Assembly: GCF_003390325.1 (NCBI RefSeq)
Contig: NZ_QUOK01000004.1
Location: 124,001-188,000 of the forward strand
DNA: 64,000 nucleotides
Direction of reading: 5' to 3'
DNA from: Rhodohalobacter sp. SW132
Lineage (GTDB): Bacteria > Bacteroidota > Rhodothermia > Balneolales > Balneolaceae
Every line of letters begins with the position of its first letter. Positions within the stretch are counted from its first letter, which is position 1. This document shows positions 1-64,000 of this stretch, one piece after another. The notes beneath the pieces were generated by a model that worked only from the letters and a program-made list of their open reading frames with translations, did no database searches and was not told the DNA's origin. A program made the translations under genes and the position numbers.

Positions 1-328
1 GCAATCCGGTTCAACTGCAGAAAAAGAACGGAAGTTCAGAGAATTCTGGGAAGAGAGAGATCCCACACCTGAAACCGAGTTTAACGAATTGATGGCCGAA
101 TACTACAACAGGATTGATTATGCGTTCAGAAACTTCAGTTCCCTGCAAACTCCCGGTTATGAATCTGATCGTGGTCGCGCATACATTCTTTACGGTGAGC
201 CCGATAATGTAGAGCGCCGGCTGCCAACCGATCAACCGACACGGGAAATTTGGGAATATCCGGGCCGGACCCTGGTTTTTGAAGCAACTACAGGCTTCGG
301 TGATTTCCGTTTGATTTCTGAACGATAA
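1..328 (+). CDS. GWxTD domain protein, C-terminal end (partial)
   Basis: The reading frame is open from the window edge (frame starting at base 2) to a TAA at 326-328, so only about the last 108 residues are present. They match the end of the GWxTD domain family found in Bacteroidota and relatives: FREFWEERDPTP, then an alpha-helical stretch, then the SDRGRAYILYGEPD motif and the closing GFGDFRLISE. The name-giving motif is altered here to GYESD. The family is of unknown function and its members are usually exported. Everything about the N-terminus, including a signal peptide, lies outside the window. pdxA follows 40 bases downstream and could be co-transcribed. Confidence 0.85.
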   Translation, partial: QSGSTAEKERKFREFWEERDPTPETEFNELMAEYYNRIDYAFRNFSSLQTPGYESDRGRAYILYGEPDNVERRLPTDQPTREIWEYPGRTLVFEATTGFGDFRLISER

Positions 329-368
329 TGGGTTTCGCCCGGTCCCTGAGTTCCCTATTTTAAAATAT

Positions 369-1367
369 ATGAAGCCAACAATAGCAATTAGCATGGGTGA
401 TCCGGGCGGGATTGGTCCGGAGGTAATATTAAAAACCATCCACGAGTTTGGAACCGCCAAAGCTACACCGCTTCTGCTTGGAAATTCCTCCGTGTTTAAG
501 TTCTACGCAGATTCGATCGGGTTTGATCTTGATATTCACATCGTTGAAAATGCATCCGATGTCGTTCCAGGTCAGATCAACTTAATTGAAGCCGCTATGA
601 TGGATCACGAGATCCGGCCCGGAAGACTTGATGCTGTTAACGGCAAGGCGGCAATGCAGTCTGTGGCAAAAGGAATTGAGGCTTGTCTTTCTTCCAGCGC
701 CGATGCTCTCGTTACGGCTCCGATATCAAAAGAAGCGATCACACGGGCCGGGTACCGGGTTCCGGGACACACGGAATTTTTGGCAGAAAAAACGGGCACC
801 CACCAGGTTCTCATGATGCTTGTCAGCGGCCCGCTGCGTGTTGCCCTCGCAACCATTCATATTCCGCTACGGGATGTCGCCGGACTGCTAACGCCCGAAC
901 TCCTGACCACCCGACTGCAAATTTTGCACAACTCTCTTCAGGCTGATTTCAACATTCCGGAACCGAAAATTGCGGTTTTTGGACTGAATCCGCATTCAGG
1001 TGACGGAGGGGTTATAGGCCGTGAAGAGATCGACCTGATCACTCCGGTTATTGAAAAATTGAATCGCAGCGGATATTCGCTGAGCGGTCCCTTCGCAGGA
1101 GATGGATTTTTTGGGAAACAGATGCAGAATAAATATGACGCTATTTTCGCCATGTATCACGATCAAGGGCTCATTCCATTCAAAGCACTAACTTTTGGTA
1201 AAGGTGTGAATTTTACGGCCGGTTTGCCGATTATTCGCACTTCGCCCGATCACGGAACAGCTTTTGATATCGCAGGTACGAACAGTGCAGATCATCACTC
1301 GTTCTTATCAGCATACTCTCTTGCAATAGAAATGGCACAACACAGAAAAAAAGTAGCAACCTGCTAA
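369..1367 (+). CDS. pdxA: 4-hydroxythreonine-4-phosphate dehydrogenase
   Basis: PdxA oxidises 4-phosphohydroxy-L-threonine with NAD+ in the DXP-dependent route to pyridoxal phosphate; it is a cytoplasmic metal-dependent dimer. The 332-residue protein has the normal family length and opens with the typical ISMGDPGGIGPE. The substrate/metal histidines are visible: H134 in PGHTEFLA, H209 in LNPHSGDGG and H264 in MYHDQGLIP. The C-terminal TSPDHGTAFDIAG motif is intact. The ATG start at 369 puts the conserved motif at residue 7, as expected. Its TAA stop is directly abutted by the TTG start of the methyltransferase, so the two are probably one transcript with ftsE. Confidence 0.97.
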   Translation: MKPTIAISMGDPGGIGPEVILKTIHEFGTAKATPLLLGNSSVFKFYADSIGFDLDIHIVENASDVVPGQINLIEAAMMDHEIRPGRLDAVNGKAAMQSVAKGIEACLSSSADALVTAPISKEAITRAGYRVPGHTEFLAEKTGTHQVLMMLVSGPLRVALATIHIPLRDVAGLLTPELLTTRLQILHNSLQADFNIPEPKIAVFGLNPHSGDGGVIGREEIDLITPVIEKLNRSGYSLSGPFAGDGFFGKQMQNKYDAIFAMYHDQGLIPFKALTFGKGVNFTAGLPIIRTSPDHGTAFDIAGTNSADHHSFLSAYSLAIEMAQHRKKVATC

Positions 1368-2153
1368 TTGGAAAATATCTCAGATTATATCGAACCGAAA
1401 CGACAATATTCAATCCTGGCTGAGATTTACGATGCAGTAATGCATGATGTGGATTATGAGGCGTGGGCGGATTACATCGACGAAGTGATCATGCGTCACC
1501 ACCACGAAGCGCGTGATATCCTGGAACTCGCCTGCGGAACCGGTACGATGGCTATTTCGATGGAAGAACTGGGTTACTATACGATCACAGCGACCGACCT
1601 TTCTCCGGATATGATTCGTAAAGCGCGTGAAAAAGGAGAAGAAAAAGAATCTGACGTCAGCTTTCAGACGCTTGATTTTCTCGACATCAACCTGGACAAA
1701 AAGTTCGATGCCGTGTACATGGTTTTCGATAGCCTCAACTATCTTCACAACACCAGTGATATCGCAAAGCTGCACGAACAGGTTTATAATGTTTTGAACC
1801 CCGGCGGCATCTTTGTATATGATTTCACAACACCACGTAACTCAAGGAAAGCGATCCGTTATCTCGATAATGAGAATGAAACCGTGAACGAATATTTTAG
1901 CTATCAAAGATCCAGCCGGTATGATGAAAAGCAGAAAATCCACACCAACACTTTTGATATTTCGCTGAAAAACCTGGCTGACAGCAGCCAGGTTAAAAAT
2001 TACAGGGAAGAACACCAGCAGCGAATCTACACGATGAACGAGCTCTATCCCATTGTAGAAAAGTCGCCGTTCAGCCTGGTGAAAGCTTACGATGGTTTTG
2101 AACTGAAACCCGCACACAAACGCAGCCTGAGAATCACAATGGTATTACGATGA
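1368..2153 (+). CDS. class I SAM-dependent methyltransferase
   Basis: The 261-residue protein has a Rossmann-type methyltransferase core: motif I ELACGTGT at residues 53-60, an acidic ribose-binding position after TATDLSP, and FDAVYMVFDSLNYL as motif IV. The substrate cannot be told from the sequence; similar proteins are annotated only as class I methyltransferases. The start is a TTG at 1368 immediately after the pdxA stop, with no suitable ATG before motif I, which argues for translational coupling. The stop overlaps the ftsE start (ATGA). No signal peptide or membrane segment. Confidence 0.85.
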   Translation: MENISDYIEPKRQYSILAEIYDAVMHDVDYEAWADYIDEVIMRHHHEARDILELACGTGTMAISMEELGYYTITATDLSPDMIRKAREKGEEKESDVSFQTLDFLDINLDKKFDAVYMVFDSLNYLHNTSDIAKLHEQVYNVLNPGGIFVYDFTTPRNSRKAIRYLDNENETVNEYFSYQRSSRYDEKQKIHTNTFDISLKNLADSSQVKNYREEHQQRIYTMNELYPIVEKSPFSLVKAYDGFELKPAHKRSLRITMVLR

Positions 2154-2827
2154 CAGAAAACAGTGTTATTGATTTAAATAACGTTACGGTAGCCTTCAAC
2201 GGAACAACAGTGCTCGAAAATATCAACTTCTCATTGGACGTGGGTGAATTTTGTTACGTAATCGGTAAGACCGGAGCAGGAAAAAGTTCCTTTTTAAAAC
2301 TTCTCTACAGAGATGTACTGCCCACCCGGGGAGTTGTGAGAGTTGCCGACTATGAAGTTTCAAATTTACCTGATAACAAAGTCCCTTTTCTCAGAAGACG
2401 CCTCGGCATCGTATTCCAGGATTTTCAGCTGCTTCCGGATAGAAATATTTACGAAAATGTAGCCTTTGCCCTTCGCGTTACAGGCCAGAAAAATCGTTAC
2501 ATCAAACAGCGTGTGTTAGAAGTTCTTGGCCTCGTTGGGCTCAGCCATAAACGAAAAGCAATGCCGGCTGATCTATCCGGCGGAGAACAACAGCGCGTGG
2601 TTATTGCAAGAGCACTGGCCAATGAACCGCGGATTCTGCTCGCTGACGAACCAACCGGTAACCTCGATCCCGAAGTGAGTGCCTCCATCATGGAACTACT
2701 AAAAACTATCAATAATCGCGGAATGTCCGTATTGATGGTAACGCATGATTATGAAGTTGTTCGGAGGTTTCCATATCGAACGGTGCAGATTAAGGATGGC
2801 GGACTGGAAGATATTAAAGTAATCTGA
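2150..2827 (+). CDS. ftsE: cell division ATP-binding protein FtsE
   Basis: This is the ABC ATPase of the FtsEX complex, which couples ATP hydrolysis to peptidoglycan hydrolase activation at the septum. At 225 residues it is a single nucleotide-binding domain: Walker A GKTGAGKSS (39-47), Q-loop at FQDFQLLPDRN, signature LSGGEQQRV, Walker B ILLADEPTGNLDP and the switch histidine in VTHD. The FQDFQLL motif and the short length favour FtsE over LolD. The start overlaps the methyltransferase stop by four bases. The membrane partner ftsX is not in the window, so it must lie elsewhere or be supplied unlinked. Confidence 0.88.
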   Translation: MTENSVIDLNNVTVAFNGTTVLENINFSLDVGEFCYVIGKTGAGKSSFLKLLYRDVLPTRGVVRVADYEVSNLPDNKVPFLRRRLGIVFQDFQLLPDRNIYENVAFALRVTGQKNRYIKQRVLEVLGLVGLSHKRKAMPADLSGGEQQRVVIARALANEPRILLADEPTGNLDPEVSASIMELLKTINNRGMSVLMVTHDYEVVRRFPYRTVQIKDGGLEDIKVI

Positions 2828-3132
2828 TCCGGAAGATTCGGTATCATTAGAGCCACTCTAAACGGGAAAGATGAGCATAAAAAGCAAGAGGCCTGGCTTT
2901 CAACCAGACCTCTCTAACTACGTTGGCTTTCGGGGTACAACTCTTATCGAGTTATAACATTGGGTCTAACGTACATGCCTGATCTTTGTTCCATACTTTT
3001 TTAAAAATTTTTCTCTTTTTTTTCTCATCTCTCAGGCACTATAACATTGATTTTATTCATCATTAAAGTGTTTAACCGGTATCAATTATAGGATATCATC
3101 GCACTGAAATTACCAACACGGTTAAAAATCCA
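2828..3132. other. intergenic region between convergent ftsE and recD
   Basis: This 305-base stretch lies between two gene ends. It holds a minus-strand terminator-like hairpin (2879-2913), a second small hairpin with arms AACTC and GAGTT at 2939-2953, and then AT-rich sequence up to recD. No protein gene is convincing. The part between about 2880 and 2990 is richer in GC and in pairing potential than the rest, so it could be the 3' end of the rec transcript or a small RNA. Confidence 0.5.
2879..2913 (-). terminator. intrinsic terminator read on the minus strand
   Basis: On the minus strand the arms AGAGGTCTGG and CCAGGCCTCT form a 10-bp stem with one U-G pair and a 7-base loop, followed by TGCTTTTT. 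On the plus strand the same sequence has a C-A mismatch and no T-run, so it is oriented for leftward transcripts. It lies about 220 bases after the recD stop and could end the recCBD message or a separate small RNA. Confidence 0.6.
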
Positions 3133-4971
3133 CTATAATCCGGAAAATCTCTCTGTCTCACGGTTTGACGCCTTGATAAACAATTCTAATTCCCCGTATA
3201 AGGAAAACCCTTTTTTGGCCCGGGTAATCGCGGTGTACAAAAGCTCCCTGGTGAGTATCGGCGTGTCTTTAACCGGCAGCAAAAAGTTCACCTGACTAAA
3301 CTCTGATCCCTGGCTTTTATGTACCGTTAAAAAATAGGCCGGGGCAAAATGAGTCAGCTGTTCCGGTTTGATTTTTTTGATTCCGGATCCCGACTGCACA
3401 AATACTCGGTAATTTCCATCATCCTGAAGAATGCATACGCCATGATCCCCATTAAAAACACCCAGATCATAATTATTTCGGGAGATGATGATTGGCCTCC
3501 CATGAAACCACCCTTTTTGCATTTTCACAACCCGTGCGGACGCTACTGCCTGCTCGGCAAGCCGGTTCAGCCGCTCTGAACCCGATAGTCCTCGCCTCAG
3601 GGCTGTCAGCCAAACGGACTTTTTCCAAAATTCAAGGGCCTCTTCGGGGGTATCAATTTTTTGTACACTTTGAACCTTATCACGAATATCAGCGGTAAGT
3701 TTCCCGAAATCATTTTTCCGGTTTTGAAACGAATTGAATCGGATATCATCAAACGAGTGAAACAAATCCTCGGTGCTTTGAACCGAATCTATCCCCCGGT
3801 TTACTGAAGCGGCCAATTGCCCGATACCGCTGTTTTCATCAAATCGATAACTTTTGGTCAGATATACAATTGAGTCATCAATTTTACTGGATGATGGAAT
3901 TTGATCTGCTAACGGAATACCCAGATTTTTCAGCAGATCTTCGGTTTCAGGATTAAACGTGTTTTCCTTTTTTCGGCACAAATCAGCAAATACAGATCCG
4001 GCTTCCACCGAAGCAAGCTGATCTTTATCACCAAGCAGAATCAGGCGCGTCCCTTCATCGAGGTGACGAATCAGTCGGGTGATCAGGGAAAGGTCAATCA
4101 TTGAAGCTTCATCCACGATTACGATATCATACCGGAGCATTTTCCGGCGAACCGGCGGAAGCAATCCATGCTCCTCCACTGATCTCAGCAGCCGGTGAAT
4201 GGTCTGTGCTTCAGAGGGAAAAGAACGGAGCTGTTCGTCTGTCAGGTTCAAATTTTGAAGCTCCCCAAACAGCGCTTCGCCCATTCTGCCCGCAGCTTTT
4301 CCGGTTGGTGCTGCGAGGGCAATACGAAGTGGTTTTTCTGATGTTCGCTGCAAAAGGGTTAGCATTCGTGCAACAGTCGTGGTTTTTCCGGTCCCGGGGC
4401 CGCCGGATACAATCAAAAAGGATTTAAAAAGTGAAAGTGCTGCTGCCGTTTTTTGCCAGTTGACACTCTTGCCTTCAGCCGGGAAAAGACGATCCAGCTC
4501 CGCTTTTACCGAATCGGAAACTGAAAAACCGGTTTCTGAGCGGCTTTTTTGTTGAATCCACGATTTTAAATTCTGTTCCTGTTTATAAAATCTGTGTATG
4601 TATAGCCTGTTATCAATGAGTGTAAACGGCTTACCCGAGCCCGGTTTCCCAATAATTTTGCTATGTAACAGATCCAGTTTCCCGGGATTCAGGTTTTGAT
4701 ATTCCCGTTTTTCCGGTTCTGTAATTTGTATCAGCTCCTCCACGCTTCGGTCAGCCGGCATGCAAACATGACCATCTCTGACAAAAAGAGACGTGAGCGC
4801 CACCGCAATTTTTTCATCTTCTGAGAGTTCGCCATATTCTGATTCCAGGTATCGAATCAATTCCAGTTCATGGCGCTGAAAAATCTCTTTAAGAGAAATT
4901 TCTTTTCTCTTCGCACCTGAATTCTCAGGCTGATCAAACAGAGTTGGCGTTTGCTTATTCCCTTTACTCAT
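3133..4971 (-). CDS. recD: exodeoxyribonuclease V subunit alpha (RecD)
   Basis: RecD is the fast 5'-3' helicase of RecBCD, the enzyme that resects double-strand ends for RecA loading. The 612-residue protein shows superfamily 1B helicase motifs: Walker A GGPGTGKTTT with K196, the adenine-proximal QKTAAALSLF, motif II IVIVDEASMID, motif III LILLGDKDQLASV and the C-terminal LTVHKSQGSEF plus YTAITRAKK. Length equals the E. coli protein. Its ATG overlaps the recB stop (ATGA), giving a recC-recB-recD operon on the minus strand. The N-terminal domain that contacts RecB is present but weakly conserved, as is usual. Confidence 0.95.
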   Translation of the reverse strand: MSKGNKQTPTLFDQPENSGAKRKEISLKEIFQRHELELIRYLESEYGELSEDEKIAVALTSLFVRDGHVCMPADRSVEELIQITEPEKREYQNLNPGKLDLLHSKIIGKPGSGKPFTLIDNRLYIHRFYKQEQNLKSWIQQKSRSETGFSVSDSVKAELDRLFPAEGKSVNWQKTAAALSLFKSFLIVSGGPGTGKTTTVARMLTLLQRTSEKPLRIALAAPTGKAAGRMGEALFGELQNLNLTDEQLRSFPSEAQTIHRLLRSVEEHGLLPPVRRKMLRYDIVIVDEASMIDLSLITRLIRHLDEGTRLILLGDKDQLASVEAGSVFADLCRKKENTFNPETEDLLKNLGIPLADQIPSSSKIDDSIVYLTKSYRFDENSGIGQLAASVNRGIDSVQSTEDLFHSFDDIRFNSFQNRKNDFGKLTADIRDKVQSVQKIDTPEEALEFWKKSVWLTALRRGLSGSERLNRLAEQAVASARVVKMQKGWFHGRPIIISRNNYDLGVFNGDHGVCILQDDGNYRVFVQSGSGIKKIKPEQLTHFAPAYFLTVHKSQGSEFSQVNFLLPVKDTPILTRELLYTAITRAKKGFSLYGELELFIKASNRETERFSGL

Positions 4972-7900
4972 TCTTCAGCCGGATTGATTATGTTTGATGG
5001 TTCAGATTTCATCACACCAAGAGTTTGCTCGAGTTTCTGGATAACTGACAGGTCCGGTTTATGAAACCACACGCCGTTACTGCTGCCCGGTTTCATCCCC
5101 CGTACAAATAGGTACGCTACTCCGCCAAAATCGTTTTCGTAACTAAAACCGGGCACGCGAGTGCGTAAATAGGCTAAAAGGGCAACGGTATAGAGGTGAT
5201 ATTGCAGATCGTAGTGGTTCGCCCGGATTTCATGTCTCAAATCTTCCTCACCATAATCATCTACAGAATCCCCGAGATAATTTGATTTATAGTCGAGGAT
5301 ATAATATTTACCATCCTGCCGCGCCACCAAATCAATAAAACCGGTCAGATACATTTGGCTGCGGGAATCCGGAATGGTATTTCCGTTTTCATTCCGAATG
5401 ATTTCTATCAGTTCATCACCATACACTTCAGCAGCTGGAAAGTGAAACTCCAGTTCGCGAATTTGATCATCATTTCTCAACTTGTTCAGTGAAAAACCGG
5501 GGATTTCTGCGCCGGTTACATCACTGAGCATCTGAAGGATTACATCTTTCCATTTTAGATCAAATTGATACTCTTCAAGCAGTTCCTCAACCGCATTCCC
5601 AAAATCATTTGCAGCAAATTCTGAGAAATCGAACGATTCGTGCTCAAATAATTTATGAATAGCCGTACCCGCAGTTGCCCCTTTTGGAAACTGGAAAATG
5701 GACTCTTTTTGCGATTTCTCTGATTCCGATTCAGGTTCAAACGCTTCAGAATACTGCTCGATAACCTGGTCAAAATCAGGTTCTGCAGGATCCGAAGAGT
5801 GACCTGCCAGCGAAGAGAAACTCTCCACCCGATTTTTCACCTGCAGTGTTTCCCGGCCGATGTACGGCTCAAACTCAATCTCATCTCCGGCCCCGGGTTG
5901 GGTGATTTCTATGTCGGAAAGCGGTTCATCTCTTTCAATAATCTCAAAGCCAATTTCGGGCACAGCAGACAGTTCTTTAAATCGATCCAGAATAATTCCC
6001 TCATCAGGTTCTTTTCCATCCTTTAATTTTACGCGATCTTCGATGAATTGCTTCGTTTTTTCCGTTCCCGACAGCGCAGCTCCGAGTCCGGAAAAAAGGG
6101 ATTCTGTGTGGGTTGACCAGAAGACAAATGAACCGTATTCGGCACGTGTCAGCGCTACGTACGTTTTCCGCACCTCCTCCGCAATCGACTCCAGGTCCGC
6201 CGCTGTTTCGGCAGCTTTTCTGCGTTCACTTTTTTCCCGTTCAATGTTGATATAAAGCTCACTTTCTCCTGGTTTATGATACTCAACCGGTGATTTAATT
6301 TTATTTTTATGAAACGACGGTTCGTGGCCCATCCATAATGTCGGGCAAAAAACAAGCGGAAACTGAAGCCCCTTACTCGCATGAACGGTCATGATTTTCA
6401 CCAGGTGCTGATCGCTTTCGAGCTGAAGCTCTTTCTCCTCTTCCCGTTCGGTTTCATCCATCTGCCGCAGCAGCCAGCGGTGCAGCATACGCGGCGCACG
6501 TTCATTTATCCTCTCCTCTTGTGCACAAACCTCTGCAAGATGATACAAATTTGTAATGATTCGCTCCGAACCCTCAAGAGATGCCAGGTTTGCGAGCCTC
6601 CCCTCTTTATGGATAATTTCATAGAACATGGCATAAAATCCCCGTCGCTTCCAAACCGAGTTCAACTCCATCAGTTCTTCGGAAAGTGACTGGTAACGCT
6701 CCTCATCTTCGGTCAGATTGTGCAGCCGGTTCAGATCCTGGCCAAACATGCCGGTTAACAGGAGTGCATGTACCGCTCTGCTGTTCAGCGGATTTAAAAC
6801 GGCATTCATCACAATTTCCAGTTTAGTGGCTTCCACTGTTTCGAAGATGGTTTGATTGGTTTTCGTCACCGAATCAATCCCAATCTGTTTCAATTTTCGC
6901 TGCAGTGTCTTTGCATCTTTATGCCGGCTGATCAGAATCGTAATATCGCCGGCACGAACAGGCCTGTCACCGATTGTTGCCTCACCGCGGGAAGCCATAC
7001 CGAGTATTTCACCAATTTTTTTTACGGTTTGAGAGAAGGCAAAACTGCAGGCATTCCCCTTGTTTGAATCAATACCGCTACGCGCAATAACTGAAAGTGA
7101 TGGCACCGATTCACCACGGATTACCAGAGAATCGGTGTGATTTTCCCGTCCTGCTTCCGAAGGCCTGAACTCTATTTCTTCTTCGATAAACGCATTTCTT
7201 TCACCTGAAAAAAGCTCGTTCACCGCCCGGATATACCCCGTTGTGCTCCGGTAATTTTTCGTGAGCGTATAATCGGATCCCACCCCATCTTTTCTCGCCC
7301 TGAAATAGGTATGCAGGTCCGCACCCCGGAAAGCGTAAATGGCTTGCTTTGGGTCACCAATCATCATCAAGCTGCTGTCACTGTTTTGGGCCGGATAGAT
7401 TTTGCTGAATATCTCGTATTGAATTGGGTCCGTATCCTGGAATTCATCCACCAGCGCAACTGGATACCGTTTTCGGAGTTTTCCGGAGAGTTCAGCACTA
7501 TTTTCACCTGTGATGAGAGAGTCGTGAATATTTGTAAGCAGATCATCATAACTGCTGATTTCCGATTCTGCCGTCAATTCCTTTCTCCGCTCCGATATCT
7601 CCCGAAACGCCTGGATTAGCAAAGTGGACTGAACTTTTTTTACCTCACCGGCCTTCTCAGCCAGTTCGGAACAGAGATCAAAAAACGGGTGCTCAGGAAC
7701 CGGGTTTCCATTTTTCCTGAGGTTTTCATCATCATACACATAATCTGATGTCAGATAAACCAGCGCATCGGGCTTATCCTGGCTGAATGATCTGTCATAA
7801 AGATAGAATTCAAACTTCCGTATTCTGGAATCTACATGCTGCGCATAGCCGCTCAAATCACATGTTCTCATGATTTTCAGAATCGTCTCTTTTTCCGCGT

Positions 7901-8600
7901 GCCAAAGATTTTTCAGATCGGCTTTCAAATCAATCAAGTCCTTCAGAATCGCTTTGGGATCATCTACAAATTCACCTTCGGCAGTCGCATACGGCTTGTC
8001 AATCAGCGGCTTGATCCCACCGTAACTGATCAATTCGCCGGGAGTAGCTGCAATGGAAGTCAATTTTGAAATGAGATAGTGACCGGCTTCTGAACCGCTG
8101 TTCTCATGCATGAAGGTTCTCCAGTAGTCATCAGCCGCCGTCATCAATAGCTGATCGGTGGGACTCACATTTAACTCAAAAGGCGTACCCGCAATCAGCG
8201 CCTCTTCCTGGAGAATTTTTTGGCAAAATCCGTGAATGGTGAAAACCTGGCAATCATCAAAATTGTGCATCGCCCTGCGAAGTGCTTCAGCAGACTTCAG
8301 GTTTTTTCCATAACGGCTGTAGATTTCACTCAAAAATGGATCTTTATCACCCGGCGGGTCACTCCCTTCAACCGTATCCAGAGTTTGCCGTAGTCGTTCA
8401 AGAATTCGTTCACGAAGTTCAGCCGTCGCTTTTTTGGTGAAGGTCACGGTTAGAATTTGCTCGATATCGAGCTCTCGTTCAAGCAACAGCCGGATAAAAA
8501 TCCCAACAATGGTATATGTTTTCCCGGTTCCGGCACTCGCCTCAACCAGCACTCGGGGTGAGAATTCAAGATCAAAAATCTGATTCAGTTCTTCTCTCAT
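4968..8600 (-). CDS. recB: exodeoxyribonuclease V subunit beta (RecB)
   Basis: RecB carries the 3'-5' helicase and the single nuclease site of RecBCD. The protein (1210 residues from the ATG at 8600) begins with UvrD-type motifs: Walker A ASAGTGKTYT (K27), VTFTKKATAELRERI, ALVDEFQDTDPIQYE, MIGDPKQAIYAFRGAD, and later VHASKGLQFPLVF and YVALTRAEY. The C-terminal nuclease domain shows GFIDLVARQDG and ILDYKSN, where D1103 and K1105 correspond to the catalytic DYK. An upstream in-frame start at 8630 exists, but the ATG at 8600 forms an ATGA overlap with recC and fits the operon style, so I prefer it. Confidence 0.95.
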   Translation of the reverse strand: MREELNQIFDLEFSPRVLVEASAGTGKTYTIVGIFIRLLLERELDIEQILTVTFTKKATAELRERILERLRQTLDTVEGSDPPGDKDPFLSEIYSRYGKNLKSAEALRRAMHNFDDCQVFTIHGFCQKILQEEALIAGTPFELNVSPTDQLLMTAADDYWRTFMHENSGSEAGHYLISKLTSIAATPGELISYGGIKPLIDKPYATAEGEFVDDPKAILKDLIDLKADLKNLWHAEKETILKIMRTCDLSGYAQHVDSRIRKFEFYLYDRSFSQDKPDALVYLTSDYVYDDENLRKNGNPVPEHPFFDLCSELAEKAGEVKKVQSTLLIQAFREISERRKELTAESEISSYDDLLTNIHDSLITGENSAELSGKLRKRYPVALVDEFQDTDPIQYEIFSKIYPAQNSDSSLMMIGDPKQAIYAFRGADLHTYFRARKDGVGSDYTLTKNYRSTTGYIRAVNELFSGERNAFIEEEIEFRPSEAGRENHTDSLVIRGESVPSLSVIARSGIDSNKGNACSFAFSQTVKKIGEILGMASRGEATIGDRPVRAGDITILISRHKDAKTLQRKLKQIGIDSVTKTNQTIFETVEATKLEIVMNAVLNPLNSRAVHALLLTGMFGQDLNRLHNLTEDEERYQSLSEELMELNSVWKRRGFYAMFYEIIHKEGRLANLASLEGSERIITNLYHLAEVCAQEERINERAPRMLHRWLLRQMDETEREEEKELQLESDQHLVKIMTVHASKGLQFPLVFCPTLWMGHEPSFHKNKIKSPVEYHKPGESELYINIEREKSERRKAAETAADLESIAEEVRKTYVALTRAEYGSFVFWSTHTESLFSGLGAALSGTEKTKQFIEDRVKLKDGKEPDEGIILDRFKELSAVPEIGFEIIERDEPLSDIEITQPGAGDEIEFEPYIGRETLQVKNRVESFSSLAGHSSDPAEPDFDQVIEQYSEAFEPESESEKSQKESIFQFPKGATAGTAIHKLFEHESFDFSEFAANDFGNAVEELLEEYQFDLKWKDVILQMLSDVTGAEIPGFSLNKLRNDDQIRELEFHFPAAEVYGDELIEIIRNENGNTIPDSRSQMYLTGFIDLVARQDGKYYILDYKSNYLGDSVDDYGEEDLRHEIRANHYDLQYHLYTVALLAYLRTRVPGFSYENDFGGVAYLFVRGMKPGSSNGVWFHKPDLSVIQKLEQTLGVMKSEPSNIINPAEE

Positions 8601-11600
8601 ACCACAGGTTCCATATGGTTCATCATACAATTAAGCAGCTCCCGGAACTGCGGATGGATATATTCAGGTTCAAAATCGGGTTCATCCCCGGCAAGAAAAG
8701 TCACGAACAAATCCCGGTTTTCTGCAAATCGGTTGTATTCCGACCCTTCGAATATTTGTGCGGCACTCTCTTCCGGAATACCATTCTCTTTAAAGATCGC
8801 TTTTTCATACGCATAAGAAGTGGACGGAAATAGCATAATGGGTGATTCTATTCCCGATCTGAATATCCGAACTGCCAGTTCCAATTGCTCTTCAGCGTTT
8901 TTTACGGGCTGAAAGGCTATCCATTTGGGTTTCGGTTTTTTCAGATCGCACAAAAAATTGGATTCTGAATCGGGAAAATGCCCCGATACGTTTCCGCACA
9001 GATGCCGGATCCAGCTCCTGAACACCCTTCCGCCATTGAAACCCGACGGTGTGATATCGAGCATCCGTTCTGCAGAATAACTTAGCAGAGATCCATTAAT
9101 GGAGATAGATTCTGTTTGAATATTGAGGTCGAAATTGTTGATTTGCGGTTCAAACCCTTCTTCACGAACCCATTCGATCGCTGAATCAACCGAATGAATG
9201 ATTTCCCGCAACACAGTTTCACCCTGCCAGCCCTGGGGTACGGTTCCGGTACGATAGAGCAGATTTAGAATCTGATCTTCATTTTTATCCTGCATCCTCC
9301 ATCCAAAGACACGATCAAATAATTTGTGATACTCAAGGCTGCTTAACTCAAATTCTTTTTTTCTCTCTTCTGCGCGATTAATTTCCGGATTGAACCGGCT
9401 CTTGAAAAACGTCTGAACCGGGTTTGCGTAAAATCTGTCAAGCTCTTCAAATGGGATAAAATCTCCGTTCTCTTCAATGGAAATGGGATCGCCCGGCTGA
9501 AGGCCCCGTACTCCCGTACCCCGCTTAAACATCCGTTCAGATGCCAGAAACTCTGTTTTCGCAAAAGATGTCCCCTTCCTGAAATTCTCCCGTGAAAACC
9601 CGTGAAGCGGTGAATTATGTACAATATCTTCTGCTTTTTTTCCCGTAGTATCTGCGATAAAATTTACCCATTCATTCACAATCGGCGAAGGTGGAATCGG
9701 CTCATTGTCCACACGGCTCATCCCGATATAACTGCAGTAATGAACATCGCCGGCTGCCATAACCGATTCCAGGAACAGATTGCGATCTTCATTCTTCCGG
9801 TTTCGGTCGGTCGGCGCGGGATTCCGGGCCATCAGATCAAAGTCAGCTGACTTCGGTTTTCGGGGAAAATCGGCTTCGTTGAGACCAATCAGCGCAACTA
9901 CTTTTGCAGGGATCGATCTCACCGGCACCATCGTGCTGAATGTTACACCGCGTGAAAAGAGAGCCGTCGAGGCAGAGCTGTTTTCGAGCTGTTTTTTGAA
10001 TTGCGCACGAAAAAGACGAAACGTGATTTTCTGTTTGGTTCCGGAGGTTTCTGCCGCTTCAGTGATCCTGTCAAGGCATCTTCGGATTTCATCACTTTCC
10101 TTCTCTTTTAAAACACCATCAGAGCAGAATGAACGAATGAGTTTCAGGGTAAAATCACACCAGCCAGACACCGTTTTTTTTGATTCGGATACTTTCCCAA
10201 AATCTCTCAGATTCCCAACGAAACCTGAAAAAGCGGACCAGTCCTCTTCCCGGTCTCGTCCCTGGATCTTGTGGAAGTGAATTTCACCATCGTCGAACGG
10301 ATCATCCTGCTCCCCCATCAGCATCCCTTTCCAGCCGCGATTGAGTGCCGATTGCCAGGTTTGCAGATCACTTTCCGGCTGTCCCGCCGCCCGTCTGTGA
10401 TCCCCATCCGCACCCCAAATCACGTGATTCTCTTCCATCCACCGCTTGATACGGGACGCACCGGATTCCGATACATCATACCGGCTCCGGACCTCTTCTT
10501 CCAGGAACAGGTCCATCACCTCTGTGAAGCTCAGGCGTGAATCGATCAGATCCAGCAGTTGTGTGAGCACGCGCTTCAGCCCGCTGCCGCTAATCCCTCC
10601 AAAACCGGCGTGATACGGGATGGAAGGAAACCCCTTCTGTTCCGTTCCAAACACCGCTTGAATAAACGGCAGGTACGTTTCAAGGTCGGGGGTTGCAACT
10701 AATACATCATCCGGGCTCAGATCCGGATCATCCCGAAAACGGCGCAGCAGAAACTGGTGAAGGTTTTCGATTTCACGCAGAGGCGTATGACACGAACGAA
10801 CCTCAACTGAACTCAGGTCACCTGTCCATCCATCGGGATTCCTGTTCTCCAGGATTGATTTTTGAACGTGACTTAAAAAAGAATCGGGATTTGAATCAAC
10901 CTTATCAATAACAAACTCATTCGCAGTTTGATGAAAATCGTACAGTAATCCGACCCCCTTCTGTTCTTCGCCAAACGCCTGAACCAACGCGTTCTCATTC
11001 TCAGACGCTTCACTTTTTTTGTGCTGCAGATCCATCCGAAAAACTAAAACATCGGTTTGTGATGATGTATTTTCCGCCATTTTAACGATCGCGACAGGAA
11101 TCAAACCCGGATTAAAAAAATAAACCGGCTGCGGATGTTCCGTTTTGCCGGACTTTAGATCGTTTGTTATCTCCAGAATTAATTCTGCTTTATTGGGAAA
11201 CCCGGTTCCCTTCTCGCGTTTTTTTCTCTCCTTCTCCAGTTCATTCCACAGTTTTGCCTGCCACTGCTCGTCCGAATCTGCCGAAATATTCCCTTTCTGC
11301 CACCCAGTGATCAATTCCGGCCTGTACACGATATACTGGTCATAGACCGATGAAATCCTTGCCGAAAGCTGAAATACCGCCTTTTCTTTGATCTCTTCAG
11401 GCTGCATGCGAATATATCGATCGGGCCGTGAGAATTTAGAGCGTTTGTCATCATCCATAAGCAGATCAAACAGAGACCATGTCAGCGGGCCAGGATCTGA
11501 TGGAAGCTGCGAAGGAAGTGTTCGATACGACTTTCGAATCTGCTGAAACTGCCACTCCGCAGGCAATAAAAAGTGACAGTTGGCCAATATTCCGTTCTGT

Positions 11601-11755
11601 TTTGAAAGAATCAGCCGAAGCCACCGTGATGTATCAAGGTTGGGAACAACGATCTGAACCGGCTCGAACGGATCTTCCGGGATTCGCCCGACTAATTCCG
11701 CAGCGAGCTTTTCGGCGAGATCTGTTAAAGAGTGACTCTTGTAAATGTGGAGCAT
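8597..11755 (-). CDS. recC: exodeoxyribonuclease V subunit gamma (RecC)
   Basis: RecC is the Chi-recognising scaffold subunit of RecBCD, with inactivated helicase-like and nuclease-like folds. The 1052-residue protein starts MLHIYKSHSLTDLAEKLA, a typical RecC opening, and contains the family signatures VVPNLDTSRWLRL, LLRRFRDDPDLSPDDVLVATPDLE, GLNEADFPRK and PIPPSPIVNEW, as well as the late DRFYANPVQTFFKSRF. Length is close to E. coli RecC (1122). It is the first gene of the minus-strand operon; 167 bases separate it from the divergent secreted-protein gene. Chi itself cannot be deduced, because recognition residues vary between groups. Confidence 0.95.
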   Translation of the reverse strand: MLHIYKSHSLTDLAEKLAAELVGRIPEDPFEPVQIVVPNLDTSRWLRLILSKQNGILANCHFLLPAEWQFQQIRKSYRTLPSQLPSDPGPLTWSLFDLLMDDDKRSKFSRPDRYIRMQPEEIKEKAVFQLSARISSVYDQYIVYRPELITGWQKGNISADSDEQWQAKLWNELEKERKKREKGTGFPNKAELILEITNDLKSGKTEHPQPVYFFNPGLIPVAIVKMAENTSSQTDVLVFRMDLQHKKSEASENENALVQAFGEEQKGVGLLYDFHQTANEFVIDKVDSNPDSFLSHVQKSILENRNPDGWTGDLSSVEVRSCHTPLREIENLHQFLLRRFRDDPDLSPDDVLVATPDLETYLPFIQAVFGTEQKGFPSIPYHAGFGGISGSGLKRVLTQLLDLIDSRLSFTEVMDLFLEEEVRSRYDVSESGASRIKRWMEENHVIWGADGDHRRAAGQPESDLQTWQSALNRGWKGMLMGEQDDPFDDGEIHFHKIQGRDREEDWSAFSGFVGNLRDFGKVSESKKTVSGWCDFTLKLIRSFCSDGVLKEKESDEIRRCLDRITEAAETSGTKQKITFRLFRAQFKKQLENSSASTALFSRGVTFSTMVPVRSIPAKVVALIGLNEADFPRKPKSADFDLMARNPAPTDRNRKNEDRNLFLESVMAAGDVHYCSYIGMSRVDNEPIPPSPIVNEWVNFIADTTGKKAEDIVHNSPLHGFSRENFRKGTSFAKTEFLASERMFKRGTGVRGLQPGDPISIEENGDFIPFEELDRFYANPVQTFFKSRFNPEINRAEERKKEFELSSLEYHKLFDRVFGWRMQDKNEDQILNLLYRTGTVPQGWQGETVLREIIHSVDSAIEWVREEGFEPQINNFDLNIQTESISINGSLLSYSAERMLDITPSGFNGGRVFRSWIRHLCGNVSGHFPDSESNFLCDLKKPKPKWIAFQPVKNAEEQLELAVRIFRSGIESPIMLFPSTSYAYEKAIFKENGIPEESAAQIFEGSEYNRFAENRDLFVTFLAGDEPDFEPEYIHPQFRELLNCMMNHMEPVV

Positions 11756-11830
11756 AAAACGGGTCTGTAATTATCGGCCTTCCGGGTTGATCAGATGATA
11801 CTGAATTGTGGAATGTATCAAAAGTAATGA

Positions 11831-11860
11831 GCCCGGGTGACAGACTGTGTCATCCCGGGC
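11831..11860. promoter_or_regulatory. strong inverted repeat between divergent genes
   Basis: The arms GCCCGGGTGACA and TGTCATCCCGGGC pair over 12 bp with one bulged base and a 5-base loop. The core TGACA-N5-TGTCA is palindromic. It sits between recC (start 11755, minus) and the gene at 11923 (plus). There is no T-run after it in either direction, so a terminator role is unlikely; an operator or a structured leader for the recCBD message is possible. Confidence 0.4.
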
Positions 11861-11869
11861 AAAAAAATT

Positions 11870-11897
11870 TTGCGTATTACTAACGATTTAGTATAAT
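11870..11897 (+). promoter_or_regulatory. possible sigma-70-like promoter for the gene at 11923
   Basis: TTGCGT at 11870-11875 and a perfect TATAAT at 11892-11897 are separated by 16 bases and lie 26 bases before the ATG. Main promoters of Bacteroidota usually look different (TTTG and TAnnTTTG), so this is only a candidate. Confidence 0.3.
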
Positions 11898-11922
11898 AAC
11901 AGCGAACACTTAAAAAATAGAG

Positions 11923-13278
11923 ATGAACAAGCTGAAAGTTGTACTCCTGTTTTTACTGATTACAGCCGGGCAAACGGCAGAAAGCACTGCACAAACTACT
12001 ATCAAAGGCACCGTTACGAGCCTGAATGGTGAGCTGATTCCGAATATTGTGCTCACTCCTCACCCAGCCGGTCAAACCACCATTTTCAATCGGCCGACCG
12101 AGGTGATCGCCGGCCCTGAGGGGTCATACGAAATTACTATTGCGGAACCCGGCATTTATAACTTATCCATAGCGGCAGTACACCATCAGAACCTGAGGCT
12201 TCCGGTGATGATTTACGATCAGGAGAACATTGAGATGGATATCCGGCTGGTGCCGCGATACTATAATAATGGCATGTATTTTGATCAGGAACCGTACCGG
12301 GAGTGGATTCGGGTGTATGGCAATTTCAACAATTATGATTTTCATACCGCACCGATTTTTGACCTGAATAGTGATGGCTCGATATCAGCTACCATTCCGG
12401 CCGACCGCGATACGGTCCGTTACCAGGTCCGCGGAATATCGGGAGGCCCTGTCCCGCTTCCCGGTGAGGCTCTTACGGCGATCCGACCGAACCGAACATT
12501 CGAGGGGGTAATCATCCCACCGGCTAACGCTGATTCCATCGAATTGAGATTTGATCCAAATGAACAGACGAAGTATCAAAAAAATGTAGGCCCGATTTCA
12601 CCGACCCCTGCCCACAGGCCCAATGCCAGACTTTCGTTTTCAAATCCATCTGACTATTTCTGGATTCAACCTCTCTCACTGGTTCAAACCACTTACAAAA
12701 ACTATGAGATAAATTCTTCTGATAATACTGTCGAACCCGATTCAAATGACCAAAATAACGGAGAGCTGTCCGGTTGGATGAATAGAATTGCGAACAATGC
12801 AAAAAAGTATAGAAAAGAGATTCGGACAACGTTAGAAGATGATTCACTGCATCCGCAGCAGCGAGCAGCACTTTACATCGCATACTTGGGATTGCTCAAT
12901 CAGCAAGTTCGATGGAATGAGCATGTGGGAGAGGATTCACCAGAGGACGGACCCGGACCTGAATTTCTTCTGCAGGTTATACAAGAGGTTCATCCGCTGC
13001 ACCCGGTGTGGGGGCGAAATCCGGGAGCTGCTACCCAATTACTGGAACAGTCCGGTTTCAACCCTGAGGTTGTGGAGTATTCAGAGAAGATGGTTCGTGA
13101 ACATACCGATGATTTGGTTGTGCGGTACCTTGTACTCGAACTGATTGAAAAGAAAGCTCATCAATATGAGGATGCCCGGGAGATGCCGGAATACAGCTGG
13201 ATTGTGGAACGATATGGTGAAAACCATCTCGCCCGGCAAGCGATTGTTGCCTACTTACGCGGCTCCCGAACCGATTAA
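11923..13278 (+). CDS. secreted protein with N-terminal carboxypeptidase-regulatory-like domain
   Basis: The 451-residue protein has a clear Sec signal peptide (positive MNKLK, hydrophobic VVLLFLLITAG, cleavage near STAQ, residue 24). Residues 25-110 resemble a transthyretin-like or carboxypeptidase regulatory domain (TTIKGTVTSLNGELIPNIVL, then a GSYEITI beta strand and an IRLVPR end). The remainder is not recognised. From about residue 300 it becomes helical (QQRAALYIAYLGLLNQQ) and looks like the helical linker seen upstream of thioredoxin domains in some Bacteroidota proteins, but no thioredoxin CxxC domain follows. It is transcribed alone, divergently from recC. Function unknown; likely periplasmic or cell-surface. 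Confidence 0.7.
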   Translation: MNKLKVVLLFLLITAGQTAESTAQTTIKGTVTSLNGELIPNIVLTPHPAGQTTIFNRPTEVIAGPEGSYEITIAEPGIYNLSIAAVHHQNLRLPVMIYDQENIEMDIRLVPRYYNNGMYFDQEPYREWIRVYGNFNNYDFHTAPIFDLNSDGSISATIPADRDTVRYQVRGISGGPVPLPGEALTAIRPNRTFEGVIIPPANADSIELRFDPNEQTKYQKNVGPISPTPAHRPNARLSFSNPSDYFWIQPLSLVQTTYKNYEINSSDNTVEPDSNDQNNGELSGWMNRIANNAKKYRKEIRTTLEDDSLHPQQRAALYIAYLGLLNQQVRWNEHVGEDSPEDGPGPEFLLQVIQEVHPLHPVWGRNPGAATQLLEQSGFNPEVVEYSEKMVREHTDDLVVRYLVLELIEKKAHQYEDAREMPEYSWIVERYGENHLARQAIVAYLRGSRTD

Positions 13279-13286
13279 TGACCGGT

Positions 13287-13646
13287 TTACCCTGTAACTC
13301 TGCCGAGATGTGCCTGTATAGCAGCTTCAACAACGGATGAATAAGAAGCTTTTGCAGAATCCGCCCACTCTTTTAATTTATTCAGAGTTTCCACTTCAAG
13401 ATAATAGCTGGCCACTTTCTTTTCGGGGCGATCCTGCTCTTCAAGATTCTCCTGCTGAGCTTTTTGCGCTTTCATTTTTTCCGTAAAGGAGTTCGCCAGC
13501 GACATACTGCTATCATTCTGGTAGTCACTGAAGATGCTGTCGCTTCGGCCCGACCGCGGTCGATTATCCCCCACATAACTGAACTCCGATTTTTCATCAC
13601 CAAGCGAATCGATTGGAGAAAATCCTAAACTTCGTTTCAAGCCCAT
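13287..13646 (-). CDS. ribbon-helix-helix partner of ParA
   Basis: The 119-residue protein has a low-complexity, charged N-terminal tail (residues 1-75, including a basic RPRSGRS at 29-35 and a glutamine/glutamate-rich stretch 58-71) and a C-terminal ribbon-helix-helix: strand VASYYLEVET (78-87), helix LNKLKEWADSAK, turn, helix SYSSVVEAAIQAHL. This matches the architecture of small ParA partner proteins such as ParG and Omega, whose flexible tail carries an arginine that stimulates ParA and whose RHH binds operator or centromere DNA. It starts 2 bases after the parA stop, so the two are co-translated. Partner assignment is an inference from fold and linkage; there is no ParB-type protein here. 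Confidence 0.7.
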   Translation of the reverse strand: MGLKRSLGFSPIDSLGDEKSEFSYVGDNRPRSGRSDSIFSDYQNDSSMSLANSFTEKMKAQKAQQENLEEQDRPEKKVASYYLEVETLNKLKEWADSAKASYSSVVEAAIQAHLGRVTG

Positions 13647-13648
13647 GA

Positions 13649-14401
13649 TTAATATCCGTTTCTGATCTCTTTGGCTAACTCGAGGTAATCTTTTGCGCCG
13701 TGACTTTGGCTGTCGTATTCAAATATTGTTTTATGATGTGAAGGGGCTTCGGCAAGTGCGATATTATCGCGGATGACCGTATTAAATACTTTCGCTCCAA
13801 AATGCTCGCGGATATGCCCCACTACCTCTCTGTTCAGATTTTTACGCTTATCGAAGAGAGTGCATACAATGCCTTCCACTTTCAAATCTGGGTTGAGACG
13901 CTGCTGAACGATTTTGATCAGATCCATCAATTTTGAGAGTCCGTGCAGGGCCAGGTATTCACTCTGCAGCACAATCACCAGTTCATCAGCTGCTGTAAAT
14001 GCGTTCAGTGTGAGAAGCCCGAGGTTTGGAGGGCAATCGAGAAGAATGAAATCATAATCATCCTCAATCTCTTTCAGCGCCGATCTTAGAATCTGTTCTC
14101 TTGCAGGTTCATTGACCAGTTCCATCTCTGCTCCGGAAAGCTCAATGGATGCCGGTAACAGATCGAAACCGTTATGCTCCATCACAATATCACGGGCAGA
14201 CAATTGCCCCTTCAGCATGTGATAGATATTATTTTTCATTTTTGAAGAGTGAATCTTCAATGAATACGTTAGGTTCGCCTGCGGATCCATGTCAACCAGA
14301 AGCACTTTGTAACCAATTTTACTCAGTCCTGCCCCGGTATTAATTGTGGTCGTCGTTTTACCGACTCCGCCCTTTTGATTTGTAAATGCTATTTTTCTCA
14401 T
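13649..14401 (-). CDS. ParA family ATPase
   Basis: The protein (250 residues) is a deviant-Walker-A ATPase: KGGVGKTT at 10-17 with signature lysine K10 and P-loop K15, Walker A' VDMDPQ with D39, and Walker B ILLDCPP with D122. It is Soj-like: short, without the N-terminal helix-turn-helix domain of plasmid ParA type Ia. Such ATPases use DNA-stimulated cycling to position chromosomes, plasmids, chemotaxis arrays or microcompartments. The cargo is not evident. The immediate neighbour is an RHH protein rather than ParB, and gidB/parB or dnaA are absent, so it is not the usual origin-linked Soj/Spo0J pair. Confidence 0.9.
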   Translation of the reverse strand: MRKIAFTNQKGGVGKTTTTINTGAGLSKIGYKVLLVDMDPQANLTYSLKIHSSKMKNNIYHMLKGQLSARDIVMEHNGFDLLPASIELSGAEMELVNEPAREQILRSALKEIEDDYDFILLDCPPNLGLLTLNAFTAADELVIVLQSEYLALHGLSKLMDLIKIVQQRLNPDLKVEGIVCTLFDKRKNLNREVVGHIREHFGAKVFNTVIRDNIALAEAPSHHKTIFEYDSQSHGAKDYLELAKEIRNGY

Positions 14402-14794
14402 AAGAAGGAAGAAATTGTTAGTAGATCTGTTAACAGGAGTAATCAGGAACCCATTTGTTACAAGAAATATTAAATATCCTTAATATTTGAAGGGTGTAAC
14501 CTTTCACCTCTCTTTATCGGCATTTTTTCTTTTTTTGTTCAGTCACTCTGTGATTTTTTGATATAATTCTGATAAATGCCCCGGTTCGATAGCCTTATTA
14601 CATATCGGGTCTTTTTAATCACATAAAGATGAAAAAATGCTAATCTCCCTGCAGATCCTACCATTATGGTTTTCAAATCTGTTATGGTGTATCCCATTTT
14701 TACAATATCTTGCAATCAGAAAATATCATCCCTGTTTCGATGTGTTTCAGAAATGTTGATACGAATAACTTCACAAATTGATCGATAAAAACAG
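14402..14794. other. intergenic region between divergent parA and thioesterase genes
   Basis: This 393-base region must hold the promoters for both directions. The half near parA contains a perfect inverted repeat (14465-14488) and a GGTG...CACC inverted repeat at about 14493-14508. The rest is AT-rich with T-runs. No small gene or RNA is recognisable. Confidence 0.5.
14465..14488. promoter_or_regulatory. perfect palindrome upstream of parA
   Basis: The arms AAATATTAA and TTAATATTT are perfect inverted repeats with a 6-base spacer (ATATCC), 64 to 87 bases before the parA start. RHH partners of ParA commonly autoregulate their operon by binding repeats at this kind of place, so it is a plausible operator. 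The AT-only sequence makes chance occurrence more likely than for a mixed palindrome. Confidence 0.35.
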
Positions 14795-15187
14795 ATGTCC
14801 AGTAAATATCCACCTATGCGATTTTTCAGCCGTAAACTCATCAAACCTACCGATTTAAACGCGCACGGCACCCTTTTTGGAGGCTCTGTTCTTGCCTGGA
14901 TTGATGAAGAAGCAGCTATCTATGTGATTTGCCAGCTTGGAAAAGGAAATATTGTTACAAAATTTATGTCGGAAATTAATTTTGTGAGCTCTGCAAAACT
15001 TGGAGATATCATCGAAATCGGGATGGAAACCGTGGATTTTGGCCGAACATCGATAACTGTACGGTGCGAAGTCCGTCAAAAATTTACACATAACACAATT
15101 ATCAGCATCGATAAAATTGTGTTTGTCCACATGGACAAAAATGGTAAACCAGCACCACATAATGTTACTGAACCTGCAAACGAGTAA
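14795..15187 (+). CDS. acyl-CoA thioesterase, YciA-like hotdog protein
   Basis: The 130-residue single hotdog domain shows the family motif NAHGTLFGGSVLAWIDEEAA (residues 23-42), where the asparagine and the aspartate on the long helix are the usual catalytic residues, followed by VTKFMSEINFVSSAKLGD and a VTxxC-type strand. It resembles YciA/BACH acyl-CoA hydrolases that release free fatty acids and CoA in the cytoplasm. Substrate chain length cannot be read from the sequence. The Hpt gene starts 2 bases after its stop, so the two are in one operon. Confidence 0.88.
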   Translation: MSSKYPPMRFFSRKLIKPTDLNAHGTLFGGSVLAWIDEEAAIYVICQLGKGNIVTKFMSEINFVSSAKLGDIIEIGMETVDFGRTSITVRCEVRQKFTHNTIISIDKIVFVHMDKNGKPAPHNVTEPANE

Positions 15188-15189
15188 TT

Positions 15190-15558
15190 ATGACTACTGA
15201 CAAAGGCCCCATTGACTTTCAAATCATCAGAGATATGCTCTATAACGACGAAGCTTATGTGGATGAGTTTTGTCAGGCATCTGTAACTTCATTCACGGAA
15301 TTCAAGAACAACTTCCACAAAAATGTTATGGAAGAAGATCTTGAAACGCTCAGGCGTACCGGCCATAAAATTAAGCCGGTTGCAAAAATGCTTAAGCTCG
15401 ATCCGCTTCTCGAAACGTATGAGAAATCTAAAATCTTACTCTCAGAAAGTTCTGATGAGGATATAGCGAAAATGAAGAAAAAATATGCTGATGATATGGA
15501 TGCATATTGTGATAAGATACTTCAGCAGCTAAAAGAACGAAGTGAAAATGTGAGCTGA
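15190..15558 (+). CDS. stand-alone histidine phosphotransfer (Hpt) protein
   Basis: The 122-residue protein is all-helical and carries the Hpt signature LRRTGHKIKPVAKML with the phospho-accepting histidine at H59 and the conserved lysine at K60. It has no kinase, receiver or membrane part, so it would shuttle phosphate between a receiver domain and another partner. No kinase or response regulator gene is adjacent. The nearest candidate partner is the hybrid sensor at 20460-21569, which has a receiver domain but no ATPase domain. The link between them is an inference. It follows the thioesterase gene after a 2-base gap. Confidence 0.82.
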   Translation: MTTDKGPIDFQIIRDMLYNDEAYVDEFCQASVTSFTEFKNNFHKNVMEEDLETLRRTGHKIKPVAKMLKLDPLLETYEKSKILLSESSDEDIAKMKKKYADDMDAYCDKILQQLKERSENVS

Positions 15559-15609
15559 TTTTAAACCATCATCAAAACAATAACTATTGATCAAACATAA
15601 TTGAATAGA

Positions 15610-16629
15610 ATGGAGACTATACTTGTTACCGGCGGAACCGGATTTATTGGAAGTCATACTATTGTTGAGCTTCTCACTGAGGGATACCGAGTTGTCGCAA
15701 TGGACAACCTCTCGAACAGTAAAGTAACGTCTCTTGACCGGGTTGAAGAAATCACCGGCAAACGTGCCGAATTTATTAAAGCTGATTTACTTGATGAGCC
15801 AGCCCTGGATCAACTATTCAGTGAAAATAACATCGATGCTGTCATTCATTTTGCAGGGTTAAAAGCGGTTGGAGAATCCGTGGAAAAACCGCTTATGTAC
15901 TACACAAACAATATTACCGGAACCGTGAATCTATGCCGTGCGATGCAAAAGCACAATGTTAAACGACTCGTTTTCAGCTCATCTGCTACCGTTTACGGTG
16001 ACCCCTCCGAATCCCCGTTAACTGAAGATTCCAGCCTTTCGGCAACCAACCCGTATGGACAAACCAAACTTACAATTGAATATATTTTACGTGATTTATG
16101 TGTTAGCGATCCCTCCTGGAAGATAGCGCTGCTCAGATATTTCAACCCGGTTGGAGCACACCAAAGTGGAATTATTGGTGAAGATCCATCCGGAATCCCC
16201 AATAACCTGATGCCATTTGTAACCCAGGTAGCTGTAGGTAAAAGAGAAAAACTGTCGGTTTTTGGCGGTGACTATCCCACCCACGACGGCACCGGAGTCA
16301 GAGATTATATTCACGTAGTAGACCTCGCAAAAGGCCATCTGAAATCCCTGGAACATCTTGATAATATTTCAGGTGCCGAGGCCTACAATCTGGGCACTGG
16401 CAAAGGATCCAGCGTGCTTGATGTAATACATACCTTTGAAAAGGCAACCGGTCAGAACATTGACTACGAAATTACAGATCGTCGCCCCGGTGATGCCGCG
16501 ATCTGTTTCGCTGATCCTTCAAAAGCAGAAAAGCAGCTAAACTGGCAAACTGAACTCACGCTTGAAGAGATGTGCCGTGATGCCTGGAACTGGCAGACAA
16601 AGAATCCGAATGGATATGAACGAGAATAG
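15610..16629 (+). CDS. galE: UDP-glucose 4-epimerase
   Basis: GalE interconverts UDP-glucose and UDP-galactose using a bound NAD+. The protein (339 residues from the ATG at 15610) is an extended SDR: TGGTGFIGSH nucleotide-binding motif at 7-16, the catalytic triad S124 in VFSSSATVYG and Y149xxxK153 in NPYGQTKL, RYFNPVGAH, and GVRDYIHVVDLA near the C-terminus. An in-frame TTG at 15601 would add three residues, but the ATG gives the usual N-terminus METILVTGG. The last codons form the left arm of a terminator-like hairpin. Confidence 0.95.
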   Translation: METILVTGGTGFIGSHTIVELLTEGYRVVAMDNLSNSKVTSLDRVEEITGKRAEFIKADLLDEPALDQLFSENNIDAVIHFAGLKAVGESVEKPLMYYTNNITGTVNLCRAMQKHNVKRLVFSSSATVYGDPSESPLTEDSSLSATNPYGQTKLTIEYILRDLCVSDPSWKIALLRYFNPVGAHQSGIIGEDPSGIPNNLMPFVTQVAVGKREKLSVFGGDYPTHDGTGVRDYIHVVDLAKGHLKSLEHLDNISGAEAYNLGTGKGSSVLDVIHTFEKATGQNIDYEITDRRPGDAAICFADPSKAEKQLNWQTELTLEEMCRDAWNWQTKNPNGYERE

Positions 16630-16656
16630 TCATATCCATTCGATTAATAATTCTTT
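16607..16656 (+). terminator. hairpin spanning the galE stop codon
   Basis: The arms CGAATGGATATGA (16607-16619) and TCATATCCATTCG (16630-16642) are perfect 13-bp inverted repeats with a 10-base loop that contains the galE stop. A weak U-rich tail, ATTAATAATTCTTTT, follows. It probably ends the thioesterase-Hpt-galE transcript. Confidence 0.55.
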
Positions 16657-16679
16657 TAAATTGTAATAATAAAGTTTGC

Positions 16680-16720
16680 CCTAACAAGTGAGATTATCTG
16701 CTCATCATTTGTTAGAACTC
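16680..16720. promoter_or_regulatory. inverted repeat upstream of the ECF sigma gene
   Basis: CTAACAA (16681-16687) and TTGTTAG (16709-16715) are perfect inverted repeats 21 bases apart, 117 bases before the sigma gene. Two half-sites two helical turns plus apart would suit a dimeric regulator, but nothing identifies one. Confidence 0.25.
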
Positions 16721-16831
16721 AGGGTAACTCATCCAAATATTAGAATTTTAAAAAAAATCGCTTTATTCTGTAAGGGTTTTCACCTATTTGGATCATACAA
16801 ATGATATCCAATCCAAAAAGATGAGTAAAGC

Positions 16832-17404
16832 ATGAACAGTTCAACCACAAATACAGACGTAACATCACTACTTCATCAGCTCGAAGATGAAGGTACAAAG
16901 GCTTATAATAAACTTTTCCCGCTCATCTATAATGAACTGAAAGACATTGCTTCAGTTCAAATTGCATCGGAACGAAACGATCTTACACTGAACAGAACAG
17001 ATCTTGTGCATGAAGTATATATGAAATGGCTTCAGCAAGAAGATCTTGAATGCAATAGTAAAAAACACCTCATGAGGCTTGCATCTAAAGCAATGCACCA
17101 GATTCTTGTGGACTATGCCCGAAAAAAGCTGGCTTCGAAACGGGGAAGCGGTGCAGTGAAAATTGAGCTGGATGAAGAGACACTTGATGTCAAAGAGGCT
17201 AAGGAATTTCTGGAACTCGATCACGCCTGTAAAGAACTTCGCATGATTGATGAGCGTATGTACGATATTGTAGAATTGAAGTATTTCAGCGGTCTTTCAG
17301 TTTGCCAGGTTGCCGAAACTCTTGATATTTCAACAAGTACCGTAAACCGGGAATGGAAAAAAGCCAAAACGCTGCTCTACATGAAATTAAATAAAGAAGA
17401 ATAA
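16832..17404 (+). CDS. ECF-family RNA polymerase sigma factor (TIGR02999-like)
   Basis: The 190-residue protein has region 2 (residues 20-90, with LNRTDLVHEVYMKWLQQ and a following ILVDYARKKLASKRG) and region 4 (about 130-187, MYDIVELKYFSGLSVCQVAETLDISTSTVNREW split over two helices of a helix-turn-helix). The motifs are those of the sigma subgroup often called Sig-70_X6, common in Acidobacteria, Planctomycetes and Balneolota, and usually encoded beside a serine/threonine kinase. No kinase or anti-sigma factor gene is next to it here: galE is upstream and a terminator then a convergent peptidase gene follow. Its regulation therefore remains open. Confidence 0.9.
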   Translation: MNSSTTNTDVTSLLHQLEDEGTKAYNKLFPLIYNELKDIASVQIASERNDLTLNRTDLVHEVYMKWLQQEDLECNSKKHLMRLASKAMHQILVDYARKKLASKRGSGAVKIELDEETLDVKEAKEFLELDHACKELRMIDERMYDIVELKYFSGLSVCQVAETLDISTSTVNREWKKAKTLLYMKLNKEE

Positions 17405-17413
17405 ATCTGATTT

Positions 17414-17449
17414 AAAAAAGCCGCTTTGAAAATCCAAAGCGGCTTTTTT
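17414..17449. terminator. bidirectional intrinsic terminator
   Basis: A perfect stem with arms GCCGCTTTG and CAAAGCGGC and a 6-base loop is flanked by A6 on the left and T6 on the right. It serves both the ECF sigma gene and the convergent M42 peptidase gene, whose ends are 9 and 5 bases away. Confidence 0.93.
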
Positions 17450-17454
17450 AGTAA

Positions 17455-18531
17455 TTACAGAACGGTAAACGCCTGATCCGGTTCCATCGAAAGTACCGAT
17501 TCGGCCATCAATTCAATAAGTTTTTCCAAATCATCGAGTGAGGCTGTCTCAACCGGTGAGTGCATATATCGAATAGGGACAGATACAAGCGCACTTGGAA
17601 TGCCGGTTCGCTGGAAAAATATACTGTCTGTATCTGTACCGGTTCGTACACTTGTTGCTTCGTGCTGGAGAGAAATATCCCTTTTTTCTGCTGTTTTTTC
17701 TATAAGTTTTACAACTGCCGGGTGGTTGGCACCTCCGTGCTGTACTGTAGGTCCTTTTCCAAGCTTCACTTGTCCGTGTTCTTTTTGATCTATCCCGGGA
17801 GAATCGGTTGCGTGGGTTACATCCGTTACAATGGCTGCATCGGGCATGTGACGGTAACTCATCATGCGGGCACCAAATCCACCTACTTCTTCCTGAACAG
17901 AATTTAAAGCAATCACATTGACCGCGAGATCTTTATTTCTCTCTTTCAGATATTTCATCGTTTGGGCAATTGCAAAACCACCAATCCGGTTATCCAGCGC
18001 CCGAGCCGTTATAATTCGGTCATTCAGGTATTCAACATCATCTGCATAAGTGACCGGATCTCCAATCTGAACCACTTCAAGAACCTCTTCCCTGTCGGAT
18101 GCCCCAATATCCACATAAATATCTTTCCAGGCCGGTTCCTTACCACCGCCATTTTTTTTATCCTGCAGGTGAATGGCGGTATTTCCAACAACTCCGCTTA
18201 CCTTGCCATGTTTCCCGTGAATAACCACTCGCTTCGCACGGGCTATTGTAGAATCACTCCCCCCAAGTTTATTGAGGTAGATAAAACCATCATCTGATAC
18301 ATATTGAACAACCATACCAATTTCATCTGCATGTGCTTCCAGCATCACTGTCATTACATCTGAACTGGTTTCGATTTTAGCAATTCCGGATCCATACGCA
18401 TCAGACTCTACTTTATCACTGAATTGAGATAAGTAATCGAGCCAGATTTTTTGTCCTGCAGATTCATATCCCGTAGGACTTGGGGTAATTAAAAGTTCTT
18501 CGAGAAATTTTGAGGTACTTTTATCAAACAT
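17455..18531 (-). CDS. M42 family metallopeptidase (glutamyl aminopeptidase/endoglucanase-type)
   Basis: M42 peptidases are cytoplasmic, dodecameric two-metal aminopeptidases that trim peptides. The 358-residue protein has the full ligand set: H67 in EAHADEIG, D180 in ARALDNRIGG, catalytic E214 and metal E215 in VQEEVGGFG, D237 in VTDVTH, and H324 in YMHSPVE. The start MFDKSTSKFLEELL is the only good ATG before the conserved SPSGYE-like motif, here TPSPTGYES. It is a single gene on the minus strand, closed by the shared terminator at 17414-17449. Confidence 0.93.
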   Translation of the reverse strand: MFDKSTSKFLEELLITPSPTGYESAGQKIWLDYLSQFSDKVESDAYGSGIAKIETSSDVMTVMLEAHADEIGMVVQYVSDDGFIYLNKLGGSDSTIARAKRVVIHGKHGKVSGVVGNTAIHLQDKKNGGGKEPAWKDIYVDIGASDREEVLEVVQIGDPVTYADDVEYLNDRIITARALDNRIGGFAIAQTMKYLKERNKDLAVNVIALNSVQEEVGGFGARMMSYRHMPDAAIVTDVTHATDSPGIDQKEHGQVKLGKGPTVQHGGANHPAVVKLIEKTAEKRDISLQHEATSVRTGTDTDSIFFQRTGIPSALVSVPIRYMHSPVETASLDDLEKLIELMAESVLSMEPDQAFTVL

Positions 18532-18767
18532 AAATTGTGTTCTATTCTATTTTTAATTTTTCAGAAGATAGCGATTTCATGCATTAATCAAGATCATATG
18601 CATAATGATTTATTTAAATGATTAAATTCCAATCCTCATTAACGCGGTTCTGAATTCTTTTAAATGGCATATAAGATTAACAGGCTGATAAAAGTTCATA
18701 AAACTGTTAAAATGCCTTAGTAAGTGGTATTATTTGTACCTCAATTCAAATCAAACCGATTTCTCTT

Positions 18768-19205
18768 TTGAAAAACACATTTCAGCCGAATGAATTTTTC
18801 CATAAAACCTCTGTTGATATACGTTTTCGCGACCTGGACCCTCTTCAGCACGTAAATAACGCCGTTTTTAATACCTATTTCGAGGAAGCCCGCATCCGCT
18901 TTATTCAAACTATTCCGGAACTGCATTCATCCATGCAAAATGGTTTCAGTTTTGTATTGGCACATCTCGATCTCAAGTACATCAAACCTGTACTTTACGA
19001 TGAAAAAATTTCTGTTTACAGTTCGCTAAAAGAAGTTGGCAACAGCAGTGTAACAGGAATTCAGGCGATATTTAACCAAAAAGGTGAAATCAAAGCGGTT
19101 GCACAGACAACCGGTGTCTGGTATGATGTAAAGAAAAAGCGGCCTGCAAAACTGCCGGATATTTCTAATCTCGATCAGTATTTTTTAAAATCTTCAGATG
19201 GATAA
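18768..19205 (+). CDS. acyl-CoA thioesterase, 4HBT family
   Basis: The 145-residue hotdog protein carries the 4-hydroxybenzoyl-CoA thioesterase motif RFRDLDPLQHVNNAVF (residues 19-34) with the catalytic aspartate at D24 and the HVNN turn. It is like YbgC/FadM-type enzymes. The start is a TTG at 18768; no ATG lies before the motif in this frame. The last 8 bases overlap the HD-hydrolase gene, so translation is probably coupled. The substrate is not predictable. Confidence 0.88.
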   Translation: MKNTFQPNEFFHKTSVDIRFRDLDPLQHVNNAVFNTYFEEARIRFIQTIPELHSSMQNGFSFVLAHLDLKYIKPVLYDEKISVYSSLKEVGNSSVTGIQAIFNQKGEIKAVAQTTGVWYDVKKKRPAKLPDISNLDQYFLKSSDG

Positions 19206-20448
19206 AAGCAGCCAGTATAAAATTTTCAGTGACCCTATTCACGGATTTATCACAGTTCCAAAAGGTGTGATATTGAAGCTCATCGACCATCCTTATGTTC
19301 AGCGTTTACGCAGAGTACGGCAACTGGGGTTAGGATACCTTGTGTTTCCTGCTGCAGAGCACTCCCGATTCTCCCATGCTCTCGGCGCTCTTGAACTCTG
19401 TCAGCGTGTCCTGAAAAATTTAGTTGAAAAAGATACAACTATCAGTGATGCGGAAATCAAGGGAACTTTAATTGCTATTTTGCTGCATGATGTAGGACAT
19501 GGTCCCTTTTCACATACTCTTGAGCACACTTTAATTGATGATTTCAATCATGAGAAAATGAGCCTGAAAATCATGCATCAGTTAAACAAAGAGTTTGACG
19601 GTGAGCTAACGACTGCTATCGATATTTTTACTGATCAGTATCCAAAGAAATTTCTCCACCAGCTGATATCTTCACAGCTTGATATTGATCGTCTCGACTA
19701 CCTGAAGCGGGACAGTTTTTTTACGGGGGTATCAGAAGGTTCGGTTGGTATCAACCGTATTCTGAAAACAATGCGCATTTTAAACGGAAATGTTGTTATT
19801 GAGAAGAAAGGGATATATGCGGTCGAAAACTATATTCTCTCCCGCCGATTGATGTATATGCAGGTATATCTGCACAAAACTGTTCTTAGCGCGGATTCCC
19901 TTCTGAAACAAATATTCCGAAGAGTTGAGTATTTACTTCAAAATGGTGAATCACTCCATACACCTTCCTGGCATCTGGAGTATTTTTTAACAGAAAAGAG
20001 ATCAGCCAAAAAGTCGATTTCAGATGTAATAATGAAACATTATATGGCACTGGATGATCATGATGTTTTAATTAGTATTAAAGCATGGGCAGAGCAATCG
20101 GACCCAATTCTGCGGGACCTCTCCATCCGATTTCTTCAGCGGGATCTCTTCAGATCGACTTTTTTACCTCAAAATAAGATTGATAAGCAGATCGGGAAAT
20201 TTACATCTCAGACCAAACAGGTTTTAAAACAAAAGGGGCTCCCCTTCGATGATGAATCGGTTTCATATTACATCGATATAGACAAGAGTTATAGTGAAGC
20301 TTACAAATATGAAAATGAGAGTATCTGGATCCTGGAAGGGAAAAGTAAAGCAGTGGAATTTTCAAAAGCTGTGGATACCCGGCATATCATAGCTCTCACG
20401 CAACCGGTAGTTAAACCATATATAGTTCACCTGAAGGAGCTAAATTAG
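19198..20448 (+). CDS. HD domain phosphohydrolase, SAMHD1/dGTPase-like
   Basis: The 416-residue protein has the SAMHD1-like layout: IFSDPIHGFITVP at the N-terminus, then H60 in RFSHALGALEL, the metal pair H97-D98 in LLHDVGHGPFSH and a distal aspartate in LDIDRLDYLKRD (D162-D167). Related enzymes hydrolyse dNTPs to deoxynucleosides and triphosphate, so a role in nucleotide pool control is possible, though many homologues in Bacteroidota are uncharacterised. It overlaps the thioesterase gene by 8 bases and ends 11 bases from the convergent hybrid sensor gene without an obvious terminator. Confidence 0.87.
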   Translation: MDKSSQYKIFSDPIHGFITVPKGVILKLIDHPYVQRLRRVRQLGLGYLVFPAAEHSRFSHALGALELCQRVLKNLVEKDTTISDAEIKGTLIAILLHDVGHGPFSHTLEHTLIDDFNHEKMSLKIMHQLNKEFDGELTTAIDIFTDQYPKKFLHQLISSQLDIDRLDYLKRDSFFTGVSEGSVGINRILKTMRILNGNVVIEKKGIYAVENYILSRRLMYMQVYLHKTVLSADSLLKQIFRRVEYLLQNGESLHTPSWHLEYFLTEKRSAKKSISDVIMKHYMALDDHDVLISIKAWAEQSDPILRDLSIRFLQRDLFRSTFLPQNKIDKQIGKFTSQTKQVLKQKGLPFDDESVSYYIDIDKSYSEAYKYENESIWILEGKSKAVEFSKAVDTRHIIALTQPVVKPYIVHLKELN

Positions 20449-20459
20449 CAGGGAGAATC

Positions 20460-21569
20460 TCAATTTGGGATATTTGATGAAACATTGATCCCGATTTTTG
20501 CCAGCAACTCCTCTTCTTTAAATGGCTTCTGCATCAGGTCGTCAAACCCTGCATCAATTAACTCACCTCTTGAATATCGTTGAGTTGCTGTTACAGCAAT
20601 AATCTTTGATGCTGAAAGGCTTGAAGCCCCATTTCCGCGTATAACCTTAACTGCTTCAATCCCATCCATTACAGGCATACTCAGGTCCATCAGAATCATA
20701 TCTGCTTTCCAGTTTTCAAGAATCTGCAGTGCTGCCTCTCCATTCGATGCCTCCTGTACATCAATTCCATATCTTTTCAGCATAAGTTTGAGGAGCGTTC
20801 TGTTTATGGAAACATCATCAACAACTAATATTTTCTTGATATTATTCGAACCCAAATCCGAACCCGTTTTTTGTAAATCCACACGGACTGAATCCTGTTC
20901 AGCGCCAAGCAGATTTTTGATTTTACCATCTAAAAGCTTTGAGTGATAAATAATTTTTTCAAGAAGCTTATACTGTTCATCTGTGAGGTCAGCATCTTTG
21001 CTTAATAGTTGTGAAAAACCGATCACAGCGTGCAGTGGAGTTTTTAATTCGTGAGACAAATCGACTCCGCCAGATTCATTCTCTGCTTTTTTTAAATCGG
21101 GAAGAGTCTTCAAATACCTTCCAACAATATTTCGAGCTGCATCCTTTACGGTAAAATACTTTACCATATAAATTTTATCATCTCCCCCCTGTATTTCAAT
21201 TACAGAGGAACTGTTCTCATGGAAACTTCGCGAAAGTTTTTTAAGCTGTGGTATCTCGTTTATATTTTTCCCGGCAAGCGGCAACTCATTCTCATTAAAT
21301 AAAGCTGAAAAACCAAAGTTTACGTAACGAATAAATCCCTCCGAATCGATAATGGCATTTCCTGTACCGGAATGATCCAGTATGGATTTAAGAAACGTAG
21401 TTTTCGCCTCTTCTGATAATTTCAGATCATTTGATCTATTCCCATTTCGGACATAGATAAAGAGAATAACGGACAATACAATTACCAAGACCAGCAGAAT
21501 CAACTGGGCAGGAATACCGTACAGCCCGATCTCGTTAAGAATAAAAAAGTAAGACAAATTTTCAGCCAC
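20460..21569 (-). CDS. membrane hybrid sensor with HisKA and receiver but no HATPase domain
   Basis: Domains in order over 369 residues: a single membrane segment (about 22-40), a PAS-like domain (about 58-150, NAIIDSEGFIRYVNFGFSAL split at the core), a HisKA dimerisation helix pair with H173 in LSHELKTPLHAVIGFSQLL, a linker of only about 25 residues, and a complete receiver (about 246-362) with acidic D251/D252, phospho-acceptor D295 in LMDLSMPVMDG, and K348 in QKPF. The ATP-binding HATPase_c domain that normally follows HisKA is missing: no N, G1 or G2 box. The frame is continuous and both flanking domains are intact, so this looks like a genuine architecture. It cannot phosphorylate itself from ATP by the usual mechanism. 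Confidence 0.9.
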   Translation of the reverse strand: MAENLSYFFILNEIGLYGIPAQLILLVLVIVLSVILFIYVRNGNRSNDLKLSEEAKTTFLKSILDHSGTGNAIIDSEGFIRYVNFGFSALFNENELPLAGKNINEIPQLKKLSRSFHENSSSVIEIQGGDDKIYMVKYFTVKDAARNIVGRYLKTLPDLKKAENESGGVDLSHELKTPLHAVIGFSQLLSKDADLTDEQYKLLEKIIYHSKLLDGKIKNLLGAEQDSVRVDLQKTGSDLGSNNIKKILVVDDVSINRTLLKLMLKRYGIDVQEASNGEAALQILENWKADMILMDLSMPVMDGIEAVKVIRGNGASSLSASKIIAVTATQRYSRGELIDAGFDDLMQKPFKEEELLAKIGINVSSNIPN

Positions 21570-21597
21570 GGTAATATTTTCAGAATCAATTTACCGT
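21568..21597. promoter_or_regulatory. inverted repeat overlapping the hybrid sensor start codon
   Basis: ACGGTAA (21568-21574) and TTACCGT (21591-21597) are perfect 7-bp arms with a 16-base spacer. The left arm touches the start codon of the minus-strand sensor gene. It could be an operator or a weak hairpin that hides the start; chance is also possible. Confidence 0.2.
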
Positions 21598-21667
21598 AAC
21601 ATACAGGCTTTAATCTGGGTTTTCAGTTAGTCTTTTTTAATTGTATAACCAAAAGTCCGATAAAGAA

Positions 21668-22144
21668 TTAAGAGCGGTTCCGAACATACTTTAAGAACGT
21701 AAGTGAGCCACTTTCCTGTCTGAATTTTTCTTTCCATACCTCACCTATTTGATCTCTGTATTCAGGAAAAAAAGTATCTCCATCGTAGGCTTCATCGATC
21801 TCTGTGATAATCAGCTCATCGGCCATGTTTATTGTTTGTCGGTAGATCTCTCCGCCTCCAATAACAAACACCCGCTCTTTATCCGATAAGTGATTCAATG
21901 CGTCATCAATTGATGAGAATGTCGGGACATGGGGATATGATTGCGATCGGCTTAAAACCACGCCTTCCCGACCCGGGAGTAGTTTTTCTCCAAGTTCTTC
22001 AAATACAATTCTGCCCATCAACAAGGTATGCCCCATAGTCGTTTGTTTAAAAAACTTCAGATCTTCCGGGTAATGCCATGGAAGTTCTCCATCTTTACCG
22101 ATAACCAGGTTGGGATCGTGGGCTGCAATTAAAGTTAAAATCAT
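21668..22144 (-). CDS. folA: dihydrofolate reductase
   Basis: FolA reduces dihydrofolate to tetrahydrofolate with NADPH, regenerating the cofactor consumed by thymidylate synthase. The 158-residue protein has the normal length and motifs: IAAHDPNLVIGKDGELPWHYPEDLKFFK with the acidic active-site E27/D28, MGRIVFEELG, and VFVIGGGEIYRQ. It overlaps the thyA stop by 4 bases (ATGA), the classical thyA-folA arrangement. It is followed after 98 bases by the hybrid sensor gene on the same strand. Confidence 0.96.
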   Translation of the reverse strand: MILTLIAAHDPNLVIGKDGELPWHYPEDLKFFKQTTMGHTLLMGRIVFEELGEKLLPGREGVVLSRSQSYPHVPTFSSIDDALNHLSDKERVFVIGGGEIYRQTINMADELIITEIDEAYDGDTFFPEYRDQIGEVWKEKFRQESGSLTFLKYVRNRS

Positions 22145-22989
22145 ACGGCTACCGGAAACCGGATTTTATCGTGTGGATTGTAGTTTAAAAGTTCAAAATC
22201 TGAAAATTCAAGCTGGTTGAGCGGTTTTTTCTGAATTTTGAGTTCAGGGAGTTTCCTGGGTTCTCTCTTTAATTGCTCCTTCAGGCCTTCCACGTGATTT
22301 TCATATATATGTGCATCTACAATTGTATGTGCAAATACTCCCGGTTTCAGGTTTGTTTCTGCCGCAATTGCCATCGTTAATGCGGAATAACAGGCCAGGT
22401 TGAATGGTATACCTAAAGCAATATCTCCGGATCGCTGTGTAAGGTGGCAATTCAGCCGGCCATTCGAAACATTAAAAATATACATCACGTGGCATGGTGG
22501 TAATCTCATTTCATCGAGCAGCCCCGGATGCCATGCACTCACAACTATACGGCGGCTATTGGGATTTTTTTTAAGCATATCAACTGCCCGCTGTACCTGG
22601 TCATATTCATCATAGGCCCATTTTACGTTTTCATCTGTACCTTTCCCGGGATATGAAGCGCCGCTTTCGCTTTTCAGCGCGGGAAAACGTCTCCAGAGTG
22701 TTGGATAGATCGGCCCCACATACCCGTCATCATCGGCCCATGCATCCCAAATATGGCAATCATTTTCATCTCTTAACCATCGGATGTGATCTTCTCCTCT
22801 CAGATACCAAAGTAATTCAAGAATCACAGATCGAAAGAACACTTTTTTTGTCGTCAGAAGTGGAAATCCTTCTGCCAGGTCAACTTTATAATGTTCAGCG
22901 AAACACGAAATTGTAGGAATTCCCGTTCGATTCTCTTTTATAACACCATTATCAAGTACGTTTTTAACAAGATTGAGATATTGCTTCAT
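22141..22989 (-). CDS. thyA: thymidylate synthase
   Basis: ThyA methylates dUMP to dTMP with methylenetetrahydrofolate. The 282-residue protein shows the folate/dUMP motifs NRTGIPTIS, the catalytic cysteine C166 in RLPPCHVMY, the RSGDIALGIPFNLA loop and the DAHIYENHVEG motif. Length fits the E. coli-type enzyme with a small insertion around residues 100-125. It lies 63 bases after rnc and is overlapped by folA, so DNA precursor synthesis sits at the end of the lipid/ribosome gene run. Confidence 0.97.
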   Translation of the reverse strand: MKQYLNLVKNVLDNGVIKENRTGIPTISCFAEHYKVDLAEGFPLLTTKKVFFRSVILELLWYLRGEDHIRWLRDENDCHIWDAWADDDGYVGPIYPTLWRRFPALKSESGASYPGKGTDENVKWAYDEYDQVQRAVDMLKKNPNSRRIVVSAWHPGLLDEMRLPPCHVMYIFNVSNGRLNCHLTQRSGDIALGIPFNLACYSALTMAIAAETNLKPGVFAHTIVDAHIYENHVEGLKEQLKREPRKLPELKIQKKPLNQLEFSDFELLNYNPHDKIRFPVAV

Positions 22990-23052
22990 AGTGTTAAATG
23001 TAAATCATTATTTAAATTTCTGAGTGTACAGGATAAAGTTATTTGATACCCA

Positions 23053-23814
23053 TTATGTTTCATCCCGTAATAACAGAGCGAGGGCTTTTTCGGCCGCGAT
23101 CTGTTCAGCATCTTTTTTATTCTTTCCTTTCCCTTCTGCTTTCAATTCGCCCTGTAAATAGACCGCAACTGTAAAGGTTTTATCATGAGCGGGACCCTCT
23201 TCATCAATAACCCGGTAGTCGGGCAGAGGTTCATTCAGAGCTTGTAAATACTCCATCAGAGAACTTTTGAAATTATCCGCTTTCACTTCAAGCGACTTCA
23301 GATCAAGGTGTTTATTTATAAGTTTATCTGTAAACTCTGAGGTGAATTCGTAGCCTTTGGTAAGATAAATCGCGGCAACAACAGATTCGAACAAGTCTGC
23401 GAGAACACTTTTTGAAACCTCAATTCCCTGTCCTGATGCTCGTTCGCCTATCTCCATCACTTCATTTATCTGCATTGATCGCGCGATCTGGGCAAGCGTT
23501 TTTCCTCTTACTACCTTAGCTCTTAATTTAGTGAGGAAACCTTCATTGGCGAGTGGATATTGATCGAAAAGAATTTCGGTGACAACGAGATCCAATACCG
23601 CATCACCCAAAAATTCCAGACGTTCATACGTTTCATGAGCCTGTATTTTTTTCCCATCAATGATAGACCGATGGCGCAATGCCCTCAGGTAGATGCCGCG
23701 ATCTTCGGGTTCAATTTTGAAACCGAGGAGCTTTTCAAGTTTTTTAATGCGTGCGGAAGGTTCTTTAAACTGATCTGTTGGTGCTGAAAACCAATTTTTT
23801 AACCTTCCTAGCAT
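23053..23814 (-). CDS. rnc: ribonuclease III
   Basis: RNase III cuts double-stranded RNA during rRNA and mRNA maturation. The 253-residue protein has the catalytic signature ERLEFLGDAVLDL (residues 64-76, with E67 and D71), the second acidic cluster ADLFESVVAAIYL, and a C-terminal double-stranded RNA-binding domain (about 184-250, ending KKDAEQIAAEKAL). An N-terminal extension of about 25 residues precedes the nuclease domain. It starts 2 bases after fabF, an arrangement shared with many bacteria where rnc follows acpP-fabF. Confidence 0.96.
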   Translation of the reverse strand: MLGRLKNWFSAPTDQFKEPSARIKKLEKLLGFKIEPEDRGIYLRALRHRSIIDGKKIQAHETYERLEFLGDAVLDLVVTEILFDQYPLANEGFLTKLRAKVVRGKTLAQIARSMQINEVMEIGERASGQGIEVSKSVLADLFESVVAAIYLTKGYEFTSEFTDKLINKHLDLKSLEVKADNFKSSLMEYLQALNEPLPDYRVIDEEGPAHDKTFTVAVYLQGELKAEGKGKNKKDAEQIAAEKALALLLRDET

Positions 23815-23816
23815 TT

Positions 23817-25061
23817 TTAGTCATCGAACTTTTTAAAAATGAGAGTAGTATTATGTCCACCAAAACCAAAGGCGTTATTCATGGCATAGGTTACATCCCT
23901 TGCAACTGATTCATTTGGCGTGTAGTTAAGATCGCATTCCGGATCTGGGGTAACCTGGTTAATTGTTGGTGGAATAATCCCGTGATAAGTCGTCAGAAGC
24001 GCAGCAATCGATTCAGCTGCACCGGCTGCACCGAGCATATGTCCGGTCATCGACTTGGTAGAGTTGAGATTCATTTCATATGCATGATCACCGAACACTT
24101 TTTTGATGGTGTTCGTCTCAGCAAGATCACCGAGAGGAGTAGACGTACCGTGCATGTTGATATGATCAACATCATTCGGGGTGATTCCAGCCATATTGAG
24201 TGCCATATCAAGGGCAAGTTTCACGCCATTGCCGTCCGGGTCGGGTGCGGTAATATGATGTGCGTCAGCTGAGAATCCATATCCTGAGATTTCACCGTAA
24301 ATTCGGGCACCGCGTTCTAAAGCGGATTCAAGAGATTCGATGAACATCATCGCAGCACCTTCGCCGAGGACAAAACCGTCCCTGTCTTTATCAAAAGGTC
24401 TGGATGCAGTTTCAGGGGATTCATTTCGTTTGGAGAGAGCTTTCATCGAACTAAACCCGGAAACTCCAATCGCCCAAACGGGGGATTCTGTTCCACCACA
24501 GACGGCCATATCTGCCTGGCCATACTTTATAGCATCGTATGCCAGGCCGATATTTTGAGATCCGGTTGCGCACGCTGAAACAGCGCAGTAATTCGCTCCT
24601 CTAAAACCATATTTAATAGAAATATGGCCAGCAGGCATATCAGGAATGAGCATGGGAATAAAGAACGGATTCACACCGCGCGGACCATGTTCATGATGAT
24701 CGACAGACTGGTCGTAAAATGTTTTCATTCCTCCGATACCGGTCCCTACAATTACAGCAACACGATCTTTGTTGATAGAGTCAAGATCGACCTTACTGTC
24801 TTTAATCGCCTCATCAGCGGTTATTATACCGTATTGAGAGACATTATCCAGCCGTCGGGCTTCTTTACGCTCAAAAAACTCACTTGAGTCGTAGTCCTCA
24901 ATTTGTCCGGCAAATTTTGTAGGGTAATCTGTTGTATCGAAGTGTTCAATGGTACGGACTCCACTTTTGCCAGAAACCAAACCATTCCAAAATTCAGGTG
25001 CGGTCTTTCCGACAGGTGTTAGTGCTCCAATACCTGTTACTACTACTCTACGTCCAGTCAT
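23817..25061 (-). CDS. fabF: beta-ketoacyl-ACP synthase II
   Basis: FabF elongates acyl-ACP with malonyl-ACP in fatty acid synthesis. The 414-residue protein has the Cys-His-His triad: C164 in VSACATGSQ, H304 in NMHGTSTPLGD and H341 in MTGHMLGAAG. Start motif RRVVVTGIGALTPVG is typical of FabF rather than FabB. It is 20 bases after acpP and followed by rnc. All upstream genes on this strand belong to the same pathway. Confidence 0.97.
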   Translation of the reverse strand: MTGRRVVVTGIGALTPVGKTAPEFWNGLVSGKSGVRTIEHFDTTDYPTKFAGQIEDYDSSEFFERKEARRLDNVSQYGIITADEAIKDSKVDLDSINKDRVAVIVGTGIGGMKTFYDQSVDHHEHGPRGVNPFFIPMLIPDMPAGHISIKYGFRGANYCAVSACATGSQNIGLAYDAIKYGQADMAVCGGTESPVWAIGVSGFSSMKALSKRNESPETASRPFDKDRDGFVLGEGAAMMFIESLESALERGARIYGEISGYGFSADAHHITAPDPDGNGVKLALDMALNMAGITPNDVDHINMHGTSTPLGDLAETNTIKKVFGDHAYEMNLNSTKSMTGHMLGAAGAAESIAALLTTYHGIIPPTINQVTPDPECDLNYTPNESVARDVTYAMNNAFGFGGHNTTLIFKKFDD

Positions 25062-25081
25062 ATTATATGTTTAAGTCTGCT

Positions 25082-25318
25082 TTATTGTTTTTGCTGCAGA
25101 TATTTCACAGCGTCGCCTACCGTAGCAATATTTTCAGCATCTTCGTCGGGAATGCTAAGGTCAAACTCTTTTTCGAATTCCATAATGAGTTCAACTGTAT
25201 CCAGAGAGTCGGCACCCAGATCATTCGTGAAGTTAGCCTCGGTCACTACTTCTGACTCATCAACTCCAAGTTTGTCAACGATAATTGCTTTTACTTTTGA
25301 TTCTACGTCTTGTGACAT
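25082..25318 (-). CDS. acpP: acyl carrier protein
   Basis: The 78-residue acidic helical protein carries growing acyl chains on a phosphopantetheine attached to S38 in the [14 protein letters not shown] motif. It is of standard length. Unlike the tightly packed genes around it, it has 118 bases of leader with a terminator-like hairpin and AT-rich sequence, which suggests its own promoter and the higher expression usual for this protein. Confidence 0.98.
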
Positions 25319-25389
25319 TTCGATCGGTTTTTTTTATTAAAGTTTAAGATAAATAAGAAATCCGTCGCTTATAATACGACATCTATACG

Positions 25390-25413
25390 AAAAATAACAC
25401 GCTTTGCGTTATT
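25390..25413 (-). terminator. weak terminator between fabG and acpP
   Basis: On the minus strand AATAAC and GTTATT pair around GCAAAGCGT and are followed by a short T-run. It lies just after fabG and before a TATTATAAG-like -10 candidate, so it may reduce read-through and leave acpP under a promoter of its own. Confidence 0.4.
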
Positions 25414-25436
25414 CTCCCTATTATATAAAAATGTTT

Positions 25437-26180
25437 CTACATTGCCATTCCGCCATCCACCCGAATTACCTCACCAGTAATGTAAGAACTTAAGTCTGAG
25501 GCAAGAAAAGCGGCTGTATTGGATACTTCTTCAGGATTACCGGCTCTGCCCAGCGGAGTTTCTGCTTTGATTGATTCAAGAACTTTTTCGCTCAATTGTT
25601 CCGTCATCTCTGTTAGTATGTAACCCGGGGCAATTACATTAGCACGAATCCCGCGGCTTGCGAGTTCTTTGGCAAACGACTTCGTGAATCCAATGATGCC
25701 TGCTTTTGAAGCTGCATAGTTACTTTGTCCGGCATTACCAGAGAGACCAACTACAGAACCAACGTTAACAATAGAACCGCCGCGAGCTCTCATCATCGGT
25801 TTGGCTGCAGCTTTGCTATAGTTAAAGATACTTTTCAAATTGGTATTTATTACTTCATCCCATTGTTCTTCATTCATTCGAAGAATGAGATTATCACGGG
25901 TTATTCCGGCGTTGTTTACCAATACATCGAGAGAACCCCATTCATCGACTACAGATTGAATAACCTCTTCAGCTTTTGAAAAATCTACTGCGTCAGCCTG
26001 AAAAGCTTTACCTTTAACATTTTTCCCGGATATCTCCCCGACAACCTCTTCGGCAGCATCCACTGATCGGGCGTATGTAATTGCAACGTTAGCACCGAGA
26101 TCTGCAAAATGCAGCGCCATATGCCGGCCTATTCCCCGGCTGCCACCTGTTATCAGACAGTTTTTTCCTTTTAAATCCAT
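25437..26180 (-). CDS. fabG: 3-oxoacyl-ACP reductase
   Basis: FabG reduces 3-oxoacyl-ACP with NADPH. The 247-residue classical SDR has the nucleotide motif TGGSRGIGRH (11-20), NNAG at 89-92, and the catalytic set S142, Y155 and K159 in NYAASKAG, plus the APGYILTEMT and GEVIRVDGGMAM ends typical of true FabG. It starts 3 bases after fabD. Confidence 0.97.
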   Translation of the reverse strand: MDLKGKNCLITGGSRGIGRHMALHFADLGANVAITYARSVDAAEEVVGEISGKNVKGKAFQADAVDFSKAEEVIQSVVDEWGSLDVLVNNAGITRDNLILRMNEEQWDEVINTNLKSIFNYSKAAAKPMMRARGGSIVNVGSVVGLSGNAGQSNYAASKAGIIGFTKSFAKELASRGIRANVIAPGYILTEMTEQLSEKVLESIKAETPLGRAGNPEEVSNTAAFLASDLSSYITGEVIRVDGGMAM

Positions 26181-26183
26181 GAT

Positions 26184-27068
26184 TTATTGATGACCTGTAA
26201 TATTAGCATTAGAAACGGTTCTCTTTACAAGTCCCTGCAGTACCTTTCCGGGACCTACTTCAGTAAAATCGGTAATTCCGTTCGATTCCATATTTAAAAG
26301 CGTTTGCGTCCAGCGAACCGGGGATGTTAGTTGAGCAATCAAATTTTCTTTCACAACATCTGATTTTCTCGTTGGTTCCGCAGTTGCATTGCTGTAGAAT
26401 GGACAAACAGGATCGTTAAATTCAATATTGTCAACCTTCTTTTTGAATCCATCGAGTGCCGGTTTCATCAGGGGGGAGTGAAAAGCACCGCTCACCGGCA
26501 ACATTTTAGCGAGCCTGCATCCGCGCTCTTTGGCAATATCAACTGCTTTTGAAACCGCATCCTCGTCACCTGAGATAACGAGCTGACCGGGACAGTTATA
26601 ATTTGCGGCGACTACCGGTTTATTAATCTCTTCTGAGGCTTCAGCACAAATATCGTCAACAACAGCATCATCCATGCCGATTATAGCTGCCATGGTACCC
26701 GGATGAATTTCACCGGCTTCCTGCATAAGATCCCCGCGCAGCTGTACCAGGTCGAGTGCTGTTTCAAATGATAAAACTTTAGCCGCTACAAGTGCAGAAA
26801 GTTCACCTAAACTATGCCCTGCTACTGCATCAGGTATAATATTCATTTCATAAAAAAGGGCTACGGAGTGCAAAAAAATTGCCGGCTGGGTATAACGTGT
26901 CTGCATCAGCGTTTCTGAGGGGCCTTCAAACATAATCTCAGTAATAGCATATCCCAGTTGTTCGTCAGCGCTCAGGAAGAGCTTTTTAACATCATTGCTG
27001 GAATCAAAATGGTCTTTCGCCATACCGACGAATTGTGAACCCTGCCCCGGAAAAAGTATTGCGTTCAT
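26184..27068 (-). CDS. fabD: malonyl-CoA:ACP transacylase
   Basis: FabD loads malonyl from CoA onto acyl carrier protein. The 294-residue protein has the motif LFPGQGSQFVGM, the nucleophile S86 in VAGHSLGEL and the catalytic H197 in PVSGAFHSPLM. Length is normal. Its start overlaps the fabH stop by one base, so the fab genes are tightly coupled. Confidence 0.97.
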   Translation of the reverse strand: MNAILFPGQGSQFVGMAKDHFDSSNDVKKLFLSADEQLGYAITEIMFEGPSETLMQTRYTQPAIFLHSVALFYEMNIIPDAVAGHSLGELSALVAAKVLSFETALDLVQLRGDLMQEAGEIHPGTMAAIIGMDDAVVDDICAEASEEINKPVVAANYNCPGQLVISGDEDAVSKAVDIAKERGCRLAKMLPVSGAFHSPLMKPALDGFKKKVDNIEFNDPVCPFYSNATAEPTRKSDVVKENLIAQLTSPVRWTQTLLNMESNGITDFTEVGPGKVLQGLVKRTVSNANITGHQ

Positions 27069-28057
27069 TATTTACCCCATTTTAAAAATATAGAACCCCA
27101 TGTAAGCCCGCCGCCAAATGCAGAAAGCACGAGGTTATCACCTTCACTTAATTCATCATTCCAATCTGCAAGGCAGAGTGGTATGGTGGCTGATGTTGTA
27201 TTTCCATATTTACTGATGTTGATCATAACCTTCTCTTTATCCAGCCCCATACGCCGTGCTGTTGCGTCGATGATTCTCAGGTTTGCCTGATGAGGCACAA
27301 GCCAGGATACATCGTCGGGCGCTAAATTATTTTTCTCCATAATTTCGAGAGAAACATCAGCCATTCCTTCAGTAGCTCGTTTAAAAACAGAACGGCCTTC
27401 CTGCCTCAAAAAATGCAGTTTTTGTTCAACTGTTTGTTCTGTCGCCGGCATGACGCTGCCTCCGGCGGGTTGATAAAGCATACGATCCTCATCACCGTCA
27501 GTGTAGTGAATGTAATCGATAATCCCCACTTTTTCATCTGTTGCTTCAAGAAGAACTGCAGCGCCGGCATCACCGAATAGAATACAGGTTGTTCTGTCTG
27601 AATAATCAAGAATAGAACTCATTTTATCAGCCCCGATTACCAGAACTTTTTTTGCCCTGCCCGATTCAATCATCGTACCGCCGGTGGTCAATGCAAAAAG
27701 AAACCCGGAGCATGCAGCAGACAGATCAAAAGCATAGGCTTTATCTGCCCCGATTTGTTTTTGCACGAGGCAGGCTGTGGCCGGAAAGAGATAGTCTGGG
27801 GTTACGGTAGCAACAATGATGGCGTCAATCTCATCCGGGTCAACATCGGCGTCTTCAAGTGCTGCTTTTGCTGCACGCGAGGCCATGTAAGAGGTACCCC
27901 TGCCTTCACCTTTTAAAATTCTGCGTTCGGAGATACCGGTCCTGGATGTAATCCATTCGTCGTTGGTATCCACCATGGTTTCAAGTTCTTTATTCGTAAG
28001 AATATAATCCGGCAGATATTTCCCTACACCGGTTATCTTAGCATAAATTGGAGGCAT
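27068..28057 (-). CDS. fabH: beta-ketoacyl-ACP synthase III
   Basis: FabH starts fatty acid synthesis by condensing an acyl-CoA primer with malonyl-ACP; the choice of primer sets straight or branched chains. The 329-residue protein has the Cys-His-Asn triad: C116 in LSAACSGFLFAL, H256 in VPHQANLRI and N286 in SKYGNTTSATIP. The primer preference cannot be judged from the sequence. It follows plsX after 9 bases. Confidence 0.97.
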   Translation of the reverse strand: MPPIYAKITGVGKYLPDYILTNKELETMVDTNDEWITSRTGISERRILKGEGRGTSYMASRAAKAALEDADVDPDEIDAIIVATVTPDYLFPATACLVQKQIGADKAYAFDLSAACSGFLFALTTGGTMIESGRAKKVLVIGADKMSSILDYSDRTTCILFGDAGAAVLLEATDEKVGIIDYIHYTDGDEDRMLYQPAGGSVMPATEQTVEQKLHFLRQEGRSVFKRATEGMADVSLEIMEKNNLAPDDVSWLVPHQANLRIIDATARRMGLDKEKVMINISKYGNTTSATIPLCLADWNDELSEGDNLVLSAFGGGLTWGSIFLKWGK

Positions 28058-28066
28058 GAAATTGGT

Positions 28067-29056
28067 TTAGTTAAGAGAGGCTTTAATCTTTTCATTCACC
28101 CCGTTTTCGATACAATTTGAGGCGTTTAAAATCATACTTCTGATCGCAAATGGGCTGCTTCCTCCATGCCCTACGAAACTGATACCGTTCACTCCGAGAA
28201 AAGGAATCCCGCCAACGTGTTCGTAGTCAAATGTATGCATAGCTTTTGTTAAAACAGTAAACATTTGTTTTTGCACATCTTCACTGATTTCTAATTCGGA
28301 AATATGCTTTTTAAACAGTTCCCTGAGGATGCCCGGTATAGATTCTCCGAACTTTAGAATTACATTACCTGTGAGACCATCCGTTAAGAATACATCAGCT
28401 TTACCACTGAGAATATCTTTCCCTTCAATATTTCCTATGAAGTTATCAAACTGTGCTAATATTTTGTAAGAATCTTTGAGCAGATCCGTCCCTTTTTCAG
28501 GTTCTTCACCAACGTTTACAAGACCGATTTTTGGATTTTCAACTCCCAGAATTTGCTCGGTAAAAATCGAGCCCATTAATCCAAACTGGTAATACATTTC
28601 TGGCTTGAGCTCAAGGTTTGCTCCTGCATCAACTAAAAGCCGAACCCCTTTCACTGTTGGATACAACGCACCAATTGTAGGGCGGATGACTCCTTCAATT
28701 TTCCCAAGGAGAACCGTAGAAGCTGCAAGCAACGCACCGGTATGCCCGGCACTAACAAATGCATCGCACTGGCCCGCTCTGTGATGTTTTAGACCTACTG
28801 ATATTGATGAATTTTGTTTGTCCTTCAGCACTGAAGATGCAGAATCATCCATAGTGACAATCTGGTCTGCATGTAGAATATCAACCCGATTGCTATCAAA
28901 ATCGATTTCAGATTGTTCCAGCTCGTCCTGAATTAATTTTTCAGGACCTACAAATACCAGATTAAGGTCAGCTCGTTCGGCTAATGCCTCGAGACCTCCT
29001 TTAACCGGATTTTCTGGAAAGTGATCTCCACCTACTGCATCTACAGCAACGATCAT
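28067..29056 (-). CDS. plsX: phosphate acyltransferase PlsX
   Basis: PlsX converts acyl-ACP to acyl-phosphate, the donor for glycerol-3-phosphate acylation by PlsY, linking fatty acid and phospholipid synthesis. The 329-residue protein opens with VAVDAVGGDHFPENPVKG and shows the family motifs FVSAGHTGALLAA, RPTIGALYP, LVDAGAN and GLTGNVILKFGE. The rpmF-plsX-fabH order is widely conserved. Confidence 0.96.
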   Translation of the reverse strand: MIVAVDAVGGDHFPENPVKGGLEALAERADLNLVFVGPEKLIQDELEQSEIDFDSNRVDILHADQIVTMDDSASSVLKDKQNSSISVGLKHHRAGQCDAFVSAGHTGALLAASTVLLGKIEGVIRPTIGALYPTVKGVRLLVDAGANLELKPEMYYQFGLMGSIFTEQILGVENPKIGLVNVGEEPEKGTDLLKDSYKILAQFDNFIGNIEGKDILSGKADVFLTDGLTGNVILKFGESIPGILRELFKKHISELEISEDVQKQMFTVLTKAMHTFDYEHVGGIPFLGVNGISFVGHGGSSPFAIRSMILNASNCIENGVNEKIKASLN

Positions 29057-29071
29057 AAATGTTTAATTGGG

Positions 29072-29251
29072 TTATTCTGACTTAAAGACTACCTGCTGAC
29101 CTCTGTAATGCCCGCACTCCATACACACATGGTGATATCTGTGAAGCGCACCACAGTTTGAGCACTCAGCAAGTGTGACGTCCTTAAGACTCTGGTGGGC
29201 TCTTCGCTTGTTTTTACGAGCTTTGGAAGTTTTTCTTTTCGGATGTGCCAT
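29072..29251 (-). CDS. rpmF: 50S ribosomal protein L32
   Basis: A 59-residue gene that a length cut-off would miss. The N-terminus [19 protein letters not shown] is the classic basic L32 opening, and the C-terminal half has a four-cysteine zinc ribbon: C30 and C33 in AECSNCG, C43 and C46 in [11 protein letters not shown]. The ATG is at 29251 and the TAA at 29074-29072. It is placed between yceD and plsX (13 and 15 bases away), the standard yceD-rpmF-plsX order, tying ribosome and lipid synthesis. Confidence 0.97.
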
Positions 29252-29264
29252 CTACTTACAATAA

Positions 29265-29795
29265 TTATTTATTCTTTAATTTCTTCAGTTTTTCCCATCG
29301 CGGATCAATCGCTTGTTCATCGTCCTCACCGAGGTCTCCAAACTGTGCAGTTTCAAACTCGTTGAGTTTTCCGGACTCATCAACATACTTCGGATGAATT
29401 TTTTTGATCGGGATATTCAGCATGATAGTGTCGCGCACCTCATCTGAAATATCGAGCACCAATTCATCAGCTGGAATCTGTTTAACCGCGCTTTCAGCGG
29501 TTACAGATTCTTCAATCTCACCGGGCTGAAACAGAATATCAAATTTTCCTTCAATCTTCTTTTCAAATGGCTCGAGACTCCTGTCACAGATTAGTTCAAC
29601 ACTGCACTGTAAACTAAACGAGACCTTAATGAAGTGATCTGTTCTGAAGAAGTTGATATGCACCTCACCCTCCAGAAAGCTGATTTCTTCATCGAGCTCA
29701 AAAAACCCTTTCGTCAGCGACCGCTCTTTTGAACTTTCGCCTTCGGGCAATTCCTGTATGTCGAATCTTAATTTTTGCTTATCCACAATAGCCAT
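29265..29795 (-). CDS. YceD family protein (DUF177)
   Basis: The 176-residue acidic protein matches the DUF177/YceD family: an N-terminal beta-rich part, then SFSLQCSVELICDRSLEPF, the region where zinc-binding cysteines often sit, and a C-terminal LDISDEVRDTIMLNIPIKKIHP motif. YceD proteins are linked to 23S rRNA accumulation or ribosome assembly in plants and bacteria, which fits the adjacent rpmF gene. The molecular function is not settled. Confidence 0.9.
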   Translation of the reverse strand: MAIVDKQKLRFDIQELPEGESSKERSLTKGFFELDEEISFLEGEVHINFFRTDHFIKVSFSLQCSVELICDRSLEPFEKKIEGKFDILFQPGEIEESVTAESAVKQIPADELVLDISDEVRDTIMLNIPIKKIHPKYVDESGKLNEFETAQFGDLGEDDEQAIDPRWEKLKKLKNK

Positions 29796-29826
29796 CTAAA
29801 ATACAGACTTATCTTTTCGAAAGCAA

Positions 29827-30462
29827 TCAGTTAAATAAACCAAAAAGCCGCTGTTCTACCAGCTCAATAACTTTTCCAAGATCTTCTTTACTATTAACAA
29901 AATCGAGATTATCAGTATCAATAATCAGTTTCTGATGGCTGTATCTGTCAATCCAGTTTTCATATAACTTGTTCAGTTTTTCGAGATAATCGATTCGGAT
30001 TGTATTCTCATAGTCCCTGCCCCGTTGCTGAATCTGGCGGACGAGAGTGGGAACCTGTGCCCGAAGGTAAATCAGCAGGTCTGGCGGACGAAGATAATGA
30101 CTCATTTGATGAAAAAGCGCGGAATAATTCTGGAAATCCCGGTCGCTCATCAAATTCATGTTATGCAGGTTTTTTGCAAAAATCTCTACATCCTCATAGA
30201 TCGTACGATCCTGAATAATATTCTCACTTTTACTGAGCATCTCTTTTTGATGCTGAAAACGGCTGGATAGAAAATAGATCTGGAGATTAAAGCTCCAGCG
30301 CCTCATATCTTCATAAAAATCAGATAAATAGGGATTGTCTTCTACAGATTCGTAATATGGATTCCACGAAAAATTTTCGGCAAGGAGTCCTGTTAGTGAA
30401 GATTTTCCTGCACCAATATTACCCGCAATTGCAACGTATCGCCCTTTTTTTTTGTCGCTCAT
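29827..30462 (-). CDS. deoxynucleoside kinase
   Basis: The 211-residue protein belongs to the deoxyadenosine/deoxyguanosine kinase family that salvages deoxynucleosides. It has the P-loop AIAGNIGAGKSSL (K20 region), the acidic YYESVEDNPYL substrate motif, the QDRTIYEDVEIFAKN motif with the DRS-like DRT and a LID arginine region RQIQQRGRDYE. Which nucleoside it accepts cannot be told. It lies between pgi (7 bases) and yceD (31 bases). Confidence 0.93.
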   Translation of the reverse strand: MSDKKKGRYVAIAGNIGAGKSSLTGLLAENFSWNPYYESVEDNPYLSDFYEDMRRWSFNLQIYFLSSRFQHQKEMLSKSENIIQDRTIYEDVEIFAKNLHNMNLMSDRDFQNYSALFHQMSHYLRPPDLLIYLRAQVPTLVRQIQQRGRDYENTIRIDYLEKLNKLYENWIDRYSHQKLIIDTDNLDFVNSKEDLGKVIELVEQRLFGLFN

Positions 30463-30469
30463 TTATAAT

Positions 30470-31759
30470 CTATTGTTTACCCAGAAGGGCGTACATCGCT
30501 TTTTTGTAATTTTCGACACCAGGCTGATCAAATGGATTCAAACCGAGCATATACACATAAACCCCGGTAAAAAGTTCATAAAAATAGATGAAACGCCCGA
30601 GCTGCTGCTCATTTAAACTGGTCAATTCTACCCGTATCACAGGTACGCCGCCGTCTATATGAGCCTGGCATGTACCCTCAAGCGCACTGTTATTAATTTC
30701 GTAAATCGGTTTATCTGACAGATATCCGAGCTGGTCTACATCAGAATCCATTTCAGTGAGGGTCAGTTTACTCATCGGTTTTTTCACCGTAAGCACCGTC
30801 TCAATTATATTTCGCTGCCCCTGCTGAATAAGCTGACCAATACTGTGCAGATCTGTTGTGTATGATGCGTTAGCAGGAAAAAGACCCTTACCCCCTTTCC
30901 CTTCACTTTCACCAAGCAGCTGCTGAGTCCATCCGCATAATTGGTTGAGCTCCGGTTCAAATGAACTCAAAACATCAATAGCATACCCTTTTTCGTGTAA
31001 AAGGTAACGGGTAGCCGCATATTCGAGAAGTTTTGACGGATCTTTTTCAAGGGCTTCATACTCCGCTACAGCGCCATAATAGAGCGTCTGTATATCGATA
31101 CCGGCTACTGCAATCGGCAACAGACCTACGGGGGTAAGCACCGAAAATCGTCCGCCTACATCTTCAGGAATGACAAATTTGTCGTACCCTTCCTCATCAA
31201 TAATTTTATTGAGTACTCCTCCTGTTTCGCCGGTGGTTGCAATAATTCGCTGTGTTGCATCATCGCCGTATTTGCTGTGCATCCATTTCCGGATCTGTCT
31301 GAACGCAATGGCTGTTTCAAGAGTAGAACCTGATTTTGAAATCACATTCAGGTACACACTTTTTATTTCCCCGTCAGCTTTAGGCTGATTAAGATAGTGT
31401 ATGAGTTCTTCCAGGTATTGAGCACTCAAATGGTGACCGGCATAGATGATTTCAGGGCCGCTTTTCCGAAATGGTTTAGAAAGTGCGTCTATCACAGCAC
31501 GAGCTCCCTGGTACGAACCGCCAATCCCGCAAATAATAAAAATATCTGCATCATTGCGGATCTGTGCTGCACGCCGCTCAACTCGCTCCAATTCTGCATC
31601 ATTTGGTGATTGCAGTATCCTCCGCCAGCCAAGCCATTCATTTCCCTTTCCGTAGCCATCCTGAACTTGCCGGAACGCACCGGAAGCTCTATCATTGGCA
31701 CCCTGATGTTCTTCTGCTGTATAAAACTCCTTCGCCCCTTCTATATTTATCTGAAGCAT
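30470..31759 (-). CDS. pgi: glucose-6-phosphate isomerase
   Basis: Pgi interconverts glucose-6-phosphate and fructose-6-phosphate. The 429-residue protein is of the short type (similar in size to Bacillus Pgi), with the sugar phosphate motif VISKSGSTLETAIAFR, the GGIGGSYQGAR-like ICGIGGSYQGARAV region, the GGRFSVLTPVGLLP motif and the C-terminal NPFDQPGVENYK. It follows pfkA by 22 bases, so two consecutive upper-glycolysis steps are co-transcribed. Confidence 0.96.
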   Translation of the reverse strand: MLQINIEGAKEFYTAEEHQGANDRASGAFRQVQDGYGKGNEWLGWRRILQSPNDAELERVERRAAQIRNDADIFIICGIGGSYQGARAVIDALSKPFRKSGPEIIYAGHHLSAQYLEELIHYLNQPKADGEIKSVYLNVISKSGSTLETAIAFRQIRKWMHSKYGDDATQRIIATTGETGGVLNKIIDEEGYDKFVIPEDVGGRFSVLTPVGLLPIAVAGIDIQTLYYGAVAEYEALEKDPSKLLEYAATRYLLHEKGYAIDVLSSFEPELNQLCGWTQQLLGESEGKGGKGLFPANASYTTDLHSIGQLIQQGQRNIIETVLTVKKPMSKLTLTEMDSDVDQLGYLSDKPIYEINNSALEGTCQAHIDGGVPVIRVELTSLNEQQLGRFIYFYELFTGVYVYMLGLNPFDQPGVENYKKAMYALLGKQ

Positions 31760-31781
31760 GCCTTTTTCGTCTTCTTTTTAG

Positions 31782-32750
31782 TTATCTGAGTTTTTTTGCT
31801 AAATCCAGAAGTTCAAAATTAATTTCCTTCTTCTTACCAAATGTCATTTTAAGGGGTGTGATTTTGATAGCATTATTCACAATTCCAACCATTACCTGGG
31901 TGTGACCCTCAGAAATCGCCTTGACTGCAGCCGACCCAAGCCTGCTGGCAAGAACCCTGTCTCTCGCTGTGGGTGCGCCACCGCGCTGAACATGACCAAG
32001 AATGCAGACTCGCATCTCATATTTCGAAAAATCGTCCCGAAGTTTTTCGGATAGTTTCAGAGCGCCGCCTGTTTCGTCACCTTCAGCAACCACAACCAAA
32101 CTGCTGCGGCGCTGCTCGTGAAGAATTCCATTCAGATTTGTTCGTACTTCATTAACGTCTGTTAGTGATTCCGGCAACAGTATGAGTTCTGCACCACCGG
32201 CAATACCAGTATCAAGTGCGATAAACCCTGCATCACGCCCCATCACTTCAACCAGAAAAAGTCGGTCATGGGCATCAGCAGTATCGCGGATTTTATCGAT
32301 TGCATCCATTGCAGTATTAAGTGCCGTATCATACCCAATCGTTTCATCAGAACCCACAAGGTCGTTATCAATCGTAGCAGGAATTCCTATCACGATGATA
32401 TTATGCTCTCTGGCCAAAAGGGTACCGCCTTGAAATGACCCGTCCCCTCCTATTATCACCAGAGCCTCAATACCTTCCTTTTTTAGAACATCAGCAGCTT
32501 TTGCTCTGCCTTCTTCTGTTCTGAATTCCTCACACCGGGCGGATTTCAGCATTGTTCCGCCCCTTTGAATGATGTTGGATACATCAGTTGGCCCGAGCCT
32601 TTTAAAATCTCCGCTTATCAGCCCTTTAAATCCATGTCGGAAGGCAATAACTTCGTAGTTTTCGCTGCTTGCGGTTCGCACAACTGCCCGAAGTGCAGCA
32701 TTCATTCCGGGAGAATCTCCGCCACTTGTTAGAACACCTATTGTTTTCAA
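31782..32750 (-). CDS. pfkA: ATP-dependent 6-phosphofructokinase
   Basis: PfkA phosphorylates fructose-6-phosphate, the committed step of glycolysis. The 322-residue protein has the bacterial PfkA motifs: VLTSGGDSPGMNAALRAVVR, GGDGSFQG (the glycine after GGDGS favours ATP over pyrophosphate), the catalytic PATIDNDL and GRDAGFIAL. The start is a TTG at 32750, because no ATG is present before GVLTSGGDS. It is the first gene of the long minus-strand run; the 126 bases upstream separate it from the divergent prenyl synthase gene. Confidence 0.96.
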   Translation of the reverse strand: MKTIGVLTSGGDSPGMNAALRAVVRTASSENYEVIAFRHGFKGLISGDFKRLGPTDVSNIIQRGGTMLKSARCEEFRTEEGRAKAADVLKKEGIEALVIIGGDGSFQGGTLLAREHNIIVIGIPATIDNDLVGSDETIGYDTALNTAMDAIDKIRDTADAHDRLFLVEVMGRDAGFIALDTGIAGGAELILLPESLTDVNEVRTNLNGILHEQRRSSLVVVAEGDETGGALKLSEKLRDDFSKYEMRVCILGHVQRGGAPTARDRVLASRLGSAAVKAISEGHTQVMVGIVNNAIKITPLKMTFGKKKEINFELLDLAKKLR

Positions 32751-32876
32751 TGTAAATATGATATTTTATTGCAGTATTGAATAAGCTGGTAAACTAACCA
32801 CACATTCATCATTCCGCAACTTTTTAATGACAGGTTTCATTATTTTGTTGCTTCATTTTGAAAAGATAAACTCCTT

Positions 32877-33896
32877 ATGCCGGATCAGGCTATTTTAGAA
32901 TCAAATTCAAAAAAGAATCCCTCTTTGAAGTCTCTCTCAGAAATCACACATCCTATACAGAATGATCTTACTGTATTCAGGGATTTCTTCAGGGAGCAGA
33001 CCGATACTGATATATTTTTACTTAACAAAGTGATGCGGTATCTGCTTCGTCAGAAAGGGAAGGAAATTCGCCCCACCCTGGTTTTTATGACCGCCAGAAT
33101 GTTTGGGGATGTCGATAGACGCAGTTACATTGCTGCAACTATGATTGAACTACTGCATACGGCCACTCTGATCCATGATGATGTGGTGGATGAAGCTGAT
33201 ATACGCCGTGGTTTTTTAAGCATAAATAAACTTTGGAATAACAAAGCAGGAGTTCTGCTCGGCGATTTTTTACTATCCAAGGGCCTGCTTATTGCGCTCG
33301 ACAACAAAGAGTACGATATGCTTCAAATCCTGTCCGGCGCAGTGAAACAGATGAGTGAAGGAGAACTCCGGCAGCTAAAAACAGCACGCCTCTTTAATAT
33401 GACAGAGGAACGCTATTTCCAGATTATCTCAGAAAAAACCGCCAGCCTGATATCCGCTTGTTGTGAATGCGGGGCATCTGCTGCAACGGATAACCAGCAG
33501 ACCATTCGTGCCATGAAAGAGATTGGCCTTAAAATAGGGATTGCATTTCAGATAAAAGATGACCTATTTGATTATGGACTCGATGATGTCGGCAAACCGA
33601 AACGTAACGATATTCAGGAACGTAAAGTAACGCTGCCGCTCATAAAAGCATTTGAGAATTCTTCAACAATGGAGACCCTTCGTATTAAGCGCCTGATGAG
33701 AAAACGAAAAAAGAGTTCCAAAGATGTTGACAGAATTGTAGAATTCGTCCATCAAAAAAATGGCCTTCATTCTGCCAGGTTATCAATGGAACAATATGCA
33801 GAAGAAGCCCTGGAAAAACTCAGCTCATTACCCGTTCAAAAAGGTGCTGATGATTTTCAGGCTCTCGTAGAATTTATAATCAATCGAAAAAAATAG
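32877..33896 (+). CDS. polyprenyl diphosphate synthase
   Basis: The 339-residue protein is a trans-prenyltransferase: first aspartate-rich motif HDDVVDEADIRRG with D101, D102 and D105, and second motif QIKDDLFDYGLDD with D228, D229 and D232. GKEIRPTLVF is the usual substrate-binding region. Enzymes of this type make long-chain (octaprenyl or similar) diphosphates for quinones, in this phylum mostly menaquinone. The exact chain length cannot be read off. It is followed after 21 bases by an LpxH-like gene and then PBP1A. Confidence 0.92.
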   Translation: MPDQAILESNSKKNPSLKSLSEITHPIQNDLTVFRDFFREQTDTDIFLLNKVMRYLLRQKGKEIRPTLVFMTARMFGDVDRRSYIAATMIELLHTATLIHDDVVDEADIRRGFLSINKLWNNKAGVLLGDFLLSKGLLIALDNKEYDMLQILSGAVKQMSEGELRQLKTARLFNMTEERYFQIISEKTASLISACCECGASAATDNQQTIRAMKEIGLKIGIAFQIKDDLFDYGLDDVGKPKRNDIQERKVTLPLIKAFENSSTMETLRIKRLMRKRKKSSKDVDRIVEFVHQKNGLHSARLSMEQYAEEALEKLSSLPVQKGADDFQALVEFIINRKK

Positions 33897-33917
33897 AACT
33901 TAGCCAGTCTATCAGTT

Positions 33918-34688
33918 ATGGATCACCTGTTTTTATCTGATGTACATTTGGGTGCGTTCAACGATCAAACCGATCGCGAGGTTCGGCATGACCTTGCTGA
34001 ACTCATCCGGTACTGTAGTGATAAGGGCATTAAAATGCATATCCATGGCGATTTGTTTGATTACTGGATGGAATATCCAAACTGGAGGCCCGACTTTGGC
34101 AAAGAGATCCTGGCTTGTTTTAAAGACTATATGAAAAAAAACAGTGCAGTTAATTATGTGACTGGTAACCACGATAACTGGACAAAGGGATATTTCGAAG
34201 AAATCGGTTTTAATGTCAGTAATGACTTTTTTGATCTGTCCATCGACGGCAAACGCTTTTTTATTCACCATGGAGATGGCTTGAGTGATCCGGATCTGGA
34301 GCTCCCCCGCCCCCCCATGCACAGACTTTTACGAAACAAAATATTCGTAAAGCTGTATCAACGGTTGCTGCCACCAAAGGCCGGGATTCACACGATGAAA
34401 GCGTTCTCGAACTACAGTAAACGTCGCGCTTACTGCGATCCAACTGTACTGAACAAATGGTCTGAAGACTTTTTAAAATCTTCCGACTATGACTACGTTA
34501 TATCCGGGCATGATCACCAGCCACGTGTACGCACTTTTAATTACGGCACTTACATGAACACCGGGACATTTTTTGAACACCGAACCGTGGGATTGTATAC
34601 TGATAATGAACTTCAGCTCGTTGTCTGGGATGCTGAAGAAAAAACATTTGAACCCTGCAACGGCAGGCTTGAACCAATTATTAGTTAA
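33918..34688 (+). CDS. UDP-2,3-diacylglucosamine diphosphatase (LpxH-like metallophosphoesterase)
   Basis: The 256-residue protein is a calcineurin-like phosphoesterase with metal-binding motifs FLSDVHLG (D8, H10), HGDLFDYW, TGNHDNW, IHHGDG and SGHDHQPRV. The layout and size match LpxH, which cleaves UDP-diacylglucosamine to lipid X in lipid A synthesis. In this group the homologue is often called LpxH-like, so the lipid A role is likely but not proven. It overlaps the PBP1A start (TAATG), consistent with an envelope operon. Confidence 0.85.
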   Translation: MDHLFLSDVHLGAFNDQTDREVRHDLAELIRYCSDKGIKMHIHGDLFDYWMEYPNWRPDFGKEILACFKDYMKKNSAVNYVTGNHDNWTKGYFEEIGFNVSNDFFDLSIDGKRFFIHHGDGLSDPDLELPRPPMHRLLRNKIFVKLYQRLLPPKAGIHTMKAFSNYSKRRAYCDPTVLNKWSEDFLKSSDYDYVISGHDHQPRVRTFNYGTYMNTGTFFEHRTVGLYTDNELQLVVWDAEEKTFEPCNGRLEPIIS

Positions 34689-37042
34689 TGAACGACGATA
34701 CAAACGATTTTGATAAAGAACGGTATTTCAACGATCCGGAATACCGAAAAAAAGTTTTAGCAGAACGAAAAAAGGCTGAAACGTCTGATAATGAGCATCC
34801 GTCTGACGAAAATTCAGCCCCCGCCCAAAAGCGTAATCCTTTAGGAAGGAAGATCCTTCTTGGCGGCGCGGCACTGCTCTTGCTTATCGCTACTGTATCA
34901 GTTGCATACACGGTATATCTGTTCCAGGGGCTTCCCTCGATTCAGGAACTCGAAAACCCTCAAACGGCAAATGCATCCGTTGTGAAAAGCCGTGATGGCG
35001 TGGTTCTGGATCGATACTTTACAGAAAACAGAACCTATGTTCCCATTGAGCAGATTTCACCGAATATTGTAGATGCACTTATTGCAACTGAAGATCACCG
35101 TTTCTACACGCACTGGGGAATTGACCTCGAGAGGCTTGCCGGCCTGCCAATATATTGGCTTCAGGGAAGATTTCAGGGCGGTTCTACCATCAGCCAACAG
35201 CTTGCGAGAAACTTGTACCGTAAGATCGGGAGAGAAGTATCCGTAACCCGAAAACTCCGGGAGATGCTCACTGCAATTCAGATTGAGCAGAATTATACTA
35301 AAGAGGAAATCATTGAGATGTACCTCAACACCGTGGAGTTTGCAAACAGTACTTTTGGAATTGAATCTGCCTCGCAAACCCACTTTGGCAAACCGGCAAG
35401 TGATATCACAGTCTCAGAAGCTGCTACACTCGTGGGGATGCTTCGAGCGGTATATGCTTATAATCCCCGGATTTTCCCGGAGCGTTCTATGCAGCGAAGA
35501 AATGTTGTTCTGGGACAGATGATGCGAAGGGATTTCATAACTCCCGAGATTTTTGCAAATCTAAGCAGCGAAGAAATTGTACTGAATTACCAGCCCCCAT
35601 CCCGCTCAGGTCGTGAAAGCCGTTATTTCGGTGAATATGTTCGCCAGAAGGTAACAGAATGGACACGTGAAAACGGGTATGACCTCTACACCGACGGACT
35701 CACCGTCTACACCACGATTGACTCAAGACTGCAGCGACATGCAGAACGTGCCGTGAGTGAGAATATGGCTGAATTTCAGCCCCAGTTTGAACGGGAATGG
35801 ACGAGTCCCGGCGGTGAATACATGGATCGGTTTTGGGAAGAGTTTCCAGGATTTCTCCGAGAATTCATTCGCGACACCGACCGATATAAAAATGGATTCA
35901 GTAAATTCGAAACTGACCAGGAATCGGTTGTCTTCGAAAATCTCATGGCAGACGAGGCGTTTGTTGATTCAGTAAAAAGGGCCCGAACCAAACTTCAGGG
36001 CAGTTTTGTGGCTATCGATCCCAACAATGGCGGGGTGCTTGCCTGGGTGGGCGGCATGGACTACGGGCAGCAGCAGTTCGATCATGTATACCAATCAAAA
36101 CGCCAGGCCGGTTCAACTTTTAAACCGTTTGTTTATTCGATTGCCGTGGATAATGGCTATATGCCCTATCACAGGTTTTCAAAATACCCGATGAGTTTCA
36201 TACAACAGGGTGGCGGAATCTGGAATCCAAAAGATCGGGTCGTTCCCGACGGCCCTGAAATGGTTCCATTAAGAGATGCTCTTGCCCGAAGTCTGAACAA
36301 CGTTACCGTTCGCTTACTCCCTGAGATAGCAGGTGCCCCCGGTACAAACCGGCTGCAGGACCTGGAACCGGCAGCGCGAAAGATCAGGGAAATGGCAACA
36401 CTCCTGGGGATCGACTTAAGCGGGGTAAGCGGGAATTACCCATCCATCGCCCTAGGAACGGCAAATGTATCTCTGCTCGAACTTGTAAGTGCATACACAA
36501 CATTTGCAAACGAAGGAGTTCATATCGACCCGATCGCCGTAACCCGGATTGAAGATAAAGAAGGTAATGTACTTGTGGAGTACTTTCCTGATTACAGCGG
36601 TGAAGCTATCAGCCCCGAAACGGCTTATTTAATGATTGACATGATGCGCGGCGTAATTCGCGGCGGCGATGGTTTCCACGGTACGGGAACCCGGCTGGCA
36701 GGTACATATAATGTTCAACAGGATGTAGCAGGAAAAACCGGTACCAGTCAGAACAGTTCCGATAACTGGTTTGTTGCTATGATGCCTCATATTGTTATGG
36801 GTTCATGGGTAGGCGGCGAAGACAACTTCGTACGTTTCCCTATAAACAGGCCCGGAAGCATCGGGCAGGGTGCGCGAACCGCTTTGCCTATTGTTGGGTC
36901 TTTCATCAACTACGCCAGGGAGGATCCTGATACCCCCTGGAGTACTGAACCTTTTCAGCCGCCACCGGGATTTGTGATGCCTGAAGATCCTGAACACGAT
37001 ATGCAACCGGTTGATGATGACCGTGGCAGAATTGGCTGGTAG
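34688..37042 (+). CDS. bifunctional peptidoglycan synthase, PBP1A family
   Basis: The 784-residue protein has a charged cytoplasmic tail (1-55), one membrane anchor (about 56-79), a GT51 glycosyltransferase domain with catalytic E135 in ATEDHRFYTHWGID and QGGSTISQQLARNLY, and a transpeptidase domain with S476-T-F-K479, SLNN (about residue 537) and KTGTS. It polymerises lipid II and crosslinks peptidoglycan. A segment around 365-435 (EFQPQFEREWTSPGG to the RARTKLQGSFVAI strand) is longer than in the minimal enzyme and may be a lineage-specific insertion. Starts with an overlapping TAATG. Confidence 0.95.
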   Translation: MNDDTNDFDKERYFNDPEYRKKVLAERKKAETSDNEHPSDENSAPAQKRNPLGRKILLGGAALLLLIATVSVAYTVYLFQGLPSIQELENPQTANASVVKSRDGVVLDRYFTENRTYVPIEQISPNIVDALIATEDHRFYTHWGIDLERLAGLPIYWLQGRFQGGSTISQQLARNLYRKIGREVSVTRKLREMLTAIQIEQNYTKEEIIEMYLNTVEFANSTFGIESASQTHFGKPASDITVSEAATLVGMLRAVYAYNPRIFPERSMQRRNVVLGQMMRRDFITPEIFANLSSEEIVLNYQPPSRSGRESRYFGEYVRQKVTEWTRENGYDLYTDGLTVYTTIDSRLQRHAERAVSENMAEFQPQFEREWTSPGGEYMDRFWEEFPGFLREFIRDTDRYKNGFSKFETDQESVVFENLMADEAFVDSVKRARTKLQGSFVAIDPNNGGVLAWVGGMDYGQQQFDHVYQSKRQAGSTFKPFVYSIAVDNGYMPYHRFSKYPMSFIQQGGGIWNPKDRVVPDGPEMVPLRDALARSLNNVTVRLLPEIAGAPGTNRLQDLEPAARKIREMATLLGIDLSGVSGNYPSIALGTANVSLLELVSAYTTFANEGVHIDPIAVTRIEDKEGNVLVEYFPDYSGEAISPETAYLMIDMMRGVIRGGDGFHGTGTRLAGTYNVQQDVAGKTGTSQNSSDNWFVAMMPHIVMGSWVGGEDNFVRFPINRPGSIGQGARTALPIVGSFINYAREDPDTPWSTEPFQPPPGFVMPEDPEHDMQPVDDDRGRIGW

Positions 37043-37404
37043 AATCATTAACAGAAATGTTGAAATTTTATAAAACGAACAGCTAATTGATGGATGACCT
37101 TCTAAGGGGGAATTCACTTATGACATCTTATGACTTGCAGTAGTTTTTTTAAAGAACCCGGTTTTAAATAAATAAACCGGGTTTTCTTTTTGCCGTATAC
37201 TGATTCTACTTCTTATTAAGTCTTCTGCTCCGGCTCGTGCAACAAGCATTTATTGATTTCCGGGCAAATTCATCTCCAAAAAACTTTAAAAAAACGTTCC
37301 AAATTGGATTAAAAAGACCCTATATTGGAGCCTTAAATTAAGTCATGTAAACGGAACAGTTACGTTGGGCATACAGCTGCCTTTTCAAAAAATTTCAGAT
37401 ATCT
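37043..37404. other. intergenic region before the nuo operon
   Basis: After the PBP1A stop come a TTATGAC direct pair (37128 onward), a terminator (37155-37190) and then about 210 bases of AT-rich sequence leading to nuoA, which must hold its promoter. I see no RNA gene and no clear -33/-7 pair. Confidence 0.5.
37155..37190 (+). terminator. intrinsic terminator after the PBP1A gene
   Basis: Arms AACCCGGTTT (37155-37164) and AAACCGGGTT (37174-37183) form a perfect 10-bp stem with a 9-base loop, followed by TTCTTTTT. It separates the envelope module from the nuo operon. Confidence 0.85.
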
Positions 37405-37794
37405 ATGCTTGAACAATATATGCCAATCATCGTGTTGCTGGGTGTCGCATTCGTATTGGCCATACTTTTGATGTCGCTTTCTCGCCTATTAGGGCCATTT
37501 CGTCCCAACAAAACCAAACTAACCGCCTACGAAAGCGGTATGGATCCCGTTGGCGAGGCCCGGGATCGATATTCCATTGCTTTCTATTTGGTAGCCATGG
37601 AATTCATTATTTTTGACCTTGAAGTTGTCTTTATCTATCCATGGGCCGTTGCATACTTAACCCACGGCGCAGGAACGTTCGTCGCTATGGTAGTATTTAT
37701 TGTAATACTCTTCATTGGTTTGATCTACACTTTGAAAAAGGGCACTCTCGACTGGGATATGAAGAAACTTAAACACGAAGCCGTTAAAAAATAA
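37405..37794 (+). CDS. nuoA: NADH-quinone oxidoreductase subunit A
   Basis: The 129-residue membrane protein has three hydrophobic segments (about 5-27, 62-84 and 92-113) and the NuoA signature [19 protein letters not shown] followed by [14 protein letters not shown]. It is a small subunit of the complex I membrane arm at its junction with the peripheral arm. First gene of the nuoABCDEFGH run; nuoB starts 5 bases later. Confidence 0.95.
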
Positions 37795-37799
37795 GAATT

Positions 37800-38282
37800 A
37801 TGGGTTTAGAAAGCGCACTTGGAGAAGGATATTTAACGAGCAGAGTTGACAATCTTGTGAACTGGGCCCGCGCAAATGCCGCATGGCCAATGCCGATGGG
37901 ACTTGCCTGTTGTGCAATTGAAATGATGGCTTTTGCCGGACCAAAATATGATGCCGCACGATTCGGATCTGAAGTGATGAGATTTTCACCCCGTCAAAGT
38001 GATGTAATGATTGTTGCCGGCTGGTGTACCTATAAAATGTCTCACGCAATTCGAAGAATCTGGGATCAGATGCCGGATCCTAAATGGTGTATTGCGATGG
38101 GTGCCTGCGCTTCAACCGGTGGAATGCACAGGTGCTATGGAGTTGTACAAGGTGTTGATAACTTCCTGCCTGTTGACACTTACATCTCAGGTTGTCCTCC
38201 GCGTCCGGACGCTGTTCTGCACGCCCTGATGAAAATTCAGGATAAAATTAAAACAGAACACTCTGTAATGCTCGATACCTAA
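37800..38282 (+). CDS. nuoB: NADH-quinone oxidoreductase subunit B
   Basis: NuoB binds the N2 [4Fe-4S] cluster that hands electrons to quinone. The 160-residue protein has C37 and C38 in [10 protein letters not shown]103 in MGACASTGG and C132 in SGCPPRPDA, with the same spacing as the E. coli ligands. It has a short N-terminus. Part of the nuo operon. Confidence 0.97.
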
Positions 38283-38295
38283 TCTATAGATTTAT

Positions 38296-38808
38296 ATGAG
38301 TTTAGAACTATCCGAATCTCTCCAAAAAACTGTTGATGCACTAACGGAAGCATTTCCTGAAAAGCTGATTGAAGTCTATCAGTCATCAGGCGATACATTT
38401 GCTCGCATCGAAAAAGATGCACTTCTTGAAGTGTGCAGATTTCTGAAAGAAGAGCAGCATTTTATCTACTTAAGTGACCTTTTTGGCACTGACCGATATA
38501 CTTCTGATGAACGTTTTGAAGTGATTTATAACCTCATTTCAATGAAAAATCAGACCCGGCTGTTCGTAAAAGTCCGGTGTGAAGAAGAAAATCCAACCGT
38601 TGATTCCGTTTCGCCGATATGGCCTGCTGCCAACTGGAATGAACGGGAAGTGTATGATATGTTTGGAATTCGTTTTAACAATCATCCGGACCACCGGCGA
38701 ATATTTCTACCCGAAGATTTTGAATATTTCCCGCTTCGTAAAGAATTTCCGTTGCTTGGAATTCAGGGTTCCATTGATCTTCCGCAAACTAATCCGGATA
38801 CAGAATAG
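38296..38808 (+). CDS. nuoC: NADH-quinone oxidoreductase subunit C
   Basis: The 170-residue protein corresponds to the 30-kDa subunit of the peripheral arm. The diagnostic stretch WNEREVYDMFGIRFNNHPD and RRIFLPEDFEYFPLRKEFPL are present. Separate nuoC and nuoD genes (rather than the fused nuoCD of E. coli) are seen here. Confidence 0.95.
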   Translation: MSLELSESLQKTVDALTEAFPEKLIEVYQSSGDTFARIEKDALLEVCRFLKEEQHFIYLSDLFGTDRYTSDERFEVIYNLISMKNQTRLFVKVRCEEENPTVDSVSPIWPAANWNEREVYDMFGIRFNNHPDHRRIFLPEDFEYFPLRKEFPLLGIQGSIDLPQTNPDTE

Positions 38809-38814
38809 TACGTT

Positions 38815-40107
38815 ATGAAATTATCTGATATTCAGTCCAAGGTTAACTCCACGTTCTTTGTTGAGCACCAGAAGAAGCTTTACCAAAGCCTGGAAGATAA
38901 GCATACAACCATCGAGGAACTTGATGACGGGGATCCGCTGAGTTCTAAAATGATACTGAACATGGGGCCGCAGCATCCTGCAACTCACGGGGTTTTGCGT
39001 CTTGTATTGCAGCTTCACGGCGAAACGATTGAAAAGGTTAAACTGGATATTGGTTATCTGCACAGAGGAGTTGAAAAGATTGCGGAGAATAAAACCTACC
39101 AGGAATTCATGCCCTATACTGATCGCATGGATTATCTTTCGCCCTACAGTAATAACGTAGCGCTCTGTACTGCGGTTGAAAAAATTGCAAATGTTGAAGT
39201 GCCGGAACGTGCGCATTACATCCGGATGATTGGCTGCGAACTTGCACGAATATCATCCCACCTTTTATGGCTTGGAACGATGGTTATGGACGCCGGTGCC
39301 GTTTCATTTTTTATCTGGACGTTTAAAGAGCGTGAAAAGATTTATGATATTATGGACCGCCTCACGGGACACCGGTTTACCGTATCTCATGCCCGGATTG
39401 GGGGTGTTGCAAACGATATCACCGACGAGGCGATGGGCGCAATCAAAGAATTTGCTGAATCATTTCCGAAAGAAATTAGAGATTACCACAAACTGCTCGA
39501 CCGAAACCGGTTGTTTTTCGACCGGAACGAAGCCGTTGGTGTATTGAAGACCGAAGACGCTATTAAAATCGGGGCCGCCGGCCCTGTTCTGCGAGCTACC
39601 GGGTACGGATACGACGTGAGAAAATTCGCTCCCTACGCCCGATATGATGAAGTGGAATTCGGTGTTCCAACCCGGCTTGAAGGCGACAATCTTGCAAGAT
39701 ATTTTGTTCGGATGGAGGAGATGTCCGAAAGCATTCGAATCATTAATCAATGTATTGATAAACTTCCAAAAGGCCCCGTGCGTACGGATAACGCAAAGCA
39801 GGCCTACCCTTCCAAAGATGAAGTCTATTACTCCATGGAAGGTATGATTCATGACTTTATGATGACGGATACAGGTATCTGTCCCCCGGAAGGCGCGGAA
39901 GCCTATCACGCCGTGGAATCTCCAAAAGGAGAATTAGGATACTTTATTCAAAGCGACGGAACCGGTCATCCCTGGAGATTAAAAATTAATGCACCCTCCT
40001 TCAGTAACCTTCAGGTACTTGAAAATATACTTGATGGTGAGATGGTCGCCGATACCGTGGTGATTATTGGTGGAATTGACCCTGTAATGGGTGAAGCAGA
40101 TAAATAA
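38815..40107 (+). CDS. nuoD: NADH-quinone oxidoreductase subunit D
   Basis: The 430-residue protein is the 49-kDa subunit, which with NuoB forms the quinone site. Visible motifs are MGPQHPATHGVLRL, the IGYLHRGVEK region with the quinone-associated histidine, ELARISSHLLWLG and the C-terminal GEMVADTVVIIGGIDPVMGEAD. The first 40 residues are an extension before the conserved core. nuoE follows after 4 bases. Confidence 0.96.
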   Translation: MKLSDIQSKVNSTFFVEHQKKLYQSLEDKHTTIEELDDGDPLSSKMILNMGPQHPATHGVLRLVLQLHGETIEKVKLDIGYLHRGVEKIAENKTYQEFMPYTDRMDYLSPYSNNVALCTAVEKIANVEVPERAHYIRMIGCELARISSHLLWLGTMVMDAGAVSFFIWTFKEREKIYDIMDRLTGHRFTVSHARIGGVANDITDEAMGAIKEFAESFPKEIRDYHKLLDRNRLFFDRNEAVGVLKTEDAIKIGAAGPVLRATGYGYDVRKFAPYARYDEVEFGVPTRLEGDNLARYFVRMEEMSESIRIINQCIDKLPKGPVRTDNAKQAYPSKDEVYYSMEGMIHDFMMTDTGICPPEGAEAYHAVESPKGELGYFIQSDGTGHPWRLKINAPSFSNLQVLENILDGEMVADTVVIIGGIDPVMGEADK

Positions 40108-40111
40108 TATT

Positions 40112-40642
40112 ATGACGTACGAATTCGATAAAGACGACCTCAAAAAAATCGACGACATCAAGGCAAAGTACCCGGAAGTAATGCCGGCCACTCTGCCTGT
40201 TTTATGGCTTGCACAAAATAAATTCGGCCATGTTGAACCGGAAGTTCAGCGCCTTGTCGCAGAAACACTTGGCCTGCCGGAAGCCCATGTTCACGGTGTT
40301 GCAACCTTCTACACACAATATTATAAAGAGAAGAAGGGAAAGCACGTTCTCGATGTATGCACCTGCCTGAGTTGTCAGCTTTGTGGCGGATATGATATGT
40401 TAAATCACATTGAGGACAAACTGGGTATTAAAGCCGGCGAAACTACGGAAGATGGAATGTTTTCCGTCCAGGAAGTGGAATGCCTGGGCGCATGCGGATA
40501 CGCCCCGATGCTGCAGGTTACCAACGATAAATACGTGAACAACCTCACGAAAGAGAAAGTTGACAAACTGATTGATGACCTGAAAGCCGGCAAAACGCCC
40601 GAATACGAAGAAATTAAAATGCCCCTCCGTAAAGTTGACTAA
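40112..40642 (+). CDS. nuoE: NADH-quinone oxidoreductase subunit E
   Basis: NuoE holds the N1a [2Fe-2S] cluster next to FMN. The 176-residue protein (from the ATG at 40112; a GTG at 40091 would overlap nuoD) has ligands C83, C88, C124 and C128 in CTCLSCQLCG and ECLGACGYAP, spaced 5, 36 and 4 as in E. coli. C85 and C91 are additional cysteines. Located between nuoD and nuoF. Confidence 0.95.
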   Translation: MTYEFDKDDLKKIDDIKAKYPEVMPATLPVLWLAQNKFGHVEPEVQRLVAETLGLPEAHVHGVATFYTQYYKEKKGKHVLDVCTCLSCQLCGGYDMLNHIEDKLGIKAGETTEDGMFSVQEVECLGACGYAPMLQVTNDKYVNNLTKEKVDKLIDDLKAGKTPEYEEIKMPLRKVD

Positions 40643-40648
40643 AAAGTT

Positions 40649-41944
40649 ATGAGCACAGCAGACTGGAAAAATTACGAACCTGTATTGATACCTAATACTA
40701 AAGATCTGCACAAGATCGACGTGTATCAGCAGAATGGCGGATACAGTGCTCTGAAAAGTGTACTAACTGATAAAAAGAAGTGGGAAGGCCCGTCTGATGT
40801 CATAAATGAAGTGAAGGCGGCAAATATTCGCGGACGAGGAGGAGCCGGGTTCAATGCCGGTTTAAAATGGTCGTTCATGCCGCCGGCTGACGGCGGACCG
40901 CGTTATCTTGCCTGCAATGGAGATGAGTCGGAGCCGGGTACATTCAAAGACAGAAAAATCTTTGAGTATAACCCACATGTATTTATTGAAGGAGCTCTTA
41001 TTGCTGCATATGCGATGGAAATCACCTCAATCTATGTTTATATCCGAGGTGAATACAAAGATTACATCGATATGATGCAAAAAGCTGTGGATGATGCTTA
41101 CGAAAAAGGTTTTATCGGCGAGGATATTTTAGGATCCGGCTACAGCGTTGATTTTTATGTCCACTCCGGTGCAGGTGCATATATCTGCGGTGAGGAGACT
41201 TCCATGCTCGAATCTCTTGAAGGAAAACGAGGATACCCGCGGGTAAAACCTCCGTTTCCAGCTCAAAAAGGATTATGGGGCCGTCCTACCACAATCAACA
41301 ATATTGAAACGCTCTCGCATGTCGTTCCTGTGATTAATAAAGGAGCGGACTGGTTTGCCGGTATCGGTGCCAAAAATCATCCCGGACCCATTCTTTACGG
41401 AATTTCCGGTCATGTAAACCGCCCCGGTGTATACGAACTGCCATCCGGAATCCCTGTTCTTGAACTTATCAATGATGTGGCCGGAGGAATGCGTAATGGC
41501 AAGCAATTGAAAGCTGTCATTCCAGGTGGTTCTTCCACGCCGATTTTGCGGGCAGATCAGCTGGATGGTGTTACCATGGACAGCGATTCACTCCGTGAAG
41601 TGGGAACCATGCTTGGAACTGCCGGGATGGTGGTTATGGATGAAGATACCGACATGGTTGATATGCTATGGAGAATAGCACATTTTTATCATCATGAATC
41701 TTGCGGCCAATGCACACCCTGCCGTGACGGCACCGGGTGGCTTGAAAAAATCTTATTGAAAATTAAAAACGGCGACGGCGAAATCAAAGATCTTGATCTG
41801 CTGCTGGACATCACCACGCAGATGGAAGGACGAACAATATGCGCCCTCGCTGATGCCGCTGCCTGGCCTGTACGACATACTATTAATCGATTCAGAGATG
41901 AATTTGAAGCCAGGTGTAAAAAATCTGTACACGCAATCGCATAA
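40649..41944 (+). CDS. nuoF: NADH-quinone oxidoreductase subunit F
   Basis: NuoF binds NADH and FMN and the N3 [4Fe-4S] cluster. The 431-residue protein shows the flavin/NADH motif IRGRGGAGFNAGLKW (60-74), the GAGAYICGEETSM region and cluster ligands C352, C355, C358 in ESCGQCTPCRDG plus C398 in TICALADAAAWP. A strong palindrome and a 136-base gap follow before nuoG, unlike the 4- to 13-base gaps elsewhere in the operon. Confidence 0.97.
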   Translation: MSTADWKNYEPVLIPNTKDLHKIDVYQQNGGYSALKSVLTDKKKWEGPSDVINEVKAANIRGRGGAGFNAGLKWSFMPPADGGPRYLACNGDESEPGTFKDRKIFEYNPHVFIEGALIAAYAMEITSIYVYIRGEYKDYIDMMQKAVDDAYEKGFIGEDILGSGYSVDFYVHSGAGAYICGEETSMLESLEGKRGYPRVKPPFPAQKGLWGRPTTINNIETLSHVVPVINKGADWFAGIGAKNHPGPILYGISGHVNRPGVYELPSGIPVLELINDVAGGMRNGKQLKAVIPGGSSTPILRADQLDGVTMDSDSLREVGTMLGTAGMVVMDEDTDMVDMLWRIAHFYHHESCGQCTPCRDGTGWLEKILLKIKNGDGEIKDLDLLLDITTQMEGRTICALADAAAWPVRHTINRFRDEFEARCKKSVHAIA

Positions 41945-41967
41945 CGTAAACAGATGATCTGTTTACG
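41945..41967 (+). promoter_or_regulatory. near-perfect palindrome directly after nuoF
   Basis: CGTAAACAGAT and ATCTGTTTACG are perfect arms around a single central base, starting right after the nuoF stop. No T-run follows, so it is not a standard terminator. It could stabilise the upstream message, be a processing site, or bind a dimeric protein within the nuoF-nuoG gap. Confidence 0.45.
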
Positions 41968-42080
41968 GTTGAAAATTTAAGTCTGTTAACTGTGAATGTA
42001 AGGATGGTAAGAATTCGGAAATTTAGCGATTTACGGATCTGCAACATCATTCATTCACCCACAAATAATCAATTCCAAAG

Positions 42081-43811
42081 ATGCCTGAAGTAATAATTGA
42101 CGGAAAACGGTTTGAGTACGAAGGCGAGCACAGGCTCCTGCAGTTTATTCTGGATCAGGGACTCGAAGTGCCGTTTTTCTGCTATCACCCATCAATGTCA
42201 GCTCCTGCTAATTGCAGGCAGTGCATGGTTAAAGTGGGTCAGCCTGTAAAAGACCGCGAAACCGGTGAATATGAACTTGATGATAAAGGTGACCGGGTGA
42301 TCCGCTGGTTCCCAAAACTTCAGACATCCTGTAATATCCAGATATCTGATGGTATGGTTGTGCAAACTCAGGAGACGGATGACCTTGTTAAACGAGCTCA
42401 AAAAGATACACTTGAGTTTATTTTAGCCAACCATCCACTTGACTGCCCCATTTGTGATCAGGCCGGTGAATGTCCGCTTCAGATTCAAACCTATAAGTAC
42501 GGACCCGAAGGCAGCCGTTTTGAAGTTAAAAAAGTACACAAACCAAAGCGGGTTCAGCTTGGACCCCGTGTTATCCTGGATGCTGAACGATGCATTAACT
42601 GTACACGATGCGTGCGGTTTACGAACGAAATCAGTAAAACTCATCAGCTGACCATTACCTCACGTGGCGATAAAAATTACCCTGTTGCTGCGCCGGGGCG
42701 TGAGTTTGATGACGCATATTCACTTAACACCGTAGATATCTGCCCTGTGGGTGCACTCACTTCCGCAGATTTCAGATTCAAAGCCCGTGTTTGGGAAATG
42801 AACCAAACACCCAGCATCGACATCACCAACGGCAAAGGGTGCAACATCGACCTTTGGACCCGGGATAATCTTGTCTTGCGCATCACTCCACGGCAAAATG
42901 AAGAAGTCAATGACTACTGGATGCCCGATATAGGCAGGGAAGCTTACAAAATTTTCAACGAAAACCGGATCTCCCGGCCGATGCAGAAGCTCGAAAACGA
43001 ACATGTGCAATCCTCCTGGAAAAACGCTGTGGAAACGCTGGCCGAGCATGTTGAGCAAACCGATAAAAATGATATTCTGTTTATTGGATCGCCTCACGCT
43101 TCTGTAGAGGAAAATTACGTTTTAATGACAATCTCCGATCTTCTTGCCGGATCCACTCCTGTGTTTACCCCACACATTATTGATGGAGCCGGGGATGATT
43201 TTCTGCTCACCGATGACCAGGCACCAAATACAAACGGATGCCGCCTGCTCGGGCTCGATGAACAATCCGAAAGTGAGTTGAAAGCTGCGGTTAAGAAAGC
43301 GAAGCTCGTCATTATGCTGAGTGATCATCTGATCGACCGCGGTGTCCTTGAAACGTCTGATTTTAACGATACGTTTCTGGCCATGTTTGCAACCAATCAT
43401 GGAGAAACCACAAAAGCTGCCGATCTCGTGATTCCGGTAACAACTGCAGCAGAACACGCCGCAAGCTATGTTAATGTGGATAAACGGATTCAGAGAACTG
43501 TTCCTGCAAAAGAGACGAAATATACCAACAGACGGCTGGATCTTGAAATGTCGGAAGGCCGCCTCGACCGATATGGAACAAGTTTTGATAACTGGAGAAC
43601 CGAGGATAACAAAGTTGACTGTCTCCCTCTCTGGACGATTAGCAACGAAATTACAAACCGGTTAGGACTGGATGTTCGCTTTTCAAATGGCCGGGAAATA
43701 CTGTCTACGATTGCAGATACGATTCCGGCATTCTCAGGAATTTCATACCAGGTCATAGATGAACATTCCGGCATAGACCTAAATAAAATTGAAAAAACTG
43801 TAAAATCTTAA
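42081..43811 (+). CDS. nuoG: NADH-quinone oxidoreductase subunit G (short form)
   Basis: The 576-residue protein carries the electron-transfer clusters of the NuoG N-terminus: N1b ligands C34, C45, C48 and C84; N5 ligands H118, C122, C125 and C131; N4 ligands C171, C174, C177 and C221 in CINCTRCVRF and CPVGAL. The C-terminal molybdopterin-like domain is short: E. coli NuoG has 908 residues and the mitochondrial subunit about 700. There is no extra N7 cysteine motif. It is probably a full subunit of a lineage with a reduced domain. Confidence 0.93.
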   Translation: MPEVIIDGKRFEYEGEHRLLQFILDQGLEVPFFCYHPSMSAPANCRQCMVKVGQPVKDRETGEYELDDKGDRVIRWFPKLQTSCNIQISDGMVVQTQETDDLVKRAQKDTLEFILANHPLDCPICDQAGECPLQIQTYKYGPEGSRFEVKKVHKPKRVQLGPRVILDAERCINCTRCVRFTNEISKTHQLTITSRGDKNYPVAAPGREFDDAYSLNTVDICPVGALTSADFRFKARVWEMNQTPSIDITNGKGCNIDLWTRDNLVLRITPRQNEEVNDYWMPDIGREAYKIFNENRISRPMQKLENEHVQSSWKNAVETLAEHVEQTDKNDILFIGSPHASVEENYVLMTISDLLAGSTPVFTPHIIDGAGDDFLLTDDQAPNTNGCRLLGLDEQSESELKAAVKKAKLVIMLSDHLIDRGVLETSDFNDTFLAMFATNHGETTKAADLVIPVTTAAEHAASYVNVDKRIQRTVPAKETKYTNRRLDLEMSEGRLDRYGTSFDNWRTEDNKVDCLPLWTISNEITNRLGLDVRFSNGREILSTIADTIPAFSGISYQVIDEHSGIDLNKIEKTVKS

Positions 43812-43820
43812 CCCATAGGA

Positions 43821-44822
43821 ATGGCTGAAGTTACCGTCACCTCATATATCATTCTCGGCACTGCTCTTTTTATGCTCCTAAATTCTGCGGCCGTTGCTGT
43901 TTATGCAGAACGCAGAGTAGCCGCATTTATCCAGAACCGGGTAGGACCAAATCGTGTGGGTCCGCTTGGACTGCTACAACCGATCGCTGATGTTGTTAAG
44001 CTCTTATTGAAAGAAGATGTAACTCCAAACAACAGTTATCGCTTAATACACACCGTAGCACCGATTATTCCCGTTATCACCGCTTTGATGACGGTTGCTG
44101 TCATTCCATTTGGAGAAGGCATTTATGCTGTAGACATCAACGCCGGCGTGCTATATCTGCTGGCAGTGGCCTCTCTCGGGGTTTATGGAGTTACGCTTGC
44201 AGGATGGGCATCTAACAGTAAATATTCCCTGCTTGGCGGATTACGGGCTGCTGCACAGATGATCAGCTACGAACTTCCGCTGGGAATGGCCGTGGCATCC
44301 GTTGTTATTTTTGTTGGGTCACTCAGCGTTGTGGACATTGCTGCTGCGCAGGAAAACTGGTGGTTTGTCTTTCTGAATCCAATCGGCGCTATCATTTTCA
44401 TCGTGGCGGCATTTGCGGAAAGTAATCGTACCCCGTTCGACCTGGTTGAGGCAGAACAGGAGCTTGTAGGTGGATTTCACACCGAATATAGTTCTATGAA
44501 ATTCGGGATGTTTTTCCTCGCAGAATACATGCACGTTGTGATTAACTCCATGTTGATGGTTACCTTCTTTTTTGGTTCCTACCACCTACCGTTTGCTGGA
44601 TACTGGCTGCCTGAACTTCCAACCGTAGCAAAAGCCATTCTCGATATTTCAGTCTTTACCGGAAAAACCGCGTTTTTTGTATTCTTCTTTATATGGGTTC
44701 GCTGGACTATTCCAAGGTTTAAATTTAACCAGGTGATGAAACTTGGCTGGAGCAAACTGTTGCCGCTGAGCATTATTAACTTTATTGTGATCGCAGGAAT
44801 TCTCTATTTGATTTACGCCTGA
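43821..44822 (+). CDS. nuoH: NADH-quinone oxidoreductase subunit H
   Basis: NuoH is the membrane subunit that closes the quinone chamber. The 333-residue protein has about eight membrane segments and the family motifs ERRVAAFIQNRVGPNRVGP (residues 26-44), FAESNRTPFDLVEAEQELV, and FHTEYSSMKFGMFFLAEY. A strong terminator follows within 21 bases of the stop, so the operon ends here and nuoI to nuoN are not in the window. Confidence 0.97.
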   Translation: MAEVTVTSYIILGTALFMLLNSAAVAVYAERRVAAFIQNRVGPNRVGPLGLLQPIADVVKLLLKEDVTPNNSYRLIHTVAPIIPVITALMTVAVIPFGEGIYAVDINAGVLYLLAVASLGVYGVTLAGWASNSKYSLLGGLRAAAQMISYELPLGMAVASVVIFVGSLSVVDIAAAQENWWFVFLNPIGAIIFIVAAFAESNRTPFDLVEAEQELVGGFHTEYSSMKFGMFFLAEYMHVVINSMLMVTFFFGSYHLPFAGYWLPELPTVAKAILDISVFTGKTAFFVFFFIWVRWTIPRFKFNQVMKLGWSKLLPLSIINFIVIAGILYLIYA

Positions 44823-44842
44823 TCCTGCTCACCATTTTTCAT

Positions 44843-44878
44843 AAAAAGCCGCGGATATTCATTCGCGGCTTTTTTTTT
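44843..44878 (+). terminator. intrinsic terminator ending the nuoA-H operon
   Basis: Stem arms AGCCGCG and CGCGGCT with further A-T pairs, a 10-base loop, then a run of nine T. It leaves the remaining nuo genes outside this transcript. Confidence 0.95.
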
Positions 44879-45073
44879 ATCCACTACCCAAGTCTTCAGC
44901 AAACCATTTACAGCCGGTTGTGCATACTCTCCTTGCTGATTAAATCACCGAATCCCGCAGATGAACTGCTGTTCAAATATCACAACTCAGCAAAACTCTG
45001 CGCGGTACTCTGCACAAATCTTCAAGAATAAAAAAATCAAAATCATTTATATCTTCGCATTATCTTTAATTCT

Positions 45074-46147
45074 ATGCCGAATCCCCGATTACATCAAACT
45101 GAAAGAAGAAAAAGAGAGCGAAGGTTAACAGCCATTCTCTATTTAATTTCCATCGCTGTGATGTTTACATCGATTCTGATTATTTTTGGCATCTGGTTAT
45201 GGATGATGCCGCCATCCGTTATTCCGCAGGACAATCATGATTTTAACAATCAGGATATTCAAATGAGTGAGCAGATCAGACAGGATGTTGTACATCTTGC
45301 CGACTCGATTGGAGAGCGCAACATGCATACTCCGGGTTCCATGGATTCAGCCAGGGCGTACATCAGCCGGCGTTTTAATTCCTTAGGCTACAACGTTGAA
45401 GAACATCACTACACCCTCCGCCGGGGAATCTATTCGGGGCGATCTGCTACAAACCTGATCGCAGAGATCCCGGGATCCGGTAATTCAGATGAAATTATCG
45501 TTATCGGGGCGCATTACGATACCGTTTCGGGTTCACCCGGTGCTAATGATAATGCCAGCGGCATAGCTGTATTGCTGGCCACAGCGGATCAAATGAAAGA
45601 TTATCGTCCATACCGAACGATTCGTTTTGTGGCATTTGCCAATGAAGAGCCGCCATTTTTCCAAACTGCGGATATGGGAAGCTACGCCTACGCTAAGCGA
45701 AGCGCAGAACGTGGTGAAGCCATACGCGGAATGATCGCTCTCGACGGCCTCGGTTACTTCGATAACTCGCCCGGCTCGCAATCCTACCCCCTGCCCGGCC
45801 TTGGCTTCGCATACAGTAAACGCGCGACCTTCATCGGCCTTGTGACACGCCTTGGAGATTTAAACCTGTTACGAAGCGTTTCTGCCGGTTTTAAGGAGAG
45901 CGGAGCTATTGCCACCGAATCTGCCGCACTGCCCGGATTTTTGCCCGGCGTTAACTGGTCGGATCACTGGTCATTCTGGCAGCACGGCTATCCCGGCCTG
46001 CTCATAACCGATACGCTGCCATTCCGTGATCCACACTATCACTCTCCGTATGATACGCCAGGCCGCCTCGATTATGAAAATATGGCCCGAATTTCATCAG
46101 CACTGACGCTTGCCGTCCAGAATCTCGCTGACAGCGATACAGAATAG
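45074..46147 (+). CDS. M28 family zinc metallopeptidase, membrane-anchored
   Basis: The 357-residue protein has a very basic N-terminus (RRKRERR) and one membrane segment (about 18-43), then an extracytoplasmic M28 aminopeptidase domain. Zinc ligands and catalytic residues are seen in IGAHYDTVSGSPGANDNASG (H147, D159), FANEEPP (E191, E192), ALDGLGYFD (D224) and the late DPHYHSPYDT histidine. It would release N-terminal residues in the periplasm. Transcribed alone or with the VOC gene 79 bases downstream. Confidence 0.9.
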   Translation: MPNPRLHQTERRKRERRLTAILYLISIAVMFTSILIIFGIWLWMMPPSVIPQDNHDFNNQDIQMSEQIRQDVVHLADSIGERNMHTPGSMDSARAYISRRFNSLGYNVEEHHYTLRRGIYSGRSATNLIAEIPGSGNSDEIIVIGAHYDTVSGSPGANDNASGIAVLLATADQMKDYRPYRTIRFVAFANEEPPFFQTADMGSYAYAKRSAERGEAIRGMIALDGLGYFDNSPGSQSYPLPGLGFAYSKRATFIGLVTRLGDLNLLRSVSAGFKESGAIATESAALPGFLPGVNWSDHWSFWQHGYPGLLITDTLPFRDPHYHSPYDTPGRLDYENMARISSALTLAVQNLADSDTE

Positions 46148-46226
46148 GCGTACACCTCTACCCTTCTCGAAACTAAAACTTTTTCAGTATTTTGAAATAT
46201 TCTCTGAATATCAAAACAACGTTCGA

Positions 46227-46631
46227 ATGAAAATTACAGAAACCTGCCTTTATGCTGATGATCTGGAGAAAGCAGAATCATTCTATTCTGGTGTGATGAA
46301 ATTTGATCTTATCCAAAAAGAGAAGCAACGTCACCTGTTTTATCGCTGTGAAAATGGAATGTTACTGATATTTGATCCCAACTCTACACTCCGGGAAAGC
46401 AGTGATGGCAGCAAAAATCCGGTACCGCGTCACGGAGCCACCGGGAGTGGTCATATTGCATTTACGGTATCCCCTGAAAACTACAGTAACTGGAAAGGCC
46501 GCCTGCAGAAACAGAACATTGAAATTGAATCGGAAATCAAGTGGCCGGGCGGTTCTGAATCGTTCTACTTCCGGGATCCTTCCGGCAACAGCCTGGAAAT
46601 CATAAAAGGTGATATGTGGGATTTAAACTGA
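46227..46631 (+). CDS. VOC family protein (glyoxalase/bleomycin-resistance fold)
   Basis: The 134-residue protein has the paired beta-alpha-beta-beta-beta units of the vicinal-oxygen-chelate family: ETCLYADDLEKAESFYSGVM and a second GSGHIAFTVSPENYSNWKGRL, ending FYFRDPSGNSLEII with the metal-ligand glutamate. Substrate unknown. The frame is open upstream to 46110, overlapping the peptidase gene, but the ATG at 46227 gives the usual family start. Confidence 0.85.
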   Translation: MKITETCLYADDLEKAESFYSGVMKFDLIQKEKQRHLFYRCENGMLLIFDPNSTLRESSDGSKNPVPRHGATGSGHIAFTVSPENYSNWKGRLQKQNIEIESEIKWPGGSESFYFRDPSGNSLEIIKGDMWDLN

Positions 46632-46692
46632 GATTAAGTGCCAAAAACAGTACATTAGGCAGATAAATTTAATAAAAAGCGATTTATATTTT

Positions 46693-47631
46693 ATGGAGAC
46701 CGGTGAGTTAAACGATGCGTATGGAATTGTAGTGGGCAGAGTCGAAGAGTGGATTACCACTTTTTTTGAACTGCTGCCTAACATGGTCGTGGCTATATTT
46801 GTTCTGATCTTGTTTTACGTGCTGGGCCGGATTGCGAGGCGAGCTGTATCCAATCTTTTTTCAAAAGTTACTGATAATAAAACCATTACCAGTCTTCTTG
46901 AAACAATCATAGGTATCTCGATCGTCGGTATCGGGGTGTTTATTGCGCTGAGTGTTTTGCAGCTCGATGGTGCGGTAACATCACTCCTTGCCGGTGCCGG
47001 TATTATCGGTCTTGCACTTGGTTTTGCATTTCAGGATATCGCCTCGAACTTTATCTCCGGAGTGATTCTATCCATTCGCCATCCATTTGGAATTGGTGAT
47101 ATCATCCAGACGAACGATTTTTACGGTACGGTACAAAAGCTGAACCTTCGCAATACAATCATGAAAACTGTAACCGGACAAATTGTATATCTGCCGAATA
47201 AAAAGGTTTTCGAAAATCCGCTGGAAAATTTCACCTCAACCGGGTTGCGCCGTATCGACCTTTCGTGCGGAGTTTCCTACGGAGACGATCTTGAAAAAGC
47301 AAAACAAGTGGCCGTCGAGGCAATCGATAAAGTAGATAGCGTTCTATCCGACAAGGGTATTGAATTTTACTACGATGAATTTGGTGACAGCTCCATAAAT
47401 TTTAAACTTCGCTTTTGGGTAACTTTTGTAACAAATCCCGATTTCTGGTCCGTGCGAAGTGAAGCGATAATCGCACTCACCAAAGCGTTTGATGAGAACG
47501 ATATTATGATTCCTTTCCCCATCCGCACACTCGATTTTGGTATTCGGGGCGGAGAGAAACTGAATACCATGATCAGCACATCAAAAGACGGAAACCCGAG
47601 CGGAGGTACTACTTCCGAAGACCGGGGATAG
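46693..47631 (+). CDS. small-conductance mechanosensitive channel (MscS family)
   Basis: The 312-residue protein has three membrane helices (about 26-48, 72-92 and 99-120) and the pore-lining helix GAGIIGLALGFAFQDIASNF rich in glycine and alanine, followed by the beta domain (FGIGDIIQTNDFYGTVQKLN) and the C-terminal alpha/beta vestibule. It protects against hypo-osmotic shock by opening at high membrane tension. The C-terminal tail (about 290-312) is low complexity. Isolated transcription unit. Confidence 0.93.
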   Translation: METGELNDAYGIVVGRVEEWITTFFELLPNMVVAIFVLILFYVLGRIARRAVSNLFSKVTDNKTITSLLETIIGISIVGIGVFIALSVLQLDGAVTSLLAGAGIIGLALGFAFQDIASNFISGVILSIRHPFGIGDIIQTNDFYGTVQKLNLRNTIMKTVTGQIVYLPNKKVFENPLENFTSTGLRRIDLSCGVSYGDDLEKAKQVAVEAIDKVDSVLSDKGIEFYYDEFGDSSINFKLRFWVTFVTNPDFWSVRSEAIIALTKAFDENDIMIPFPIRTLDFGIRGGEKLNTMISTSKDGNPSGGTTSEDRG

Positions 47632-47954
47632 TGCGGGGTGATTTTTGTTTCAAACACCATCTTATTCTCACCTCACATCATCTTATTCTCACCTCACATA
47701 TCGAGTCTTTTAGGTGTGCTCGCTTTCCTTTTGTCGAATTCATAAATGAGTTGACAGATTTTTCGGATGTGGATCTATATCGAAGAATTCACCTTATCCA
47801 TTGATATTCCAGCGAAAAATATTCTGTGATAATGCTGATCAATTACTGTTCAATGAAGTAAAATCCCTTTAAAACTGAATAAATGTGGAACACTGAGCTC
47901 TTAAGAAAGTTAATGACGGTAACTGAACAATTTTAAACCAACTAAATTATCAAT
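47632..47954. other. intergenic region with a 21-bp tandem repeat
   Basis: 323 bases between the MscS and DUF4168 genes. It holds two perfect copies of a 21-base unit near its left end and AT-rich sequence with an inverted flavour further on, which must include the promoter of the lipoprotein gene. No RNA gene recognised. Confidence 0.5.
47658..47699 (+). repeat. perfect 21-bp tandem direct repeat (2 copies)
   Basis: The unit CATCTTATTCTCACCTCACA plus T (21 bases) occurs twice without mismatch at 47658-47678 and 47679-47699. Two copies suggest replication slippage; a protein-binding site is less likely. It is not a CRISPR, because there are no spacers. Confidence 0.95.
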
Positions 47955-48530
47955 ATGATGAAGTATTTTTCATTGCTCGTTTTAGCACTTTCTTTTATTG
48001 CTTGCCAAAGCGATTCAACTCCGGAACAATCGGCATCTGACCAATCCATGCAGCAAGATCAGATGCAACAAGATCCAATGCAGCAGCAACCAACAGCTCA
48101 AACGGATGTATCAGATGAAGAACTTGAACAGTTCGCCGAGATCTCAAGCGAATTGCAGGGTGTGCAAATGGAATCTCAACAAGAGATGATAACCATTGTT
48201 GAGGATGAAGATCTCACACTCGAAGTTTACAATCAGATTGCCGAGAGCCGACACATGGGACAGTCCGATGAAGATTTAAATGTCAGTTCTGAGGACATGG
48301 AGAAATATGAGCGCGCTTCTGAAGGAATCGCTGCGGTAGAACTCGAAGTTGAAGAAGAGATGGAAGAAAGGATAGAAAACCACGACATGTCATTAGATCG
48401 ATTCCGTGAGATTAACGTTGCACTGCAGCAAGATCCTGAACTTCAGCAGCGAATTCAGCAAATCATGCAAGAACAACAAGGCATGCAGCAACCTGGTATG
48501 CAACAGGAGCCCCAGGGCGACCAGTACTAA
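47955..48530 (+). CDS. putative lipoprotein, DUF4168-like, Q/M-rich
   Basis: The 191-residue protein has a lipoprotein signal (LLVLALSFIAC with the lipobox cysteine at residue 17). Low-complexity segments rich in glutamine, methionine and proline flank the core: about 30-48 (MQQDQMQQDPMQQQP) and 173-188. The core has two repeated helical units, LEQFAEISSELQGVQ...LTLEVYNQIAESRHMG and MEKYERASEGIAAVE...MSLDRFREINVALQQD, as in the DUF4168 domain. The exact function is unknown. A terminator follows 23 bases after the stop. Confidence 0.8.
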   Translation: MMKYFSLLVLALSFIACQSDSTPEQSASDQSMQQDQMQQDPMQQQPTAQTDVSDEELEQFAEISSELQGVQMESQQEMITIVEDEDLTLEVYNQIAESRHMGQSDEDLNVSSEDMEKYERASEGIAAVELEVEEEMEERIENHDMSLDRFREINVALQQDPELQQRIQQIMQEQQGMQQPGMQQEPQGDQY

Positions 48531-48553
48531 ATTCTGATCTAAATGAAATCAAC

Positions 48554-48589
48554 AAATCCCGAAAGATTCATTTCTCTCGGGATTTTTTT
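48554..48589 (+). terminator. intrinsic terminator after the DUF4168-like gene
   Basis: AAATCCCGA and TCGGGATTT form the stem (with AGA/TCT extension around one mismatch), closed by a 12-base interior and followed by T7. It ends the lipoprotein gene opposite the convergent PIG-L gene. Confidence 0.88.
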
Positions 48590-48624
48590 ATGTCTTACAA
48601 CCGGCTAACTAATACGAAGTTGAA

Positions 48625-49335
48625 TCAGCTCTCCATTTTATCTGTAATGCTGTCTAATCTTTCAGTAAGCTGTTCGCCAAATACCTCAAATGGCACTTCT
48701 TTTGTAACCACATCCTTCACACCGCTTTTTTCGATGATCTCCTGGTACGTTTCGTAGCAATCAAGCGCATCAAAAAAAGCCTGCATATCTTCATGACTAC
48801 ATTTCTCTACATAAGCGATTTCCTCATCTGATGACGCTTCCAGCCGGAATTTACCCTTCGTATCTACCTCACCCATCCGGGTAAAAAATGCCAGTCTTTT
48901 CGGGTAACTGCTTCCCTGTCGTTTCAATCGGCAAAACACACTTTTTACCACGGCATGGCTCACCAGGTGGTCATGGAATCCGCTTACCCCATGCACCGCG
49001 TATGTGATAATTACATCCGGTTTCAGTTTATGAATATGGTCTTCTATGACCATTTCGATTTCATACGGATCCAAATGTTTTAGTTCATTATCAGGCAGAT
49101 CAAGTACGGTCATCCCGGAAAGACCCAGCGTTTTTTCAACACATTGCATTTCCTTAAAACGGATCTCCCCCATCTCCTCTTTACTGACGCCCAGCCTGTG
49201 CCGCTGTTTGGTCGCCTCTCCTTTGGTAAGTGTAAGAAGATAAACTTCATGACCCTGACGAAGCTGTGCGCTCATCGCCGGTGCAGGGCCAAAGGATTCA
49301 TCATCGGGATGTGGAAAAATGTAGAGTATTTTCAT
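48625..49335 (-). CDS. PIG-L family deacetylase
   Basis: The protein (236 residues from the ATG at 49335; a TTG six codons upstream is less likely) has the zinc-binding motif HPDDESF (H9, D11, D12) and the second motif HGVSGFHDHLVSH, the hallmark of LmbE/PIG-L N-acetylglucosaminyl deacetylases. Members deacetylate sugar conjugates, including a step in bacillithiol synthesis; the substrate is not clear here. Single gene on the minus strand, sharing the convergent end with the lipoprotein gene; the SDR gene follows it upstream on the same strand with 60 bases between. Confidence 0.88.
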   Translation of the reverse strand: MKILYIFPHPDDESFGPAPAMSAQLRQGHEVYLLTLTKGEATKQRHRLGVSKEEMGEIRFKEMQCVEKTLGLSGMTVLDLPDNELKHLDPYEIEMVIEDHIHKLKPDVIITYAVHGVSGFHDHLVSHAVVKSVFCRLKRQGSSYPKRLAFFTRMGEVDTKGKFRLEASSDEEIAYVEKCSHEDMQAFFDALDCYETYQEIIEKSGVKDVVTKEVPFEVFGEQLTERLDSITDKMES

Positions 49336-49395
49336 TTGAGGATACCTATTCAATTAGAATTACAAATTGTGGGATGGATCAATTTTTCAGGTGAT

Positions 49396-50148
49396 TCAGA
49401 TCATGTACGAACCGCCATTTATATGAAATGTCTGTCCGGATGCATGCGGAATGGAACCTTCTGCCAGGAAAGCCACGAGTTTGGCAACTTCATCCGGCTG
49501 AGTGATCTCATCAAAAGCTGACCCTGCCGTAACATGATCTTTCCCAAGGAGGTTCACGGCATCTTTCGCCATATCCGTTTCGATAAATCCGGGAGCTACA
49601 GAGTAGGCAACCACTCCCCGCTTGCTGTAATCCCGGGCGATGCTTTTTGTGAGCCCGACGAGCCCCGCTTTGGATGCAGCATAAGCCGCATATTCCTGCG
49701 TATCGCCGCGATAGGATGCGCGGGATGCAATATTGATGATCGACGCTCCAGAAGTTTGAGAATTCGGTTTCGTATGAAAGTTCAGGAACCATTTACACAA
49801 CAATGCCGGAGCTTTCAGGTTGATATTCATCGTTTGGTCCCAAACCTCAAGCCAATGATCATCCGGCCCGGCGTGATCCGCATCCACAAAAATTCCGGCA
49901 TTATTGATTAAAACATCGGGCTTCTCCTGATCAAGGATCTGAAGTATTTCCTCTTTTAAACGGCTTAAATCAGACAGGTCCAGGTGGATTCCTTTAAACC
50001 GGGATTGTTTCTTCAACACATCAGGGAAATCCGATTTCCGGGCAGTGCCTATAACCTTCCACCCTTTTCGGAGGCACTCCCTGGCGATTTCAAGTCCGAT
50101 TCCACGTGAGCATCCGGTTAAAAAAACAGATCGATTGTGTTCTGCCAT
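49396..50148 (-). CDS. SDR family oxidoreductase
   Basis: The 250-residue classical SDR shows TGCSRGIGLE (11-20), NNAG (82-85), S142 in NIASRAS and the Y156-x3-K160 pair in YAAYAASKAG, and ends GQTFHINGGSYM. It resembles FabG, but the real fabG is in the fab operon, and the sequence PDDHWLEVWDQTM plus the SRAS motif are divergent. Substrate unknown. Immediately upstream of the PIG-L gene on the same strand. Confidence 0.88.
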   Translation of the reverse strand: MAEHNRSVFLTGCSRGIGLEIARECLRKGWKVIGTARKSDFPDVLKKQSRFKGIHLDLSDLSRLKEEILQILDQEKPDVLINNAGIFVDADHAGPDDHWLEVWDQTMNINLKAPALLCKWFLNFHTKPNSQTSGASIINIASRASYRGDTQEYAAYAASKAGLVGLTKSIARDYSKRGVVAYSVAPGFIETDMAKDAVNLLGKDHVTAGSAFDEITQPDEVAKLVAFLAEGSIPHASGQTFHINGGSYMI

Positions 50149-50324
50149 TATCTTTTTGCCGAAACATAATCAGCTATTCACCATCAAACAATTCATTTTT
50201 GTTATTCACCGGTACAATTTAAACAATGGATATAAAGCGATGGAACTCCTACTTTAGATAGTCGAAATGTAACATCACAAAAAATTGTTCTCAGGATAAA
50301 GGGTTTATTTACAACAGGTTAAAT

Positions 50325-51638
50325 ATGATTGAGAAGGCTAAAAAATATTTTACTGAAACACTTCAGCACGTATCACCGCTGTCTGTGATACCAAACGAAG
50401 TAGAATGGAAACCGGAAGAACGCACGCTATCGGTTCAAGACAAAACATTCTCTTTAAAGGATGATCAGCCGGTTTACCTGATCGGTTTTGGAAAAGCTTC
50501 CGTTTCCATGGCCATTGCAGTTGAAAAGATTTTAGGTGACCGTATTACGGATGGAATTGTTATCTCCCCAAATGAGTGGAATGAGAGAAACAGGTTCCAG
50601 GTATTCAAAGGTTCGCACCCGCTGCCGGATTACGACAGCCTCTCCTCCTCCCTCGAATTAGTACGGTTTATGCAATCGCTGCCGGATAACGCACTTGTTT
50701 TGAATCTTGTATCAGGCGGTACGTCATCGCTGTTTTGTATTCCGGCCGGAGATCTTGAAATTGAAGAGATCAACGAAATATATTCACTTTTGATAGGATC
50801 CGGCGCTTCCATCCATGAAATCAACACGGTTCGAAAAGTATTCTCACAAGTGAAGGGCGGACAAATTCTGAAATGGCTCAACCGTACCACTCTGATCGAT
50901 CTGATGATATCAGATATCACGGATGATGAAATCAGCATGATTGGCAGCGGGCCCTCCGTTGCTCAGCCAATCTCGGCAACTTCTGCTTTCCAGGTTTTAA
51001 AAAAGTACGGCTTGTATCAGAAAATCCCGCACACTGCACGTCAGCTCCTCGCCGTAGAGATGGATGCGGAAGTGATTGACAAACATTACAGGAAAACGGA
51101 AGATTTCAGCCGGCATCACTCTTTTATCATCGCATCCGCAACCCAGATGGCACAAAAATGTGCCGAAATAATCAAGGCAGATGGATATGACGTACACCTG
51201 GAAAAGAGCGCGTGGTCAGGGGCGATTGAAGAGTTTGAGCATCACATCTTCACAAAAGTTAAACAGCTGAACGATCAGGATAGAAAACCTGCTGCTCTGA
51301 TTACCTTTGGTGAGCCCACCGTAGAAGTGACAGGAAGCGGGCTGGGTGGTAGAAACCAGGAGCTGGCACTGCGTATGGCACTTAAATTGAGCTCCTTTGA
51401 AAATGATATCAGTTTTTTGAGTGCCGGAACCGATGGAATTGACGGACCGACAGACGCCGCTGGTGCGGTAGTGACCAACAAGACCATAAAAGAGGCAAAA
51501 AAAGAAGGTCTCGATCCCGAAGAATATCTGCGCGAAAACGATAGTTACCACTTTTTTGAAAAAGCCGGCGGTCATCTGAAGCCAGGTCCAACCGGAAACA
51601 ATCTGATGGATCTGCAAATCACATTGATTGAGAATTAG
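50325..51638 (+). CDS. glycerate 2-kinase type (DUF4147/MOFRL) kinase
   Basis: The 437-residue protein has the N-terminal DUF4147 fold and the C-terminal MOFRL domain: GFGKASVSMA, KGSHPLPDYDS, LVLNLVSGGTSSLFC, HEINTVRKVFSQVKGGQ and the C-terminal TVEVTGSGLGGRNQELAL with the SAGTDGIDGPTDAAGA motif. These kinases phosphorylate D-glycerate at C2, in hydroxypyruvate/serine breakdown. It stands alone, divergent from the SDR gene. Confidence 0.92.
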   Translation: MIEKAKKYFTETLQHVSPLSVIPNEVEWKPEERTLSVQDKTFSLKDDQPVYLIGFGKASVSMAIAVEKILGDRITDGIVISPNEWNERNRFQVFKGSHPLPDYDSLSSSLELVRFMQSLPDNALVLNLVSGGTSSLFCIPAGDLEIEEINEIYSLLIGSGASIHEINTVRKVFSQVKGGQILKWLNRTTLIDLMISDITDDEISMIGSGPSVAQPISATSAFQVLKKYGLYQKIPHTARQLLAVEMDAEVIDKHYRKTEDFSRHHSFIIASATQMAQKCAEIIKADGYDVHLEKSAWSGAIEEFEHHIFTKVKQLNDQDRKPAALITFGEPTVEVTGSGLGGRNQELALRMALKLSSFENDISFLSAGTDGIDGPTDAAGAVVTNKTIKEAKKEGLDPEEYLRENDSYHFFEKAGGHLKPGPTGNNLMDLQITLIEN

Positions 51639-52115
51639 GATGAAAAGAGTGTTTTAATAGTATAGCTGCCTAAAATATTATTCAGGTCGAATACATCATC
51701 TCTTTACCAACTATTGGAACAGATCTGATCACATTATCAAAATCGATGCCAACTCTGTTTTTCGCGGATTTTCGCTGAGTATATCACTGAGTTTCGCTGA
51801 ATCAACCTGAATGAATAGACTACAAAAAACTATGAGAAAATTAGTTTCAGAAATTTTGATGGATAAATTTACCAGGTTCATTTACAAAATTAAGTACTCC
51901 CAGCCCTTCTGACTCATCCCGTCCCTCACTAACGCGCCCTGGCGTGACTTTTCAGAGAGGGGAGCTTCGTAATGAAACTTTTTTGCATTTAGAATTTAAC
52001 AGAACCCAAATTTGTTATCGTATTTTTTCTGCAAACTGATTCCATAGGTTGTTTGATTAATTTGTAACTTTGGAAGCTGAACCAAAGAGCGAATCGCAGA
52101 GCCCCAACGAATTTC
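51639..52115. other. intergenic region with a GC-rich folded segment
   Basis: 477 bases between the kinase gene and the UvrD/PcrA gene. It contains a short direct repeat TTTCGCTGA at 51770-51778 and 51792-51800 (22 bases apart), a GC-rich hairpin candidate (51923-51961), and just before the helicase gene a TAACTTTG match to the Bacteroidota -7 element (52065-52072) but no good -33 box. No gene seen. Confidence 0.5.
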
Positions 52116-54407
52116 ATGAAACAGTTTTCCCTGCAGCCAGACCCAAATCATCAGCCGCCCACACCCGTCGATTTTCTCAAGGGATTAAATAAGCAACAGA
52201 AAAAAGCTGTTACTCACACCAGCGGTCCTCTTTTGATTATAGCCGGTGCCGGCAGTGGAAAAACCAGGGTACTCACGTTCCGGATTGCGTACCTGCTGCA
52301 GCAGCATAAAGCTCTGCCCCAGGAGATCCTTGCATTGACGTTTACCAATAAAGCGGCTCGTGAAATGCAGAATCGTATCAAAGCATTAATCGGGGATCGG
52401 GCGAAGAAACTCTGGATGGGAACGTTTCACTCTATCTTCTCAAAAATTTTACGGTTTGAAGCGGAGAAAATCGGATTCGATTCCAATTTTTCGATTTATG
52501 ATACATCGGATTCGGAATCAGCTATTAAGCTAATTCTTGGTGAACTCAACTACGATCCGCGCGAGATTCGTCCGCGTACGATTCAGCGAAAAATCAGTGA
52601 TGCGAAAAATCAGCTTATCACACCAAACGCCTACAAAACGCGGTTTGTGCAAAGCACGCTTGATGATATCACTGCCCGGGTGTTTGAGGTTTATGATGTT
52701 CGTCTGCGTCAGGCCAACGCGATGGATTTCGACGATCTGCTGATCAAGCCAATTGAACTTTTTGAGCAACATCCCGATGTGCTCGACACCTACCAGGATC
52801 GTTTTAAGTACATCCTGATTGATGAGTACCAGGATACCAATCATGCGCAGTATAAAATGACGAAGATGCTCGCCAGCAAATATGAAAATATCTGTGTGGT
52901 GGGCGATGATGCCCAGAGTATCTATTCCTTTCGCGGGGCCGATATTTCCAATATCCTGAACTTTAAGAGCGATTACGAAAACGCGGAACAGGTTCCCCTG
53001 GAGCAGAATTACCGCTCAACCAAATATATTCTGCAATGCGCTGATTCGATCATTAAAAATAATGATAAACAGCTGGATAAAACGCTCTGGACAGAAAATG
53101 ATGATGGAAATCCCATCACCGTCCTGGAGAATTTCGATGAACGGGATGAGGCAAATCGCGTGGTGCAGCACATTCAGAATTTAAAAATGCGTGAAGGCCA
53201 CTCGAATAACGATTTCGCCATTTTGTATCGAACGAACTATCAAAGCAGGGTATTTGAAGAGGCATTTCGAAGAAAAGGTATCGCGTATCAGCTTGTTGGC
53301 GGTTTGTCATTTTATCAGCGAAAGGAAATCAAAGATGTCCTGGCGTATCTCACTCTGCTGGTCAATCCGGATGATGAACAGGCTTTACTGAGAATAATCA
53401 ACGAACCGAGCCGTGGAATTGGAAAGAAAACGCTGAATGACCTGCTGAAAAAATCGAGGGATCAAAAACGATCGGTTTGGTCCATCATTCAAAATGTGGA
53501 AGGTTCTGACCTTTACAAGCCGGCTATATCAAAAATCAAGCAGTTTGTGGCGATGATTCACACGCTTCGAAATGATCTGGAAGCCGGCGCATCCCTGCTC
53601 GATACAACCAAAAAAATGCTTGAAGCAAGCGGCTATGTGAAAGCCCTGATTGAAGAAAACAGCGCAAAAGCACTCACGCGCCGAGATAATATACTGGAAC
53701 TGCAAAACGCCATCTCTTATTACGAACGACATAATAAAAAACCTACGCTCAGCTCTTTTTTGCAGGAAATCAGCCTCATCACCGATTCTGATAAATATGA
53801 TGAAGATAAACCTGCGGTAACCATGATGACGGTTCACGGTTCGAAGGGACTGGAATTTCCGGTGGTGTTTATAGTAGGACTTGAGGAGAATTTATTCCCA
53901 ATGGGCGGGCGTGACGGTGAGGAGGCAGACTTTGAAGAGGAACGGCGCCTTTTTTATGTGGCCATTACCCGTGCTGAAGAACAACTGTTTTTCAGCTATT
54001 CAAAAATGCGGTATCGTTTCGGGGAAGAGAACCGCCAGATGCGCTCACGTTTTCTGGATGAGGTGGATCCCGGTGTGGTCCGGACTGAAACTGGTGCAAC
54101 AATCCGGCAAAACAGGGAGCGTTTCAGCGCTGAAAAATCGACACCAAAAAACAATGATACCGAAGTTGAGTACGACTGGAAAGAGCCGATAAAGACCAAA
54201 AAGCCATCCAGCAGCGGCTTTGAAATTGAAACTACTTATGATAATGATCCTTTTCAGGCCGGCACTACAGTTATGCACCCGGCCTTCGGTCCCGGTAAAA
54301 TTTTACAGCGAACAGGATCAGGTAAAGATTCAAAAGTTGTTGTATTTTTTAAACAGAGAGGGCAAAAAACGCTTATGTTGCGTGCCGCCCGGCTTCAGGT
54401 TTTATAA
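52116..54407 (+). CDS. ATP-dependent DNA helicase, UvrD/PcrA family
   Basis: The 763-residue superfamily 1A helicase unwinds DNA 3'-5' in nucleotide excision and mismatch repair. Seen are Q-motif LNKQQKKAV, Walker A AGAGSGKTRV (K49), motif Ia LTFTNKAAREM, motif II ILIDEYQDTNH, motif III VGDDAQSIYSFRGAD, motif V VHGSKGLEFPVVF and motif VI FYVAITRAEEQL. A C-terminal Tudor/KOW-like segment, HPAFGPGKILQRTG to the end, is typical of PcrA/UvrD. The end of the gene forms part of an AT-rich hairpin. Confidence 0.95.
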   Translation: MKQFSLQPDPNHQPPTPVDFLKGLNKQQKKAVTHTSGPLLIIAGAGSGKTRVLTFRIAYLLQQHKALPQEILALTFTNKAAREMQNRIKALIGDRAKKLWMGTFHSIFSKILRFEAEKIGFDSNFSIYDTSDSESAIKLILGELNYDPREIRPRTIQRKISDAKNQLITPNAYKTRFVQSTLDDITARVFEVYDVRLRQANAMDFDDLLIKPIELFEQHPDVLDTYQDRFKYILIDEYQDTNHAQYKMTKMLASKYENICVVGDDAQSIYSFRGADISNILNFKSDYENAEQVPLEQNYRSTKYILQCADSIIKNNDKQLDKTLWTENDDGNPITVLENFDERDEANRVVQHIQNLKMREGHSNNDFAILYRTNYQSRVFEEAFRRKGIAYQLVGGLSFYQRKEIKDVLAYLTLLVNPDDEQALLRIINEPSRGIGKKTLNDLLKKSRDQKRSVWSIIQNVEGSDLYKPAISKIKQFVAMIHTLRNDLEAGASLLDTTKKMLEASGYVKALIEENSAKALTRRDNILELQNAISYYERHNKKPTLSSFLQEISLITDSDKYDEDKPAVTMMTVHGSKGLEFPVVFIVGLEENLFPMGGRDGEEADFEEERRLFYVAITRAEEQLFFSYSKMRYRFGEENRQMRSRFLDEVDPGVVRTETGATIRQNRERFSAEKSTPKNNDTEVEYDWKEPIKTKKPSSSGFEIETTYDNDPFQAGTTVMHPAFGPGKILQRTGSGKDSKVVVFFKQRGQKTLMLRAARLQVL

Positions 54408-54554
54408 TTTTTTTATAAAAGAGAAAAATATCAGCGGCTTTTCATGCTGAGTGACTAAATATTCTGCCGTTTATAGAGTTTCTATGAAACAATATTACCC
54501 GGCAGTCAGTTAATACACCGCTATTCGTAATTATTTTCTGAACAGATTAAATCG

Positions 54555-56075
54555 TTGAATAAAGCAGCTACATTACTTATCGCTGTCTGTTTTTTTGTGA
54601 TTCCACTCACAACAGATGCACAAATTTCATACAACCCCGTGAGCATGGGATTGGGCGGCGGCGGAACGTCGTACATCACCGGTTATGATGCGCTTTTTAT
54701 CAACCCGGCTAATATTCAGCTCCGGGAGAAAAATTACCGTCTTCAGTTTTCATTTGCAGAAAGCGGGGCTTATATCGATACGCCTCTGCGCATTCGCAAT
54801 GCCGGTAAGAGGTTCGATACGTACACAAACCTTTTCAACCCTCCAGGCTATAGCGAATATTTGCTTTCAGATGGAGACAGAGAAACCCTTTTAAGCAGGC
54901 ATTACCCTGCCGGCCGGTTAGACCGACAGTTCAGGTCAGCTACCTCGATTAACTGGTTTGGAATAAAATGGTTCAGAGATGAGCGGAGTTATGCATTCAG
55001 CGTCAGAACCCGTCAAAGCAGCCGCTTTACTGTGGGCCGCGGCTGGTATGATGTGAACCCCGTTGAAACAAATGATGGTTTTGAAATCGACCGCACGTTA
55101 TCCCACAGTTTCCAGACGCTCCATGAAATTTCGTTCGGTTACAGTGAATCATTCAGCTTTTTGAGCGGGCTTTTTCCCCGCATCTCCAGGTTTAATATTG
55201 GTATCGCTCCAAAAATTGTGATATCGGGGGCGTCGTACTCCACACGTTATGCTGATTCATACACACAAAGCGACGCACAAAGCCCGTGGGTTCGGGAATC
55301 TTCCTACAGTTTTGAAAGTACCGGAACATTTAGCGAACAGGCTCAGCAGCTGGCTACCGGTTTCAATCCCGTTGTGGCTGGTGAAACTCAATTTGGCACT
55401 TCGGATCTCACACGACCTGCCGGCATCGGCGCCGCTCTTGATCTTGGCATAACCTATATCTTTACCTTCGGGGATGACCTGTCGCTAATCAGAAGAGGTG
55501 AAGAAGCCACTGAAAAATCTCTGCGCCTGAGCTTATCCGTTACCGACCTGGGGATGATCCACCACTTTGATGACCCGTTCCGGTCAGAACTCTCCACATC
55601 AACTTCAGAAACCGATGATCCGGGTTCACTTTCAAATTACTCTTATTCAGGCGCTGTTCTTCAGGATTTTCAGTTCCTCGCTGCAGATGGCATTCATCCG
55701 CTGCAGGAAGCCGGTATACAAAACAGGGGTTCCTATCAATCCATGCTGCCGACATCCATTCAATCGGGGGTTCTGTTTCAGATCAACAGGATAAAATTAA
55801 TGGGTGATTTCAGCCTTGGACTCAACGATAACGCTTTCCAATCCACAAAATTCAAAAGTTTTATCGGTGCAGAAGTACGTCCTTTTTCATTTCTTCCACT
55901 TCGTGCCGGCACTCGCCTGGCTACGGAATTACCTGGCTATTATAGTTTTGGTGCAGGGCTCGAAACCACCTATTTTGATGTGAACGCTGCTGTGCAATTT
56001 CGAAGCACAGCCGCAGGGCCTACGCTTGAACCGGTCGCTGCATCAGCTGTTGCTATAAAATTTTATATTCCATAA
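54555..56075 (+). CDS. outer-membrane beta-barrel-like protein, DUF5723 type
   Basis: The 506-residue protein has a Sec signal peptide (about 1-22, cleavage near TDAQ) and a PorV/DUF5723-like start, SYNPVSMGLGGGGTSYITGYDALFINPANIQL. Alternating hydrophobic strands continue to a C-terminal YIP. The start is a TTG at 54555. Such proteins belong to the FadL/PorV-like barrels of Bacteroidota, with roles in secretion or nutrient uptake; the precise role is unknown. A stretch around 255-300 and 345-390 (serine/threonine-rich loops) probably represents extracellular loops. Confidence 0.8.
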   Translation: MNKAATLLIAVCFFVIPLTTDAQISYNPVSMGLGGGGTSYITGYDALFINPANIQLREKNYRLQFSFAESGAYIDTPLRIRNAGKRFDTYTNLFNPPGYSEYLLSDGDRETLLSRHYPAGRLDRQFRSATSINWFGIKWFRDERSYAFSVRTRQSSRFTVGRGWYDVNPVETNDGFEIDRTLSHSFQTLHEISFGYSESFSFLSGLFPRISRFNIGIAPKIVISGASYSTRYADSYTQSDAQSPWVRESSYSFESTGTFSEQAQQLATGFNPVVAGETQFGTSDLTRPAGIGAALDLGITYIFTFGDDLSLIRRGEEATEKSLRLSLSVTDLGMIHHFDDPFRSELSTSTSETDDPGSLSNYSYSGAVLQDFQFLAADGIHPLQEAGIQNRGSYQSMLPTSIQSGVLFQINRIKLMGDFSLGLNDNAFQSTKFKSFIGAEVRPFSFLPLRAGTRLATELPGYYSFGAGLETTYFDVNAAVQFRSTAAGPTLEPVAASAVAIKFYIP

Positions 56076-56219
56076 CTGCATTCTGCCCAACTGTCAGCTT
56101 CTTTTATTTATATCACAATTTGGCAGAACCCGCAGACAACTTATGACGTTATGAAGGCAAGCCTTTTTTTGGCTCTCTGTTTGCAGACACTATGAAAAAT
56201 TTCCTAACGAATATTCTAT

Positions 56220-58760
56220 ATGTTTGATCAACGATTTAAAATTGAAGCTTCTTTCGACGAACAAAATGATGGGTTCGATGACTTTGAACAAGCCATCCCC
56301 CTGATGAGTGAAGAAGAAGAAAAACGTTTAACGGAATCTGAAATTCCGGATAATCTGCCCATTCTGCCTCTGAAAAATACCGTTCTTTTTCCAGGTGTTG
56401 TGGTCCCCATTACCGTAGGCCGGGATCGCTCACTGGAGTTGGTAAAAGAGGCGTACGAAAATGACAAAATCATTGGTGTGGTAGCACAGAAGGATGAATC
56501 GGTGGAAAATCCCACCAAAGATGACCTTTACAAAATGGGTACAGTCGCCCAGATTCTAAAGCTCATTAAAATGCCCGATGGTAGTAAAAGTATTGTCATT
56601 CAGGGTAAGAGCATCTTTGAAGTGCTTAAAGTCACGCAGGAACAACCATTTTTCCGTGCTGATGTAGAGGCTTTCAAACAGGAGATGGACCTCTCAGGGC
56701 TGGAGCTTGATGCTTCCATCCGATCCATTAAAGAGACGGCAAGTAAAATTGTTAATCTTTCCCCAAATATTCCTTCTGAGGCCTCGATTGCCATCAACAA
56801 CATTTCGAGCCCGTCCTTTTTACTGAACTTTATCTCCTCAAATCTGCAGGTAGATCTTGCCGCAAAACAGGAGATTCTTGAAGTTAGAAAATTCTCAGAC
56901 CGGCTGGAAACAGTAATGGAACACCTGAACAAGGAACTCCAGGTACTGAACTTAAGTGAAGAGATCCGCACGAAGGTGAAGTCTGACATTGATGATCAGC
57001 AGCGTGATTTTTACCTGCGCCAGCAGATGAAAGCGATCCAGGAAGCGCTCGGTGAAGATAGTGAGCAGCAGGATATCATCACTCTCAGAAAACGACTGAA
57101 CGAGAAAAAGGGGCTGACCGATGATGCCAAACAAACGGTTGAAAAGGAACTTCAGCGTCTTGAAATGACGCCGAGTTCATCACCAAACTACGGTATCATT
57201 CATAGCTACGTGGAGTGGATTCTGGATCTGCCGTGGGGTGAAACATCGAAAGATAAACTTGACCTGAAACGCGCCCGAAATATTCTGGATGAAGATCACT
57301 ACGGGCTGGAAAAGGTGAAAAAGAGAATCGTTGAATATCTTGCTGTCCTGAAATTAAAAAAGGATATGAAAGCTCCGATTCTATGTTTCTACGGCCCTCC
57401 GGGAGTTGGAAAAACCTCGCTTGGAAAATCAATTGCACGCTCGCTGAACCGTGAATTTGAGCGATTCAGCCTGGGTGGCATTCATGATGAAGCAGAAATT
57501 CGCGGCCACAGGAGAACGTATATCGGCGCACTGCCGGGACGAATTCTCCGATCCATGAAAAAAGCCGGCACCGGAAACCCGGTAATGATGCTCGATGAGA
57601 TCGATAAAGTGGGTAGTGATTTCCGCGGCGATCCTACTTCAGCCCTGCTGGAAGTTCTCGACCCTGAACAGAACAACGGCTTTATCGATAATTATCTTGA
57701 GCTGGAATATGACCTCTCCAAGGTGATGTTTATCGCAACGGCAAACTCGCTGGATACAATTCCCGCACCGCTGCGTGACCGGATGGAAATCATCAACATC
57801 AGCGGTTACACTCTTGAAGAGAAGGTCCAGATTGCCAAAAAATACCTGATTCCAAAACAGATTGAGGAAAACGGGCTGAACAAGAAACAGATTAAAATCT
57901 CCAAAGCTGCTATCGAACGGATTATAGAGCAGTATACCCGCGAATCGGGTGTACGGAACCTGGAACGGCAAATTGGATCCGTCTGCCGGAACGTGGCAGC
58001 AAAAATTGCCAGCGATGAGATAGAAAAAATGAGCGTTGGAGTAAACGATGTTCAGGATATCCTCGGTAAGCGCAAATTCTTCTCTGATGCGGCCGAGCGG
58101 ACAACCGTTCCCGGTGTATCAACCGGACTCGCGTGGACTCAATACGGCGGTGATATTCTCTTTATCGAAGCGAGCGTCAGCCGCGGCACGGGGAAACTGC
58201 ATATTACAGGTCAGCTTGGCGATGTGATGAAAGAGTCTGCGATGCTGGCGATCAGTTATTTGCGCGCCCGGTATGAAGAACTTGGAATTCCGGAAGAAGC
58301 ATTCAAATATTGGGATCTCCACATTCACGTTCCGCAAGGTGCTGTACCAAAAGACGGGCCATCAGCCGGTATTTCGCTGCTTTCCGCCGTCGCTTCCATC
58401 TTTACCCAGCGTAAAGTAAAAGGAACTCTCGCGATGACGGGAGAAATCACACTGCGCGGACTGGTACTGCCTGTAGGCGGAATCAAAGAGAAAGTGCTGG
58501 CGGCTAAACGGGCCGGTATTGAAACTGTAGTTCTTCCAAAAAAGAATGAAAAAGATGTGGAAGAGATCGAGGACGAAATCATGGGCGATCTGAAAGTAGA
58601 ATATCTTGAGCGGATGGATCCGCTGCTCGACCTCGTTCTCGAAGAGGAGCCGGTGACCGATCCTGAAACGTTCTTCCATGTACCTGATAGCCATAAAAGC
58701 AGTGCTGATGGAACCAATTCCAAAGGCGATGCCCGAAAAGAAGTCGCTGTGATGGATTGA
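56220..58760 (+). CDS. lon: ATP-dependent protease Lon
   Basis: Lon degrades damaged and regulatory proteins. The 846-residue protein has the LON substrate-binding domain (about 45-240, LPILPLKNTVLFPGVVVPI), a helical linker, an AAA+ module with Walker A GPPGVGKTS (392-400) and Walker B PVMMLDEIDKVG, sensor ATANSLDTIP, and the serine protease with S715 in KDGPSAGIS and K758 in GGIKEKVLA. Length is slightly greater than E. coli Lon, with a C-terminal tail. TTCTGCCCAA and TTTGGCAGAA form an inverted repeat at 56081-56128 in the upstream region. A terminator follows 20 bases downstream. Confidence 0.97.
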   Translation: MFDQRFKIEASFDEQNDGFDDFEQAIPLMSEEEEKRLTESEIPDNLPILPLKNTVLFPGVVVPITVGRDRSLELVKEAYENDKIIGVVAQKDESVENPTKDDLYKMGTVAQILKLIKMPDGSKSIVIQGKSIFEVLKVTQEQPFFRADVEAFKQEMDLSGLELDASIRSIKETASKIVNLSPNIPSEASIAINNISSPSFLLNFISSNLQVDLAAKQEILEVRKFSDRLETVMEHLNKELQVLNLSEEIRTKVKSDIDDQQRDFYLRQQMKAIQEALGEDSEQQDIITLRKRLNEKKGLTDDAKQTVEKELQRLEMTPSSSPNYGIIHSYVEWILDLPWGETSKDKLDLKRARNILDEDHYGLEKVKKRIVEYLAVLKLKKDMKAPILCFYGPPGVGKTSLGKSIARSLNREFERFSLGGIHDEAEIRGHRRTYIGALPGRILRSMKKAGTGNPVMMLDEIDKVGSDFRGDPTSALLEVLDPEQNNGFIDNYLELEYDLSKVMFIATANSLDTIPAPLRDRMEIINISGYTLEEKVQIAKKYLIPKQIEENGLNKKQIKISKAAIERIIEQYTRESGVRNLERQIGSVCRNVAAKIASDEIEKMSVGVNDVQDILGKRKFFSDAAERTTVPGVSTGLAWTQYGGDILFIEASVSRGTGKLHITGQLGDVMKESAMLAISYLRARYEELGIPEEAFKYWDLHIHVPQGAVPKDGPSAGISLLSAVASIFTQRKVKGTLAMTGEITLRGLVLPVGGIKEKVLAAKRAGIETVVLPKKNEKDVEEIEDEIMGDLKVEYLERMDPLLDLVLEEEPVTDPETFFHVPDSHKSSADGTNSKGDARKEVAVMD

Positions 58761-59139
58761 CCCCGATATCGAAATGATCCAAAAAAGCCGTATCAGATTC
58801 CTGATGCGGCTTTTTTTTGTTTCAGGTGTATGTATGCTTCTTCGGTAACGATTTTAATCAAGTTGCGGAGAATTTTTCCGCATTGCCCGAAGATACGCAG
58901 GACTCCAAAGAGTGTGTTTGAACAGATTTCTGTAGTAAAATCCAAAAACAGCAAAATGCTAAGATTATTCAATGACTCTCTCAATGTTTATTTTGCACTT
59001 AAATAACATGTATTAATCAATTTAAAATCAGTTCTTAATTCGTATTATTTCCCCCTTCTTGATTTTCATAAAATTATGTTGCTTTATACAGGTATAAATC
59101 TAAGAGATTATTTCGGGTTAACATTAGTACTCTCCTCGT
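58761..59139. other. intergenic region between lon and the large membrane protein
   Basis: 379 bases. It begins with the lon terminator (58781-58818), followed by a nested pair of inverted repeats at 58839-58893 (outer TCTTCGG/CCGAAGA, inner GCGGA/TCCGC), then AT-rich sequence that presumably holds the promoter for the next gene. A minus-strand frame of 63 codons at 58793-58984 looks like a chance frame. Confidence 0.5.
58781..58818 (+). terminator. intrinsic terminator of lon
   Basis: GCCGTATCAG and CTGATGCGGC pair with one T-G pair around a 4-base loop, with A6 on the left and T8 on the right. The A/T flanks would also let it work for leftward transcripts. Confidence 0.93.
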
Positions 59140-62100
59140 ATGAAAATCGAAGGTTACCGAATATGGGCCATACTTTTCGTTGCAATTTTTGCACTCAGCG
59201 GATATATGTATTTTACCATACTCGAAAACCGCGATCAGCTTCAGGAACAAAGTTTTCGCAGTCTTGAACTGACCAAAAACAACCTACTCAGCAGCTGGGA
59301 CAATCTGAGTGTTCGCACAGAGCCACCCTATAATTTCGATGAAATTTCTGAATCGGATCTGCGTGAACTGCTTCAAACATTGCTGAACCAGATGCCGCCA
59401 AGTAATTTTTTCGATCTCACATTTCTCACCGATCGCAGCGGCAAACTGCTTATTTCAAGCCCGGAAATCCCTCTCATCACCCTTCCGCCGGAATATCTTG
59501 ATGAAACAGAGAAACTGGGTGCCATTCGTGAGGAGATATCAATTTCAACACGGGAGTACCAGGTTTTTCGTGTTCCGATCACTCTCGAAGAGCAAAGTCA
59601 GACGCTCTCGGAAGAAGGCACGCTGGGTCTTTACCTGTTTGGAGCCATCAGCCAGGATAAGTTCGACCGTGCGGGAAGGCAAATCAGTTTCACCGGAATC
59701 TACCTGTTGTTCACTCTGCTTATGCTGCTGATTATTTCTTTCCCTATTCTCAGAGTTGTGGGAATGGGACGCGGGGATACTCTTTTGCGAACTCATGTTT
59801 ATCAAATCGGGCTTTCCATTGTATTACTTGCCGTTTTTATCGGTTTCTCAATTTCATATATCATGAGCAGAAATGAGATCAAGACCGAACATCTTCAGAA
59901 CATCGATCGGCTGATTGAAGAGGTCACTGATCTTCAAAGGTCGGAACTTGGCCGATATACGGATCTTTTTCACTCCTACTTTTCAGATGAAGATCTAACC
60001 GCCGATCCCGCCTTGAGATATAATGAAATATTTGAAATACGGGCCGACGGTTACGTTAACAGATTCAGAATCAGCGATTTGGATACCGATTTAACCGAGA
60101 ATCAAATGCAGGATATTCCAAACCTTTCCGGCAGATACTATTTTCGGGACGCACGGGAAGATCAGTTTCTGCTGGGGTCTCATTACTCATATTCAGATGG
60201 AATCCAGGAAGGTGTTCTTAGCCGTCGGATATCCGAAGAGGAACTGGGTGAAACCGACGGGGAAGTGAGGGCCATAACATTTGGATTTAATCACTTTTTT
60301 GAAGCAGATACGGTTCATCTGAACCGCATCGGGCTGAAATATCTAATCATGAATAGCTCCGGTGATGTTTATTATCAAACGCCATCCATCCGAACCAACA
60401 TTCCAAACATCAAAAATGCCATTAGTTCCGATCAATGGGATCAGGTATACGCGCTGATGAGGAATAATCCGGGTCTTGCTGGATCACTTGAAGTCCCGGT
60501 CTCATTTGAAGGGCAAAACTACGTAGCCCATCTCAACCGCCTCGAATTTGGAATCGATTCCGAAATTGAGCCGGCCTGGATGCTTACATTCAGGGACAAA
60601 AATCTTCGTTACATGCGCAGTTACTCCATTTTTCTCTACTCTTCAGCCGGCTACCTGATCCTCATTCTATCATTTATTTTCATTTTCACGAGCTTTTATC
60701 TATCCGGCAAAACAAGTCATTTCCTTAACCTGAAAACATTTGCATACTCATGGTTCCGGCCATCTGTCAGAAGAAGGAAACAGTATTTTTACCTGGTTGT
60801 TGTTCTATTTTTACACCTGCTATTTTTCATCTATATCCTTACAATCGACTTTCATAATTTCTGGCTTGTAGTCTTCCTATTCTGTGAAACCGTCGCTGTT
60901 ATTGCCCTCTATCGTTATGTGCTGCTGTCGAAATTTCTGGAAAGTTGGAAGAAAAAACGTTATTGGAAAGTGCCATTTTTGATTTCCATAATCGTAATTG
61001 TTTTCCTCAGTTTCAGCTATATCGCCGGAACTTTGAGCGGCGGAAAGTTTGGGTTAATTACAACTCTTTTTCTATTTCAGCTGGCCGGTTTTGCAGGGAT
61101 TATTGTATTCAAAGTAAAAAAGTGGTTCGCATCCGGAATTACGGCAGGATCAATCCATGAAGTAAATTCCGAATCAGTTTATGCATTCTCATTTACACTT
61201 TGGGTGCTCGTGGTTGGGCTGATCCCGGGATATATCATCCATCACTCAGCTTTTCATCATGAAAATGTGATCTGGCAGCAGGCGGTGCAAAATGAGCGTC
61301 CGGTTCAACCCGAGCTGCCGTCTCCCCTAACGGATGAGGAAACCTCTTCATACCGGCAGCTGCTGCTCAACCAAATGGAATATCAGCGGAGACAGTGGCT
61401 CGTAAATTATACCGGAATTGAATATCCCGTGATTGACCGTTATATCTATTCAGATCGCGCCACGATTTTAAGTGCATTTCAGCATGATCACCATACGCAC
61501 GAACACGGAAAAGAGTTCTCGGCACATCTGCTGAATCTTCTGATATTTTTATTGATAGGCTACCTGTTTTTTATCTCCGTACGGCTTCTTGCAAGGCAGC
61601 TTTTTCTAACTGAATATTGGGATTATGGGAATAAAACCGAATTCATAGAATCGATCCGTACAAAAACATATTTGGTTACGCTGGACAACCAAAAGGGACT
61701 CGATTTTTTGAACTCCCGTTTTGATGAGAAAATCAGATTCACCATTCTGGATTTGTCTGTTCCCAATCTCACCGAGGAATTTAATGCTCCTATCTTTCCC
61801 GAAAAGGAAAAAAACAACAGTTATCTGCTGATGAATATCGACCATATACTGAATTCATCAGAGAATATTAACCGGCTGACATCCTTTATTCACATCTGCC
61901 AAAAGCATAACATTTTGCTGGTGCTAACAGGATCCAAATCGGTAAAAGAACTGCGAAATATCACTCCAAAAAAAGATGACCCCGAATTTGAACAGGCCAT
62001 GCAGAACTGGTCGGAAGCGATGAGCCAATTCAGTACAATTACAATCCCCATTCATTACGGAATTGATTCGTTGCAGCTTGTTGAGCGCTTTGCAGAAAAT

Positions 62101-62703
62101 GATTTTCTGAATATTCTTGACAACGAAGTCGAATTCGGGCCACACCGTGAGGAACTTTCGCTCCTGCTCAGTAAAGAAATTTCAGAAACGAAAGAGAATG
62201 TATTTCCGCTTAAGAATTTTGAGAAATTCCTGCTTTCAGTTCAGCGATATAACAAAGCTTATTTTCAGAATTTGTGGGATAAACTCTCTTTTCGTGAAAA
62301 ACAGATGGTGTACAATTATTCAAACGAAGGCTTTGTAAATTATCGCAATTTTGATGTACTCACAGAGCTTCTTGAAAAAGGGATTTTCAGAATGAATTAT
62401 CGGGATGAGGAGATTGGCCTGTTTAGTAAAAGTTTCACCAATTTTGCATCCAATGCGGCCAACAGCGAACTGCTAAAGAAGTTTAAAATTGACCGAAAAG
62501 AGAACGGAAACGTCACTCATATTAGAAATGCCATTCTCACGTTTATTTTCCTATCCATTCTTGGGCTGAGCCTGGTAGCCCCCGAAGTACTGGACCGCTA
62601 TGTGGGTGCTATCAGCGGGGGGCTTGCCATCCTCAGCACTCTTGCCTCTCTTCTGAATAAATACGCAGTAAAATTTCCATTTTTAAAAGATGTACAATCG
62701 TAA
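59140..62703 (+). CDS. large polytopic membrane protein with degenerate ATPase-like and winged-helix-like region (unknown function)
   Basis: The 1187-residue protein has about 12 membrane segments (8-27, 183-208, 219-242, 496-522, 547-569, 572-592, 609-632, 638-658, 681-701, 795-817, 1127-1148, 1155-1172). Two large extracytoplasmic domains, about 28-182 and 243-495, look like ligand-sensing (Cache/PAS-like) modules. A cytoplasmic region, about 820-1125, has a strand with LVTLDNQKGLDFL where a P-loop would be expected, an acidic LLMNIDHIL, LVLTGSK as a possible sensor strand, then FREKQMVYNYSNEGFVNYRN and a short basic helix resembling a winged helix. Its function is unknown. Alone on its transcript except possibly rsgA 52 bases later. 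Confidence 0.75.
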   Translation: MKIEGYRIWAILFVAIFALSGYMYFTILENRDQLQEQSFRSLELTKNNLLSSWDNLSVRTEPPYNFDEISESDLRELLQTLLNQMPPSNFFDLTFLTDRSGKLLISSPEIPLITLPPEYLDETEKLGAIREEISISTREYQVFRVPITLEEQSQTLSEEGTLGLYLFGAISQDKFDRAGRQISFTGIYLLFTLLMLLIISFPILRVVGMGRGDTLLRTHVYQIGLSIVLLAVFIGFSISYIMSRNEIKTEHLQNIDRLIEEVTDLQRSELGRYTDLFHSYFSDEDLTADPALRYNEIFEIRADGYVNRFRISDLDTDLTENQMQDIPNLSGRYYFRDAREDQFLLGSHYSYSDGIQEGVLSRRISEEELGETDGEVRAITFGFNHFFEADTVHLNRIGLKYLIMNSSGDVYYQTPSIRTNIPNIKNAISSDQWDQVYALMRNNPGLAGSLEVPVSFEGQNYVAHLNRLEFGIDSEIEPAWMLTFRDKNLRYMRSYSIFLYSSAGYLILILSFIFIFTSFYLSGKTSHFLNLKTFAYSWFRPSVRRRKQYFYLVVVLFLHLLFFIYILTIDFHNFWLVVFLFCETVAVIALYRYVLLSKFLESWKKKRYWKVPFLISIIVIVFLSFSYIAGTLSGGKFGLITTLFLFQLAGFAGIIVFKVKKWFASGITAGSIHEVNSESVYAFSFTLWVLVVGLIPGYIIHHSAFHHENVIWQQAVQNERPVQPELPSPLTDEETSSYRQLLLNQMEYQRRQWLVNYTGIEYPVIDRYIYSDRATILSAFQHDHHTHEHGKEFSAHLLNLLIFLLIGYLFFISVRLLARQLFLTEYWDYGNKTEFIESIRTKTYLVTLDNQKGLDFLNSRFDEKIRFTILDLSVPNLTEEFNAPIFPEKEKNNSYLLMNIDHILNSSENINRLTSFIHICQKHNILLVLTGSKSVKELRNITPKKDDPEFEQAMQNWSEAMSQFSTITIPIHYGIDSLQLVERFAENDFLNILDNEVEFGPHREELSLLLSKEISETKENVFPLKNFEKFLLSVQRYNKAYFQNLWDKLSFREKQMVYNYSNEGFVNYRNFDVLTELLEKGIFRMNYRDEEIGLFSKSFTNFASNAANSELLKKFKIDRKENGNVTHIRNAILTFIFLSILGLSLVAPEVLDRYVGAISGGLAILSTLASLLNKYAVKFPFLKDVQS

Positions 62704-62755
62704 GCACTGATTATTTTCCCTAAAAATGATCCGTAAATAATGTATTTTTGGATCT

Positions 62756-63667
62756 ATGAAAAAAAGCGGAAAAGTGATACAGTCAACGGGTAAATGGTAC
62801 AAAGTTTCTTCTGACGGAGAGATCTTTGACTGTCGTATTCCCGGAAAATTCAGGTTAGTTGAGGAGTCTGTCACAAATCCCGTAGCTGTGGGAGACAATG
62901 TAGATTTCACCGTTGGTGATGATGGCAGCGGTATGATTGATTCCATCCATGATCGAAAAAACTATGTTCCGCGAAAATCGACCCGGAGTAACAAAGATGA
63001 ACAAATTCTTGTTGCCAATATCGATCGCGCCTGGGTGGTTCAGTCGATTCGCCAGCCTAAAATAAAACGGGGTTTTATCGATCGGTTCCTGGTTGCCTGC
63101 GAAGCGTATGAAATTCCGTCCGGGATTATCATCAACAAAACTGACCTGGCAAATAAAAGAGATCTGAACGAAATACATTCCATCACGGATACGTACACGG
63201 AAATCGGATACCCGGTCTTGCAAACGTCTTTAGAAGATGACTCGTCCATTGAGAAACTCCGCGAGGAATTACAAAACAGAACGTCGGTCTTTATCGGCCA
63301 CTCCGGCGTCGGAAAAACAAGTTTGATTAATGTCCTTGATCCTTCACTCAATCTTGCGGTGGGTGATATCTCCTCCTATTCTGATAAAGGCAAACACACA
63401 ACCACCTACGCCCGCCTTCTCTCTCTGAATGAGAACAGCTACCTTGTGGATACTCCCGGAATAAAAGAATTCGGACTGGTGAATATCGAACCGTATGAAC
63501 TCTCCATCTTTTTTCCGGAAATGCATGAGGCCAGGCTGCACTGCAAGTTTAACAACTGCACTCACAATCATGAACCTAAGTGCGGTGTTATCGAAGCGTT
63601 TGAACGAGGCGAAATCGATCCGGACCGATACGACTCCTATCTGAATATGCTTGAGAGCATAAATTAA
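62756..63667 (+). CDS. rsgA: ribosome biogenesis GTPase RsgA
   Basis: RsgA is a circularly permuted GTPase that checks late 30S subunit assembly. The 303-residue protein has an N-terminal OB domain, then G4 NKTD (127-130), G1 GHSGVGKTS with K187, G2 GKHTTTYA, G3 DTPGIKEFG and the zinc site C263, C268, H270 and C276. A TATTTTTG match to the -7 promoter element ends 5 bases before the ATG, which would make a leaderless message if used. Confidence 0.96.
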   Translation: MKKSGKVIQSTGKWYKVSSDGEIFDCRIPGKFRLVEESVTNPVAVGDNVDFTVGDDGSGMIDSIHDRKNYVPRKSTRSNKDEQILVANIDRAWVVQSIRQPKIKRGFIDRFLVACEAYEIPSGIIINKTDLANKRDLNEIHSITDTYTEIGYPVLQTSLEDDSSIEKLREELQNRTSVFIGHSGVGKTSLINVLDPSLNLAVGDISSYSDKGKHTTTYARLLSLNENSYLVDTPGIKEFGLVNIEPYELSIFFPEMHEARLHCKFNNCTHNHEPKCGVIEAFERGEIDPDRYDSYLNMLESIN

Positions 63668-63755
63668 AATTTTTTAATAATCTGTTTGAACTCTTCTAAT
63701 TTTTTGGCAATTTGGTAGTCAAATAAAATCATAGAGCAGATCAGACCAAAATATC

Positions 63756-64000
63756 ATGCTAAAAAAATATATTTCACTCTTTGCTATCACTCTGTTTTTT
63801 ATGCTGCCCTGGCAAAACAGTTCAGCCCAGGTAAACAATATTGGTGAATTTGTAAGAGCCGGTACGGATGATGCGAGCCTGCTTCTGGAAAACTATCTGC
63901 GTCCGTACACAAGCGGCTTCGGAGCCAACCTGAATACAGGATGGAATAATTCGGCGCGACCCTACCGCACTCTTGGTTTCGATATTCGGATAAGCGGTGC
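63756..64000 (+). CDS. secreted protein, N-terminal part (DUF6588-like, partial)
   Basis: The gene runs off the window after 81 codons. It starts MLKKYISLFAITLFFMLPW, a signal peptide cut near SSAQ (about residue 25), followed by NNIGEFVRAGTDDASLLLENYLRPYTSGFGANLNTGWN in consecutive pieces, the typical opening of DUF6588 family proteins (predicted outer-membrane beta barrels of Bacteroidota). Only the N-terminus can be judged. It follows rsgA by 88 bases. Confidence 0.7.
   Translation, partial: MLKKYISLFAITLFFMLPWQNSSAQVNNIGEFVRAGTDDASLLLENYLRPYTSGFGANLNTGWNNSARPYRTLGFDIRISG

Follow-up and report, generated by a model that had tools for sequence, protein, structure and literature searches.

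A gene on the reverse strand of the window, the 64,000-nucleotide stretch of Rhodohalobacter sp. SW132 analysed here, encodes a protein that carries the sensor, HisKA and receiver parts of a hybrid histidine kinase and lacks its ATPase domain, HATPase_c (Table 1). Sequence comparison suggests, with a probability of roughly 0.5, that this protein is a membrane-anchored node for ATP-free phosphotransfer between histidine and aspartate, derived from a hybrid kinase that shed HATPase_c. Both phosphate-carrying sites are intact, and the protein probably either relays or strips off phosphate that comes from other kinases.

Table 1. Features of the HATPase-less gene and its neighbours (window positions)
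Feature	Position	Strand	Evidence and remarks
Whole gene, TM-PAS-HisKA-REC protein without HATPase_c	20460..21569	-	ORF, Pfam, orthologs; 369 aa, GTG start
Single transmembrane (TM) helix, residues 19-42	21444..21515	-	AlphaFold helix (low confidence); conserved hydrophobic segment in orthologs
PAS domain, about residues 58-157	21099..21398	-	Weak Pfam PAS; PAS-like strands in model
HisKA / DHp domain, residues 170-221	20907..21062	-	Pfam PF00512, E 5.8e-11; two helices in model
H173 codon, predicted phospho-accepting histidine	21051..21053	-	Invariant in 15/15 orthologs
25-residue linker at HATPase_c position	20832..20906	-	Fast-evolving, disordered
Receiver domain, residues 247-359	20493..20831	-	Pfam PF00072, E 6.2e-25
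D295 codon, predicted phospho-accepting aspartate	20685..20687	-	Invariant in 15/15 orthologs
HD-domain phosphohydrolase gene (neighbour, left slot border, convergent)	19198..20448	+	Pfam HD, HD_assoc_2; synteny
folA-like (DHFR) gene (neighbour, right slot border, upstream, same strand)	21668..22144	-	ORF, synteny
thyA-like gene (neighbour, overlaps folA)	22141..22989	-	ORF

The layout proposed by the sequence-only reading, a membrane segment followed by PAS, HisKA with H173, about 25 residues and a receiver with D295, was borne out by Pfam and AlphaFold. So was its claim that HATPase_c is missing with no sign of a frameshift: the reading frame is open over all 369 residues, HATPase_c has no Pfam match in the protein at E<=1, and the model contains no ATPase fold. 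H173 lies within SHELKTPL and D295 within LMDLSMP, and the Pfam borders leave a gap of 25 residues between HisKA and the receiver. The PAS signal, from residue 59, is weak in the window copy (E 0.03) and reaches 2.3e-6 in one ortholog. The AlphaFold model, run with the orthologs as alignment, has a transmembrane helix at 19-42, PAS strands at 71-155, DHp helices at 171-190 and 197-220, a disordered linker at 223-241 and a receiver at 246-359; with a mean pLDDT of 68 and a pTM of 0.43, the relative placement of these domains is unreliable. An ATPase domain hidden in the linker was ruled out, as the linker is 25 residues long and disordered and no ATPase fold appears in the model. A structure search gave, among the matches listed, receiver domains alone, and a search of the genome contigs with the single protein gave just two remote HisKA matches.

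Set against the definition of a hybrid histidine kinase, the protein has a HisKA domain with its phospho-accepting histidine (PF00512 in 14/14 orthologs, the histidine in 15/15) and an intact C-terminal receiver (D251, D252, D295, T327 and K348 invariant in 14/14), and lacks HATPase_c with its N, G1 and G2 boxes. From the missing HATPase_c it follows that ATP use should be impossible for it. It agrees with the "possible incomplete histidine kinase" type, a sensor plus HisKA with a conserved histidine and no HATPase (PMC5847659). A DivL-type pseudokinase is marked by the absence of the phospho-accepting histidine, and H173 is invariant here.

This architecture is conserved, a point that the sequence-only reading had left open. 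When related genomes were searched, the window protein found full-length relatives of equal length. We then ran a profile of the HisKA-linker-receiver part over 92 genomes of the family; one contiguous match to the whole profile was found in 15 genomes (E 4e-89 to 2e-77) and a receiver-only match in 15 (E about 1e-41 to 1e-45), with the kinase of G075 scoring 4e-40. The HATPase-less HisKA-receiver form is present in 15/92 genomes from six genera (g1, g2, g9, g10, g13 and g20), with identity down to about 31%. HisKA and Response_reg were matched in 14/14 scanned orthologs, and HATPase_c was not among the Pfam families listed for these 14 (E<=1). In the wider set HATPase_c was found in 10 members, equal to the number of syntenic kinases in that set. 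From the H-box to the receiver DD motif there are 73-79 residues in 15/15 HATPase-less proteins versus 244-252 in the syntenic kinases, shorter values for two of the latter being taken as pattern matches ahead of the receiver. Chance, an assembly error and a local deletion were ruled out, the arrangement being common to 15 genomes. Two findings would have spoken against a conserved HATPase-less class, HATPase_c in all close relatives and free variation at H173 or D295; instead the close relatives lack the domain, the more distant syntenic relatives carry it, and both residues are invariant in 15/15.

Some copies depart from the common form. The PAS domain has been lost as well in G004, and in G003 (L033 7987-9205) the TM segment is out of frame with PAS-HisKA-REC, reflecting either a real frameshift, which would leave a soluble form, or an assembly error. 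Most of genus g20, and G001 too, lack the HATPase-less gene, whose function is therefore dispensable. Outside the family, a 296-genome sample of the phylum gave one other contiguous HisKA-REC protein among the matches listed, a soluble 222-aa protein without HATPase from another family of the class (L182 4316-4984 on the minus strand, G271:C5), and apparently a separate case. The window genome encodes a second HATPase-less HisKA protein (L127 3752-6643, minus strand, G000:C8), composed of a two-component regulator propeller, a Y_Y_Y domain and a C-terminal HisKA (SHELRGPL) that ends the protein.

The gene occupies a chromosomal slot between the HD gene and a pair of genes that, on recognising their sequences, we take to be folA-like and thyA-like. 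The slot was collected via the HD gene from most of the family and its contents were read. In g6, g11 and g14 it holds a TM-PAS-PAS-HisKA-HATPase-REC protein of 765-780 aa; in part of g4, a soluble HisKA-HATPase-REC protein of 385-407 aa, truncated in one copy where the contig ends; in the remainder of g4, a receiver alone, of 136-159 aa (L082, L083, L089, L090 and L102); and in the carriers among g1, g2, g9, g10, g13 and g20, the HATPase-less form. Most other genomes have the slot without any such gene. In the outgroup family f5, hybrid kinases that have HATPase_c are encoded within a few kilobases of the HD gene, and in G038 between the HD gene and folA. The soluble slot kinases of G079 and G033 (L097 1-1065 and L105 4399-5553) have a changed G2 box, YKGFGMATCK, and their kinase activity is perhaps being lost. 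The G021 slot (L073 1631-2260) contains an unrelated 210-aa ORF, presumably akin to a REP-associated transposase, as we recognise it. An ordinary ECF-type sigma factor is encoded a few genes away in the window (16832-17404; Pfam Sigma70_ECF, E 2.9e-41).

Phylogeny points to a loss of the ATPase domain. In a tree of the receivers (113 columns, moderate support), 14/14 HATPase-less copies fell into one clade (bootstrap/SH-aLRT 90/90), which fits one ancient loss. This clade was sister to the full, soluble and receiver-only forms (92/87), among which the receiver-only genes made a clade of their own (100/98) adjoining the soluble kinases. In a midpoint-rooted tree of the HD gene the HATPase-less group was not a single clade, a result compatible with the receiver tree given the uncertain root. 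The simplest history is that HATPase_c would have been lost once from a hybrid histidine kinase, in an ancestor of several genera, and that HisKA and HATPase_c would have been lost separately in the receiver-only lineage. Its polarity comes from the receiver tree and from HATPase_c being, as a rule, part of a hybrid kinase. Where the sequence-only reading allowed that the ATPase had been lost or had never been there, the syntenic kinases and the receiver tree speak for loss, a single one on the present data, and against "never had".

The HATPase-less gene has been maintained by selection. Nearest pairs differ at 0.13-0.27 nonsynonymous differences per site, far below the saturated synonymous value (pS 0.74-0.83), indicating purifying selection. 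Ranked by rate, H173 and T327 are among the slowest 2% of sites, K348 among the slowest 4%, D251, D252 and D295 6% and T177 10%, and the rate of E174, the H+1 position, was average (47%). The residue at H+4 is T or N in 15/15 HATPase-less copies. At H+1, 11/15 have E or D and four have N, N, S and Q; these four belong to one subclade, indicating one event, not four. By comparison, H+1 is E in 9/9 slot kinases with a readable H-box, and E or D in 19/20 other HisKA kinases of the window genome. Mutagenesis of HisKA kinases has shown that the acid at H+1 is needed for kinase activity alone, and the T/N at H+4 for phosphatase activity alone (PMC3510030). The receiver changed in the other subclade, where the beta5 aromatic switch residue became Leu (11/15 copies); all slot kinases and all receiver-only genes have Tyr there. 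Loss of the beta5 aromatic was noted in Sma0114, which was placed among intermediary receivers that pass phosphate on and do not drive output (PMC9981736). Judged by these residues, each subclade has shed one trait of ordinary kinase-to-output use and the phosphate-carrying residues have been retained.

A conserved histidine together with an absent ATPase domain is compatible with a role as a DHp-type histidine phosphotransferase. In the phosphotransfer reading, D295 would be charged by another kinase or by a small phosphodonor, the phosphoryl group would pass from D295 to H173 inside the dimer and from H173 to the aspartate of a separate response regulator, or the flow could be reversed, and the PAS/TM part might gate it. 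Such a node would do the work of Spo0F (receiver) and of Spo0B (DHp phosphotransferase) within a single chain, or resemble a PhyT equipped with its own receiver. In the window genome Hpt was matched just once, within an 855-aa frame, which leaves its hybrid kinases without obvious Hpt partners; circumstantially, a DHp-type phosphotransferase would be useful in a genome with one Hpt domain. Extending this, a lineage-wide, signal-gated, ATP-free membrane node that combines Spo0F and Spo0B equivalents might supply the missing histidine phosphotransfer step to the hybrid kinases of this one-Hpt genome, a possibility we offer tentatively. Against the phosphotransfer reading, a partner kinase or target regulator was not found, the gene can be dispensed with, as g20 and G001 show, and an acidic residue persists at H+1 in most copies.

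The main rival is that the protein serves as a phosphatase or phosphate sink, its DHp domain using the H-box T/N, under PAS control, to dephosphorylate the protein's own receiver or a partner regulator, with no forward relay. We consider this rather unlikely, although the T/N at H+4 is kept nearly as well as H173, so a phosphatase fits that pattern equally. Mutants in E+1 keep phosphatase activity (PMC3510030), and Galperin et al. suggest a phosphatase role for archaeal HATPase-less proteins (PMC5847659). Weighing the other way, H173 is more constrained than T177, though the need for the histidine in phosphatase activity varies among kinases, and PhyT showed phosphotransfer whereas the expected phosphatase activity was not detected (PMC5898713). 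Of the roles listed by the sequence-only reading (acceptance of phosphate in trans, reverse transfer, phosphatase, decoy), a pure decoy is disfavoured by the invariant H173 and the T/N at H+4, and relay and phosphatase are inseparable by sequence.

That the protein acts mainly by dimerisation appears improbable. It would form heterodimers with a complete kinase, either to have H173 phosphorylated in trans or to inhibit that kinase, or would bind a phosphorylated regulator as DivL does. The DHp is a dimerisation domain, and DivL is a kinase fold turned regulator sensor (PMC4211667); but DivL lost its histidine whereas H173 is invariant, and a pure decoy would have no need of an intact H-box or of the five intact receiver residues. 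A split ATPase partner was also not evident among the short HATPase-only frames of the window genome, which comprise two RsbW-type anti-sigma lookalikes and one fragment. As the window's stretch of contig C4 contains no HATPase match either, a split kinase with HATPase in trans nearby was rejected.

A soluble HisKA-HATPase protein elsewhere in the genome (L131 416-1318, plus strand, G000:C2) has Cys in place of the phospho-accepting histidine (LKCDLRSPL) and an intact paralog at G000:C7. Of the six genomes that have a close homolog, five carry the HATPase-less gene too (p 0.0003 across the family but 0.04 within the clade, with G108 as an exception), and the histidine is kept in both close homologs whose H-box was read, the G000:C7 paralog and that of G012. 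With p just 0.04 in the clade, the exception and the retained histidines, this paralog was not supported as a partner.

Very unlikely, and disfavoured by the sequences, is a relic of stepwise kinase decay, from the full kinase through the HATPase-less and receiver-only forms to complete loss, in which hardly any function would persist: the slot does contain receiver-only genes in some genomes and nothing in most, and the TM segment of the G003 ortholog lies in a different frame, but purifying selection and intact motifs extend over six genera, and the receiver-only genes, as a clade of their own, are not where the HATPase-less lineage ends.

HisKA proteins without an ATPase domain are often named truncated kinases or misannotated as kinases. 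Such proteins have already been catalogued, and what stands out here is an unusually clear origin from a hybrid kinase: across related genera, one slot contains the complete kinase, the form without HATPase_c or just a receiver. The division among the H-box residues is the one that mutagenesis predicts, the kinase residue being freed in one subclade and the phosphotransfer/phosphatase residues kept. Matched orthologs of both sorts, kinase and non-kinase, make the role of such proteins directly testable.

Judged by sequence, the syntenic hybrid kinases (G008, G083, G026, G013, G028 and G016; soluble in G006, G075, G077, G033 and G079) are the nearest relatives found for the HATPase-less proteins. 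They share the slot, HisKA, and a related receiver, and the long ones also have TM and PAS; unlike the HATPase-less form, they carry HATPase_c between HisKA and the receiver, with E at H+1 where the H-box is readable and Tyr at the receiver switch site. As for more distant systems, PhyT is not known to have a fused receiver, and Spo0B and ChpT retain a remnant of an ATPase domain. The sequence-only reading's "distinct kind of phosphorelay node" was too strong, given the HATPase-less HisKA proteins catalogued in archaea (PMC5847659) and the known kinase-derived phosphotransferases Spo0B, ChpT and PhyT (PMC5898713). The archaeal "HisKA, no HATPase" proteins and REC-PAS/GAF-HisKA regulators such as AF_1472 likewise combine a HisKA histidine with sensor domains and, in some, a receiver; they are a separate group whose functions have not been studied (PMC5847659), whereas the window protein has a TM anchor and a documented hybrid-kinase origin at the same locus. 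DivL resembles the HATPase-less proteins as a repurposed kinase fold whose CA domain is dispensable, but is without the phospho-accepting histidine that is invariant in them (PMC4211667); as DivL lost this residue, a DivL-like sensor role is less likely for the window protein. Spo0B and ChpT, as cited in PMC5898713, are dimeric, kinase-derived DHp proteins that perform phosphotransfer and do not use ATP, as proposed here; unlike the window protein they are soluble, with the receiver in separate proteins. PhyT, which acts in the stress response of alphaproteobacteria, is a membrane protein that has an HRxxN box and whose ATPase domain is degenerate; it was called a phosphatase first and later shown to be a phosphotransferase (PMC5898713). 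Like the HATPase-less proteins it is membrane-anchored and kinase-derived, and its non-acidic H+1 matches the N/S/Q subclade; unlike them, it retains an ATPase domain, though a degenerate one, and it is partnered by a separate receiver protein, SdrG (PMC5898713). PhyT is the best precedent for an ATP-free phosphotransfer role of the window protein.
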